56,270 bases of DNA from Hysterium pulicare CBS 123377 (lineage: Eukaryota > Ascomycota > Dothideomycetes > Hysteriales > Hysteriaceae), in the NCBI GenBank assembly GCA_000467715.1, contig AJFK01000747.1, positions 1 to 56,270 on the forward strand, in the 5' to 3' direction. The notes beneath the pieces are model-generated. The model saw nothing but the letters and a program-made list of their open reading frames with translations, was not told where the DNA came from and ran no database searches. Made by a program: the position numbers and the translations under genes. Below, piece after piece: positions 1 through 56,270 of this stretch (the first letter of the stretch is position 1; each line of letters starts with the position of its first letter).

Positions 1-2415
1 TGCGCGCATTGCCGCAGCCACCTGTGATCTGAGGTGGTGGTGGGGTAGTATGGCAAGCTAGAATATGTGGTTAGAGGATAGTACGCGCTGTTGCAGTTCA
101 TCAGAGTGCCAGCAGCACTAATATCTGGAGCGAGCGATGGCTCACGTACCCATGTGTGTAAGAATTGTAACGTCCTTGCATGTCGTCAGGGTGCTGGTAT
201 AGTTTCTGGTATCCTTCTTCTTGATAATATTGGCCGTACCGAGGAGCCATACCGTACTGGCTTTGGCCATGGCAGTAGGTGGTCCGCAGTGTGCTTGTTG
301 AATGGACAGCTGGAAAATGACGTAGAAGACATGGGTGTGGTGGCCAGTAACGTCCATGTTGAATGAACCAGCTTGGAATAGACGTTTTCGTAGAACACCC
401 GAAGGTGAAAAATTTGTGTTCACTGTTGAGTGATATTGGAGGGAGAGAGGGGCGAAGATAAAGGGCCTGTAGTTTAGGGACGGCGGCAGGGGCTAGCTGA
501 CTTCGCACCTGCAGCAAAACCTGTGAGCCACAAAAGTGTGGCACAACCACCAGCCCAGGGCACTGCTTCTGATATTCATTTGTATCATTAATGTATATAG
601 CAACCTTAGATCAATCTGTTCATCCACAGCGCGTTTGATGATCATATAAAGCATCACTTCGACTTCACTAATGAGATTGATATTATGGTACAGTGCACTA
701 TATAACGGAAAGCCCTGTTGCCATGGGGTACTATCAATGATAGTACCAGGTGTCAGTTCATAATATTGCTGTCGAACATATTTCTTTGATGTATTCTGTT
801 CCACGTAAACACCTGGTAGACTATTTTTCTGGTGAGCCAAGAGTTCGGCACAATCTATAGCAGCCAACTTGTAGTCAGACTTCATGCCAGCGCCCACGAG
901 AAGCATTATGCCATTCTCCAATATAGAGGCCATGTCAACAGTATTAAGTTCAAGCTGATCCTCGTGCTCAACACAAACTTCGCCACTACTGAATTACCAT
1001 TGTGGGACCATGAACGTTATCAGCCTCCTTCGGCGCATGCGAATCCTGTGTCCCTTTCTCACCAGTTTCGAGACTGTGTAAATCAAGCCCTCTACCTCTG
1101 CGTCTCTATTCTTTATTTTGCGTCGACTTTGGCGTCGGAGGAAGACATACAGAGATTATGAGACACGTAAGGACGCCAGAGATGATAGAATGAGTTATAG
1201 ATTTTCAAGCGAGCACCCGCCATCCCGTTGGATAGAACAGGGTGAGTAGACTGGGACTGACCAAAAACTTACATTCCAGCCAGCAGCAATTTGAAGCCCG
1301 GTCTCATCCACCAAGCCCCGACAACAGGGTTGTAGATTCCATACAGTTCCTTGCCAGCATTTGTTTGCAAACTCAGCCAATTTTCTCGTCTAGACCATTG
1401 TAGGAACCCCAGACAAGCTGCGAGATGGCGAATGCGAACATGCACAGAGAGCAAAATTTGGAGTGTCATCTGGAACCGCTTTCTTGACGGAATCATTGGT
1501 GCCTTCTGATTTTACATGGCCATTGGTGTCGGATTTGATGGGTTCATCGTCAGTAGTTGGGTCGAATTTCTCTGCATTGTGGACGATGCCACCAGCCGGG
1601 GGGATTCGATTGTCGCGTAAGTATGCAGTGTCTGTACTAGAGTGATTTTCCAGGCGTTTTCATCTACGCCAGCTTTCCTACAAGTAAGGTTCAGATAAAG
1701 GTGGAGTAGAACAAAGAGAGATCCTCAGTCAGGGTGATTAGCCTGCATCTGGTCAGCTCGAGGTGGCCATTACAAAGTGCAAACTCATTCGCATATCCCA
1801 TTTACCGGTATAGCAATCCTCGGTCAAACGACCAACACGCTTTCTTCGAACGCTTCTTTCATGGAGAAGGAGGAGCATCGGCCATTTTGGCAGCGCCATT
1901 GGCAGAAGGTTTTTTCGAGGTCTGCTTGGTAGCTGTCGCACCAATTGGGGTGGATGTGGATCCTCGCGAGCTCTTGGGAATTGTGGCTTTCACAATAGGG
2001 CCACCGCTGGTGGAGGAGTTAGAATGAGTTACATAGGGGTGGTGAGCTCGAAGTACTTACCATTCATCTTTTTCGATGACCGGAGGAGACTCTTTCCCCT
2101 CGAGATGAACTATTGAATTCACCCTCGCGATGTTCAACCTTGTGACAGTCCACACGAAGGTCTATTGGGAAACGGAGGCTCAACTAGCTCATCTGGGACT
2201 TGAAGATTGCCGTGTTCGTCGTAGTGTTGCGGGCCGATTTGTTGCTGTGGTGTGGACGGCGGCGCTGCGCCATTGGCATGGACGTGCTGATTAAGCTGCT
2301 GATAGAGACCTCCTTCATCGTTTGGTGAGAGTGTACCATAAGTTGATAAATCATGAGAAGACCTACCTTGAGATGGAGGGTCATGCATAGTAGGTTCTTC
2401 GGTGGCTACGTACAT
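1..2415 (-). CDS. Unidentified multi-exon gene, 3' end off the left edge
   Basis: I do not recognise this gene. Several minus-strand stretches read like protein and are separated by fungal introns. The first exon starts at an ATG at 2415 (begins MYVATEEPTMHDPPSQGRSS) and is polar, Pro/Gln-rich. A donor GTAAGTAC lies near 2060, followed by a Ser/Thr/Lys-rich segment. Around 1470-1620 an acidic, Ser/Thr-rich segment follows (contains DPTTDDEPIKSDTNGHVKSE). The last segment, about 163-300, is Gln/Tyr-rich (contains QYGMAPRYGQYYQEEGYQ), and an intron of about 62 nt (donor GTACGTGAG, branch CTGAT, acceptor AACAG) joins it to an open frame running past base 1. A Q/Y-rich tail is common in fungal transcription regulators, but no DNA-binding domain is visible. 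At least one in-frame stop remains (near 1875), so it may be a damaged gene or my exon joins are wrong. Confidence 0.35.
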
Positions 2416-2419
2416 ATGG

Positions 2420-3020
2420 ATGGGAAAAGGGACTAGCGGAAAGTTTAACTGCCTCGACGATCGCCACCCAAGGTGGCTGGGTAGCCGTAAGAGTTGAGCT
2501 GCGGCGCCTATGGTTCGCTGGAAGACGAAGACTTTGCAATTGGTTGTAGGGAGGAAATTGTTTAGAGAGTCGAGCTAGATGTGAGGGTTAGGTTGCTAGG
2601 TAGTTGAAAAGAATTAGTAGATGCGGGCGACGTCCAAAATCGGAAGGCGGCCGATTGCAAGTGCACAAGTAATGCGTACTCACTACTTAGCCAATAAAGC
2701 ATCACTCGATGTCATGGAGCCAAGTTTGAATGGAATATGCGTATGAATAAACTGCGACTTATGCAGATAGTTTGAATTCGTACAAACCCCCATGTTTATT
2801 TGAACTTAAGTCCCGTCGTTTGTGGGTGGCCTATCTACATTAGAGTTCCTTGGATATGAAATTACGCACTTGAAGCTGCCATTCAGTTTGAGGTTTGGTA
2901 GAATATAAAATTTGATCAGTCGTTCAGTGTTATTCGTGTGCATCAATATGTCAGGAGGAAATAATGGAAAGTATAAACTTCAATTCATTCATCTTACAAT
3001 GAGAAAGCTATCTAGAAAAG
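2420..3020. other. Intergenic, nothing recognised
   Basis: AT-leaning sequence between the start of the left-edge gene and the tandem array. No open frame with coding character, RNA fold or repeat was seen. It would hold the promoter of the minus-strand gene starting at 2415. Confidence 0.5.
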
Positions 3021-5990
3021 ATGTACGAGCTAGAAAACCAGGCGATTCCGTTACTGCGGTGCAACGCTGAAACCGTGGATCCATCTTTGCGTCGATCATC
3101 GCCGACAGACTTTTGTAGAAAGATAACGACCCTGCACAGCCGGCTATTTTTCGCATAGCTGCGGAAAGAAACACTTCGCTATATTAGATCCGACGCCCAC
3201 TTTGCTGTCAGCAATGATATATCGTTCATCTGGGCGGGCCTTTGGGTCTCGAAACATGGTGTAAGTTTTGAGTCGAATGTCGGACCCGCCGAAAATTGAG
3301 ATAAGAGCCCCTAGAGCCAAAATAATATTTAGTGGTATATCGAATCTTCGAATTAGGAGAATTCGAAGGGTATGAAATGGACATAAGATGTACGAGCTAG
3401 AAAACCACTCGGCTCCATTGAATGCCATGCAGGGCTGAGGCCGTGGATCCATCAATGCATCGATCATCGAGGTGGGTGTGCGGATTGTGCGGATCCCCTT
3501 CACAAAGCCCTGCACGGCTTTGTTGGTACCGCAAAAAGTCAGAACAGATGATGCAGCAGCCACAATACAATGCATCCCCCCTTGACGCACCCCAACTCGA
3601 CAACATATCGTTCAGTTTGGCAGAAGCACTGTGACTTCACCTACGGAGGGAAACCGATGAAGTCGAAGAGCTCTTCTGCCGGATGTTTAGATATAGGTTC
3701 CTGCTGGTTTAGTGGATTCGTCATCTACCCTGGAGGCCAAGAGATGTATGAGCAAGACAACCTCCGAACCCATGGTTGCGGTGCAATCGCTGAGCCCGGG
3801 GTACCATCTGTACGTCGCTCGTCACCCGGGATGAGAAGGTGGAAACTGCCATGCACGACAGGTTATTTTAACATAGCTGCTGTACTCACTCTAATGTGCG
3901 CATCTATTTCTCAGAACCCTCAAGTCTCATCTCCGGGTGACGATATATTGTTCATTTGGCAGAGCTGCTGAGTGGTCCAAATACGAAAAGCTTTGGATCG
4001 AATCGAAAAGCCGTTCTGCTGACAATAGCGTTCCTATTGTAAATCAGTGGCACCAGACTTCAGCAATATAAGATCTCTTCGCAAGAGTCTGGGGAGATGT
4101 ACGAGCCAGAAAACCAACCGGCCACATAGATTGCAGTGCATTGCGTGACCGGGGATCCATCTGTACGTCGATGTCGCTTGGGATGAGAAAACCAACGCTG
4201 TCATGCACGACAGACCATTTTAGGCATGGCTGCCCATGTATTAGCCCTCGCATATTCCTCAGAACCCTCAAATGCCATCCAGGGTGGGGACCCCTAGTAT
4301 CATCTCCAAGTGACAACATATCATTCATATAGGCAGAGCCGCTGAGCCTCCAAAGATTGGCCATTGGAGCCGAAAAGGACTTCTGCCGAAGATAGTAGCC
4401 TTCTTGTTGTAGATTGGTGGTACTAATGATGTCGGATTCCGGTTCGTGATACATCATACGGTAAGGAAAGTACGAGACAGACAACCTTAAGTATGGAAAA
4501 GACATTGAAGAACTTACTTGCCTGGTTGAGATAGCCCTATCATGAATCAGTGGTATTGTAAATCGAGATCATATTTGATGTACGAGTCAAGCAACCAACC
4601 AGTGTCAGATATGGCGAATGCAGTCGCTGAAACCGGGGTAACGCTCGACGTCGATCGCTTCTTGGGGCGAGGTGTAAGCTCCATCCAGCTCTGCATCGCT
4701 GACTATTTTACCCATAGCTGGGGCTTTAAGCTAAGGCATTCCTCGTCTCGCGATCCCACAACCCTCGAACCTCACCTCCGAAGTAGCGATATATCGTCCA
4801 TCTAGGCAAAAATTGTATAAGCTCAACCATGGAGAAGAAGGTGATCTCGAAGACAAATCCTTGCCGAATTCGCATTCTCTATTCTTCGCATCAGTGGGTT
4901 TTGTCTCCACCTCCATCTCATCACAACGAAAAGAATGGAGGTGAAGAAGTAAAAGAGATGTACGAGCTGGACAACCAACCAATCCCAGGTATATGCGAAT
5001 GCAGCGCTGAAATTGGGGTACCGTCTAAGCGTCGACCAAAACATTCGGGGTGGTCTCAACAAGTAACGATCCTGCATGACCGGCCATTTTTCCCATGACT
5101 GGGGATTTCACTCTCTTCTGGTATGCATAGAATCCGACAACCCTCTGAAACCACCTCCCAGATGTTGGCATATCGTTCATATTGGCAGCAATGCTATGGC
5201 TCAAACCAAGGGGAAGAGGTAGGAGTCGAAGAGCAGTCGCTGCCGAGATAGTTGCAATTCCTATTTTGTCAGTGGTAATTTTCTAGTGATGAGATGTACG
5301 AGCCAAGCAACCAACCAGTCCCATACATGCGAAAGCAGCCGCTGAACCTGGGGTACCGCTTGATGTCGACCATTCACCTGGGTAAGCCATACTCACTCAG
5401 TCCTGCTCGACTGACCATTTTACCCATGGCTGGGAGACAACTACCCGTTTCTTTTCGAACCGCTCACCCAGGTGATGATATATCGCTCATATTGGCAGAA
5501 TTGCTATGACTTGAACTTATAAATGAAGTAGAAATCGTTTGCTCTCGCTGCCGGTTGAGATAGAGCCCTAGCATGTCAGTGGTATATACCCTAAACCCTA
5601 AAGTTGTAAGCGTCATTTTGTGAAGGTATGTACGAGCCAAGCAACCTCCAGTCACATGAGATTGCGATGTGTAGCTCGCTGAAACTGGGGTACCGCTCGG
5701 CGTCGACTGTCATCTCGGGCGACTCTCTTCTACACTGCTACACCAGCGATCTGGATCAAATATTTAAGAGCGGACTGGGATCTGGAACCGCCTCTAAGAT
5801 GACAATATATCGTTCATATTGGCAGGAATCGTCGCGACGAGTGCTACTTTCACCATGGAGTAACGCCGAAGATAGCACTGGCCTGCCGTGGGAGAGAATG
5901 GATAGGGAGGAAGGTCACTCAAGACGCGTCAGATTGAGCAGTGAGAAGGAGATCAAATGTCGGATTCAACCTGGGGATGATCTATCCATT
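3021..5990 (+). repeat. Degenerate tandem array, eight units of about 335-480 bp
   Basis: A recognisable unit recurs eight times in the same orientation. Each copy opens with ATGTACGAGC or a close variant, at 3021, 3388, 3744, 4097, 4578, 4958, 5294 and 5628 (spacings 367, 356, 353, 481, 380, 336, 334). Inside each unit further blocks recur in the same order: CGCTGAAAC-GGGGTACC, a GTCGATC block, a GGCCATTTT-CCCATGGCTG block, and a block around GATATATCGTTCATATTGGC, then AGATAG-CCTATTGTA. Copies differ by many substitutions and small indels, so the array is old. Short frames in the units (for example MYEPSNQPVP) are not kept between copies, and stops fall at different places, so I do not call it coding. 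It resembles no transposon family I know. Confidence 0.8.
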
Positions 5991-6166
5991 GCAGCCTGCG
6001 AGAAGTTAGCATCTGTTTCATCAGAAAGGTAATGAATGGTAAAAGGTGACAGGCAAACAAAACAAGCAACCCCATTGCCTCACCCCAGAATCCTCAGCGT
6101 TCATTATTGTTTAGCCTGATGCAACCTTGCTGCAAGCCTACCAAGTTCTCAAGCATCTTATCACGC

Positions 6167-6431
6167 TCATCGAGAACGAATAGCCCAGTCTCTTTCAGCC
6201 GCAGCCTTCTGCTCTGCCCGCTCCCGCAATAATTCTGCTGTCGTCGAGGTCAGTCAGGATAAGTGCAGGGAGGACAACTCCACAAGACGTGAAGCACTTA
6301 CCGAGGAAGACACAAAGGAACACCAAGACGGTGGCCCCGTAGAATACGCAGAGGTCAATCTGCACATTTAGGCGTACCTGCCAGGGCAGCTACTCTTGGC
6401 TCGAGATCCTAACAGACTCGAAAGCAAACAT
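6167..6431 (-). pseudogene. Small membrane-protein gene, probably interrupted
   Basis: The C-terminal part is convincing. Exon 6302-6377 encodes a hydrophobic helix (IDLCVFYGATVLVFLCVFL). An intron follows at 6238-6301 (donor GTAAGTGC, branch CTGAC, acceptor GACAG). The last exon 6167-6237 encodes a charged Ala/Glu/Arg tail ending WAIRSR-stop. The reading frame extends upstream to an ATG at 6431 (MFAFESVRISSQE), but an in-frame TAG at about 6389 breaks it, and no intron of usual fungal size removes it. Either the 5' exon is elsewhere or the gene is dead. Function unknown; one predicted membrane segment. The sequence upstream to 6694 is CT-rich on this strand, like a fungal 5' leader. Confidence 0.45.
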
Positions 6432-6791
6432 GAAGGTGACCTAGGCGAAGGAAACTGAGGTCATCATGGCGTTTTGCGAGAAACTCCCTCCTAGTTGGAT
6501 GTATCGTGTATGTGGTGTTGTTGAGGTAGAGGAACAGATGGACAAGGTTCAGGTAGCGGAGATTTGAGGAGCTGTGAGGATAGATTTGCTGTTGTTGGAG
6601 TGGATAGTTTGATGAAGAGGGTCAGCAGTGAGGTGTTTGTGTTTTGGAAAAGGTTTGTGGGCGCGAAGTGATTCATGCACGAAAAGCTTGGCACGCCACG
6701 AGCAAAAGGATGGCTAGGACAAGCTGCATTGCATATCTAAATAAGCTGACATCTACCTTTTCTACATCTCTATACAAATATCCCCCTTAAC

Positions 6792-8623
6792 TCAAGCTAA
6801 GCCCTTCTTCTCTGCCTCCGCAAGCGCAACCGGATCCTCCTGAGTTTCAATGATAGTCTCTCCACCAATTTGCCTGATTGGGCCAGTAAACCACTTCCTC
6901 GCCCACAAGAACCAACTGGTCAGTGCAAAAAACAGTATAATGCCCACTGCTACTACAGTGTAGTTCAGTGTCTGACTGGTCACAGGATTCGCGGTCGGCA
7001 GACAGAAAACTATAGAAATGAAAGCAATCCACAAGACTGCAACGAGCGCGACCGGACGAGATGCGACGCCGAGACTGAATGGCCCCTTTTTGAAGTGCTG
7101 TGGCCAGACCATGCCGACGAATATTGGGAGACCATAGGATAGATAAAGCCCGATTGTGGCAATTGACGTTGCGGCCGCGAACGCTACGCTGGAGCCAAGG
7201 GACGGAATCGCAAGCAAGAAAGCCAGGAACGCAGCTAGCCAGACAGTGTTGACAGGGCATTTGAATCTGAGGTTGACTCTATGGAATATATGCGGAAGTC
7301 CTCCGTCGCGCGAGAAGCCAAACATCATTCTGCTGTTTGAGGTCATGGAGAAGAGACCACAATGCCAAACGCAGATGATAACGAGGGTCATTAAGACGAT
7401 GGCGCCGTTGACGCCGAATACGTCGACAAAGATCTGGAGAACTGGCTGGCCATAGTCGTTTGTGACTGTCTTATCAAAGTCCTGAATACTGAAAAGCAGA
7501 GCAAGGAGGAAGAAGAAGCCAAAGATGCCAGAGACGATAATGGAGGTGAGGACACCAATAGGGGCGCTCCATTCGGCCTTCTTAGTCTCTTCTGAAAGAT
7601 GGGCAGACGCGTCGAAGCTAATGAGTTACGATTAGCAAAAACACTTGACTCCTGAATACAGCACAACCTACCCAGTGATCGTGTACTGCGACATGAGAAT
7701 TCCGCATACAGCGACGTATGCCGGAGATGCACGTTCGCCCCATCCAGGATCCCCAGTACCATCATAGAATTTCGAGAATACAAACGAGGCGGACTGGTGT
7801 TTCGGCGCTTTGGCAAGAACTGCAATGGCAATGGCGCTCACGCCCAAGCTATGAAGAATAATGGAGCTGTTATTCAGATACCTGAGGATATTGACCCCAA
7901 AAGTATTGACAGTAGCATGGGACACCAGGAGAGCCGCGTAGATGCCGAGAGTCTTACCCGCGGTGGCAGTGTAGGTGCCATTGATGGTGGCTAGAGTTGA
8001 GATGAGACCAGCGCAGCCGAAGGTGATTCCAGTGGTCACTGCTACTTGACCAAGAAGATTGAACCAGCCTGTCATCCAGGACCAGAAGGGTGCTTGGGCC
8101 TGCGGCGCCAAGGTTGCTGCCCAGAAGTACGGACCGCCGCTGGTTGGAACAGCAGAGACGATTTCGGCCATAGCGAGACCGACGAAGGTGGTCATGAAGG
8201 TTACAATAATCCAGCCCTGGGTAGTGCTAGGTTAAGGTATTGCCTTCTCCATGCGTATAGGGCGGGCTATGCTTACGACTGTCATTACGCCAGGTCCCCC
8301 GACTATCGGTTGTCAGCAAGTTTTTGAACAACATCGAAGCAAGTGCCATACCTGTTAAGCCGAACGAAAACAGCGTTGTAATACCAGTCACGACACTCTA
8401 TATACACGGGCGCATGTAAGTATTCGTCGAAACCCAGACGCGAAATTAAAGACCAATGCTAACTTACAATAATAGAAAACGAGACCCCAAAATTATGCAT
8501 GACGCTCCAGCTCCTGTTCAACTCCTGCTTATACCCCATCTCCGCAAGTTTATCCGCGTCATGATGCAGAACCTCGGTATCATCCGCCGGCGCGGTGATG
8601 CTGCTACGACGACGAATCGACAT
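6792..8623 (-). CDS. Amino acid/GABA/choline-type permease (APC superfamily)
   Basis: A complete five-exon permease of about 532 residues, the usual length for fungal GABA/choline permeases. Exons: 8468-8623, 8352-8397, 8277-8302, 7672-8216, 6792-7617; lengths sum to 1599, a multiple of three. The start ATG at 8623 has a good context (ACCATGTC). The cytoplasmic N-terminus ends in the family-like stretch ELNRSWSVMHNFGVSFSII. The conserved GGPGVMTVGW and AEIVSAVPTSGGPYFWAA segments mark the first helices and substrate loop, and SNSRMMFGFSRDGGLP marks the conserved loop after the sixth to eighth helices. About 12 hydrophobic segments follow. It would carry amino acids, GABA or choline across the plasma or vacuolar membrane by proton symport; substrate cannot be assigned. 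Exon 3, only 26 nt, is unusually small but in phase. Confidence 0.9.
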
Positions 8624-9646
8624 GGTGGTCCGAAAGACTCTTGCACGAGCGATGCTTTATCTCCACGCCCGATATAAAAACGAAAGACCTATGGAAAGAC
8701 AGCAACAGTGTTTCACGAGGGCAAGAGAAGGGATGAGGTCAAAATAAGAGTGAGTAAGAAACGCGGGTTCAGAACAGCGACATGCGCGGTACTTGATACA
8801 GATCCCTGGGCGGCGGGATTCCATGCAGATAGCGCACGTTCGACCGGGCTATCTTTACTCATGACATCTGCACGATAAGCTAAACACGGGGCTTGGTTGG
8901 TTGCAGCCAGCGATCTAGCCGATGCAGGAAAACGGACGCGGGCGAGAGACATTGGGGTAAGCCACACCGAACACCAGACCCACGGCCTTATCTCGTGCTG
9001 CCCGGCCCGGACGGTGATGGAGGTGGAAGGGGTTTAGGGGAGTTGTTGGGAAGATGTAACAGACATACTGCACCTATCGGATATTGATAGTGGATCTTCT
9101 ATAGGCTGTGTGGTACTATGTTGACGGTTTGATGTGGGAAAGATGACGAGGCTGGCGCGCTGAGAAGGCGCCCCCACTCGGTGCCATCACGTGGAGCATA
9201 TCGTTCTAATCATTCTCTTATTGCTGAGTGAAAGACGATGGGCTTATAGATAATGTATTAAGAATGTTTGTATACGTCTGTTAATCTCTCTCTAAACATC
9301 GTTGTTGGAAGAAGCTATTCGAAACAAACTGCCTGTCCCCTTCCACGTGAGAAAGCTGCTGGGATCAATTTTGACCCGCGTTCCAACATCATTCCCTCTC
9401 AAGTTCTCCCATTCGTTGATAGTGCCACGCACAACGTGTTGTTCAAGATACGAAGATGAAAGACTTCTTGAGGCTTTGATTATCGTTAACATGAATCTGA
9501 CTACGCATCCTACAAGCCTCGTGCCGCAAAGCACGGAAACACGTGATCATCAAAACAATAGGATGTCTCGATTCAGCTCCATCATTCACTCCAGTCTTGA
9601 TTAATGTCAGCTATGACTAACCAGCAAGTTCCTAAACACTCATAGG
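8624..9646. other. Promoter-side region upstream of the permease, no gene seen
   Basis: The gap separates the permease start (8623) from the 3' end of the next minus-strand gene (9647). Short open frames exist on both strands, but none has an ATG, splice signals or composition that I trust. It presumably contains the permease promoter; I saw no convincing operator. Confidence 0.4.
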
Positions 9647-9991
9647 CTATTTAGGAAGAGACGCAATCCCCAATCTCCGACCGCTAACCTCTCTTTCCTC
9701 CTCCTCACTGTCGCTGAGCAGAAGCTCCATCACTAGTTCCTCGTGCATTTTCAATTGCCGTTTCTTGTGCAGATAGTCCACGATCAGCCAGGTTGCGAAA
9801 AGTAGGGCGGCCATGCCGATGGACAACGCAATGGCTGTCGTTATTCCTTCCTTCGCTGTTGTCGTTTTGACATCTGGCGAGTCGGTCCCGTGGACATTGT
9901 GGAAGACCACATAGGCCGATGCACCTATACAGGCTGCGAGGGCGAGCGATGCCAGAACCGTGAGGATAAAGTGCGTGCGTCGGGCGAACAT
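9647..9991 (-). CDS. Small protein with two membrane segments
   Basis: A single exon of 114 residues starting at the ATG at 9991. A short basic N-terminus (MFARRTHF) precedes a first hydrophobic segment at about residues 8-30 (ILTVLASLALAACIGASAYVV). A polar loop with DSPDVKTTT follows, then a second segment at about 51-72 (TAIALSIGMAALLFATWLIV), then a cytoplasm-like tail: basic YLHKKRQLK and acidic SDSEEEERE. The layout suggests a small membrane protein; function unknown. Composition and the clean start make it more likely real than chance. Confidence 0.65.
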   Translation of the reverse strand: MFARRTHFILTVLASLALAACIGASAYVVFHNVHGTDSPDVKTTTAKEGITTAIALSIGMAALLFATWLIVDYLHKKRQLKMHEELVMELLLSDSEEEEREVSGRRLGIASLPK

Positions 9992-10551
9992 TGCGGTCGT
10001 GCTTGTAGGGGTTAGAGTTGTGGATGATGTAGCGAGATGATTGTTCGTGAATTCGAGCTGCGAGCAAGCTCTTCTTGACAGTTTATATCAGAATGCGACC
10101 GGAAAAACCTAGATTTGAAGCAGGTGAGCAAGCTCCCTCTCTTTAGTGGATCGAAGGTGCCCCTGACTTACAATAATGGCTTGCAGCCTCTGTGGGTCGA
10201 AGGGAGATATCTCTGCAGTCTTGCAAGTAGGGGTATACAAGGAAAAGGTGTTGTTTAGTTCAAAACCAGTATGGTTGTGCCAGAATACTTTGAAAGGCGG
10301 CCGTAAGTGGTCAGTGCACCAAAACACCAAGTCACCCATCACTTCCGCGTCCTCCGCGTAATTGCCCGCGCCTCATACCATAGATCACTCATAGAGTTCA
10401 TAAATTGTTCAAAGTCACTGGCACAGGGAGCTGTCGAGTACTGGAGGTCTTTTTACTGATTTTGAATAAGGTGATAGAGGCTTTGTTTATTCATCCTCGT
10501 AGCATTTCTAGACTTGATATGAGTGCAATACACTTACCAAAACCTTACCAA
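9992..10551. other. Intergenic, nothing recognised
   Basis: Overlapping short frames on both strands at about 10109-10361 are mirror images and show no protein-like signature. No RNA fold or repeat seen. Confidence 0.35.
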
Positions 10552-11061
10552 CTAATGAATATACTGATAATAGAGCTCTAAAGTCATGAAATAAAGCCTA
10601 AGTAGCTCTCTAGGCGTCCGTTCTCTCTTCAAATCGCGCCAAAATCCATCCAGCGTGGGTGACGGTGTCCAGAAACGTCCCCGCTCAATCCGCAGCCCAC
10701 AAAATGCACAAATAACTCGAAAGATGCAGAAATCAATACTCGAACCCGCGCACACCTCTAACCCTCTTGGCAACGCACGCAGCTCGCTAACGGGCACCTC
10801 AGGTTCTATCAATCAAGCGCTAAAGTGAAATAATCGTATTTAATGGATTACACACGGCTGCGGTATGTTTGCTTACGCTTCTTGGCGGCGTTCCCCAGAC
10901 GCTGCTGAAACTTCCCCGTGTGCGTTGTGTTGGGCAATGCCAACCTGTTTGCAATAGGCAATGGGCTCAAGTGTTGGTAATACTCTGTAGTTGATGTTTT
11001 GCATTCTGGGTTCTAAAAACCCTAAGTTTCTTGAACGCACCACTCTTTTTGCTGTGACATG
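10552..11061 (-). pseudogene. Gene relic with an intact 3' exon and stops in the 5' part
   Basis: Unidentified. The 3' exon reads cleanly down to a stop at 10552 (it contains PVSELRALPRGLEVC, then FCIFRVICAFCGLRIERGRF, then LRLYFMTLELYYQYIH). An intron (donor GTAAGC near 10878, acceptor TTGATAG near 10803) joins it in phase to an upstream stretch with coding character (EYYQHLSPLPIANRLALP, then GKFQQRLGNAAKK). Further upstream the frame reaches an ATG at about 11061 (MSQQKEWCVQET) but crosses two TAG codons. Both are one C-to-T change from CAG, the kind of change that repeat-induced point mutation makes, but a mis-assigned 5' exon is equally possible. No family recognised. Confidence 0.4.
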
Positions 11062-12396
11062 ATGCTAGGCCTTGAGCTTTTTCATCGCGAGATCTAAGCA
11101 GTAGGTTGCTTCGGATTAAAAAGGAGATCAATATTGAATATAGATATTAGTTTGTGTAGTTTAGTCACTAGAAACGTATCACTACATTCCAAATGTCTCC
11201 TGAAAAGATTGCTCTATCTATGAAGTCAAAAAGATAGATCTTGCTTCACACACTTGCAAAGTTTGAACTCTGAGTGCTCTTTTAGGGTATACTTGAATAT
11301 AGCACCGCTAAGTAAAGTGTCAATGTTGACAAAGAAAGATAAATAAAAAAAATATGACTTGGTCCCAATGGCAAAAACATAACCGCGTAACCACAACTGG
11401 GCTGAAGGGGGCTCCCAGGGGGCGGGGGACAAACGATGTTTAGTCGTTCTGATCCATTGGTGCTGCGTAGAACAGTAATGTAAATATATTACGTACACAG
11501 CTTCAGAATTTCTGAGGGTAAGCGGCTTAAGCCCTTCGGTGCTCAGGCACCGGATTCGTTAGGGATTCTAGGAAAATAAATTAAATATATAGGCCATCTC
11601 TAGAAAATAGCGATATTACTGCGCTGGGGAACGTGGGGATGCTGGCAGTAAGCGCGCTGGATGTGAGGATATTCCCCATGGCTTTCTCAGCGCCTTTGCT
11701 CTATACAATTCAAAACTGAAGCTGTGTTCATATTCTTATTGATTTTACTGTGGTGGGGAACTCCAGGGATCTTCGCTTCAATGTGCGGTCATTTGATGCC
11801 TTTTCTCCACACCAGTTCACTGCCCGGTTTCTATACCAAGAATTTTCTTGGGGTTTTGCCCACGATGCTACACTTCTTCATGTAGTTTGCATATCACGTT
11901 GTCAACATCATGGTGGAGTAGTTCAGGCAATTTAGTTTCTTTCTCCGCTACAACTCTACAGTGACACTGCTATTCAACTTATTTACACAGCCAGTGTATG
12001 AGAGAATTCCTATGCAGCTGAGTTGTTGTTCAAGATACCCGTGTATGCAGTCCTTTAATGTTGCACCTCCCAATATCGTGGTGGAGTAGCCAAAACAATG
12101 CACTTCTATATGCTCTGCAACTCTTCAGTGACGTAGCCCTGTTTTCATAGCCATTCACCCACCGACTGCCCCCGATTTTGACTTTCGACACGCGCAGATC
12201 CTTCAGTCCCTCGCATTGCAGTTCTGAATTAAATTGGCCCAAGCTTTCTATTCTCTAAACTATATCTCCCACATCGCTGTGCCAACGCCACAACATTGCT
12301 CTATCCGCCCTCACACGATCCCATCCTTTCGCACGATCATATCAACCTCCGCGCCGCAATACAAATCCAGTTCGCGTCTCTGTCACCGCTCTCATC
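11062..12396. other. AT-rich intergenic stretch with one local duplication
   Basis: No gene is supported. An imperfect direct duplication is visible: a stretch beginning TGGTGGAGTAG at 11911 recurs at 12079, followed in both by a matching CTCTrCAGTGACrT block and an ACAGCCA/ATAGCCA block, offset about 168 bp. The last 150 bases before 12397 are C/T-rich, like a fungal 5' leader for the small gene that follows. Confidence 0.45.
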
Positions 12397-12579
12397 ATGC
12401 TCTCGATCGTTGACCTCGTTCTTGTGACGCTCGTCTCCATGATCATTTATGCTATAGTGGAACCGGCCATCGCGACTTTCCTTGAAGTGGAAATCGCACT
12501 TTTCGACTTATTCCTGGAGCTGATTGTCATGCTGCACATTCAGTTCCGACAATGGGCAAGGCAGTTTCATGTCCTCTAG
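12397..12579 (+). CDS. Small hydrophobic protein, 60 residues
   Basis: A short single-exon frame with a true ATG in the context CTCATCATGC, after a pyrimidine-rich leader. The product (MLSIVDLVLVTLVSMIIYAI, then acidic-hydrophobic residues, ending RQWARQFHVL) is mostly hydrophobic, with one membrane segment at about residues 5-28 and a possible second at about 33-50. It is convergent with the minus-strand gene ending at 12589, with only 9 bases between the stops. Function unknown; it could be a chance frame. Confidence 0.4.
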   Translation: MLSIVDLVLVTLVSMIIYAIVEPAIATFLEVEIALFDLFLELIVMLHIQFRQWARQFHVL

Positions 12580-12588
12580 CTCCAGAGC

Positions 12589-13242
12589 CTACTCGCCCTT
12601 CTTCCGTTTGTCCAGGGTCAGTCTCACAGCCTCCGGCATCTCGACACCATCCCTCATCCTACGATAGATATCATGCCACAATGCCTTAATACCCCTGGCT
12701 CTCCTCTCTCGTTCTTCCTGATTCATCCAGTTCTGGTGCGCCCTCTCCCTCCTGCTCGTATCTTCCATTCTAACCTTCTCCAGCATATCTTCAGCTTTTC
12801 TCATACTCCTATTCGCAATCAACAACAAATCCTCGACGCTTTTCAATATGTTTTCCGTCCGCTGTGGCTTATCCCCTTTCTCGTTGCGCGCAATAGCCTT
12901 AAGAGCGGCATCGGCTTCTCGTAACTCTTGCAACCAGAGCTCCCGGATGGCAAGGACTTCGGAGACAGGAGCTGGGTCAAAGATAGCGCGAGTGGTGAAT
13001 TTCTGCACAGGATCGGGTACAAACAGGTTGCGCGTTGCGGAGGGAGTAAAAGTTTTGAAGACAGTCTCCATCTCGGCGTAACGGTTCACCATCGCATTTG
13101 TCTTGTCGCGGAGGGAAATATACAATGCTTTCTGGTCGTTGTTGGCGAATTTCGGCTCTGGATCTCGACCTTGAGTCGAGGGTGGATTTGCGGGCATGCG
13201 GTCACGGGTGTGGTTATGATTGCGAGAGGGTCTGGAAGGCAT
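12589..13242 (-). CDS. Uncharacterised charged, probably coiled-coil protein (217 aa)
   Basis: A single exon. I chose the ATG at 13242 (MPSRPSRNHNHTRDRMPANP) because its context ACCATGCC is strong; an upstream in-frame codon at 13302 lies in likely leader. Residues 1-45 are polar and disordered (Arg/Asn/His/Pro). From about residue 46 the sequence becomes helical and charged (NNDQKALYISLRDKTNAMVN), with FTPSATRNLFVPDP and FDPAPVSEVLAIRELWLQEL in the middle and a long Glu/Arg/Lys-rich C-terminus (ARGIKALWHDIYRRMRDGVE) ending DKRKKGE. No enzyme motif, signal peptide or membrane segment. Probably intracellular; no family recognised. Confidence 0.75.
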   Translation of the reverse strand: MPSRPSRNHNHTRDRMPANPPSTQGRDPEPKFANNDQKALYISLRDKTNAMVNRYAEMETVFKTFTPSATRNLFVPDPVQKFTTRAIFDPAPVSEVLAIRELWLQELREADAALKAIARNEKGDKPQRTENILKSVEDLLLIANRSMRKAEDMLEKVRMEDTSRRERAHQNWMNQEERERRARGIKALWHDIYRRMRDGVEMPEAVRLTLDKRKKGE

Positions 13243-13800
13243 GGTTGTGGGCTGTAGATGATTTGCTGTTTTAGAAATATTGCAAAAAACATAGTGGGTC
13301 ATTGGACTCTTATAGCTAAGGTGATAGGAGAGCTTTGTGAATGTTGCGCGGGTAGATCACAATGTCTTTGCGTGATCTGAATGTAACAAAGAGGCGTGAT
13401 GGAAATAGCACTCCCATTGTGAAGAACAATTTTTGTGAAGCATTCTCAAAGGAAGTTAACCTCTCCAGAAAGCTTTAATGCCGCAGATGTTTTGCGGCTG
13501 ATATGCAAAGTAGAAAGATAACTACGCTTTTCCTTCAATGGATGGAAACTGGCTATGTTCAAAGAGGCACGAACCACTATACCGAGCGTGTCTTTCAGGG
13601 ATGAGACAGATCCAGGCGATCCTCACTCATTATGATCTACCAATGTTCTTATAACCAAAAGAAAAGGCACATGCGAAAGGACCATTTGGATGCCTTCCGC
13701 CACAATATGCCTTCCGCCACATCATTGTAAAGATGTCTAAATCCTGCGCTGTGGCAAGAAACACCCCGCTGGCAAATGAGCCCTCCAAATCTCAAAACAC

Positions 13801-13943
13801 AAAAAGAAAGCAAAGTTGGAGAGCCCAGGAATCGAACCATGGGTCTTCCTCGACCCAGCCCGCTAATAATACCCCCTAAGAATAGAATGATAAGAATAGC
13901 ACCGGCCAGGCTCGAGGTTATGCTACCACTACACCAACTCCCC
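13801..13943 (-). ncRNA. tRNA-like element with a long extra arm in place of the anticodon arm
   Basis: On the minus strand the element runs 13943 to 13818. The ends GGGGAGT and GCTCTCC can pair over seven positions with G-U allowed. An A-box-like TGGTGTAGTGG with a GTG/CAT D-stem follows, and a B-box GGTTCGATTCC lies near the 3' end. The D-arm wording and the AAGACCC before the T-arm resemble fungal tRNA-Asp. Instead of a 17-nt anticodon arm there are about 75 nt whose ends pair (CCTCGA with TCGAGG, then GCTA with TAGC further in). The T-stem has two mismatched positions in my alignment. A TTTTT run follows at 13805-13801, as for a Pol III terminator. It may be a tRNA pseudogene, an intron-bearing tRNA, or kin of the 31-32 kb modules. 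Confidence 0.6.
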
Positions 13944-14558
13944 TTTGTATCTGTGAGGCTCTTTGATTGAGAGATTGATTGAAAGAAATAGTATATGTAG
14001 TTGTAGAACATGTATTCGTGCATGATTGCGTGAGGGGTATACTGAGAACGGCATCCGCGATGGACCAGGGGTCTTGGTCAGGGGCGTGGTGGAGTCATCC
14101 CGAGGTTCGGGTCAAGACACCTGCCGATACCTCGATTGAGGCCTAACCTGAGGGTGTCACTCCACTTAGATAAGGAGGTCTCTATGAGCAAGTATCCAAG
14201 TATCCAATGGATATTCTGTGAGCCCTATGGATACGCATTCTCTCGGCGGCACTCTACTGGGAGACGCACGAGTCTACGATGCATGCATCTACATCAGCAC
14301 CTCATACACTGACTACCTAGGCATCCACATAGATAATCTCTCTGAGCTAGCTGTGGTTATCTCCGATATTTGACGGTGCAGCTGGGGGGGTCTCGCCCAG
14401 CGACTGGACAGCCGTGGGTGGGGGCATCTCAGAAGGGAATGCGCACTTACTCCAGAGAGCATTCGGACACCTGTGAACCATTGTTCGGCAATTTCACCTG
14501 GCAGTGTCAGCAGATTGTGTCTCCGACAATCGGTCATGAGATCGAGGGGGCTTAGGCA
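13944..14558. other. Intergenic, no gene recognised
   Basis: A loose inverted repeat (GTGGAGT near 14088 and ACTCCAC near 14158) frames sequence containing CCTCGATTGAGG, but the pairing inside is weak. The right end approaches a TATA box at 14559. No coding stretch is supported. Confidence 0.35.
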
Positions 14559-14566
14559 TATAAATA
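14559..14566 (+). promoter_or_regulatory. TATA box
   Basis: TATAAATA is followed after about 15 bases by a C/T-rich leader of repeated CCTCATCGTC-like words. This is a typical fungal core promoter arrangement and suits a plus-strand transcript that starts near 14590 and covers the gene at 14820. Confidence 0.55.
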
Positions 14567-14819
14567 CGTCCTCGTTTCCTCCTCATCGTCCTCCTCATCG
14601 TCTTCCTCATCAAAGCATCCTTCTTTATCCAAACTTTACGCTCAGCGTCGTGGCCACAGTCTGTCATCCCAGCGGTGGTCACCACACAGTCATACACACC
14701 TTCAGCGCTCGAAACCGTCGCGAATGCCATTTTTACGAGGTGCCTGCGGTTATCTGAATACGTTCGAATTCTTCTTTGGCCCCGATCTCACCTCCAGAGG
14801 GTCCGAAATGACGTTAAAC

Positions 14820-15524
14820 TATGACCTGGGTTTTCCAGCCTTTTGGCCTCAGAAGTGGGTAACGTGTTCGTCACTGGCAGTCAGCAGTCTCTCACCGAGG
14901 CTCTCACCTACTAACTTGCTGACGATTGAACAGCGCTCCAATGAATATCACCGCGTTTACTAGCAGAGCCTCGTGCGAATCCTCTCCTCGAAGGGCGCCA
15001 GTGATCAATCCGAACCCACGATGTGTGTCCGGTACCCAAGAGATCACATTGCCTCTAACCACATCAGGTATGTTCCCATCTTCACATTGGTTTTGATTCC
15101 GCGTCTGATAGCTGAAATGCTGACCAGTATGAAGTCAAACACAGCAAGCCGGGTGATGAATGGGTTTACCATCCCCAAGAACATGAACGAACACGTAAGT
15201 GCCTTTCGTCCTCTGGTTGTCGTATTCATCGACTAACTCTTCTCCAGGAGCTCGGCGAAATTTTCGCCCCGCACAAGGTGTGTGGTTTGGGGGTCTCTAC
15301 CACTCCGAAGAACATGAACGAACATGTAAGTGTCCTTTCTCCTCTGCCTTTCGTACTCGTTGGCTAACCCTTCTCCAGGAGCTCGGCGAAATTTTCGCCC
15401 CGCACAAGGTGTTCGGCGAGGGGATCTTTTGCGGCAGATATGCAGTGGTGCTAGTCGGTGGCGATGGCCGTTGGCTGCAGGGCTTTTCTGAGGCTGGACT
15501 CGGAGTGTCCATCTGTTCACTTTG
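14820..15524 (+). CDS. Tentative five-exon gene with a tandemly duplicated exon
   Basis: Unidentified. Proposed exons: 14820-14857 (MTWVFQPFGLRSG), about 14934-15069, about 15146-15191, 15245-15322 and about 15376-15524. All introns have GT donors and AG acceptors, several with CTAAC or CTGAC branch words. Exon 4 (78 nt, ELGEIFAPHKVCGLGVSTTP then KNMNEH) is a near copy of the end of exon 3 joined to the start of exon 5. The 53-nt intron is copied with it, so the 131-bp genomic repeat leaves the frame intact. The C-terminus is GDGRWLQGFSEAGLGVSICSL. A different frame over 15127-15310 also looks protein-like (contains HSKPGDEWVYHPQEHERT), so the true frame is uncertain. Start and first intron are the weakest parts. 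Confidence 0.4.
15177..15440 (+). repeat. Tandem 131-bp exon-plus-intron duplication
   Basis: AAGAACATGAACGAACA begins at 15177 and again at 15308. Both copies are followed by a 53-nt intron (GTAAGTG to CTCCAG, branch CTAAC) and then by the identical stretch GAGCTCGGCGAAATTTTCGC. The introns have diverged more than the exon parts. Confidence 0.9.
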
Positions 15525-15978
15525 ATCTGAATGCAAATAGTTTTGAAGTGCTTGATTCACACACTACCCCTGTTCATTGTGAAAATACGTACCTTGCCCG
15601 CGCATTGTGAATCGCAGTTGTCAACAATACAGTGCCTCAGAGGCGTATGTCATGTCAATATTGCTCGAGAGGGCTCGGTCGGGGGGCTGGTTTGGCGAGG
15701 GGTCACCCCAGTTTGGCTATCGAGTGGCGAATGTCGTGGTTCTTGAGCTCGCGAGGTGCCGATTCACCACCCCAAACCACATCAACACCCACGTCTTTGC
15801 CTCAGAAACCACATTTCAGCTGCGATAGCTTTCTTTACATCCTAAACATATTGATTTACGTCAGTAGTAGTCTAGAAGACGATCCTGTGCCTCAATCGCG
15901 CACCTCTCCTAGTCGAACCTCCCACAGAGCAATCCTTCTGCCCGCACAAGCATCTCCTGCGCCGATCTCCCATCCACA

Positions 15979-16233
15979 ATGGCCCCAATTGCTACCTCTG
16001 CTCTCGCTGTGGCGCGTAAGACAGATCTCCACGCGTTGCGATGTGCGCTCTTCGTCTGGGTGGCCTCCTGGCTCTTCCGAAAGTATTGCCTGCGTCACGT
16101 CGTGAGGCGCCTGAACCCACAGGGAACCCCTTTCGGCGATACCAATGTAGCAATTGCTGTCATGGCGGTGTTCTGCCTTAGCATTGCAGTGTCGTTCTAC
16201 ATTCTGGAGGGTTTGCTGAAGCATGGCCATTAG
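15979..16233 (+). CDS. Small protein with two membrane segments (84 aa)
   Basis: A single exon with a strong start context (CCACAATGGC). The product begins MAPIATSALAVARKTDLHAL. A first hydrophobic stretch with Trp and Cys lies at about residues 18-40 (CALFVWVASWLFRKYCLRHV), a basic/polar loop with RRLNPQGTPFGDTN follows, then a clear membrane helix at about 58-78 (AIAVMAVFCLSIAVSFYILE), ending LLKHGH. Probably a small organelle or ER membrane protein; no family recognised. The leader from 15890 is C/T-rich, as in expressed fungal genes. Confidence 0.65.
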   Translation: MAPIATSALAVARKTDLHALRCALFVWVASWLFRKYCLRHVVRRLNPQGTPFGDTNVAIAVMAVFCLSIAVSFYILEGLLKHGH

Positions 16234-16639
16234 GGCGAAAGAGTGCGTGATACCTTGGCTGGCTATTGTCTCACCTTGCTTAACGAGAACTACACAGATC
16301 TGGATGGGCTTGGGGCGGCATTGAGAGATAAGGAGACCAGGATGAGGCGAACAGAGAGGAAACGGGCTGTGGGAATGGGGAAAAGCGACGGGCGGAAGAT
16401 TGAGAGGAGTACGAGTTTGATGAGGGCTTCAGCCCCGATAATGGATGAGTTACCAGAGCATTTCTTACCTTCCCTTCTAATTTTGGAATCTCAACGGTGG
16501 TGAAAGGCGTCACGGCATGTCTACAGGTACTACTAACAAGTTATAGGGTCATCTAGGTTTCACACGCACCTTCGGGCATCCCCCACACTCTCCACCCCAA
16601 CCCCAACACTCCTACCTCGAACTACGCTTTGGCGTTACG
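16234..16639. other. 3' flank of the small membrane gene, nothing recognised
   Basis: Open frames here start only at non-ATG codons and have no splice context. No repeat or RNA fold seen. Confidence 0.35.
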
Positions 16640-18410
16640 AAGTCCGCTTGAGCCATTCTGGAGTCAACAAAGAATGAGCACGCGACAGCGGCATAAAGGG
16701 ACAAGGACGAGAGGCTTACCATGATCGCGACCGTCAATCTTCTCCCCCGTTGAGGGCGAAAGACGCCCACAGACTTTTAACATCCCCCTCAGGCCACACA
16801 TGTACCTGTCTTTCTTTACGGGAGAAGGATGTTTCTCGTGCGATGTCTCTCTTGTCATTTTGACAGCGCATCGGAACACTAGTGGCAGAGTACCAAGGTA
16901 AGTAGATGTCAGCCAAGGACGAAACACGACACTAACTGTAATCGGTCCTCTTAGTACAAACCTCAACTCCCCATCACACTCTCAGCCTGTTCTGGCCCCC
17001 AAGTCTTTGTACACGCAAAGCCATCGATTTGCAGATGGAAGATCCGAGCATAGACACGGTCGATACCAGACTAGAGAAAGAGTCAGCAAACAGCAGGATA
17101 GCTGGAGAGAAGCCGAATAGATCTTAGTCTTCTCCACGAGGCCCGGTGCCATGAGAAAGTACTAAGGCTCTCAACATCCTGCATTCCGCCATGAAGCCCT
17201 CCTTCCACACTTCGACTCTCACACGCCAAAGAATACGACGGTTACACAATGCTAAGACCTAAACAATGGGAGATTTAGCAACCACAGGATAGTAAGGGAT
17301 CGAGAGAACTTACTATGATCCTCTCCTCGAAGTCCTCTTGGAAGAACATCCGTCCGCCGTGAAGAATCCGGCATGTCGAAAAGATGCCGAGTATACGATT
17401 TTGGAACCTGGAAAGAAAGAGCGTCAGCGAGCAACTATATAACTCGAGGATGGGGGAACTGACCTTGAACTCTGCCAAGTTCATTGCTACGAGAAACCCC
17501 TGGGGCTCTCGCCCTTTCCTTCTTCTAAAGAGCTATCATCCGGAGTTCGCATCCGACAAGTCGAGAAATACTTCGAGTAAATGATGTTGAAGTTGAACTG
17601 AGGAGAGTCAGCAAACTGCTCGATGGCTGAAGGCAACAGGAACCAACCTCGATCTACTCCATACTGATTGCCACAAAAACGATCTGAGATCCTCGCCCAC
17701 CGCCTTTCTCCGCGAGGGCTTGGCTCCACAATCCAAGCCGAAGTCGAAAAGTCTGATGAGCAATTGATGCGCCATCCCCTCCATCGATTAACTAGTCGAG
17801 TTGTTACAAGAAGCAGAGGTTGCCATGCAGATCGAGCAGTCGTTGAAAAGTTGTTGGTTCTTGAAAAACGCTGGGAAATAAATCAGCAAAGATCCCTCCA
17901 CAGAGGCCGGTTATCACATACTTAGTCGCAGTCTTCTACTCTTTAGACAGCGTTGTCCTCCGCCAAAGCCGCGAAATCGAATCGCCGAAATTGTCGAAGA
18001 ATCATCACAGTATACAAAAGTAGAGAAGAAGGAAAGTGCAAAGGGAAACCTACCTCAAGCCATCAGACAACCGACAAGAGAACGTGCGGCACCGTCAGGT
18101 GTGGTCGATCGAGTTGGAAAGGGCATGCATACAGGCGCACTCGCCATGACCTCCTCGTAACGACTCAGCCAATCGGGTGCGGCGCAGGATCCCAGACCAA
18201 TTGGTCTATACCGTCTTCGTACTCGACGACTGGCTGAAGGTTCTTTGTCTGGGCTTTCCGACTCGCGACCGAAAAGCAAGGGATACATGCAAGGAACGCA
18301 CAACAACGCTTGAGGAAACATGAACATGCGAACAAAGTGAACGCGAAGTCTTACCTGCCAACGTGCGTTGTGCACCTCCGAGTCTTGATTGCACATCTGC
18401 ACAAGGAGAG
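16640..18410 (-). other. Exon-like islands with fungal introns, unidentified minus-strand transcript
   Basis: The minus strand shows ordinary fungal splice geometry but I cannot assemble a full protein. Two introns are clear: 17408-17463 (donor GTCAGT after an ATG-led MNLAEFK, branch CTGAC, acceptor TTTCCAG) and 17259-17313 (donor GTAAGT, acceptor GTTTAG), enclosing a 94-nt exon at 17314-17407. Further protein-like pieces are near 18351-18395 (MCNQDSEVHNARWQ before GTAAGA), 18056-18225 (contains RYEEVMASAPVCMPFPTRST), 17500-17729 and 16734-16800 (MLKVCGRLSPSTGEKIDGRD before GTAAGC). Frames do not stay open across all joins. It may be a decayed gene, a spliced non-coding RNA, or the 3' part of a long transcript crossing the array to its right. 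Confidence 0.4.
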
Positions 18411-19421
18411 ACGTTTGACCATGAGTAGATAAAACGGAAAGGGGTAACCGGCACGCCATTGGCGCTCGATATGCGAAAGCCACACAGGGAAAGATATCTC
18501 GTCATGCCATTGGCACTCGGCGTGCGATATATACAAGAGATCTCTCGTCATGTCATTGACACTCGGCGTGCAGAAGTCACAAAATATTCTCGGCACGCGA
18601 ATGGCGCTCGGCGTGCAGGATTCACATTGGAAAGACATCTCGTCATGCCATCGGCACTCGGCGTGCGGAAGCCAAGGATATCATCGTCATGCCATAGGCA
18701 CTCGGCGTGCAGAAACCAAATATCCTCGTCACGCCAGAGGCACTCGGCGTGCAGAAACCAAACATTCTCGTCATGCCATAGGCACTCGGCGTGCAGGAGT
18801 CAAATATTCTCGTCATGCCATAGGCACTCGGCGTACCGAAGTCGCAAAAGATACTTCAGAGGAGATTCTCGTCATGCCATGGGCATTCGGCGTGCAGTAA
18901 AAGCAAGCCAAAGATTACTCGGCATACCATTGGTACTCGGCGTGCAAGTCAATTGAATTGGAAGAAAGAACTTATCACGTCATGGGCGCGGAAGCGATAC
19001 AACCAGCAGCGGCATGAATGAGGAGACTGAGGAGACATCGTAACGAGGTAAAGTCGACTCGAAGGAAATTGAACGAACCAAAGCAAAACAGACATCCACC
19101 TTTCCTACTTGAGCCAAGATGAAGTCTCTTCTCTCAAACCTACCCTTGAACACCGGACTTTCGATGGTCCCCTTTCATATAAGATCCAAGGGGTCAAGAG
19201 CCAATGGAAGGGAGACTGTGCACCAAGACAGATGGAAGAGTTGGAAGAAAGAAAACCCGGGATATCAGCTACAGGACTACGATTTCTCGGCACGCCATAG
19301 GCGCTCGGCGTGCAGTAAACAAAAGAACGAAAACCCATGTGCCATAGACACGCGGCCGATGTTGATAAGTACGGAATCAGAGAGAGTTGAGCATGAAGCA
19401 GAGATGGATGGATACTCGAAG

Positions 19422-19855
19422 CACCAATGGTGTCGGCAAACCTGACGTCTGAAAAAGAATATTCGACACGCCATGGGCGTTCGGCGTACATTCCAATGAA
19501 GTCAGAAAGCAATTCTAGAAGCACCATTGGTGTCGACAAGTTGTGACGTCAGAAAAGGGGTACTCAACACGCCATCGGCGCTCGGCGTGTATCTAGACAA
19601 GGAGAAAGAGACTACTCCTAGCACCATTGGTGTTGGCATATCTGACGTCTGGAAAGGAGCACTCGGCACGCCATAGGCGCTCGGCGTGCAATAGAAGGGA
19701 GAAGAAGAATTCTCGAAGCACCATTGGTGTCAGCAAGTCTAACGTCTCGAAAAGAGTACTCGTCACACCATAGGCGTTCGGCGTGCAAATAAAGACAGAG
19801 AAAGGATAACAATCGACTGCTGACAAAAGAAAGAGTACTCGTCACGCCATAGGCG
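19422..19855. repeat. Higher-order alternating sub-array
   Basis: Two versions of the element alternate here at about 45-55 bp: CACC-type at 19422, 19522, 19622, 19719 and CGCC-type at 19469, 19570, 19669, with a mixed copy at 19766 and a further CGCC copy at 19845. Each CACC copy is followed by a TGTCGGCAAG-like word and GACGTCTGAAAA; each CGCC copy by GCTCGGCGTGCA. The repeating unit is therefore a dimer of about 100 bp. Confidence 0.85.
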
Positions 19856-20639
19856 CTCGGCGTGCAAAACAACTAGCAAGGAGAAGAACCTACCATTACC
19901 CACCCGAGTCCCACCAGATAGACAATCGACCTCCAGCACCTTCCTTCAAGGCAAACCCTTTCCACGGGCCTATATTCCAGCCTGCATGAACGAACGAAGT
20001 ATGGAAGAGCAGAGACTGATACACGGAGAAGAAGACATGCATTAGCAACGAATGATGTCTTAGAAAGAAGAAAGACTTTAATTATTGGACCAGCAGAAGT
20101 GATTCCAGGGAGAAGAAAAGCTCGACTTCAGAAATTGAGAGATCCTCAAATCACCATTGGTGTTCGGCAACGTATGTCCTGAGATGGAAGGAAGAGAAAT
20201 GCAGACATGGTACGTATATGAAAATGAATGTGGGAACCTTCAAAGCTAATGAAAAGCAGAAGTCTGAAAGAGACTACTCGTCACACCATAGGTGCTCGGC
20301 GTGCGAAAGAAAACGTTGAGAGGAATACTCGACGCCCCATAGGAACGGAGAGATAATCAGATGGCAAGAAGTGATATCTTGAAGATGTGGAGGACTGAAT
20401 CTGAAACGGAGAAAGAATACTCAAAGCCCCATTGGAGCTCGGATGATTGAAGCAAAACCAGACGAAGAGGACTGAATACTCGACCCACCATTGCTGTTCG
20501 GCAAAATAAAAGAAGAAGAATGCTGAGAGGGAGACTGAGAGATGTGAAAGAGATTTGAAGCATAGGTCAAACCGCATAGCGGAAACCGGTATACTGCAAT
20601 GCTGAGGATGAAAAGAAAGCAAGGTCGGCGGTTCTGCTA

Positions 20640-21260
20640 GAAGCATGAGCAAAAGGAAACGTACCTGTGCTAACCTACCGAAGGAAATACTATACCGATG
20701 ACCCAAGCCTCCGCCTATGCGAGAGAACGAATCCACCAAGTATGCCCGAGGAACCGAAGACTCCTCCGCCTACACCTTATGAACCAAAAGATCCTCCACT
20801 TACACCAATACCCAATTATCCTTCCTTTATACCTTAAAGACCAGAAACTCCTCCACCTACACCAATATCCAAGGTTCCTCCCTTTACACCAGACCCAAAG
20901 ACTCCACCGCCTATACCAGAAAAGCCTCCCAGAAAAGCCCACTAAGAAATGTATGTCCTTGCCTCAAGCCCAAGAGCAAGTGACAGAAGGACGCTCCATC
21001 CATAAAAATGCGCTGACCAGAGTTAACGTAGCCTGCCGATGTCGCGGTAGGGAGCTCGCCGATATGGAACCGTAGAGCAAAATGCTACAGTTTGAGGGAT
21101 CCCGAAAGATGTACTCAAGGAAGCCCCCAGAAAGCCCACAGATACCCCTCAGGCCGATGACTCCTCCGACTATGCTAAAGCTTCAACTTTTCCTACACTT
21201 ATACCAATACCAGGGTACCACCTCCGGCCAAATCTTACCCTTGTGCTCAACGGTATGCAG
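20640..21260 (+). pseudogene. Relic of a proline-rich repeat protein
   Basis: Inside the hairpin-element array the plus strand carries a Pro/Thr/Lys-rich stretch starting near an ATG at about 20742. It reads as repeats of the type PKTPPPTP-PI (EPKTPPPTPYEPKDPPLTPI, then RPETPPPTPISKVPPFTP, then DPKTPPPIPEKPPRKAH). One TAA interrupts it and a frame change separates it from a similar upstream piece (PKPPPMRENESTK) and a downstream one near 21106 (LKEAPRKPTDTPQADDSSDY). Such repeats occur in fungal wall or cytoskeletal proteins; no assignment is possible. I see no way to make one open frame without joining broken pieces. Confidence 0.4.
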
Positions 21261-24200
21261 TGAAAAAGCGGGGGAAAAGAGCTGCAGCACTCTGATACTA
21301 TGCGAAATGAACGAAAGACTATTGCGGCAAGGATGTGGTAGCGATACTAGGAGACAAGACGACACGAATGCTGATACTAGAAACTCCATGGGAGTCTAGA
21401 GAGAAAATCACACAGTACCATTGCTCGAATACGAAGACGATCGAAGGTTTCCCAGGACTCCATTGGAGCTTGCTTAAAAACGGAAAGTTGAAGATGTCGG
21501 GAGAAAGATAAATAGAAGGAATCCTCGTCACCCCATTGGAGCTCGGCGTGCATTGTGGAAGATCAATGCAATTCAGGAGGGAGACCGAAAGAAATGGCTG
21601 AGGCGCCTGTGATCCCGGACAAGGAATGACGAATGAAAGGCCTACCCTCCTTTACTTTTATGGAAACTAGACTCCAGAAATATCGAGACCATTCGCCATA
21701 GCAGAAAGTTGGCAGAGAGAAAAGCATCATTGAATAACGAAATCAAGACCAATACTCCACTCCATAGGAGTTGGACAAACAGCGATACTGACGACGACAT
21801 GCATGCATCGCAGATATGCGAAAGAAGTTGACGGATTGAAGAGATGGAAAACTCCAAAGACTCTCGGCACTCCATAGGAGCTCGGCGTGCAAGAAGTTCA
21901 ATGAATATCCGATGTGCCATGAGGGCTTGGAAGAGATGATATGGAAAGGAGATGAGTACTTGCGACAGGAGCCCGACATGGACTGATGAAACGGAGACTT
22001 ACCGCAACTTAGCTTAGTTCGAGACCCTGTGGAACAGCAAATTGAACGTCAAGAGAGTCTGAAGCAACGAAAGCATATACGCCATAGACGCCAAGGGAGC
22101 TAGAAAGAGATATGATCACGGTCGAAAATTGAAGAACTTGAGGATTCTTGACAACTTAAGGGAGTTGGGCGCATGGGAAACGGCCACAATGAAGACCTGA
22201 AGAGAGGGAAATGCTCGGTACACCATCGATGCCCGGCCCGTTCATATTGCAAGAATGAACAAGATGACGACGGCAACGTGCCACAAGAATAGATCCTCAA
22301 AGCTCCATGGGAGTCCGGCGAAATGGCGAGGATAACTTTACGAATACTCGAAGCTCCATCGAAGTCGGCATGTGAAGAAAAGATATTCTCGTCACTCATA
22401 GGAGCTCGGCGTGCAGCAAAACAAGACGCTCGGGACGATCACTCGAAATTCTATAATGAGTTGGATGAATGAATGTGAGTACTCGGGGCACCATTGATAC
22501 CGAACAGGAGAAGAATAGAGATGTGTAAGCGGAAATGCATCCAGGTTCGGAAAGAGACAGCTGTGGGGGCTACTCGCAGTTCCATGGGAACTCGGATGGA
22601 TGAAGGCATAAATGAGACTTGAGCTTGAGCCACGTGTAAGTTGGATGACGAAATGTTTACGAGCATACCGAGAGTAAGAAGCTGACTGGTATAGTAAGGG
22701 AACGATTGAAAAGATGGCACAGATACCCAGACGAGATTCAACGAAACGAAGTAGGCGAAGGGATATCGAATGACTGATGAGAAGCAGCACCAAGATCGAG
22801 TTCTTAAGCGCGAAGAAATAAGATTTCAACCATTGGGAGGTTTGAGAGATTCGGAACGTAATAACGACACCTCATAGAACGCGAAGGATATAAACTTGAG
22901 ATCTTGTGATAGGAAACATTCGAACATCCCTTGGAGATTGGCGACGAAAACAGATCGCATTAAGGAGAAGTACTCGGATCCCATAGGGAGTCAGAGAATC
23001 GCAGAAGGACGTGATGGTATGGATTCGAAAGCCCGATATACTTCTGCACCCTGCATATCCTCGAACTCGATAGCAGCACGAAAAGAAGAGTGGCAAGGAT
23101 GAAGTAAATAGCAACAGCAGCGTGTACGACGATCGAAAAGCGATTACTCAACGCTTCATAGAAGGCCAGCCAGAATCGGCAATGAATTCCTCGATATAGC
23201 ATAGGAACTCGGTGTGGAATCAGGACTGAGGAACGAAAACATACAGCATGTAAACATTGCAAAAGATGATCTCGTCACCCCATAGGAGCTCGGCGTGCGG
23301 ATCACAATTATACGAAGGACGGTTGGAAAGCGAACTCGAATCCCCATTGGAGACCGGAAAAATGAGAGAAGTAGCAAGCATCGGAACGAATACTCGAAGT
23401 CCCATGGGGAATCGAAAAGCTGAAATCAATTGGATCCTGAAGATGACCAACCGAAATCTTACCTCAACTCACCGTGTTATGGAGGTCTGGGATTGCCTCC
23501 ACACATCCACTTGCGGATAACAAATGCAGATCGATAGAGAAATATGGAAGACCGATGACGGTGACATGCACGCGAATGGAAACGACTACACGGGACTCCA
23601 AAGACGGCCGCAAAATAATGGGCAAATGAAAAGGAGTAAGTGAGTCTTCATAGGAGTTTGGCAGAAATTGGGAAAAAGCAAGGCGGAAAGACTACTCGGC
23701 ACTCCATAGGAGCTCGGCGTGCAGTTTGACAAAGATGACATAATGAATACTCGAGGCTCCATCGAAGCCTGGGACAAAGATCAATCAACGAAGAGTCGAC
23801 GGATTACTCGAAACACCATAGGCGCCCGGATGATGAGACTCGGAAAGAGATGGAGAATATGCCAACGAGAATGAGGAAAGAGGGCTTGGAGATGGATAGA
23901 TTGGACGAAGTGACCGGCTGCGGTTCCACTGAAAGATGATGACCAAAGGAGATGCGGAGATCTGGAAAGCAATCGATACGCGAAGTCCCATTGGAAACCC
24001 AGCAGAAATATGAGGAGCTGAAAAGATATCAAACAACGTTCCATTGAAACGAGGGTAAAGAATGGACGTCAAGGAGATGCCTTCTACAACTTATCGTTCC
24101 CATAAGCCTGAACTATGGCAATATCAACCCTTCGAAAGAACCTCAAGCGGAAATTTTCGAAATAACATCGGTGGAGGATGGAAGTAAGGTCCTTTAGGAC

Positions 24201-25178
24201 ACCGGAGCGAACCATAAGCTTGACAGCCGGATGAGAGAGGTCGCTGAAAAAGTATGAGACCGTAACCCACCGAGTCCGACGGTTGGTTGAAGTTTTGAGA
24301 TGAAATGATGACAATGGAAAAAGCAGTAGTTGAATGGACATTCGAAGTGGATTCCGGATACTCCATGGGAGCTCGAAGAAGAGTGAACATGATAAGCTTG
24401 ACAGCTGGATGAGAAAAGTTTGGAAGGTTGTACGTCTCAGCACCCATCAGGCCCGGTCATGAATGAAACTGCGGAGATGAGAAGCATCGCAATGATGAAG
24501 ACAGGAATCAGTTGAGATGTGGCAAGATTCTCGACTCTCCATGGGAGACCGGCGGAGACAGGTGCCATGGATTACTCGATATCCCATTGGGATTCGGCGA
24601 GGTTTGGGATAAGGAATAAAAGAAATGCATCAATCGCCATTGATGCACGTCTGAGAGATGACCGAAGGCAAGTAAGACGATGACTTAAAGAAATGTCTCA
24701 TATGATTGACTGATGGTTGACGTAGGGGAAATTTGAGCGCTTGAATAGATGACATGGCGTACTAGAGACGATGACAAACCTTGCCGGAAGTACTTGGATA
24801 ACACATCAGTTTTAAAAAGCGTCTACTCGGGAACCCCTTGGGCCACGGCTGAAGAAAGAGTTGAGAATACACCATGCGCCATTGGCACTGGGCTGAGAAA
24901 TGACGGGTAGAGGTAAGCTAATGAGATCCGATAAGTATGAAACCTAGAACCGAAGGACTTAATTTCAGGATAGACAGAAGCAAACGAGAAAGATGACTTG
25001 ACACTGTATGCAGCGGAGCTTGACGAGAATTGCAAAAGGAGACAGATGCAGATGAAGCCTCGAAGCACCATTGGTGTCGGGTTTGAGGGCAGCTGCATGA
25101 CTGAGGAGAGCTTCTTAAAAAAAGGAATAAGAACTGACATAAAAGCAGGATATCTGATGGCCAGACTCGATAGGCGAT

Positions 25179-25802
25179 CTTACCTGGCTCACCGTTAAAA
25201 GACTTCGCAACGCAGATCGCTATCACCGGCGTCGACGTGATAGGACAGACTAGTTGAGGCCGTCCACAACGTAACGGACCGGAGAGTGAGCTCACTTCGA
25301 CTTGCCATGCTCGATCAGCCTCCCACACATGTCCAGTGTATCCCACCTCTCGCAAATGTATTGTGAAATATTCTCCCGAAGTTTTGCCGAAGATCGTGGG
25401 AATGTGAGAGACTGGTGTCGAGAAGAGGAGGTGGCAACAATGGGCTGTAAACCAAGTCAAAGAAGCCTCTGGTACTCTCCTGTACCGTGTGCAAGTATTC
25501 AACCGAGCATGAAGGTCCCACGTCGTCGCTGGCGGAGATTGTGGGGTAGGAGGTAGCTGGCAGTATCAAGCCGTCGAAGGCTTCCCAAGCGGTGCCGCCA
25601 TGCGAGCAATGCTGCCAGAGTGTTTTATCATCATCAGTATGGAGAAAAGGAAGTATGAAGCGGGTCCGGCTTGCTGCATGTCGGATTGGAGGTAGCTGCC
25701 GGCGGAGACTTGACCTAAGGGATGAGCTGCGGTAAGCAATCGACCCTTCTGCACAAGCAGTATCATGGCAAACTCATTCTGCTTACTTACTGGAGGTTGC
25801 AA
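25179..25802 (-). other. Exon-like minus-strand segment, unidentified
   Basis: Two overlapping coding-like frames lie here. From about 25640 to 25315 one reads HCSHGGTAWEAFDGLILPAT and continues to HDLRQNFGRIFHNTFARGGI before a stop. The other (about 25430-25179) reads GEYFTIHLREVGYTGHVWEA to VAKSFNGEPG and ends at a strong donor CAGGTAAGATC at 25178. A donor GTAAGTAAG at about 25792 ends a Ser/Thr-rich segment to the right (25793-26415, no ATG). No family recognised. The donor at 25178 points left into the hairpin-element array, so one transcript could run through it. Confidence 0.35.
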
Positions 25803-26269
25803 AGTCAGAGGAAGTCATGCAGAGGGTGTCTGCGGACTTGTTGGCCGCCTCACCCAGAGGAGTCGTTCCTGTCCTGACCCCCGATCGACGACGAGGTGAG
25901 GGAGGTCGCCATGAGACTGGAAGCGACAGGAGCGGTACTGGTGAGTGTCTCTCTGACCCGCTTGTGTACTGTCGCTGCTGGTAAGTGATCTGGTGAGTCT
26001 GTTGGATCAAAGCCTCCGGTGGTGAGCCGGTGGAAGCGGGCGCCAGGAGGCAGCCGCAAGAGCCCAAGAAGTCACAAGAACGAGCGGCAGTGGCAGCGAG
26101 GTGCATGAGAGAGCAGATCTCGCACTCTGCAAGCCGGTGTTGCGTTGTTGTTGTGAAGCTCCAAGGGGTGGACGACGGTGGTGTTGTTGGTGAGAGTCGC
26201 CACAACAAAACTCCTAAGTCGCTTGCCAAGACCTGCCCGGCAACGACGAGAGACGCCTCTGACAGCAGC

Positions 26270-26891
26270 ATCCACCCCCTTACAGACCTGTACAATGCAC
26301 AGAGGTGCATCGGAGGTGCCCAGGGATCTTCATCGTCAGTATTTTGTCCCCAGTGCAAAGTGGTTTGACGAGAAACTAGGGGTCTGTCGATCGCGCGCCT
26401 CCGATCGAGCCTCCGCACTCCAGCAACAGCCCACCAACGGACACCCTCACGACCGCCCGCAGCGCTACATACGACGCGGCGCTATACCGGATGTCTCTGA
26501 GATCCTTCAGTAGGATATACTAACCCTCCGTGCGAAGCAGCTTGAGCAGACAGTGGGTCTCCGACGATTGCGGACCCCCGAGGGCGCAGACAGCCTGCCA
26601 AAGACGACCGGCGACGAGCTGCGGGCAATCCACTACCTCTACAACTTCTCCCCATACCTTAAAACTCTCGGAATACCATGGAAAGAGTGTTGTAAAAGGT
26701 TGCTGGCACAAACAAGCTATGGAGGGCAAACTCAGGAATGGAAGGCGGGCAACAGTCGCTCACACACTGACAAGCAAATTCTAGGGCCTCTGAGACAATT
26801 CTCACTAGAGATTCGATCTCCAAAGCATCCGAAGTACCCTATATATCCCTTTCATACACATTCTACACACATTAGAGAGGAAAGGGGTTGA
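26270..26891 (+). pseudogene. Unidentified plus-strand gene fragment, one in-frame TAG
   Basis: Three coding-like pieces follow each other. One ends at a GTCAGT donor near 26333 (VQCTEVHRRCPGIFI). After a 47-nt intron (acceptor AAACTAG) comes a Pro/Ser-rich piece (DRAPPIEPPHSSNSPPTDTL to YDAALYRMSEILQ). Then, past a TAG, comes a piece open to 26891 (LRAKQLEQTVGLRRLRTPEG, RAIHYLYNFSPYLKTLGIPW). A perfect yeast-type branch word TACTAAC lies just after the TAG, but no donor/acceptor pair of usual size uses it. The minus strand is also partly open here. Unknown function. Confidence 0.35.
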
Positions 26892-28165
26892 AACGCGCAA
26901 GGTGGATCTGCATCCCCTCGGATCTGCGTGTTAGGAAACCGGTACAGGTACCTAAAGCTAGGTTCTAACCTGCAATTTGCTTGGGAATGGCTTTCGAGCT
27001 GCACAAAGGGAGATTTTACAAATGGTACGTTTTCTGGATGACCCTGGATTGGGCACGCTCAACCGGATGCGCTCTAGAAAGGCTTCAATGTGTCGGCTCG
27101 AGATGAGGCAGTAGCCAGAGTTCAGTTTGCTCAATCCTCACTGCGTCAATGAGATACTTGGCGCCAGGATTACCAGAAGTGATTCTGGAATATGCTACTC
27201 TTGCTATATAACGAACGCCAGGAAAAGTCAATGGGAAACCTTCTCCGGAATCTTCACCAGTCCGCCAACCCCTACTATTCTGGGTACTGTATGGGACATA
27301 ATGAATTCAGGGGATTGGAAGGGCGAGGCATTTCAGGTTTCTTCAAATACATCGGAGAAGTGACCATACACCCTGCTTTAGGCCGATATAAGGTAAGATT
27401 TATTCCATGAAAATCTGCTAGGGGTGATAAACGCAAGTATCTTTGTCTAATTCATAGTCTCAATTACGTGTCGTTCGGAGAAGATGGCGACGGTGAAAGT
27501 AAGGTTAATTCTTGGCATTTTGCTTTGAAGAAAAGCAAACTTTCCTTTCTACCAAGTCATTCGTAGAGCTTTCCAATTCGAGCAACGTCTTTCTATACGA
27601 ACTTGTATCCACACATATATCGTCATACATCGTTTTTGCCAGGAGACGCCAGACCTTCCCTGTCCTGTTCATTTGAATGCGAACGCGACCAGCTTCCAAT
27701 GAAGAGGGACCAAGCGCCACAGCTCCGCACGCCACACATGCGCCACGGCTGCTCCATCCTCCAACCTCATAGTCATCGTCGCAACCCATCCACAAAGCAC
27801 CCTTTCCAACTATACTCTGCACTTTAGCCTCCAGCCAAATTTACCTCCGCACTCTTGGCAGGGAACAGCACGCGAAGTCTCGCAACCTCGTCTAGATCCC
27901 TGCGCCCATACCCTGCACCACTCAATAAATGATCCTTGATCCTCATCCCTAGAATCTATACTCGTGACGCCTTAATATCCTATCTCAATAAGAAGGTTCG
28001 GCGCAATGTTCTTCATCTCTTTGCTCAATATGCTTGTTCCCATGCAGCGATTTTCCGCTCCCCATGAGCCAGATCTCTTATAAGCCCGGTTATGGCGAGA
28101 CACCGAAACGTTGCATGATATTTCTCTGAGATTCACAGTTGAGAAAGTCATCAATCTGAGGCAAG
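26892..28165. other. Intergenic region upstream of the GH43 gene, no gene supported
   Basis: A CCCTATATATCCC word at about 26837 may be a TATA box for a plus-strand transcript. Two overlapping plus frames at 27127-27410 and mirrored frames at 27505-27827 lack ATG context and splice signals. The last 300 bases are C/T-rich and should hold the promoter of the galactanase gene. Confidence 0.4.
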
Positions 28166-29761
28166 ATGCGTGCCTTTTGCAGAGTGCTTGTGTCGGCTTT
28201 CCTGGCTTCGGTCGTTCAAGCTTCTCTTCAGATTGTACCTGGAGGAACGTGGACAGCGGTATGACCTACATATTCCAATCATTCCTGCCATCAGCACGCC
28301 ACTCCACAGCCCTTTGAGAAGTCATAGTTCTTGGACCTAACATCTCTGTCATAGACTAATACCGGTCGTCACATTCAAGCTCACGGCGGTGGCATCCTCA
28401 AAGTCGACTCCACGTACTACTGGTCCGTCCTCTCGCGGTCCCTCCTCCAGAACCCACTAACCCCCGCACTCTAGGGTCGGCGAAGATAAAACCAATGGCT
28501 CTGCCTTCCAAAACATTAACTGCTACAGTAGCACAAATCTTGTAGAATGGAAGTACGAAGGGGCAATCCTCAGCCGAACCGGCAGCGGAGAACTTGGGCC
28601 CAACCGCGTCATCGAACGCCCAAAGATCATCTACAACAAGAGCACCAAGCAATATGTGCTATGGATGCACATCGATAGTAGCAACTATGGAGAAGCGGCG
28701 GCGGGGGTAGCCACGGGGAATACGGTTTGCGGACAGTATCAGTATAAGGGGAGCGCGAAGCCTCTGGGATTTGAGAGTAGAGATATGGGATTGTTTGTTG
28801 ATGATGATGAGAAGGCGTATCTTTTGACAGAAGATGTAAGTGGCTCTTTGATCACCCCGCTATTTATACTCTTACTCTACCTTATTTCATTCTACCTAAC
28901 AGCAGCAACCGTTTCTAACGAAGATCCTCACACTAGCGCAAAAACGGTCTCCGCATCGATCTCCTTTCGGACGACTACCTTACCGTAAAATCCACCACCC
29001 ACCTCTGGCCGGACCACATCGAAGCCCCCGCAATGATCAAATCCACAAGCGGAGTATACTTCATGTTCGGCTCCCACCTCACAGGCTGGGATCCCAACGA
29101 CAACGTTTACTCCACCGCGACATCTCTCTCCGGCCCGTGGTCTTCCTGGAAAGGCTTTGCGGACTCTGGATCCAAGACGTATACCTCCCAAACCAACTAC
29201 ATCTTGCCATTAGGCAAGAATGCGATCTATATGGGAGATAGATGGGTGAGCTCGAATCTGATGCGGAGTACGTATGTTTGGTTGCCGTTGACTTTGGATG
29301 GAACGAGTGCGAGTATGAAGAATGCAGTCAGTTGGGTGCCCAATCTGCAGGCTGGTACCGCGAGTTCAGGACCCGCGGAGAATAGCTATGAAGGCGAGGC
29401 AGCTACATACTCCGGCGGCGCAAAAACCGTCTCCTGCTCCGCTTGCTCTGGCAAAAACGCTGCCGGGTACATCGGCGGCTCGGACAATGGAGCCATCGCC
29501 CTCGACAATATCACTAGCAGCGCCGCGACTCGTACGACAATCAGAATAAAGTACGAGAATGGAGATAAGACGGAGAGGTTTGCGGATGTAAGTGTCAACG
29601 GGGGTGCTAGCCAGAGGATCGGTTTCCTGCCTAGTAGTGGTAGTGATCCGGATAGTAGTAGCTTGAATGTGGATTTGAAGAGTGGGACGAATACTGTGAA
29701 GATCGGCATGACTGGGAGTTGGGGACCGGATGTTGATAGGTTGATGGTTCCGCAGTCGTAG
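28166..29761 (+). CDS. Secreted GH43 exo-beta-1,3-galactanase-like protein with CBM35-like module
   Basis: A complete four-exon gene (28166-28258, 28355-28422, 28475-28835, 28937-29761) of 448 residues. Residues 1-19 are a signal peptide (MRAFCRVLVSAFLASVVQA). The catalytic five-bladed propeller spans about 25-320, with HIQAHGGGILKVDSTYYWVG near the start. In characterised GH43 subfamily 24 enzymes the usual catalytic Asp base is absent, and two Glu plus a Gln matter; plausible equivalents here are Glu101 (IERPK), Glu203 (IEAPAM) and Gln259 (TSQTNYILP). Residues about 328-448 (SYEGEAATYSGGAKTVSCSA to VDRLMVPQS) fit CBM35. This domain pair is known from fungal exo-beta-1,3-galactanases acting on arabinogalactan. 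The second intron uses a weak GTCCGT donor but keeps the frame. It would act outside the cell on plant wall arabinogalactan proteins. Confidence 0.9.
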
Positions 29762-30244
29762 AGGTAGAATGTAGTAGTCGGGAAATGGTCGAATGGCTTG
29801 CAAGTGGCTATCAAATCTCGAATGGGCTGTGAGCTGGATGAGAGGATTATAGATGAGGCAGGATTCAGCTACCATTCAGAATATACTCCATTATAATGAC
29901 CTTCTGTCTCGTGATGCTGGTGACAGCCCAGGCTACGATATGTCTCCAGAGAATTCTCCAGTATTCTTCAACGAGAACGCCGTGTCGCTGTCGCCAAGGC
30001 AACCTCACATTCCACCATGGTGCAGAGCTCAGTTTTGCTGCGCTCACTGATGAGAACAGGCGCGAGCTCACGATAGGTAGAATCTCAGGGTGCACCCTCT
30101 TCAGAAGTGATAGCGGACCGTCAAAGCTGTAGCCTAACTGAATTCGGTTACCGCCCGCTCTTGCGCTGCACGACATCCGATCTCCCCTTCTAACAGCGTT
30201 TCTGCCCAGCATCCACCGCAACACCAACAAGCTCTTCCCAACCC
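29762..30244. other. Intergenic, no gene recognised
   Basis: Sequence between the galactanase stop and the next plus-strand start. Frames on both strands are short and mirrored. It should contain the galactanase terminator and the promoter of the next gene. Confidence 0.4.
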
Positions 30245-31057
30245 ATGGCAAAACTAAAACTTGGGAAAGGGCTGGACCTGTGGGACCCAAAAGACCCCGG
30301 AACGAAGCCACAAGGCCTCAGCAAATGGATCACCGGCGGCCTTTCCCTCATCTTGGCTAGCCGTCAGGCATCAAAAACCTACACGCGAACTACGACTGTC
30401 TCAGAAAGCAAACAGCCTCACCAGCGCAAACCCTCCTCCGGAAAACGGAAGACGTGCTTCTATGACCTCCCCGGCGAGCTGCGCAACTACATCTACGACT
30501 TGTCCACATTTCCTTTTGAGCCTGCGATTACGGCCGTCTTTTTCGACCAGCCTGGTCACATGTTCCGGTCGTTCTTCCAGCACTCTATCTTCCGTGTCTC
30601 GAAACAGGTTCGCATCGAGGCGATATCGTATTTCTGTGCGACCAAGGAGTTCCAGATGGTTCATACGGCGACTGCGGCTACGTTCCTAAAATATATCGGC
30701 CCGATTGGACGCACGTCACTCACGAATATCAAGATCACCGTCTATGGCTTCAACAACGACCCCAATGATCCGAATCTGGTCACTATTGGAAGGCTATTGA
30801 GGGAGTGCAGCAATCTGGAGAAGGCGGCCTTTGAGTTTGGAATGAGGGATACGGGCATTCACATTTGGAACCGGAGGGGCGTGGCGGCTATGGCGAGTGC
30901 ATTTCAGGCTATGGAGAAGGTTGATAGGAGGTGGATGCTCAGAATGAAGACGCAGGATCCGAATGGGCGTGATCACGTAGTTGAGCTGAGGAGTTTCTGG
31001 AGTTTGCGGGGGGAGAAGAAGAGTAACTTCGACCACGTGAGTAAGCTTTGGGGTTAG
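30245..31057 (+). CDS. 2EXR/F-box-like uncharacterised protein (270 aa)
   Basis: The ATG at 30245 (CCCATGGC) opens a single long exon. After a basic, Ser/Thr-rich N-terminus (residues 1-70) comes the motif CFYDLPGELRNYIYDLSTFP at about 71-90, the hallmark of the many fungal proteins with an F-box-like/2EXR start (L-P-x-E-L-R-N-x-I-Y). Then FRVSKQVRIEAISYFCATKE, a pattern seen in the same group. The rest is a mixed helix/strand domain. These proteins are numerous in Dothideomycetes and of unknown, possibly ubiquitin-ligase-adaptor, function. The 3' end may be spliced: GTGAGT after SNFDH could pair with an acceptor GGCTAG near 31097, giving a slightly different tail. No signal peptide. Confidence 0.8.
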   Translation: MAKLKLGKGLDLWDPKDPGTKPQGLSKWITGGLSLILASRQASKTYTRTTTVSESKQPHQRKPSSGKRKTCFYDLPGELRNYIYDLSTFPFEPAITAVFFDQPGHMFRSFFQHSIFRVSKQVRIEAISYFCATKEFQMVHTATAATFLKYIGPIGRTSLTNIKITVYGFNNDPNDPNLVTIGRLLRECSNLEKAAFEFGMRDTGIHIWNRRGVAAMASAFQAMEKVDRRWMLRMKTQDPNGRDHVVELRSFWSLRGEKKSNFDHVSKLWG

Positions 31058-31440
31058 GATTCAGGCTGGATCTGCTGAGGTGTTACTGTTGGCTAGGCGT
31101 CTTGGGTATGTGTGTAGATGTTAGCTTGGCGTCATGAGTCTTGGGTTACGACCTCCTGGCTTTTGAAAACCAAGATTTTGGTTTTGCATAGTATGAGAGA
31201 TGGCTTGGGTTTGTTCATAGCGATGATAACAAACTGCATCTTTGAGTTATACAAATCATTCTCCAAAGATTCGTTAAGCCTATTGGCAATAGCTTGGTGC
31301 AGATTCCGGCAGGGAAGTCCCACCTTCCCTTCACTGTTCACTGGCCACCCCCCTGCCATACCGCCACGGAAGCATAAGCCTCGCCTCGCAAAAATAAAAT
31401 AGCAAAAACCAAAAAGTTGCAACTCACAAAACAAATCCCA
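31058..31440. other. Intergenic, no gene recognised
   Basis: Sequence between the 2EXR gene and the tRNA-like cluster. Short frames on both strands without support. Confidence 0.4.
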
Positions 31441-31446
31441 ATGACC

Positions 31447-31452
31447 AAAAAA
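31447..31452 (-). terminator. T-run after module A
   Basis: Six T on the minus strand (ACTTTTTTGG), 8 nt after the hairpin; fits an RNA polymerase III stop signal. Confidence 0.5.
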
Positions 31453-31460
31453 GTATCCCC

Positions 31461-31493
31461 GCCACCGATACAAGGTAGACTTGCACCGATGGC
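31461..31493 (-). ncRNA. Hairpin downstream of tRNA-like element A
   Basis: GCCATCGGTGCAAG and CTTGTATCGGTGGC, separated by five bases, form a 14-bp stem with three G-U pairs. It starts 10 nt after the 3' end of element A. Confidence 0.75.
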
Positions 31494-31503
31494 ATAGGGA
31501 ATC

Positions 31504-31588
31504 GGCGAGGAACGGAATCGAACCGTCTCCATTTCGATGGGATTACGAGAATCACATTTGGAACTATGCACCTGTACACCACCTCACC
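31504..31588 (-). ncRNA. tRNA-like element A of a three-module cluster
   Basis: Read on the minus strand from 31588, the 5' end GGTGAGG pairs with the 3' end C-C-T-C-G-C-C over seven positions (one G-U). TGGTGTACAGG stands at the A-box with a GTG/CAT D-stem. The T-arm is GACGG, loop TTCGATT, CCGTT, with the B-box GGTTCGATTCC. Between D-arm and T-arm lie about 40 nt that do not form a normal anticodon arm. A TATATATATT lies about 30-40 bases upstream. It is 85 nt long. It could be a degenerate tRNA, but acceptor and T-arm are fully pairable while only the anticodon arm is abnormal. Confidence 0.7.
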
Positions 31589-31823
31589 CTAAATATGAAA
31601 TGCCAAGCAATTTTGGAATATATATAGGTGTGAAATGATCAGGGGGTTGAGCAAAGAATAGACATGGGGCGGAGACGTGCGTGTCATTGGCCGAGGCACG
31701 GGTCAAATATGGATCGGGAAGGTGCACTACTTATTAACATTGGTATGGCAGAGATTCGCGATATCGTAGGTTCGCTAAGGCGTTAATGTACAGCTACGTT
31801 ACCAATATTCAAAAGGCTCTAGC

Positions 31824-31828
31824 AAAAA
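31824..31828 (-). terminator. T-run after module B
   Basis: TATCTTTTTGC on the minus strand, 5 nt after the hairpin; fits a Pol III stop signal. Confidence 0.5.
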
Positions 31829-31833
31829 GATAG

Positions 31834-31871
31834 TTAGTAGTAGCAACGAGCCGTCTCCTTGCTACTACTAA
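31834..31871 (-). ncRNA. Hairpin downstream of tRNA-like element B
   Basis: TTAGTAGTAGCAA and TTGCTACTACTAA are exact inverted repeats (13 bp). After one mismatch the stem continues with CTC/GAG to a 4-nt loop. It starts 5 nt after element B. Confidence 0.8.
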
Positions 31872-31876
31872 TTATT

Positions 31877-31957
31877 GGCGAGAGACGAAATTGAACCATC
31901 GCCGTATCGTCAAACTAAATAGTTTGAGTACACTATGCACCACTACACCATCTCACC
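31877..31957 (-). ncRNA. tRNA-like element B
   Basis: From 31957 the 5' end GGTGAGA pairs with T-C-T-C-G-C-C at the 3' end (seven positions, one G-U). The A-box is TGGTGTAGTGG. The T-arm is GATGG, loop TTCAATT, TCGTC, all pairable with G-U. In the anticodon position a long hairpin replaces the normal arm: GTGT/ATAC at the base, then TCAAACT/AGTTTGA around a 4-nt loop. Total 81 nt. An AT-rich TTTATAGTTTATAATT lies just upstream. Confidence 0.7.
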
Positions 31958-32191
31958 CTGAATTATAAACTATAAAGTAGATTCTGGATACATTTGGTAT
32001 ATAGAATAATCACGCCCTTTAGCAGAGCGTAGGAGGTGGACGAGTCTGATCACGGGTTTGGGCTGGGAATGAATTGGAAGCGAACACTGTTTCCCCAAGA
32101 CGCCCGGCCTTCTAAACTTCCGAGTTCAAAAATGACATTGAAGGTTCAACAAATCTACTTTGAGGAACAAAGCATTTAACTAACTCCCTGC

Positions 32192-32197
32192 AAAAAA
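32192..32197 (-). terminator. T-run after module C
   Basis: TTATCTTTTTTGC on the minus strand, 5 nt after the hairpin; fits a Pol III stop signal. Confidence 0.5.
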
Positions 32198-32202
32198 GAT
32201 AA

Positions 32203-32243
32203 GGGTGCCTGACATGTTTATCGAATAAACATGTCAGCCACCC
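32203..32243 (-). ncRNA. Hairpin downstream of tRNA-like element C
   Basis: GGGTG, one unpaired base, CTGACATGTTTAT and its exact complement ATAAACATGTCAG, then CACCC, form an 18-bp stem with a 3-nt loop. It starts 3 nt after element C. Confidence 0.85.
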
Positions 32244-32246
32244 ACG

Positions 32247-32323
32247 AGCGGGAGACGGACTCGAACCATCGCCTCAACATGCTATTGACAACATGTTGCT
32301 GTGCACCACTACACCATCCCACC
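32247..32323 (-). ncRNA. tRNA-like element C
   Basis: From 32323 the 5' end GGTGGGA pairs with T-C-C-C-G-C-T (seven positions with G-U). The A-box is TGGTGTAGTGG with D-stem GTG/CAC. The T-arm is GATGG, loop TTCGAGT, CCGTC, all paired. The anticodon-position hairpin is CAACATG/CATGTTG around a 10-nt loop TTGTCAATAG. TTGTCAA inside this loop looks like a tRNA-Asp loop with anticodon GTC, but the loop is three bases too long. At 77 nt it is the closest of the four elements to a real tRNA and suggests the family came from tRNA-Asp. Confidence 0.7.
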
Positions 32324-32329
32324 TGGCCA

Positions 32330-33118
32330 TACTGATGAATTGGAAGAGTTGGTCGAATAACAATCTTATAACCGCAAATGGTGGTTGTTATCAAGTGGGC
32401 TAACTTCCCGAGATCGGAGTGTGAATCGAAAGTCTTTGGGCTCAGGGAGTTGGGCTGGCGCCGATACTCCGATACTCCCCCGGAGGTTCAGTTGCAATAA
32501 CTCAAGGAGCTCGCTCTTTATCACAGAAGTCATTGGTACGTTCACCGTTGCTTCGTCTTGGTGTTGCCAAAGCCCCGGCGGATGCTATGTTTCAATGTAT
32601 CCAGCACGAATTTGTCATTAGCATCTTTGAACTACGAATTACGGTCGGGTCACTCAGATGGGAGTCTTAGCATGGTCGAAGTGAGCGGTTCCGAGACAGG
32701 TGCTTGCCCATGCGTTAAGAGTTCCAATTCGTTCTGGCCTTTGTCAACGTACGTCGGAGGATTAAGGAGCATGAACTGCAATATACGTCAACCACGATGT
32801 CAGAGCAAGAACCACCACTAAGCAAATGGGACGGCTCGGAGAAACTTCACGCAAGGAAATGGGGAAATAAAGCATTATGCGCTTACAATGCGAACGACTA
32901 AAACTTCAGCCGTATACGGCAACTTTTTCCTTCCCAACTCATCCACTAGTCATGACAGCTCTCGCTCAAGAACACAAACACCGTCTCTTCCCAAGTTCAG
33001 CAGAAAACTACATGACAAGGAAAATCTTTAGGAATTCGAACTAATTGCATATCCGATCCCAATCCTATTCCAACAGCGTCTACACCAACTGGGCAATAAA
33101 AGATCATATCGCTCACCT
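32330..33118. other. Intergenic, no gene recognised
   Basis: Plus-strand frames here begin at non-ATG codons and lack splice context. The 3' flank of the GNAT gene lies at the right end. Confidence 0.4.
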
Positions 33119-33774
33119 TCACGTCTTAGGTGGATCCCGCAACATATTAGTATTACGCTCCATGCCCTCCGCTCCATACTTCGACAGATCGAACCAAGTC
33201 TCTTTGACAGGATAGAAGCCCAGCCGTTCATAAAGCGGGCGTCCCATATCCGAAGCCTCGAGGTAGGTAGGCAAGCCCGCTTTATCAGCTTGCTCGATAC
33301 CCCATTTCAGGAGCATGGCACCTGCTCCGAGGCGATGGTGTTCGGGGAGTGTGACTACCATGGGTAGGACTATTCATGCTCCCTCATCAGCCGCTGTTTT
33401 TGCAATTTTCCTCCATCGGGAACCAGGCACATGAATTTCACGTGATCGTCGAAAAACTCACAATAAAACGGCTTTCCTCCCATCCACTCCCGTCTACTCC
33501 TAGCAAGATACTCCAGAAAGTCTCTCTCTGCCGCCACAAAACTCCCCGGCTGCGGCTCCTTGAATTTCGGCAAAGTAGCTTCAACCTCCTCCTCGCTCCT
33601 CTCTTTCAGATTAATCCGCCCCTTGGCGCACGAAATCATCTTTGCCGTGTCCTTATCAACCACTTTTAAATAGTGGCAGTCTTTATCGTTCATGCCGGTG
33701 TTGAAGGCGGCAAGTTGGACGCGCGTGAAGTCTTCGAAGTCATCTGCATTGCAGTAGGAGAGTTCAAGAGGCAT
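33119..33774 (-). CDS. GNAT-family N-acetyltransferase (187 aa)
   Basis: Two exons, 33462-33774 and 33119-33369, joined by a 92-nt intron with donor GTGAGT, branch CTGAT and acceptor AATAG. The join restores the family-like stretch GGKPFYF-LPMVVTLPEHHR. The N-terminal half (MPLELSYCNADDFEDFTRVQ) has the first strand and helix. KVVDKDTAKMISCAKGRINL forms the central strands. HHRLGAGAMLLKWGIEQADK is the acetyl-CoA pyrophosphate-binding motif (R/Q-x-x-G-x-G/A), and LEASDMGRPLYERLGFYPVK is the typical C-terminal motif B. It transfers acetyl from acetyl-CoA to an unknown amine; such proteins are common, uncharacterised intracellular enzymes in filamentous fungi. Size and motif order are normal. 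Confidence 0.9.
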
Positions 33775-34292
33775 TATGGTTGTTTAAGGGGGGAATCTTT
33801 TGCGAATCACATTGTCGAGAAATTTGAAGATTTTTGAATCCGTCGCGCCTTGCTAAGGTTGCATGCCAAGACACTTGAGCTGGCTTAACGATGCTTAGTG
33901 TACTGCTGTTGTGGAAGACGGCTTTGCACGTGATGCCGCTCTTCTAAGGTTGTATATTGCGGCTCCTGAATGCCAGATGAGATGTGTATGTGTGGTTGCG
34001 TTGAGATTGTGGTAGCGCATAGGTAAGCATTTAATAATAGAAAGCTGAGTATATCTCAAATGAATGTAACACATGCATCTACGTCGGCTTTGCAAGTTAC
34101 TGTTTACAATAACATGCATAGATTTACGACGAGGAAACAGTATATACAGGTAGCTCCAGCCAGATCATCATCTATGTACATTCTTCCGGCCTAACGCGAT
34201 TCCCTTTTACCCCGAGCATTTCACATTCCGAGTCTTGTCAGTCTCCCCTGAGCTCGCCGGCTCTCCTCTTAAGGAAGTGAATCCACATTAAA
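33775..34292. other. Intergenic between GNAT and cutinase, nothing recognised
   Basis: Contains the GNAT promoter on its left and the cutinase 3' flank on its right. No gene, repeat or RNA fold seen. Confidence 0.4.
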
Positions 34293-35104
34293 TCACTGCG
34301 TAGCATGCTGCTTGACAAAAGCAGCCGCCGTACCCGCATCCTGCGAATAGGTAAGATGCGGTGCGAGAATGAGATCACCGCCTTGACAAATATTGTCGCC
34401 TGCATGGCAAATGATCAATACTTTGCTGGCAGGGATGCTCCCCACGGCCTGGCCATTATCTGGGTCGCCGAAGATGACGACTGTGAGAGCCTATCAGCTT
34501 CGAGTTTCCTCATGTCCTCTGCAAAAGGATGTCTTACCTGAATTGACGAAGCTAGTCTGACTAGCGGTAAGCTGTTTCGCTGCATTGTGAACGAGCTGAC
34601 CACCTTGACTGTGATACATTAGGGATCAATTCGAGATGTAAGAATGTTGCCACTAAGGTGAACGTACCTATACCCACTCATAACCAACTTCGTCTGTGGA
34701 CACTGTGTCTGAGCCTGGCCCACCAACTGCGCCATCAATTTACTCCCAGTCGCATCACCACCTGCCAGGAACCCCTGAATATCAGCTGGATAGGCCACAC
34801 CTTGCACAGCGACATTACTCGCACCAACGGCCTGCCCAACGGCCTCAAAGAACGGCGGTCCCGCTAGAGTTCCTACATTCCCTCCTTCGAGTGTCCCCCG
34901 AGCGAAGATGATAGTCACATTCTTGCAAGGGGTGCCGTTAGTGAGATCGTTCTGGGTGGTATCAGAGAGAGCACGGGATTGAAGCCCTTGGGTGGCAGCG
35001 AGGGAACGAAGAGAGAGGCCGTTTGTGTCTGCGAGAGGGGTTGTGGGGAGGACGAGGGAGGATGAGAGAGATGCGAGGAGCGGAAGAACTAGAGTTGATC
35101 TCAT
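34293..35104 (-). CDS. Cutinase (secreted serine esterase)
   Basis: Three exons (34668-35104, 34538-34608, 34293-34480) give 231 residues. Residues 1-19 are a signal peptide (MRSTLVLPLLASLSSSLVLP), followed by a pro-like segment to about 45. The catalytic triad is visible: Ser146 in GYSQG (the codon is split by the first intron), Asp198 in GDNIC and His211 in LAPHLTYSQD. Cys60 with Cys135 and Cys194 with Cys201 match the two conserved disulphides. The oxyanion-loop region FARGTLEGGNVG (67-78) is present. It hydrolyses cutin and other polyesters outside the cell. All key residues are intact, so it should be active. Its neighbours are other extracellular enzymes. Confidence 0.95.
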
Positions 35105-36329
35105 GGTTCGAGATTACTACTTCTAGAGTAACGAATGAATAAGGGTTATTGAATACGACGCTTGCTTGAGAGTGCGGACTCTGCTGCTGGACATGAAGAT
35201 TTGTTTCGAGGCACGAGTCTGATATTTATATCCTTCTTTCAGCCATGTTCAAGACGAAGTCGAGCAGTCTCTATAGCCGTTATTCCTTGCTTTCTCTTCT
35301 CGAACCTCAACGTTCAACGGTCTTTCCGATGCATGAACACGCCCAACAGGCACAGCGAGACTTCTATTACAGGGGAACTCCCCAGCTGACTGGTCAACAC
35401 GACTCCTTCATGAAGGAGTTTCCGAGGCAGTGATGAAGCGGGGAGGCTTTCTATAGGTGGTTCGTTGTAGTTTGTTTCTAGGATCATCCAGCCCAGCGGT
35501 GCATCATTCCCGGTCATGCATTAGCAGCCAATTCATCCAACATGCCAGAAGATCGGCAGAACGGTCGATAAACCGCGATCGTGGAGGCTCCTAGGGAAAA
35601 GACGGGGACGGGAGGTAGAGGGAATGAAGAGAGGCGTGGCGCCATGATCTTAGTGACAAATCCATTCAGGGTGTTGAGTGCGGGGGATTTGCCAGCCAAT
35701 CTACACATGTCAGAAGCCGAGGCTGAGGTGAGCATGAAGGTAGATCTCCTGACGGGCAACGTTTTATATAGAATCTTTTTTTCTGGGAGCTGGGTCAGGA
35801 ACATTATGCTTGCTTGTCATTATAATCTACTTAGCCTGGACGATGCAAGTATTGGATATGAGGAAGGCAAAGCTGATTGCCTCCAGCATGAAGATAACCG
35901 TTCGAAAGACGAACACCTGAGGGCTTGACTGAGCGGCAGAGTTGACATCTGAAGATGAGGGGAAACTTCGTTCATGGTGTAGAGTGGTGGGGTTCATGGG
36001 GGAACAGCCGAGGCATTTCAGTTGCTGGAATCGAGTTTCGGAGCTTTATATAGAAACAGCAAGCTCAACCGGCGGCCAGAGCAGCGCCCGTACGGAACAG
36101 ATCCAGGTGGTGTGAAGATGCCTGGAGGTGATGGTCAGACAAGCAGAGTCAAGCAAGCCGAAACGGATGTCTTGCTGCTAGTCACTCTTTCTCCGCTGAC
36201 TAACGATGTGAATTCTCCCAGCGGACGGGTACATGCAACCCCAGTCTCGCTTGAAGACTTATATTGACCCTACATTACTACCTCGTGCCTGTCTCCCGCT
36301 ATTATCCTGATTGCCATGTACCTTTCTTA
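35105..36329. other. Intergenic between two divergent secreted-protein genes
   Basis: Holds the cutinase promoter (left) and distal promoter of the metalloprotease-like gene (right). A TATATAAAAC word on the minus strand (35770-35761) stands before a small minus frame (35514-35735, MLTSASASDM), and a TTTATATAG on the plus strand at about 36046 precedes a 49-residue plus frame starting near 36118. Neither frame is strong enough to call as a gene. Confidence 0.35.
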
Positions 36330-36419
36330 TCAAACCCGTCTTCATTCGTTCTATGCTAATATGAGGAATATATGTCAAACCCGTCTTCATTCGCTGTATA
36401 CTAATCTGAACAATATGTG
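36330..36419 (+). repeat. Two 45-bp direct repeats upstream of the metalloprotease-like gene
   Basis: TCAAACCCGTCTTCATTCG begins at 36330 and again at 36375, and the whole 45-bp units match with a few differences. They lie 120-210 bases before the start codon, so they belong to the promoter or leader. Confidence 0.8.
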
Positions 36420-36536
36420 TCAATCAATTTATCTGGAGACTTTCCAAATGTTCCACCACATATACCCTCTAGAGAGCTCGAACATGTCGAAGACAGCAGA
36501 CGCTCACTTCTTCAGAACTCCAAGCTCGTGTCAACG

Positions 36537-37778
36537 ATGGTGCGACTCGTTCTCCTGGCCTTCGTCGGCGCCGTCGCTGCACAAGCACCCGCAACCTTCA
36601 CTCCCAATCCTAAAGTAGGCCCTGGTGGATCGCAATACAAGGACTCCGACCACTTCCGCATCTACAATGCCTCCGACGCCGACGCAAACGGCGCAATCAA
36701 GATGCTGGAGGCAGCGTACTCCTGCTTCGTGGATACCCTAGGCTGGCGTTCGGCGGGCCTGTCTTGGAGCGCCACAGACAGCGGACCTTACTACAAGACG
36801 AACATATACGGCGTCGCGGATGGCTCCATGCCCGGTGCCGCAGGACAGCAATGGACGGACGATGCTACGGGGTTGACGTTCTTGAAAGTCGTGTCGAAGT
36901 ATCTGACTGAGCCTGGAGTTGTTGTTCACGAATACGGCCATGCGATGACATATTCGGAACATACCTGGGTTGATCAGAAGCGTACTGGTGCCTGGTGGGA
37001 GACGGTTGCCAATTTCGTCGCGGACACTTACAAGACCTCCGATCTTTGCGCGGATGCTAGAAGTAAGGCGGGAGTGGCTGTTGGCACTTCTCTTATCGAT
37101 CTGAAAAAGGTCATTGGGGACTCTCAGCAGGTCATTGTCGATGGCACGAGTAACACGGGGAACTACTATCAAGCATGGCCATTCCTGACCTACTTGACGA
37201 ATAATCCGGATAACTACAGTGGACTCGGCAGAAACGCTCTGCGCGACATGTTCCGGAAATACAGCAAAGGCAGCAATGAGACACCTCTGCACGTCCTTGA
37301 GCGCGTCGCTTCTCCCACCAAAATCCAAACAATAGTCGGTCGCTACTGGGCAAGGATGGCATATGTGGACATCGGCCACAAAGTAGCTCAACAGCTCTTC
37401 TTGAGCTCTCGCAAGAGTCTGACGTACGCGAATCTCGACTCGACTGGAAGTGGAAAGTACAAAGTGAAAGCCGCACGCCAACCAAAGTACATGGGCGCCA
37501 ACATCATTCCATTGAAGGGCACTGGGTCGATCAAAGCCATTGTCAATGCCACCGTACCCTTTACCGCGACGTTGGCGGTTCGGGCTGTGGACGGTACTGT
37601 GCGGTACACGGATCTTGTTGATGGGGCTGGCCAGACGAATGTAGCGAGTGGGGAGGAAACGAGTCTTGTTGTTGCGAACACGCCCAGCATTCTCATTTTG
37701 TACGACCCTTTCTCGCTGACCACCGATGTGAACACTGGCATGGATTATAATATCGAACTGTCAGGGGCCACGGCGTAG
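36537..37778 (+). CDS. Secreted DUF6055-like putative zinc metallopeptidase (413 aa)
   Basis: The ATG at 36537 is chosen because a signal peptide follows at once (MVRLVLLAFVGAVAA, cleavage near AQA); upstream in-frame sequence has no such signal. The mature protein contains H131-E-Y-G-H135 in GVVVHEYGHAMTYSEHTW, a gluzincin-type zinc motif, and Glu155 in GAWWETVANFVAD as a candidate third ligand. This arrangement occurs in the DUF6055 family of secreted fungal and bacterial proteins. The C-terminal third (from about 325) is beta-rich with repeated Thr/Val stretches, probably a wall- or carbohydrate-binding region. Single exon. Protease activity is inferred from the motif only; no substrate known. 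Confidence 0.85.
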   Translation: MVRLVLLAFVGAVAAQAPATFTPNPKVGPGGSQYKDSDHFRIYNASDADANGAIKMLEAAYSCFVDTLGWRSAGLSWSATDSGPYYKTNIYGVADGSMPGAAGQQWTDDATGLTFLKVVSKYLTEPGVVVHEYGHAMTYSEHTWVDQKRTGAWWETVANFVADTYKTSDLCADARSKAGVAVGTSLIDLKKVIGDSQQVIVDGTSNTGNYYQAWPFLTYLTNNPDNYSGLGRNALRDMFRKYSKGSNETPLHVLERVASPTKIQTIVGRYWARMAYVDIGHKVAQQLFLSSRKSLTYANLDSTGSGKYKVKAARQPKYMGANIIPLKGTGSIKAIVNATVPFTATLAVRAVDGTVRYTDLVDGAGQTNVASGEETSLVVANTPSILILYDPFSLTTDVNTGMDYNIELSGATA

Positions 37779-38382
37779 CACCAGTTAGGTCAGGTGCTTT
37801 GTCTCTTAGAATTATTTTGCAAATAGAAGGATTGGTTTTTCTGAACATTCGAAGTATTCCTTACATTGTAAAATCTGTTTGTGCGATCTCACCTAAGAAG
37901 CCGCGCCGGCTCTCCCCCACGAACTCCGCTGGGACAGCCAAGCCATGTTACTTCGCATAGTGTCCGTGGCCCTTGGACGTTGATTTTAGCTGGCTAGCAT
38001 CCATGGGTCATTCCATTGCCTGTTGCTTACGAATGTTCAAGGTATCCAAGGTTCACATTATCGTGGCTGGGCGAAAGCTTGAGGTTTGAGTGCCATGATG
38101 AACAGTTGAATAGTGAGCTGAGAGTCTACTCTATTGCTAAAACAAAACATGGGGAATCTCGCATCATGGCTAAAATACTGCCTTTGAGAGTATCGTACAC
38201 TGTCATAACTTCGTCGTACTCGTAAATCTTGAATGTGATATCGTGAACGCTGCAATAAAATAAGCAGATGAACCGCATCGACGCGAAAACACCGGTAAGC
38301 GCACAATCTTTCAAGATAGGCTCAGATTCCGAAGTCGAAACATAAATCACAGGTGCAAAGAAAGCGTATGTGAAATTGAAAA
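37779..38382. other. Intergenic between convergent genes, nothing recognised
   Basis: Lies between the 3' ends of the metalloprotease-like gene and the 786-residue gene. Short mirrored frames only. Confidence 0.4.
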
Positions 38383-40743
38383 TCATTCACAAAATCTCCT
38401 CCCCTGCTTTGATTCCGGAATGCGCTCAATAAGCGGCGCAACCCTATGACCCTCTTCGTTATACAACTTCATCCTCGGTGGCTCCTCGTAAAGAGCCCTT
38501 CTTGTTCCTCGATCCTCATATCCGTAAGCAAATCTGATTCTGCTCCCGCTACTGCTAGGCAAAGATATGCCCGTCCGCTCCGAATATGCACTAGCAATAG
38601 GGGTTGTTCGGACGTGATAGCGCCTGCCAAGTCCACTGTAGTCGGTATGTGGGTTGGTAAAGCAAACGGGTTGGCCTTGTACGGTGCGGAGCACGGTCCG
38701 GGCTTCTGAGGGGGTTGGAGATGGGGAGTTGAAGTAGTACGAGTTGCTCTGGTGGTAGACAGGGGGATAGTTAAGGTTAGGTTGCCGCATGTACATAGCA
38801 TCTGGTAGATTTGCACTGGCTTGGGCCGCTTGTGGTTGTAGATAGGGGCTTGGGGCCACCGAAAACGCAGGCGCAGAAGCGTAGACGCTATCTTCCCGAC
38901 TTCGCTTAGGCTGTGAGTACCTGCTTGCTGGCGTTGGTAGAGCGGCATGTTTATTTGGGCGCGAAGGCGACGAGACCACCTCTTCTGGGACTTGTTGAAG
39001 GTGAGCTTGGAGCTGATTGGAGCGTGACCTCACTGTTGGTTTCCGTTCGATGGATTGCGGAGTTCGGCGCCAAAAATAGACCTCGCTCGTATAATTATTT
39101 CGCAGGTTATCAATCCGCGGTACAGAGCGTAGGCTTTGGCTCATATACCTAGGCGTGGTGGACCTTCCTTCAAAAGCCTCTTGAGAGGCAGCGTTGCATA
39201 TCTGTGGTATTCTCCTGGGCTCGGTTAGAGTCCTACGAAGAGGCACCTGTTGAGTAGAGTAGCTTAGGTGCAAAGAACCGCTAGAGAGACCGGCGCAATT
39301 CCTTTCTGGGGGCGGATATCGAGTAGGTTTGGGGCCGCTCCCGCGATATCGATCCGGAAATACGCTTCTAGTCTGAGAAGCATTGGGTCTTTGTTGGGAT
39401 GTTGTGTCCGTGGGTGATATCCCGGGACTAGCTGGAAACCTTCGTCCACTGCCGTCCGCCCATCGAATATGAGGAGTGGCACCGAAGAGCTTGGTATCGA
39501 TATCGAGGGGAGGAAGCTCTGGTTTTGGAGATAATATTCGATTCTTAGGCACTGCTGTGGTCGCTCCTTCAATTCCAGGCGATGTTGGCGGTAGGATGTT
39601 GGAGGGGCATGTTTCAAACGAGAATGAATCTGGAATTACACTCGACTGTATGGACGGCTTGAGAGATGTCGAGAACGAGGTTCTAGGTTCCGATTTAGAC
39701 TCGTGGTTTTTTTCAGGGCCTACGCCAAAAAATTGTCGGACGGACTCCAATGGGCTTCGTTTAGGGAGTGGGTGCGTCCGTTGCGACGCATCACTTGCTC
39801 TGCCCAGTAAAGGTGCACTTGCAGAGCTAGGGACACCCGAGGTTTCGAGGCGCCGTGATCGCAGTGAGAGAGAAGGGGTGACGCTTTTCAGGTTGCTCAT
39901 ACTTCTGCTCAAGAAAGGTTGGCTGCCTTTCGACATTGCTTCCCAATCCTGCTTGGCTTTGTTTGACACTTGAGTTGCGTGCCACTTCCTTTGCTCAATC
40001 TGCTCTAGTCGGAACACATGTTCCCAAATGACGCTGCCAATAAGGGATCTGTATTCTGGTGGGATCGCGCGTCCAAACCCGTCGGCGCTCTGATAGGTGA
40101 ATGGGCATATATTTCGGAGGTCCTTTTCGTCCAGTGTTCGAAATACATAGCCGGGAGAGTCCCAGTTGTGGACAACTTGCCAAACAAATTCAGGTCTTTT
40201 TTTGGCTACCTTCGAGGACTTGAGGGTTAGTACCTGATAAAGAAAGTATTTCACGTCGTCAACAGAGGACTCGTCGGAAGGGAGATCGGTTGGTGGAGAT
40301 CTATGTATGTGGTCGGTGATGGTCCGCAGCTTGTCAGGCAAGAGGAAGGAGTCGTCCGACTTAGACATTTGGCCCGAGGGCAGCGAGACTTCGGGCTGCT
40401 GTGCAGATCTACGGAGAGTTGCTACAGCATAATCGGAAGGCATGAGGGTGGATCGAAGGAATGCTGAGGGGTGCGACCTCATGAATGATCGCGATGGGAG
40501 ATTTTCTTCGCTGGATTGCGGAAACCTATGAGCAAGGAAACGAAACGGGGAGAAAGCGAAGGGAACGCGGAGCAACGAAGGATTTTGTCGCCAGCGAACA
40601 GACTGGGTATCTTGAACTGAAATTGACAACTCGCACGACGGCACCGACAGAACGAAGCCCACAAGAACAGCCGTAACAGCGTCAAAAATGACAGGAAAGG
40701 GAAGACGATCGAAGACACGAAGTAAGCGTTTGCGGGCGGACAT
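38383..40743 (-). CDS. Large disordered protein of unknown function (786 aa)
   Basis: One uninterrupted frame of 786 residues from an ATG at 40743. The N-terminus (MSARKRLLRVFDRLPFPVIF, then a Val/Leu-rich stretch) is hydrophobic enough to be a signal anchor or part of an unspliced leader; a later start is possible. Residues about 145-260 form the only folded-looking part (DDVKYFLYQVLTLKSSKVAK, VWQVVHNWDSPGYVFRTLDE, IGSVIWEHVFRLEQIEQRKW). The remainder is Ser/Pro/Arg-rich and disordered, with many SP and RSP sites, a Tyr/Asn/Pro-rich zone (about 655-700) and a basic end. This pattern suits a phosphorylated scaffold or polarity factor in filamentous fungi, but I recognise no family. Confidence 0.75.
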   Translation of the reverse strand: MSARKRLLRVFDRLPFPVIFDAVTAVLVGFVLSVPSCELSISVQDTQSVRWRQNPSLLRVPFAFSPFRFLAHRFPQSSEENLPSRSFMRSHPSAFLRSTLMPSDYAVATLRRSAQQPEVSLPSGQMSKSDDSFLLPDKLRTITDHIHRSPPTDLPSDESSVDDVKYFLYQVLTLKSSKVAKKRPEFVWQVVHNWDSPGYVFRTLDEKDLRNICPFTYQSADGFGRAIPPEYRSLIGSVIWEHVFRLEQIEQRKWHATQVSNKAKQDWEAMSKGSQPFLSRSMSNLKSVTPSLSLRSRRLETSGVPSSASAPLLGRASDASQRTHPLPKRSPLESVRQFFGVGPEKNHESKSEPRTSFSTSLKPSIQSSVIPDSFSFETCPSNILPPTSPGIEGATTAVPKNRILSPKPELPPLDIDTKLFGATPHIRWADGSGRRFPASPGISPTDTTSQQRPNASQTRSVFPDRYRGSGPKPTRYPPPERNCAGLSSGSLHLSYSTQQVPLRRTLTEPRRIPQICNAASQEAFEGRSTTPRYMSQSLRSVPRIDNLRNNYTSEVYFWRRTPQSIERKPTVRSRSNQLQAHLQQVPEEVVSSPSRPNKHAALPTPASRYSQPKRSREDSVYASAPAFSVAPSPYLQPQAAQASANLPDAMYMRQPNLNYPPVYHQSNSYYFNSPSPTPSEARTVLRTVQGQPVCFTNPHTDYSGLGRRYHVRTTPIASAYSERTGISLPSSSGSRIRFAYGYEDRGTRRALYEEPPRMKLYNEEGHRVAPLIERIPESKQGRRFCE

Positions 40744-42860
40744 AGGAGAAGGCGGGGATGGGCTCCTTCCCTAGTTCTTATCACAGTGTGGAGAGCCATT
40801 ACATACGATGCCAGCCATGTTGGCGGGATTCTACGAGTGGGTTGATGAACCGTGGGGAGTCCTCATGCCTTGAACTGCTCAGGGGAGTGGGTTCGCGCTG
40901 AGGAGATGATACCGCGAGGGGTTAATATCATATTAGTGGTGCTGGGAGGAGTGGTGATGCAAGTGTGAGCCGCATCGCCAAGCGTTACCACGGAATTTCT
41001 TACACTGGCTCTCCACGATGCCGAAAAGCCTCAAGTTCCTCTTTTCTGCCTTTCCTTCACAATATGAGTTGTTCTCGAAAAGATAAGAGGGGGACGACAC
41101 ATGCTGCTCCAGTATCGTGAGATAAGTACGAATGCTATCAGCTTGGTCCGACAAAGAATGCTGAGCGCCTTGCTCTCATGATGCTACACTTACTAAGTCA
41201 AACCACCGTTTTTCAAATGCTCTCATCGAAGCAGGTTTCTAGTGGAACCTAATACCAGAAATTTGAGCTATTTATCGTTAAGCTCTAGGGCGACATCGCG
41301 ACATCGCCCCAAGCTCTTGTTTCAAGCGCACCCAAGCTGATTCATACTTACCACGCTACAGCTTGTCATCGCCATGGCGGCATCCTACCAGCTCTATGGC
41401 ATATAGCAGAAACGTTGCTTCTTCCTACTCAACTAGTTATCTTCAGCCGCATAGGCAGATCTTGCCATCATTCCAGTCTTGTTTCTTCGGAGTCCACTTA
41501 TTCTCCCAAACGCACACAAACCGGTACAAAATGCTATAGCTGCACAGCATTGCGATAGACCCGGGCGCATCCCTTGGTTTGACATCCCTTGGTCTGAATC
41601 AAAGTGGGCCCATGAAGGTGCCTGGATGCGTTGTTAGTTTTGCGACTCTGGAATATCGCTCCGAAATTTACGTAAATCCTATTGGAACCTACAAATTCCC
41701 AGAGGCGATTATTAAGCGTTTCGTATAACCGACGGTACCTACTGACAACCTGTAGACCCATAGGAAGCGCGTACCTCCACCAAAGATGCCAAGATGCAGA
41801 ACCGGAATAGTAAACCACACTTTGGATTCCCCAGTCTCATTGCCGGATTGTCTGGCTGGGAATTTTGAGAGCTCCATCGTGGTGGACAGTATCAACGATT
41901 ATAGTCTTTTTCGATCCCTCAAATTCCTGCGGGGTTTGGTCGGAATTCGATCGTCCGGATTGTGATATACCGGGATTGGAGATCAGGATTCTCGGAACAC
42001 GACAAGAGCATACGAAATTGGAGAGGTGTGCGTTGTTCGGACTAGTTAAACCACAAAGAGCTCGGATAGAATAATTTGAATATAGATGCTCGGTCGCTTC
42101 TGGGCTGTTACCCAGCCTGTAGCATGAGAAGCGAAAGACGCTGGCAAGCAACTTGTCGCTTGCTGAACCCTCTCATACAGACTAGGAATAACAAGAGGAG
42201 TAGCATTGAGATAGCTAGCTAAAAAGCCAAAATGTCTAGGTAGCAGAATCAGGAAAAATGCCCTGGAAAAGGTAGAGTATTCTTGGAATGGTATTGACAC
42301 GCACGGAATGACTCGATCGATATACTTATCCCTATCAATATTTAGTAATGAGATCTCAACTAGCCAGTAAATTGTGCATCCATCTTCTCGAGGAAAGGCT
42401 TCCGGTATGCATTCGAGACATAGAAAACGCCTCAAGTCCAGTCACCACACCACGGTGTCCTGCAAGTGCCTACAGTCCTCAAAATCGATTTGAATGAGGC
42501 AAGTCACACATAGACCAACAAACACTAGTTCTCCCATTTCTCGCGTTATCATCCAGCGTTCAATTTACGAGGGAGGTCCTTTTATTATACGCCTTGCTCT
42601 GTAATTTTGTTCTGCTGAGTTCCGAAGACATCCAGCAGGTTCGATCTTTATCCGATCCTGCTGCATTATACTAGTATATCCTTGAAAGTGATTCATCCCT
42701 TATACTGTCCATATAGGTGTGCGCGTCGTTCTTCGTTATGTTCTGTGATGCTCGCAGACGGCTCGTAGGTATCGTAGGAGGACCGGTGGCATCGGAATCG
42801 GTGCTACTGCTTAAAGCCATTTAGCTGCTTTAGGTATTGGACAGGTAGTGTCGATTGAAG
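40744..42860. other. Long intergenic stretch without a supported gene
   Basis: The left end holds the promoter of the 786-residue gene. Minus frames at 41534-41895 and 41837-42435 overlap one another in different frames and carry no ATG-led, spliced or domain-bearing product. No repeat or RNA fold noticed. Confidence 0.35.
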
Positions 42861-45800
42861 AGTGCTAGGCTGGCCTTTCTGGTGTCCAAAGGAGGATGTT
42901 GGAGAGGAAAGGAATCAACGGCAGCTGAGACTCGCTGAGATGGAGCTTTCCTTGGCCCACGTGAGACCGCGTTTCACGACATTTTGGGGCGCCCTGAATC
43001 GGCCCTTTGTCTGCCCACCATTGCACTTCTCTCATCCTTCATCCTTCATCGCAATTGCAAGTTCTAAGCATTATCAGTCGTCGATGACTATGTTTCTTTC
43101 TTTTGTATCTTGTTTACTCCTGTTCACTCCTGGTTACTCCGGCAGCCCCTTACATATCCAGCAGTCTTCTTGGGGTTGCTAGGACTATTACCTCTACACC
43201 CTCATCTCAGCATCAATACTTCACTTGTCCATCCTGTCACCTCCTGACCCTCGGAATGCACTCTTCGGAATATCCACTTTGGAATCAAAGACACTGATGA
43301 TAACCTAGAGGCGCCTGCCTCGATCCACCTGCCTACGCCGCGGCCTCGGTTGGTTCCATCGCCGCTGAGATCCCATCGCCAAAGCATCGATGCTCTAGCC
43401 CACTACGCCGTAGGTCCAGCTTCTGGACTCTACGCCGAACACCTCTGTCCGGTGGAAATCTCCTTCACAAACGTCCGTCTTCGCGTTTCGAACTCGTCGC
43501 CTTTTCGCCTCTGGATCTCGAAGCACGATGGACATATTGTTCTTCGCCGCTTAAACCAGATCGCGTATGAGATGGTGCAGAATATCGTTGGGCAGGAGAT
43601 GTGCGCACCGGCTTTGGATGAACAGGCCAGAGATGCTTGGTTGGACTTCACAGGACTGGCCGGGAGGTTGTTGGGGCCCTATGTCCTGCACCTGGCGAGG
43701 CTACGTGAAAGCGGTTTTCAATCAAGATTTTTACCAACAAGATAACACCGTGTAGCCACAAGGATAGATGGCGGGCCTGGTGCCTACTGTAGTAAACTCA
43801 CCCTTTCCGATTCATCGCCCTTACGCTGATTTGGACAGACTCAGTGTCAATCTCTGTTGGGTTCGCCTGCATCCTGTCGCTTCTAGCGCTTGATGAGAAA
43901 GATTTGTCTCCGGCTGGCAGTGGTAATCACCTTATAGTCACCAAATTGATGGAGGGCTCTGTCCTGTTCTCACGTAGGTCTCCCTGCTTCTCTCAGTCGA
44001 CATCTCTAGAATTGTATCTCGCGTACTAATTCACAATTAGGCTCTCCAAGGCTCTTCGTGTGCCAGCTGTTGTCCTTACAATGCTGCTGCTTACCATCCT
44101 CCTGCCTACAATCCCTCCGTTTCATATCTTACCCACTTTCCTTCTCCTTACAGCGCTGGCTTACAATGCTTTTCCATGCATCCCTGTCGCCTAGTCTTTC
44201 AAAATACTCCATCATTGGTCTTCTCCCTTCCTGCGGACGTACTCCGTCACATTTGCTCGGCTCCGTCCCCTTTTGCGACACCTCCAGTTGGTTAAGAAGA
44301 CCGAGTGAGTGAATAGTTCCTTGGAGGAGTTGGCAAACATTTACGGATGCATCCGGTCGACCCAGTTGGATTGCATCGCCCAAGCACCCACCGAAGGATA
44401 TCCAGATGCTGCTAGGACCGAATGCGAGGGTTGCTGGTAAAGATGATGGAGAATAGCTGCAAGTGCCCAGTCCGAGCCGGGAGGAGATCCGCCGTCAGAG
44501 GGGATATTCGCTCATCCAGGCTGTGGAGCGTGGTATAGTGAGGAGGGGAAGTGACATGAGCAGGAGTTTCCATTTCATGTCGCCGGAGGATGGGCACCAG
44601 TTCAACAGACTGATTTCAAGGTGGCAGGCTGTCGAGAAGAAAACTCCAGGGGATACTTGGCGAAGATACTTCATCCTTTCGGTGAGATTTGAGGCGCTTT
44701 CGTATGCACACTTACTACATAGCTCTTCAAATGCTATATATTCTATCTATATTCATCTTCACTCCATTAGACGCATTGGTGCAACTAGCATTTTCACTTC
44801 GTGTACGATACACCAAGACGGCCTGTAGATGGCTGTAGGCTCACTTTTCTCCTAGAACAAATACTGACAAGTCTTGAGCAGGGCGAGTTGACGACCGCGA
44901 CATCTGACTCGATTCCATTGTCGCTCTGGGCCCAGTTCAGCATGCGAGTTTGTTCTTGCGTCTGTGATAGCCAAACACATTTTCCATACTACTTTGATCA
45001 TTGCTCACCAATTGTAGATCCCGTATCTAGCGCTTTCGATGGAAGACTTTCAATCTGTCAACTTCACCCGATATTTCGTCTTCCTTCCGTTCTTTTAGCT
45101 ATGGCGTTGTTGGCTTGTCTCCTCATCCAATTCGTGGGATCATATGTGCACTGCACCGGCGATATAACCTTGCTTGGACGAATTCTCTTATCTTGTAGCA
45201 GCATAACCGGAAAGAATCTATGGCATGCATCATCATCAACACGTCGATTCTAAATTTAACCCCGGAACTTGCCAAAGCTTGTCGCCCCAGTTGTAATTCT
45301 CAGTGGGCTCGATCGCGAATGGGCGTCTCATACTCTTCCTTCTTCCAGCGTACATGGCTCCCAAGTTTTGACTGATACCGTACGCTTGATTTACTATCTT
45401 TATCAAAGACCAGTAGCCATCCATTTCTTTGGCCCGCGCTTTTAAGAACCGGTAGTCGTGGGTCAACAACCTCGACCCAGATTGTTGACCAGCCCAGATC
45501 TGGTGTTACCTAAATTTGCCGACAGACCTATCGAAAGAAAGGAGAGTGTACAAGTCAAGATAATACCTGCACAGCCTCTAAGCACTCTCTTCCAATGTCC
45601 TCACCTTCGCGCTTTATTCGGCACGGGATCCATTCTTACCGATGCCGTACGCTTGGTGCGCTATTCCTCTCCATTCTTATTAACTGTTTTTCAGAACCGG
45701 TACCCGAGGACGTTTTACCGCATCGAATAGCCATGGAATCTTCAAGCATCGTGTCGACACAATCGCCGGCAAGCTGGGACGAGGTCCGATGCGGATATGC

Positions 45801-45870
45801 TCCTGCGAACCTTGAGCGAGTTCATGAGCAAGCGTGGTTTCTCGAACACTGTTGAATGAAGACTGAGCTG
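42861..45870 (+). other. Region of plus-strand gene fragments, unidentified
   Basis: Several pieces look like coding relics or exons that I cannot join. A 32-residue frame at about 43084 has a signal-peptide-like start (MTMFLSFVSCLLLFTPGYSG). At 43281-43745 a longer frame without its own ATG contains GIKDTDDNLEAPASIHLPTP and then NQIAYEMVQNIVGQEMCAPA. At about 44460-44682 a frame ending at a GTGAGA donor contains REEIRRQRGYSLIQAVERGI and RLISRWQAVEKKTPGDTWRR. At 45595-45855 an ATG-led frame of 86 residues starts MSSPSRFIRHGIHSYRC. No domain is recognisable. The order could represent one decayed or heavily spliced gene. Confidence 0.3.
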
Positions 45871-45882
45871 ATTCTGTTACAG

Positions 45883-46203
45883 TTAGATGAGCTTCGGCAT
45901 ACGCTTCCGCATATGCTGAGCGAGAACACCCTTTTCAGAATAGAGAAACGATAACCAAATGCGCACCGTGTTCGCAGCATACCTGTACACGTTCGCGTCC
46001 ATACCTGCCACCTCCGGCCATGCCCTCTGTGATTCTAGGCATTTGCATGCATGGGAGACGCATCTTGACTTGGATGCGGGTTTTCTGCTGGATGATACTA
46101 CAGGCGTATGTTTAAGATCCAATGAAGAAGATGCATAAAGTTGTGGCTGCGGGTACGGTGATTGTTGTTCAAGATGTACAGGAGAGCTTTCCATGGAGCA
46201 CAT
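45883..46203 (-). CDS. Possible small protein (106 aa)
   Basis: ATG-led single frame beginning MCSMESSPVHLEQQSPYPQP. A Ser/Pro/Gln-rich first half is followed by SRCVSHACKCLESQRAWPEV and a more hydrophobic, basic end (RIWLSFLYSEKGVLAQHMRK). No domain or signal peptide. The plus strand has no competing frame. It may be a lineage-specific protein or chance. Confidence 0.3.
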   Translation of the reverse strand: MCSMESSPVHLEQQSPYPQPQLYASSSLDLKHTPVVSSSRKPASKSRCVSHACKCLESQRAWPEVAGMDANVYRYAANTVRIWLSFLYSEKGVLAQHMRKRMPKLI

Positions 46204-46428
46204 ATCACGTGATTCTCAAGGTGTTAGCCGACTCTGAAGGTCAACGAAGAAGCCGGATGGGGCCCTGAGCTGCTGTCTGGAAAGGGATGGCAACGAATGT
46301 GAGCTCCCTGTCATAAATGAGGCTCATTAACACCTCGCATCTTGGTTGAGAATGAACGAGAAAGAGGATCGTAGAAATTCAAGTCTGATAAGACTAAGAA
46401 AAGGAAATATGAGACAACCCCAGCAATG

Positions 46429-47172
46429 TTACCCTTTAAGCATATTGAGTGCTGCCAGAACTTCCTCATCAGGATAACAACCTTCCATGATAGAGGAACT
46501 TTTCGCCAGGCTTTCAAGTCGCTCCATCGATTCCTCCAACACAACCTTGCACTGATCGAACACGTCGTTCATGTGGGTCCGTCCCTCCATAGCTTCCGTT
46601 GTGGAACGCCAACCCGCTTCTGCAAACCCATCAAAATCCTCCTGCTTCTCACGATCGAGCTGGATTACGATCTCCGTATAATCGGCTTTGTATGCGGCCT
46701 CAAAAACATCCCATGCTTGATCTAACAATTTCTCTGTAGTCAAGTACTCTTTCTGAAAGGGACCGAGGCCGAGGCAATGCAATACCAGCATCATGGAACT
46801 GCCATCCAACGTAGTGCAAGCGCATGTCATTAATCTCGCCAAGTCGCCCGCAACCTTCTTGTAGCGGCACGCCAGTCCCTTGTACCACTTGACCCATTGG
46901 ATTTTTTTTTTGAGCAGCGGCTTGAGGCTGGCGCGCACTCTGCATCGTTGCGCTTGCCTGCATTTGGAGCAAAATGAATCGTGGTATTTTACCGGTCTAT
47001 CGGCGACGTCTTGTAGGGCCCGGCATGGCGTTCGGGGACACACGGAGCTTCGAGTACCTAGGAGGTCGGTTTTGGAAGTGTGCGTTACGCGGAACTCGAA
47101 GAATTCGCATAAATCCAAAATCTTGTACTCGGAGTGACTGCATTCGAAAATATTTTCCTCGATTCGACACAT
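46429..47172 (-). CDS. Cys-containing uncharacterised protein (247 aa)
   Basis: A single exon from an ATG at 47172. The N-terminal third carries spaced Cys/His pairs: MCRIEENIFECSHSEYKILD, then SVCPRTPCRALQDV and HDSFCSKCRQAQRCRVR. Such pairs could bind zinc, and this N-terminal layout is common in fungal proteins of unknown role. A basic patch (KPLLKKKIQWVKWYKGLACR) follows, then a helical region with LLDQAWDVFEAAYKADYTEI, and an acidic C-terminal part (MEGRTHMNDVFDQCKVVLEE). No signal peptide. I do not recognise a family by name. Confidence 0.7.
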   Translation of the reverse strand: MCRIEENIFECSHSEYKILDLCEFFEFRVTHTSKTDLLGTRSSVCPRTPCRALQDVADRPVKYHDSFCSKCRQAQRCRVRASLKPLLKKKIQWVKWYKGLACRYKKVAGDLARLMTCACTTLDGSSMMLVLHCLGLGPFQKEYLTTEKLLDQAWDVFEAAYKADYTEIVIQLDREKQEDFDGFAEAGWRSTTEAMEGRTHMNDVFDQCKVVLEESMERLESLAKSSSIMEGCYPDEEVLAALNMLKG

Positions 47173-49040
47173 GATGTTCAGATAGTCGTTGGTGGAAGGG
47201 TTTTGGGTTGGGGTCGTGGTTCGGGTTGATAGGGGTGGGATGAGAACAATCGAGCTGAGATCACAAGAAATTCCTGCGAGCGTGGAAATGGTTGATGAAG
47301 ATGGCTGATGGATCGTGGCCGGTACTGACTTAATATATTGCCTGCTGCCTGCTGCCTGCGCAAAACTTTTTCTTCGACAGAATTATTTGGGTTTGGTCTA
47401 TCCCTAATTGGGTAATAGACGATATCTGAACCATGGTGATGATGACCAACTGAGTCACATCAACCCCACTCCCATGGATATGATAGATATGTTTTATTCC
47501 ATTTACTGGATGTTCGTGACGTTTTCTTGCACCTAGCAGACAATGGCAGCTTAGCGGCGAAGAAATAGATTCCGAACTTTGGGAATAGAAATGATGATTC
47601 ACCTGGGATAGTAGGCTCAGGACTGGCCAGCGTCGACCCCTTGTTCTCGAAAGTCTTGCTACTCAGGGCTTCAATGGACGGGTTGGACAGACACTCAAAC
47701 CGAGTTCTGGAAAGGGACGTCAACGTAGGTTTGTCCTTCAGCACGGACACAGTGAGTTCTAAGTTGAGAATTCTGAATAACGGTAGTAGGGGATATATTC
47801 CTGTGTTTCTTACTCAGGAGGTATTGAAACAAGAAACACTACTCCTTCAGCTGTTTGAAAGCCTCGAGAACACCCTCACCCAGCGTTTAATCCTCCTTCG
47901 TCTTCGCACCTTCGTCTTCGCAGCTTTCACTAAGCCCTCAAGTCCCCTGTTGGCGCTCTGGTAGGACAGCATGTGGGCTCATAGAGGTGGGCGCGGCGTA
48001 AGGGTTGGTTTTAAGACCTTGAGGGTTCGCTTTGCGACTTGCAGGAGGCTGTTCTAGGTAGATACACTGCTCGTACATTGCTAGGAGCTCGTAATCCCAG
48101 TGTCCGCAAACGTCGAAGACTATGAGCTGGAACTGGCACACGCTGTCTCTTAACACCTCCGAAGTATGGAATTGAGCGTCCGAGGTGTGGTTTGGGAGGG
48201 GCAAGAGATCGACCGATATGCGACTGAAGGGGTGAACAAATTTCTTGTCCGCAACAAGGATGAGTTGAGGAGCGTATTCACACGTTATATACGGATCTTT
48301 CAGATGGACCTCGATGGACGCCGATGGAATGGAGACCAAATATCGGTTCGAGAGTCACACTTGACCCTTAGATCTTGTGAATCTGGAGCTTCACAGGTTG
48401 TTCGCGTCGATCAGATACATACGTAGTAGTCTGAAAAGCCTATATATTGTCAAAATATGAAACTGGCGAGACAGAATAGTTCTTACCTGGCAGAAACAGC
48501 CAGCTATATACACTGGCTTAGCAAACACTAAATGGTCAAGTAGAAGCCAGCCCTCGCGGCGACAAGTGCTACGCGGCAAGGCAATCAGTAGATATGCAGG
48601 ATTGGCTTACCAATGGGTCTAACAGTACGGGAAAACGGGGGTTATAGTTCCACCCGTATCGAATTCAAAATGCGTGGTGGTATACTAATTTCGTTCGTGA
48701 TAAAGCAGGGACATAGCACAAGCCTCGTATGAAGACCCCGAATAGAGCCGAGAGTCCACGTTCGGGCTGTCCTCTACAATCCATTAGTGAAAGCCGCGAA
48801 AAGATGCCAAGAACACAAAAAGGTACCAGACAGTCTCAACTTCACCTCCGTCCGTTCACTGCTCCAAGTACGCGTTTCAACCCTCGAATTTGATCTACCA
48901 CACCACACGATCCACCATCCACGCGTCACTAAGCACCATCATCAAGAATCCAATCAAAGACCTGCTCAAAGCATCAAACCATCCACATCAAGCAAAAAAG
49001 CTCCACCAAATCCATCCACATCCATACACATCAGCCAACA
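47173..49040. other. Long intergenic stretch with ambiguous frames on both strands
   Basis: At 47460-47750 and 47938-48339 the minus strand has protein-like stretches (PTLTSLSRTRFECLSNPSIE; QLIVFDVCGHWDYELLAMYE), and at 48166-48426 the plus strand has an ATG-led 86-residue frame (MELSVRGVVWEGQEIDRYAT) over the same bases. I cannot tell which strand, if any, is coding. The last 150 bases are the C/A-rich leader of the RING gene. Confidence 0.3.
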
Positions 49041-49403
49041 ATGTCCAGTCCAGCTCCAGAACAGCCGCCAACAGGCCATCTCATCTCTCTCTCCGAGCTC
49101 CAATACGAGGACCGCACCTGCGCCATCTGCCAAGACCTAATGACGCGTAAATCGTCCGCTCATGCCCCTGTCCGTCTCTTCCCTTGCGACCACGTCCTTG
49201 GGACATGCTGCATGGAGACCTGGATCAAGGAGGAGCGCAAAGACACGTGCCCCCTGTGCCGTGGAGAGCTATATGTGGAGAAGAGGACGGAGGTTGTGGG
49301 TGGGACCGTTCACATGTCTGTGAATGAGGAGGGGGTGTTGTACATGGTGTTCACGACTGGAGGGAGGGCCGTGAGGGAGAACAGTCCGAGATGGAGCAAT
49401 TGA
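49041..49403 (+). CDS. Small RING-finger protein, probable E3 ubiquitin ligase (120 aa)
   Basis: The ATG at 49041 (ACAATGTC) opens a single exon. The RING domain covers residues 27-73: C27-x2-C30 (CAIC), a long linker, C49-D-H51 (FPCDHV), C56/C57 and C70-x2-C73 (CPLC). The spacing after His51 is atypical: VLGTCC instead of the usual V-F-C-x-x-C, so one ligand position is unclear; this variation is common in fungal mini-RING proteins. The tail has strand-like TEVVGGTVHMSVNEEGVLYM and ends RENSPRWSN. Expected role: intracellular recruitment of a ubiquitin-conjugating enzyme. Substrate unknown. Confidence 0.85.
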   Translation: MSSPAPEQPPTGHLISLSELQYEDRTCAICQDLMTRKSSAHAPVRLFPCDHVLGTCCMETWIKEERKDTCPLCRGELYVEKRTEVVGGTVHMSVNEEGVLYMVFTTGGRAVRENSPRWSN

Positions 49404-49908
49404 GAGAAGGGAAGGTAGATGGATGTAGTTTGAGAGGCTCAGAGAGTAGTTGAATGAAATGAGAGCATATTCTAGCCCCGTAAGACTGCCAAAAGGTTTT
49501 GAATTGCACCGGAGGAGCACCTCCCTTTGTCTGGGGGTACATAGCGCAATTGAATACGGTACGGGGGTGACATCTTGCTTTGATTCATGTCCCACAGCTC
49601 AATCGTGTTCTATAGACGGAGGACACAGAATGATGATGGATGATGATTAACGTGAATTTCGACAATATATAGAGACATGCCACGTGTGATTGGGAAAGCT
49701 AGTCAAAAAAATTCACGATTTTGACATGTGTTAGTACCTTTACGCGTTCCGCACAGCATCAAACTTGTTGGCATTTACCACGACCACAAACACAACACCA
49801 CTAGACAAAGGTTAGCGGAATCCATTATGGAACAGGGTACGTTGTTTATTACCGCCTCCACAGCCCGTTCTTGCTCTGGATCGGGCTGCTTCCTTTTCCT
49901 TGGCCAAA
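49404..49908. other. Intergenic, nothing recognised
   Basis: 3' flank of the RING gene and promoter of the next plus-strand gene. Minus frames at 49269-49595 mirror the RING gene end and are not supported. Confidence 0.4.
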
Positions 49909-50596
49909 ATGCGTCGTCCTCGGCGAGATAAATGGCCTAAAGCTGATGATTATAAAGAAAGACGTCTAGAAGGCCTACCACCAAGGAATCGAAGGGTACT
50001 TGTTCATCCAATACAAGAGGTTCCCGGAATCATGGCGAATATCCTTGTCTCAGAGCCAGAGCGCGTTTGTACGGTATCGCTGGCTTATCGAAGGACAACG
50101 ACAGTGGATAGCACTGGATTTTTCTGTTATCGACGCTCTATGTCCGCCTCCTACAAAGGCCAAAAGATCATTACGCCCACTCTCGATTTCCCGCAGGAGC
50201 TATGGTTCAAGTCGGAAGAGCTGGAGCTTGGGTTGAAGTCTGTCCGGGGTTTTCGCACGACGCTGGACCTCCTTGTTGCTGGCGGCGCTGTTCATCAAGA
50301 TATCTCTTTACCGGGGCAGACGCAGGTTCTGCTCTATTCGACTATGCTACCTGCCCAAGATGAGGAGGAGGATGTTGTTCTAGAGCCAAAAGATTCATCT
50401 GAGGTGATGGACCCATCGAAACCGAATAATTGGTATGTGCTTATCACAATTATTCGAGTTTGAGATAGCAACTCATAACAATAGGATCTCTACCAAAATA
50501 AACGATGAGTCGGAGCTCTCAAGCGTCCCAGATACCGAATCGGAGCTATCTGATCCACCCACAACGGACGAAGAGGATGCTGGGGGCATGTTCTAA
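49909..50596 (+). CDS. Unknown protein with acidic C-terminus (211 aa, two exons)
   Basis: Exons 49909-50432 and 50485-50596, with a 52-nt intron (donor GTATGTGC, acceptor AACAATAG). The join converts a frame that would stop after WYVLITIIRV into a long acidic tail (STKINDESELSSVPDTESEL then DPPTTDEEDAGGMF), which strongly supports splicing. The N-terminus is very basic (MRRPRRDKWPKADDYKERRL). The middle has beta-type stretches (KIITPTLDFPQELWFKSEEL, AGGAVHQDISLPGQTQVLLY). The basic start plus acidic end suggests a nuclear protein. No family recognised. A second frame over 49994-50236 is also open, so a frame error in the N-terminal half cannot be excluded. Confidence 0.6.
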
Positions 50597-51439
50597 GTTC
50601 TCGAAAAGCGTCGATGAAGTTTTCGCTGCGTTAGCACGTTCCTCGAATTTCCCAATAGCGCACAGTAGAACCCCGGAAGGATTAAAAGCGGAAAGTTGAC
50701 AAAAGGAAAGGCTCCGGTTTTAATGAAAGCGAGCGCGTCGCACACATATCATAAGGACTGCAAAGGAGGGCGGTATTGTTTACACGGTGTTGAAAGTCTG
50801 ATAGACAGTTCAGAGTTTTGAGGGGGTTCACGGTATGGGCACAGCAAAGATTGTAGGAGAGATGATGTCAATTGTTTCTATGTTTTGTTTCATCTCAGGA
50901 GAAATGCGGAGCCTCTCGGGAGTCCTGCGAGCTGTGGCGCGCGACCCTTGGCGATAGCGTACCCACATATCACGGCAACGCCAGAAGCCGATGAGAAGCT
51001 TGGCAGATGTTTAGGAATGAAGAACGCGATAAGCAGAAGGGAATCTTCTGTGTATTGTGATGCTCTTCTCGAGCTTCAATTGCAATAACTGCCAAAAAGT
51101 GCTCCGAAACGCGTCAGTGATACAAATCCAGCCCCTTTACATGTGACGCGGGCAATATCTGTTCTCCTGCCCATCGTTCGGGGGAGACTTCCCTGCAAAA
51201 GCCAAAAGTCTGGGCAGTTCATCCGACGAGCAAGGGAAGGAAGCAGGAACAACCTCACCTCACCTCTTGCCATCACCACGCTCTCTGATAACCTCCCGTT
51301 CGTTTCTCCATCTCTCCTACTCCATGTCTATCGTTCGCAGCATCCGCACTGCAATCACGGCCCATTCGTTGGGTTGAGGAAATTCCGACTCTCGTTCACT
51401 CCGACACCATCCGCACTCGACGACAGCCCAACACCAGCA
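50597..51439. other. Intergenic upstream of the CFEM-like gene
   Basis: No gene supported. The last 200 bases are C/T-rich with repeated CTCTC/TCTCC words, as in leaders of well-expressed fungal genes. Confidence 0.4.
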
Positions 51440-52751
51440 ATGTCCGCGGATCCAACGTGGAAGCGACTTCCACTGTCTCTGAAGATGTTCTTGCTACTGC
51501 TGGTCGCCATCTTCGCTACAGCTGCATCCGCCCAGACCGTCATTGACTACTCCAAACTCCCTCAGTGTGCTCACTCCTGTACTATTCTTCAGCAAGCCGA
51601 GACGGGTTGCGTCCCGCCCGCTGCCCCAGTCACGAGCCAAGCGATCTATCAATCTTGCGTTTGTCAGAGTGCGCTCCTCACTACCTTGAAAAGTTCCGGC
51701 GCTCTCTGTCAGCAAACTGGCTGCTCTGCAGGCGACGCGAGCACCATCTCTCAGTACTACATCAGTCTCTGCAATGGACCAGTCGTTGAGCCAACAGCCA
51801 CAACGAGCCTTTCTTCAACCACTACAGGTACCAGCACAGCTACAGGTACTACGACTGCAGGTGCGAGCACGGGAAGCAAGGCAAAGAGTAGTTCGGCCAA
51901 CAAATCCTGGTCAGTTCACATACAATTTTCAATCAATCGGTCAATCAATCACTAACACAGATCACAGGTTCGCCAACCACTGGAGATGGATCGTAATGGT
52001 AATTGTGATCTTCGTCGCTATCGTTGTAATCTGGGTCGCCGGCATATGTATTCGTCGCCGATATCACCGCAAACGCGAAGCCCAACGCGCGAACATGGCT
52101 GCAGCAGATGCCTATCGTGTCGATGGCAATAACTCTACCGGTGGTCCACTACACAGAGGCAAACCACCCGGGCCTGTTACACCACCTCCTCCCATGACAA
52201 TGTCCGGCGGACGCAGCGGATATGGCGGAATCGATGGCAACGATAGCGGCATAGCTCCACCCCGTCGTCCACGCAAACCACGTCGCCGAAGCACACTACA
52301 AAGCATCGCTGGGAAGAACGACAGTCACACTAGCATCGGACAGCCTGTTGTTTGGGGCCCACATCAGCATCAAGCTCATGGCCGTGATGGTATGATGACT
52401 GGCAATACGCCGGAAGCGACTGTGCCTCCGTCACCCACACTCCCCGGCCCTCCGAACCCCGTCTTCATGAATGACCGCGCTATGCGCTCTGAGCCACGCT
52501 TTACCAATTACAGCCATAAGCCTAAGTCTCCCATCGTCCAGACCACATCCTCTCCCCCTGTGAGCCCTATCGAGGAGATGCCGCGTCCTGGAACTGCACC
52601 CAACCCTGAGCGTCGTGTCGCCAGTCCATTCAACGGTACTAAGCCAAAAAACTCTCTGGCTGGGACTAGTGAGGAGGTAGAAGAAGGTGGGGTGAGTCGT
52701 AAGACTAGCAAGAAGCTGTCCAAGAGGATGGCTAAAGCTGCTGAAATCTAA
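51440..52751 (+). CDS. CFEM-like single-pass membrane protein (417 aa)
   Basis: Two exons (51440-51909 and 51968-52751) with a 58-nt intron (donor GTCAGT, branch CTAAC, acceptor CACAG). A signal peptide lies at about residues 12-31 (LSLKMFLLLLVAIFATAASA); Met16 is an alternative start. The extracellular part has eight Cys (43, 47, 57, 73, 75, 90, 95, 111) with CAHSC and CVC, the count and order of fungal CFEM-type domains. A Ser/Thr-rich stalk follows (about 117-156), likely O-glycosylated, then one membrane helix (about 165-186, WIVMVIVIFVAIVVIWVAGI), a basic stop-transfer IRRRYHRKR, and a long Pro/Ser/Arg-rich cytoplasmic tail ending KKLSKRMAKAAEI. Likely a surface sensor or wall-linked receptor; CFEM proteins can also bind haem or act in adhesion. 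Confidence 0.85.
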
Positions 52752-53328
52752 GCCTATGTGATTCAATGGGGTTTCGTCAGCCTGCTGGTGGTCCTATGGA
52801 AAAAGGCTTAATATTTTCTTATGTGTATGATACCAGAACAGGGATAAGTGGCGCTTATGTGTATTTAATGAATGATGCTGGCGACCTATACTAATATCAA
52901 ATCAACTATGCCAAGAATAGTTTACTTCTGCATTTTAGTGTGTTGATTTAGGACTATTTAAGGAACTCATGAGCTTGATATACGGAGGTCCAGGGATGGT
53001 GCATGAAACGAACGGGCTTTGGGAAATGGTGTAAGTACAGTTCGCATCTCTCAGACTAATAGAAGCTTTCTAGAATGTCAACCCTTGCTTCTATACCTGT
53101 GGAATTTTCATATGATCACCTCTATTGAATTCATATCTTGCTGGCGTTTCCCCGTGCGATCCCGGATACGTTCGCTACCCATACGCCTTCTGGGCTTCTC
53201 GTCTACGTAGTTAGATCGGTCTCTGCTAAGCTCCTCAAATCCAGTTCCCTTCTTGGGGCCCTACATCAGTATTTCGATATATGTGGAGTTCTTTTGGAGC
53301 ATCAGGACTTTCACGGTGCCTTGGATGA
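52752..53328. other. Intergenic, nothing recognised
   Basis: 3' flank of the CFEM-like gene. No supported frame, repeat or RNA fold. Confidence 0.4.
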
Positions 53329-55664
53329 ATGAGCCTTGGCGCTCGGGCTACCCCGTCCCCCACCACCAAACCTGACCTACCCTGCCTACCTAGCTCACGC
53401 CTTCGCCCCTACTTACTCCCTCAATGTTGTTCGAGTGGTTCTTCAACCAGCATGCATAATGTCGACGAATCCTTCCTCCCGGAGTCAACGCCGACGCTGC
53501 AGAACGCTTTTCGAAGCCTCGAGCCTTCCATGAGGTACAATAGGCTTCTTGAGTCATGGTAAGTGCTGCCAGCTTAGAGTGTTCTCCGTTGTATTCACCC
53601 TTTCCCATTCGAACATCTCCCACTTGCTAACACTCATCTTGCTTCAACAGCAGACCAAACTACCACCCTCTGCTTCGTTGAAAGCGGCTCAAATGTCCTC
53701 CAATCTCCTCCCACAATGGAATCACTTTTTCTGGCTCAAAGCGTAGTCTGACTGGTCTACCGGATCGACACAGTAAGTACGATAGAAACCAGCCGATTCA
53801 ATCCATGGCCTTCTAGCATTTGGAAGCGAGAGCCATCATTCACTAAATATTGACCTACAGATCGAACCCTACGCCATCGAGCAGAGTAATGAGCCAGCAC
53901 ACCCATCTAATGCCGAATAATGCGTCCGGAAATACTCCTTCAAATAGTTTGCTGCAGAGCACACCACAAACACAAACATCACAGAGACAGCACCAGAACC
54001 AGAACCAGGACCAGAACACAATGAAGTCACCACCCAGAACACTCTCACCGGGGACGAGATTACCAACCTCATCGAAGTTCAGAAGAGCCGGACACCAATT
54101 GTACCCACTGCCCCAACCAGAAGTACCAAGGGTTCATGAATACGTATCCCATTGGGAATTCCATTTACAACGTTTCTGTTCAACGAAGACTCATTGATCT
54201 AGGAGGAGGCTACAGATGAGAGACGTGTTCTATTGGATATACTGTGTGACGAGTTTGAAGCGTAAAGTACTTCTTTTCTTTGCATTTAGACATCTCACTA
54301 ACATTGCACAGCAACTTCCATAAACTCTCCACTATTATTCTGAGGCGTACGTCAATTTCAATGACCCTCCTGGCAGAACTCTTCGAGCAGTTCAAGGTTG
54401 CATCTGGACGCCTGCAGAACAGACATTTGCCTTCGCCCTGTACACTTTAGGTTCGTATTGCAGGCTCCTGATAGTCTAAATGAGGCGTCAGGCTAACCGA
54501 TGATGTAGCACAGCTTCCGGTTGCACCTTCGCCTTCCGTGGCTTTAATAGCTCGTTTTACTTGCCGTGCTGCTCCCTGTATTGCATAGCACTGTTGACTA
54601 TTCATCGCTTTGCCTTCGGAAGACGAGACCGGTCGCACCCCAGCACCAGATCAGCCCCTCCTCCCAGAAATACAGGGTGCTAGACAAGAAATTGGACTTC
54701 CAATTCCACCGCCATCATCCGCTTACTCGCCACCTCCGCCGCCAGGTCAATTCAATCCTAGGTCCGCCCTCATCCCTGTCGGCATGATGAAGCTATCCCC
54801 ACCAATAGCCTATGAAACAGGAGCCAAAGTCCTCTTTCGGTCCCCATCTTCCTCTATGGCCCCGTCGGTCCTGGCAGGAATGCCCTTTTACGGTACGTGT
54901 ACCCTGGATTGTGGACAGTGAGTACGGCCTTGACCTATAATCAGACATAACTAATACAGTGTTTTGCTATAGTTCAAAAAGATCTCCTGGAAGCTCAAGC
55001 ACACCTTAGAAAACTTTGAGCATATCCATCTTTATTTCAGCTGCACCGGCACTTTTTACGAACAGCTTTGATCTCGCATTAAAACAATTTGTTCCGGAAG
55101 TCACGAAATAGCAAATACGAGGCCTAGGAAGGCTAAGTCTTTGTACCCTTCTGGATATTTTCATCCCAGGACTCATGAACGCATACAATGAATCTCCTTG
55201 TACCCAGCTATTAATTGGACACTGCGGTGGCAGTCGGCGGTTTTCTCGCGGTTTTCGGAAAGGGATGGCATTCTCTAAAGCCAAAATGATGATAGATTAG
55301 GTACCTGATGGACGGTACGTGATTCATAATTCATCGGGAAGGTGCTGGGCAGGCCTGGTAATTAAGGCGGATGGATGCAAATGGTAAGCAATATCTCCAA
55401 TTCACACAATTGTAATCTTACCGGAGTACTGACGATTTGCCCAACACAGGGTGTCACAGTGGTTCAAAAAGAACTTCCAAAAGCTCGATAACACCTTGGA
55501 AGTACTTGAGTCTTGACCATACTCTGCCAATTCCTGGGCGCCTCCATCGTTCTATCTTTTGCTGCGGCAATCTTCACGAACAGTCTTGATCCGGAGCCGA
55601 CTTACTACATGCGCCCATCGAGTTCACATTAAACGCCCACTGCAGGATCATCACAGACATGAAC
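53329..55664 (+). other. Plus-strand gene-like region with unresolved exon structure
   Basis: Many pieces have coding character and fungal splice words, but no single frame survives. An ATG-led frame at 53329 (MSLGARATPSPTTKPDLPCL to EPSMRYNRLLESW) ends at GTAAGT. After it come a Gln/Ser-containing piece (53660-53760), a Thr/Glu/Pro-rich piece at about 53953-54140 (AEHTTNTNITETAPEPEPGP, DEITNLIEVQKSRTPIVPTA), a piece near 54205-54265 (DERRVLLDILCDEFEA before a donor), and a clear Pro-rich piece at 54610-54920 (ETGRTPAPDQPLLPEIQGAR to MAPSVLAGMPFYGTCTLDCG) ending at GTGAGT. Stops between them may lie in introns or mark decay. No domain recognised. Confidence 0.35.
54973..55590 (+). repeat. Diverged direct duplication, offset about 490 bp
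   Basis: A block starting TTCAAAAAGA at 54973 (then CTCCTGGAAGCTC, ACACCTTAGAAA) recurs at 55463 (TTCAAAAAGAACTTCC, AAGCTC, ACACCTTGGAAG). Both copies later share a GCTGCnnC-GGCA, TTnACGAACAG-CTTTGATC block (to about 55078 and 55590). It looks like two copies of one exon pair. Confidence 0.6.
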
Positions 55665-55683
55665 CTCTTCGCTCACCATCCGA

Positions 55684-56270
55684 ATGAGCCAGTCACTTGG
55701 ACTGTCGATAGTTTTGTTCTTTGCTGGGCAAGGTTCCCAGACTGGGGCCGTAGCCCTCGACATCGCCACCTCACTCATGTGCGCCCCAAGCACAGAAAAC
55801 AGTCATCTCTCCATCGAATGGCTAAAAGGCCCTATCCAAGCACCCGCTAAGAGTCCTATTCCAGCATCCGCACCGCCCCGAACAAGGATGAATCTGCGCG
55901 AAATGCTGAAGGTAGAATTCGACAGTGCATCCAGCCTCGTAATGCAAGACCCCCTCGCCGCCGAAACAATCGCCTGCCTCCACCGCAGAGTCGAGGCCCA
56001 ACTAGGCGTCGCCAGCACCACAGGCCTACAAACCGCGCCACTCGGTCTCGACACTACAGGTGTTGACATAGGTGGCGGCATGGGGGTAGACACGCGGGGG
56101 CTACGCAGACAAAGTCGAACTGTCGAGAGCAGCATATTGCCTCAAGTCACGACAAGTACCTACGTATTTGGGAGAGACGAGAGGGTGATTTCCCGGGCGG
56201 AACAGCCCGTAAACAAGTCCGAGCGGAACAGCTCGCAAAAAAGTCCGAGAAGGAAAACTCGTAAGAGACC
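55684..56270 (+). CDS. Partial coding exon, open to the right edge
   Basis: An ATG at 55684 opens a frame with no stop to the window end (195 codons seen). It starts MSQSLGLSIVLFFAGQGSQT, then AVALDIATSLMCAPSTENSH, then at about 55887 an internal Met begins a helical stretch (MNLREMLKVEFDSASSLVMQ, AAETIACLHRRVEAQLGVAS), followed by a Gly/Thr-rich linker and a basic, Ser-rich end (QPVNKSERNSSQKSPRRKTR). The pattern of a short hydrophobic start followed by a helical, Gln/Ser-rich region recalls N-terminal regions of large fungal signalling or STAND-type proteins, but that is only a resemblance. A stop upstream of 55684 sets the start if no intron precedes it. Confidence 0.45.
   Translation, partial: MSQSLGLSIVLFFAGQGSQTGAVALDIATSLMCAPSTENSHLSIEWLKGPIQAPAKSPIPASAPPRTRMNLREMLKVEFDSASSLVMQDPLAAETIACLHRRVEAQLGVASTTGLQTAPLGLDTTGVDIGGGMGVDTRGLRRQSRTVESSILPQVTTSTYVFGRDERVISRAEQPVNKSERNSSQKSPRRKTRKR

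Follow-up and report, generated by a model that had tools for sequence, protein, structure and literature searches.

What are the three tRNA-like elements that lie one behind another on the minus strand of a contig of the fungus Hysterium pulicare CBS 123377, and what could their transcripts do? The window analysed, 56,270 bp, is a whole contig (C493) of a 37.2-Mb genome assembled in 596 contigs. The genome's size, an intron-bearing HapC gene and matches to Dicer and Argonaute are in keeping with a filamentous fungus. The initial annotation had placed three minus-strand modules at 31588-31447, 31957-31824 and 32323-32192, and all of them were located there. These neighbouring modules, M1, M2 and M3, start at 31588, 31957 and 32323, respectively (start-to-start spacing of 369 and 366 bp), and each has the same order of parts: a cloverleaf head with A and B boxes, preceded by a TATA element, then a hairpin of 18-19 bp, and then a run of five or six T. 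The features are:

31618..31626, minus strand: TATA element TATATATAT upstream of M1, at -38
31503..31588, minus strand: M1 tRNA-like head, 86 nt including the discriminator (Rfam tRNA model, 26.4 bits; constrained fold)
31456..31500, minus strand: M1 hairpin, 19 bp (5+14) with a 5-nt loop (z = -5.5 for the fragment 31458-31505)
31447..31452, minus strand: M1 terminator-like run, T6
31998..32003, minus strand: TATATA upstream of M2, at -46
31876..31957, minus strand: M2 tRNA-like head, 82 nt including the discriminator (Rfam tRNA model, 31.4 bits; ARAGORN tRNA-???; fold)
31830..31875, minus strand: M2 hairpin, 19 bp (3+13+3) in the whole-module fold (z = -6.9)
31824..31828, minus strand: M2 terminator-like run, T5
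32365..32371, minus strand: TTATAAG upstream of M3, with TATA at -47
32246..32323, minus strand: M3 tRNA-like head, 78 nt including the discriminator (Rfam tRNA model, 32.8 bits; ARAGORN tRNA-???; fold)
32203..32243, minus strand: M3 hairpin, 18 bp (5+13) with one G-G mismatch and a 3-nt loop (z = -7.5)
32192..32197, minus strand: M3 terminator-like run, T6

No reading frame of 120 aa or more was found between 31057 and 33370; shorter ones, of up to 113 aa, overlap the modules. Folded whole, M1, M2 and M3 gave z = -3.6, -7.0 and -6.2, and in each case none of 200 shuffles was as good.

The relationship of the modules to one another was examined by pairwise comparison against shuffled sequences. 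The heads are homologous: in each of the three comparisons, 0 of 300 shuffles reached the score. The hairpins are not alike (96, 300 and 223 of 300 shuffles did as well), yet each is self-complementary, with z = -5.5, -6.9 and -7.5 for the M1, M2 and M3 fragments alone and no shuffle of 200 as good for any of them, just as had been described from the initial inspection. For the upstream flanks, 10 of 300 shuffles were as good in the M1-M2 comparison (a weak likeness), 22 in M2-M3 and 202 in M1-M3; the corresponding counts for the downstream flanks were 272, 37 and 287. The 366/369 bp spacing points to duplication of a whole unit, which the flanks do not prove. A genome-wide search for further modules, which the initial annotation had proposed, was conducted with a 26-mer head pattern and up to three mismatches; it returned three places in 37.2 Mb, namely M1, M2 and M3 themselves with no mismatch each, while the reversed control pattern gave one. 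DNA searches of the genome with whole M1 and M2 recovered themselves only, besides the M2 hairpin matching its own other arm; M3 was covered through the head pattern. There was no exact match to this pattern in viral and prokaryote contig collections, and no match to M1 in phages. As far as these searches reach, the modules appear to be a private three-gene family rather than a repeat family. Membership in a tRNA-derived SINE family, which would account for a tRNA-like head with A and B boxes in several copies, is rejected by copy number as extremely improbable, since the head occurs at this locus alone by the searches made, the bodies are unrelated, the copies are in tandem at 366-369 bp, and dispersed copies with a common body were absent as far as searched.

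Could the modules instead be tRNA pseudogenes, or intron-bearing tRNAs, with inverted repeats lying downstream by chance? Their Rfam scores are low (26.4, 31.4 and 32.8 bits, against a gathering score of 29 bits that M2 and M3 exceed and M1 does not reach), which favours this reading. A filtered scan of the whole window with the same model reported, of the modules, M3 alone. ARAGORN made no tRNA call at M1. In intron mode it read M3 as tRNA-Asp with a 3-nt intron, which also favours such an origin. Against it stands the state of the stems: with acceptor, D and T stems of 7, 5 and 5 pairs, 51 of 51 stem cells are paired over the three modules despite their divergence. Two acceptor pairs are changed on both sides; this covariation, taken alone, gives the stems only weak support, because 54 of 500 shuffles match both stem pairing and covariation and there are three sequences. 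The A box and the B box are present in every head. In the constrained folds, the anticodon region of M1 is an irregular hairpin of 38 nt, the M2 arm consists of 4 bp, an internal loop, 7 bp and a 4-nt loop, and the M3 arm of 10 bp with a 4-nt loop, so none of the three has the 5-bp stem and 7-nt loop fit for decoding. The long M2 and M3 helices, in the fold modelled here, cannot present an anticodon, which again speaks against the pseudogene explanation. The tRNA-like fold with pairable acceptor stem, internal boxes and abnormal anticodon arm, as first described, was thus recovered.

The M2 and M3 anticodon arms (within the heads at 31876-31957 and 32246-32323) are also long self-complementary hairpins whose sequences are unlike each other. 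The head itself may therefore hold a second variable hairpin, and each of the two transcripts could, if folded as modelled, carry two variable hairpins, the second within the head.

Further evidence against chance repeats comes from the sequence behind the heads. In the folds of whole modules, each hairpin begins 0-2 nt past the discriminator base, and the T-run follows after 3, 1 and 5 nt in M1, M2 and M3, respectively; when the M2 tail was folded without its head, the hairpin started 4 nt in, with 16 pairs and the T-run 5 nt behind. The presence and order of these parts agree with the initial annotation, including a run of five or six T behind each hairpin (T6, T5 and T6), whereas its figures (a hairpin of 14-18 bp, 3-10 nt after the head, with the T-run 5-8 nt further on) gave way to 0-2 nt, 18-19 bp and 1-5 nt; the earlier values seem to count inner helices only. 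Runs of T4 or longer do not occur earlier within M1, M2 or M3. The T5+ run sets in 47-50 nt past the module heads, just beyond the hairpin, compared with 0-22 nt past 12 ordinary tRNAs, and the hairpin therefore lies inside the expected Pol III transcript. Upstream, TATA at -31 to -51 was seen at 13 of 19 ordinary tRNA loci; the background frequency is 6.5% over the window as a whole and 7.7% within 31058-33369. When folding energy was calculated for the 52 nt before each T5+ run in 172,920 bases (the window and 37 loci, both strands, the loci being a non-random sample fetched for other purposes), the modules ranked first to third of 366 runs, with -29.0, -29.0 and -24.2 kcal/mol, ahead of the other 363; the best of these had -21.2 kcal/mol, and the mean over the 366 runs was -8.6. 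The tails of the 19 ordinary tRNA loci, which are those returned in addition to M3 with 63 of 1229 candidates scored and not every tRNA gene, gave -1.5 to -12.6 kcal/mol, and such a hairpin tail was present in 0 of 19. The hairpin and terminator statistics, with a displaced T-run in three of three modules, lead us to reject the pseudogene explanation as very unlikely; the outcome that was to have undone the first proposal, ordinary tRNA pseudogenes with random flanks, is contradicted. We conclude firmly that the three modules are hairpin-bearing tRNA-like genes.

What such genes would produce can be judged from their layout and from the genome around them. In our opinion, the modules probably form a small tandem gene family, transcribed by Pol III, whose products are microRNA-like small RNAs. 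The degenerate, non-decoding head would serve as an internal promoter through its A and B boxes, aided by the upstream TATA element, and Pol III would read through head and hairpin to the T-run. RNase Z would then cut past the discriminator base, releasing a hairpin of 18-19 bp with a U-tail at the T-run; Dicer would take off the loop, and Argonaute would use one arm of the resulting short duplex. Between copies the head has been retained and the hairpins have changed completely, so that the target would differ from copy to copy, and the 5' side of the M3 hairpin would pair with HAP3/HapC (NF-YB) mRNA across the start codon and repress it. Silencing machinery appears to be encoded: of five Piwi-domain matches in the genome, four, three strong and one partial, lie above the cut-off and correspond to Argonaute, and two Dicer_dimer matches lie above theirs. 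Hairpins of 18-19 bp are short for Dicer, and it also counts against this explanation that, of three arms searched, one gave a match such as that to HAP3. The initial proposal of a Pol III promoter head with an exchangeable hairpin, possibly a small-RNA precursor, is in agreement with the A and B boxes, TATA elements, displaced T-runs, Dicer and Argonaute matches, and HAP3 match; judged by these sequence-level tests, the modules likely make small RNAs.

Similar arrangements have been reported elsewhere. The TMERs (tRNA-miRNA-encoded RNAs) of murine gammaherpesvirus 68 (MHV68), the best-known case of this layout, form several clustered genes with non-decoding heads. Their tRNA-like 5' part is joined to hairpins that are processed to active miRNAs (PMC8223928). 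Like the TMERs, the modules have a tRNA-like head that is followed at once by a hairpin, with a T-run resembling a Pol III terminator after it; unlike these viral genes, they are cellular and fungal, with one hairpin each and enlarged anticodon-arm hairpins, the likeness being one of description. In Neurospora, milR-4 derives from a transcript with two predicted tRNA-Ala, the milRNA lying between the two tRNA-Ala genes and the star strand after the second; silencing of RNase Z almost abolishes milR-4, which its authors likened, with regard to the RNase Z route, to the MHV68 miRNAs (PMC3547838). That locus, too, is fungal and combines a hairpin, a tRNA-type part and a T-run behind in a Pol III transcript, with RNase Z making the 5' end of milR-4 (PMC3547838). 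The modules differ in that a tRNA mimic serves as the dedicated head of each, and in that a single compact hairpin contains both arms. Dedicated mimics as heads, each with a compact hairpin of its own, make the modules more like TMERs than like milR-4. At Neurospora milR-1 to milR-3, a T-run behind the small RNA and Pol III are common ground, as is a TATA-like element in milR-1; unlike the modules, most milR loci are not beside tRNA or similar genes, and a tRNA-like head goes unmentioned in the passages of that report drawn on here (PMC3547838). Among the open-licence papers listed in the literature searches, a scope outside which most subscription papers fall, no title or abstract opening concerned a fungal family of tRNA mimics with hairpins. 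A re-analysis of fungal hairpin RNAs in eLife put loci matching structural RNAs in its lowest tier (PMC9757828), and genes like these modules could thus be passed over.

The modules might also act as whole molecules, that is, as Pol III noncoding RNAs made of a protein-binding tRNA mimic and a stabilising 3' hairpin, which would shield the 3' end or aid termination, without any small RNA. The heads are better kept than the hairpins, of which the shape is kept and the sequence is not, and the tRNA-like part of an MHV68 TMER alone rescues pathogenesis (PMC8223928); both observations fit such a function. However, a comparable hairpin before the T-run is absent from the 19 ordinary tRNA loci, the near-perfect antisense match of M3 to HAP3 would then be a coincidence, and both the length of the hairpins and their beginning, 0-2 nt from where RNase Z is expected to cut, are suited to a small-RNA precursor. 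We therefore consider whole-molecule action unlikely.

Possible targets were sought genome-wide with one 20-nt arm per hairpin, allowing up to three mismatches and using reversed patterns as a control. The M1 arm found one place beyond itself, at three mismatches (reversed control, four), and the M2 arm two, all at three mismatches (reversed control, two). For the M3 arm, six places beyond itself were found (reversed control, one), five at three mismatches and one at a single mismatch, which reads as G:U (C416:77746-77765). Places within the three-mismatch limit are expected at 2.2 per 20-mer by arithmetic, or 2.8 when scaled from 2,953 sampled window 20-mers, and the five three-mismatch places (L043-L047), of which L046 falls inside opposite-strand reading frames, were treated as chance. 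The single-mismatch place is another matter: a 20-mer place with at most one mismatch is expected 0.004 times per arm, three arms having been tried, and 0 of the 2,953 sampled window 20-mers had a place at two mismatches or fewer in 118 kb of other loci. At this place lies a major regulator gene, the exons of which match the CBF/NF-Y B domain and, once joined, align from residue 43 on with HapC, a member of the CCAAT-binding complex (E = 4.6e-55); the putative start codon is placed by the reading frame upstream of the domain, the 42 preceding residues being without a match. The corresponding feature of M3 is:

32222..32243, minus strand: 5' arm and loop of the M3 hairpin, 22 nt, complementary to the predicted HAP3/HapC start-codon region (L042:1500-1521, contig C416)

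The pairing extends over 22 contiguous positions, 21 Watson-Crick and one G:U, and it is the 5' arm of the hairpin that is antisense to HAP3 mRNA. Over the first 24 nt of the M3 tail, numbered from where RNase Z is expected to cut, there are 22 Watson-Crick pairs, one G:U and a mismatch at position 2, with contiguous pairs at positions 3-24; the duplex of this 24-nt guide with HAP3 has an energy of -40.1 kcal/mol. Part of the matched sequence (ATGTCNGCCACC, in L042:1500-1523) may be common start-codon context; ATGTCNGCCACC recurs at L044, one of the three-mismatch M3 places, which also holds ATGTCAGCCACC.

It is quite possible, though short of probable, that the modules are small-RNA genes and that the HAP3 match is due to chance or is left over from the inverted duplication in which the M3 hairpin arose, HAP3 not being regulated by M3 at present. 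This is a sub-case of the preferred explanation, and their likelihoods overlap. The origin of such hairpins in a young inverted duplication of the target is a model from plant miRNA work. The near-perfect arms of M3 would fit it, and no comparable match was obtained with the M2 or M1 arms. On the other hand, comparison by eye shows a single wobble where the 5' arm departs from a perfect complement of HAP3 and two base differences between the 3' arm and HAP3 itself, which is the expected direction, albeit in a small sample. Two further points weigh against the preferred explanation. The predicted 5' product of M3 begins with G; Neurospora milRNAs prefer a 5' U (PMC3547838). In Clonostachys rosea, deletion of dcl2 is accompanied by a decrease, not an increase, of the HAP3 homologue (PMC8557909), a change that, by analogy, would run opposite to direct repression. 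To return to the reading of the modules as microRNA-like genes, we regard action of M3 on HAP3 as a good lead provided by sequence complementarity. One further pairing, a GU-rich one between the 3' arm of M1 and a site beside an Argonaute match (L034), scored 19.6 versus 18.4 for the best of eight shuffles of the same arm and 19.2 for the highest-scoring of the full set of 48 shuffled arms; it seems, insofar as its orientation can be told, to lie on the strand opposite to the gene, and it was dropped as chance.

More tentatively, the modules may constitute a cellular TMER-like family in which tRNA mimics provide a Pol III promoter and an RNase Z handle, and at least one hairpin acts on the HAP3/HapC start codon. 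If so, the tRNA-plus-hairpin route, seen in a herpesvirus and at one Neurospora tRNA-Ala locus, would also exist as a dedicated cellular gene family. For the origin of fungal microRNA-like genes, the locus offers tandem copies in which a tRNA mimic seems to be the fixed carrier of changing hairpins, together with a named candidate target; RNA silencing and the CCAAT-binding complex are thereby connected in a way that can be tested directly.

Several other elements were noted. A geometric tRNA-like scan recovered 12 of the 19 ordinary tRNA loci and all three modules; L004, L005 and L031, where a similar A box also occurs, were not among its results. Within the window, 10336-10295 gave a weak model match (17.1 bits, E = 0.041) and is without the module layout. 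A fourth tRNA-like element, at 13817-13945 on the minus strand, has an A box and a B box, and its acceptor ends are paired; the anticodon arm measures about 70 nt. This element lacks a 3' hairpin and is followed at about 11 nt by a T5 run (fold z = -2.3). It scored 13.5 bits (E = 0.34) with the R1 model, received no ARAGORN call with introns of up to 150 allowed, and represents either another mimic or a tRNA gene that contains a long intron; the four elements mentioned in the initial annotation may include it (as 13945-13817). No 5.8S rRNA was found in the assembly with 39 of 1289 candidates scored, and the rDNA repeat may be missing from it. Plus-strand reading frames in the neighbourhood of the modules, at 29033-29761 and 36417-37778, match the carbohydrate-binding module families CBM13-like/CBM_35 and DUF6055.
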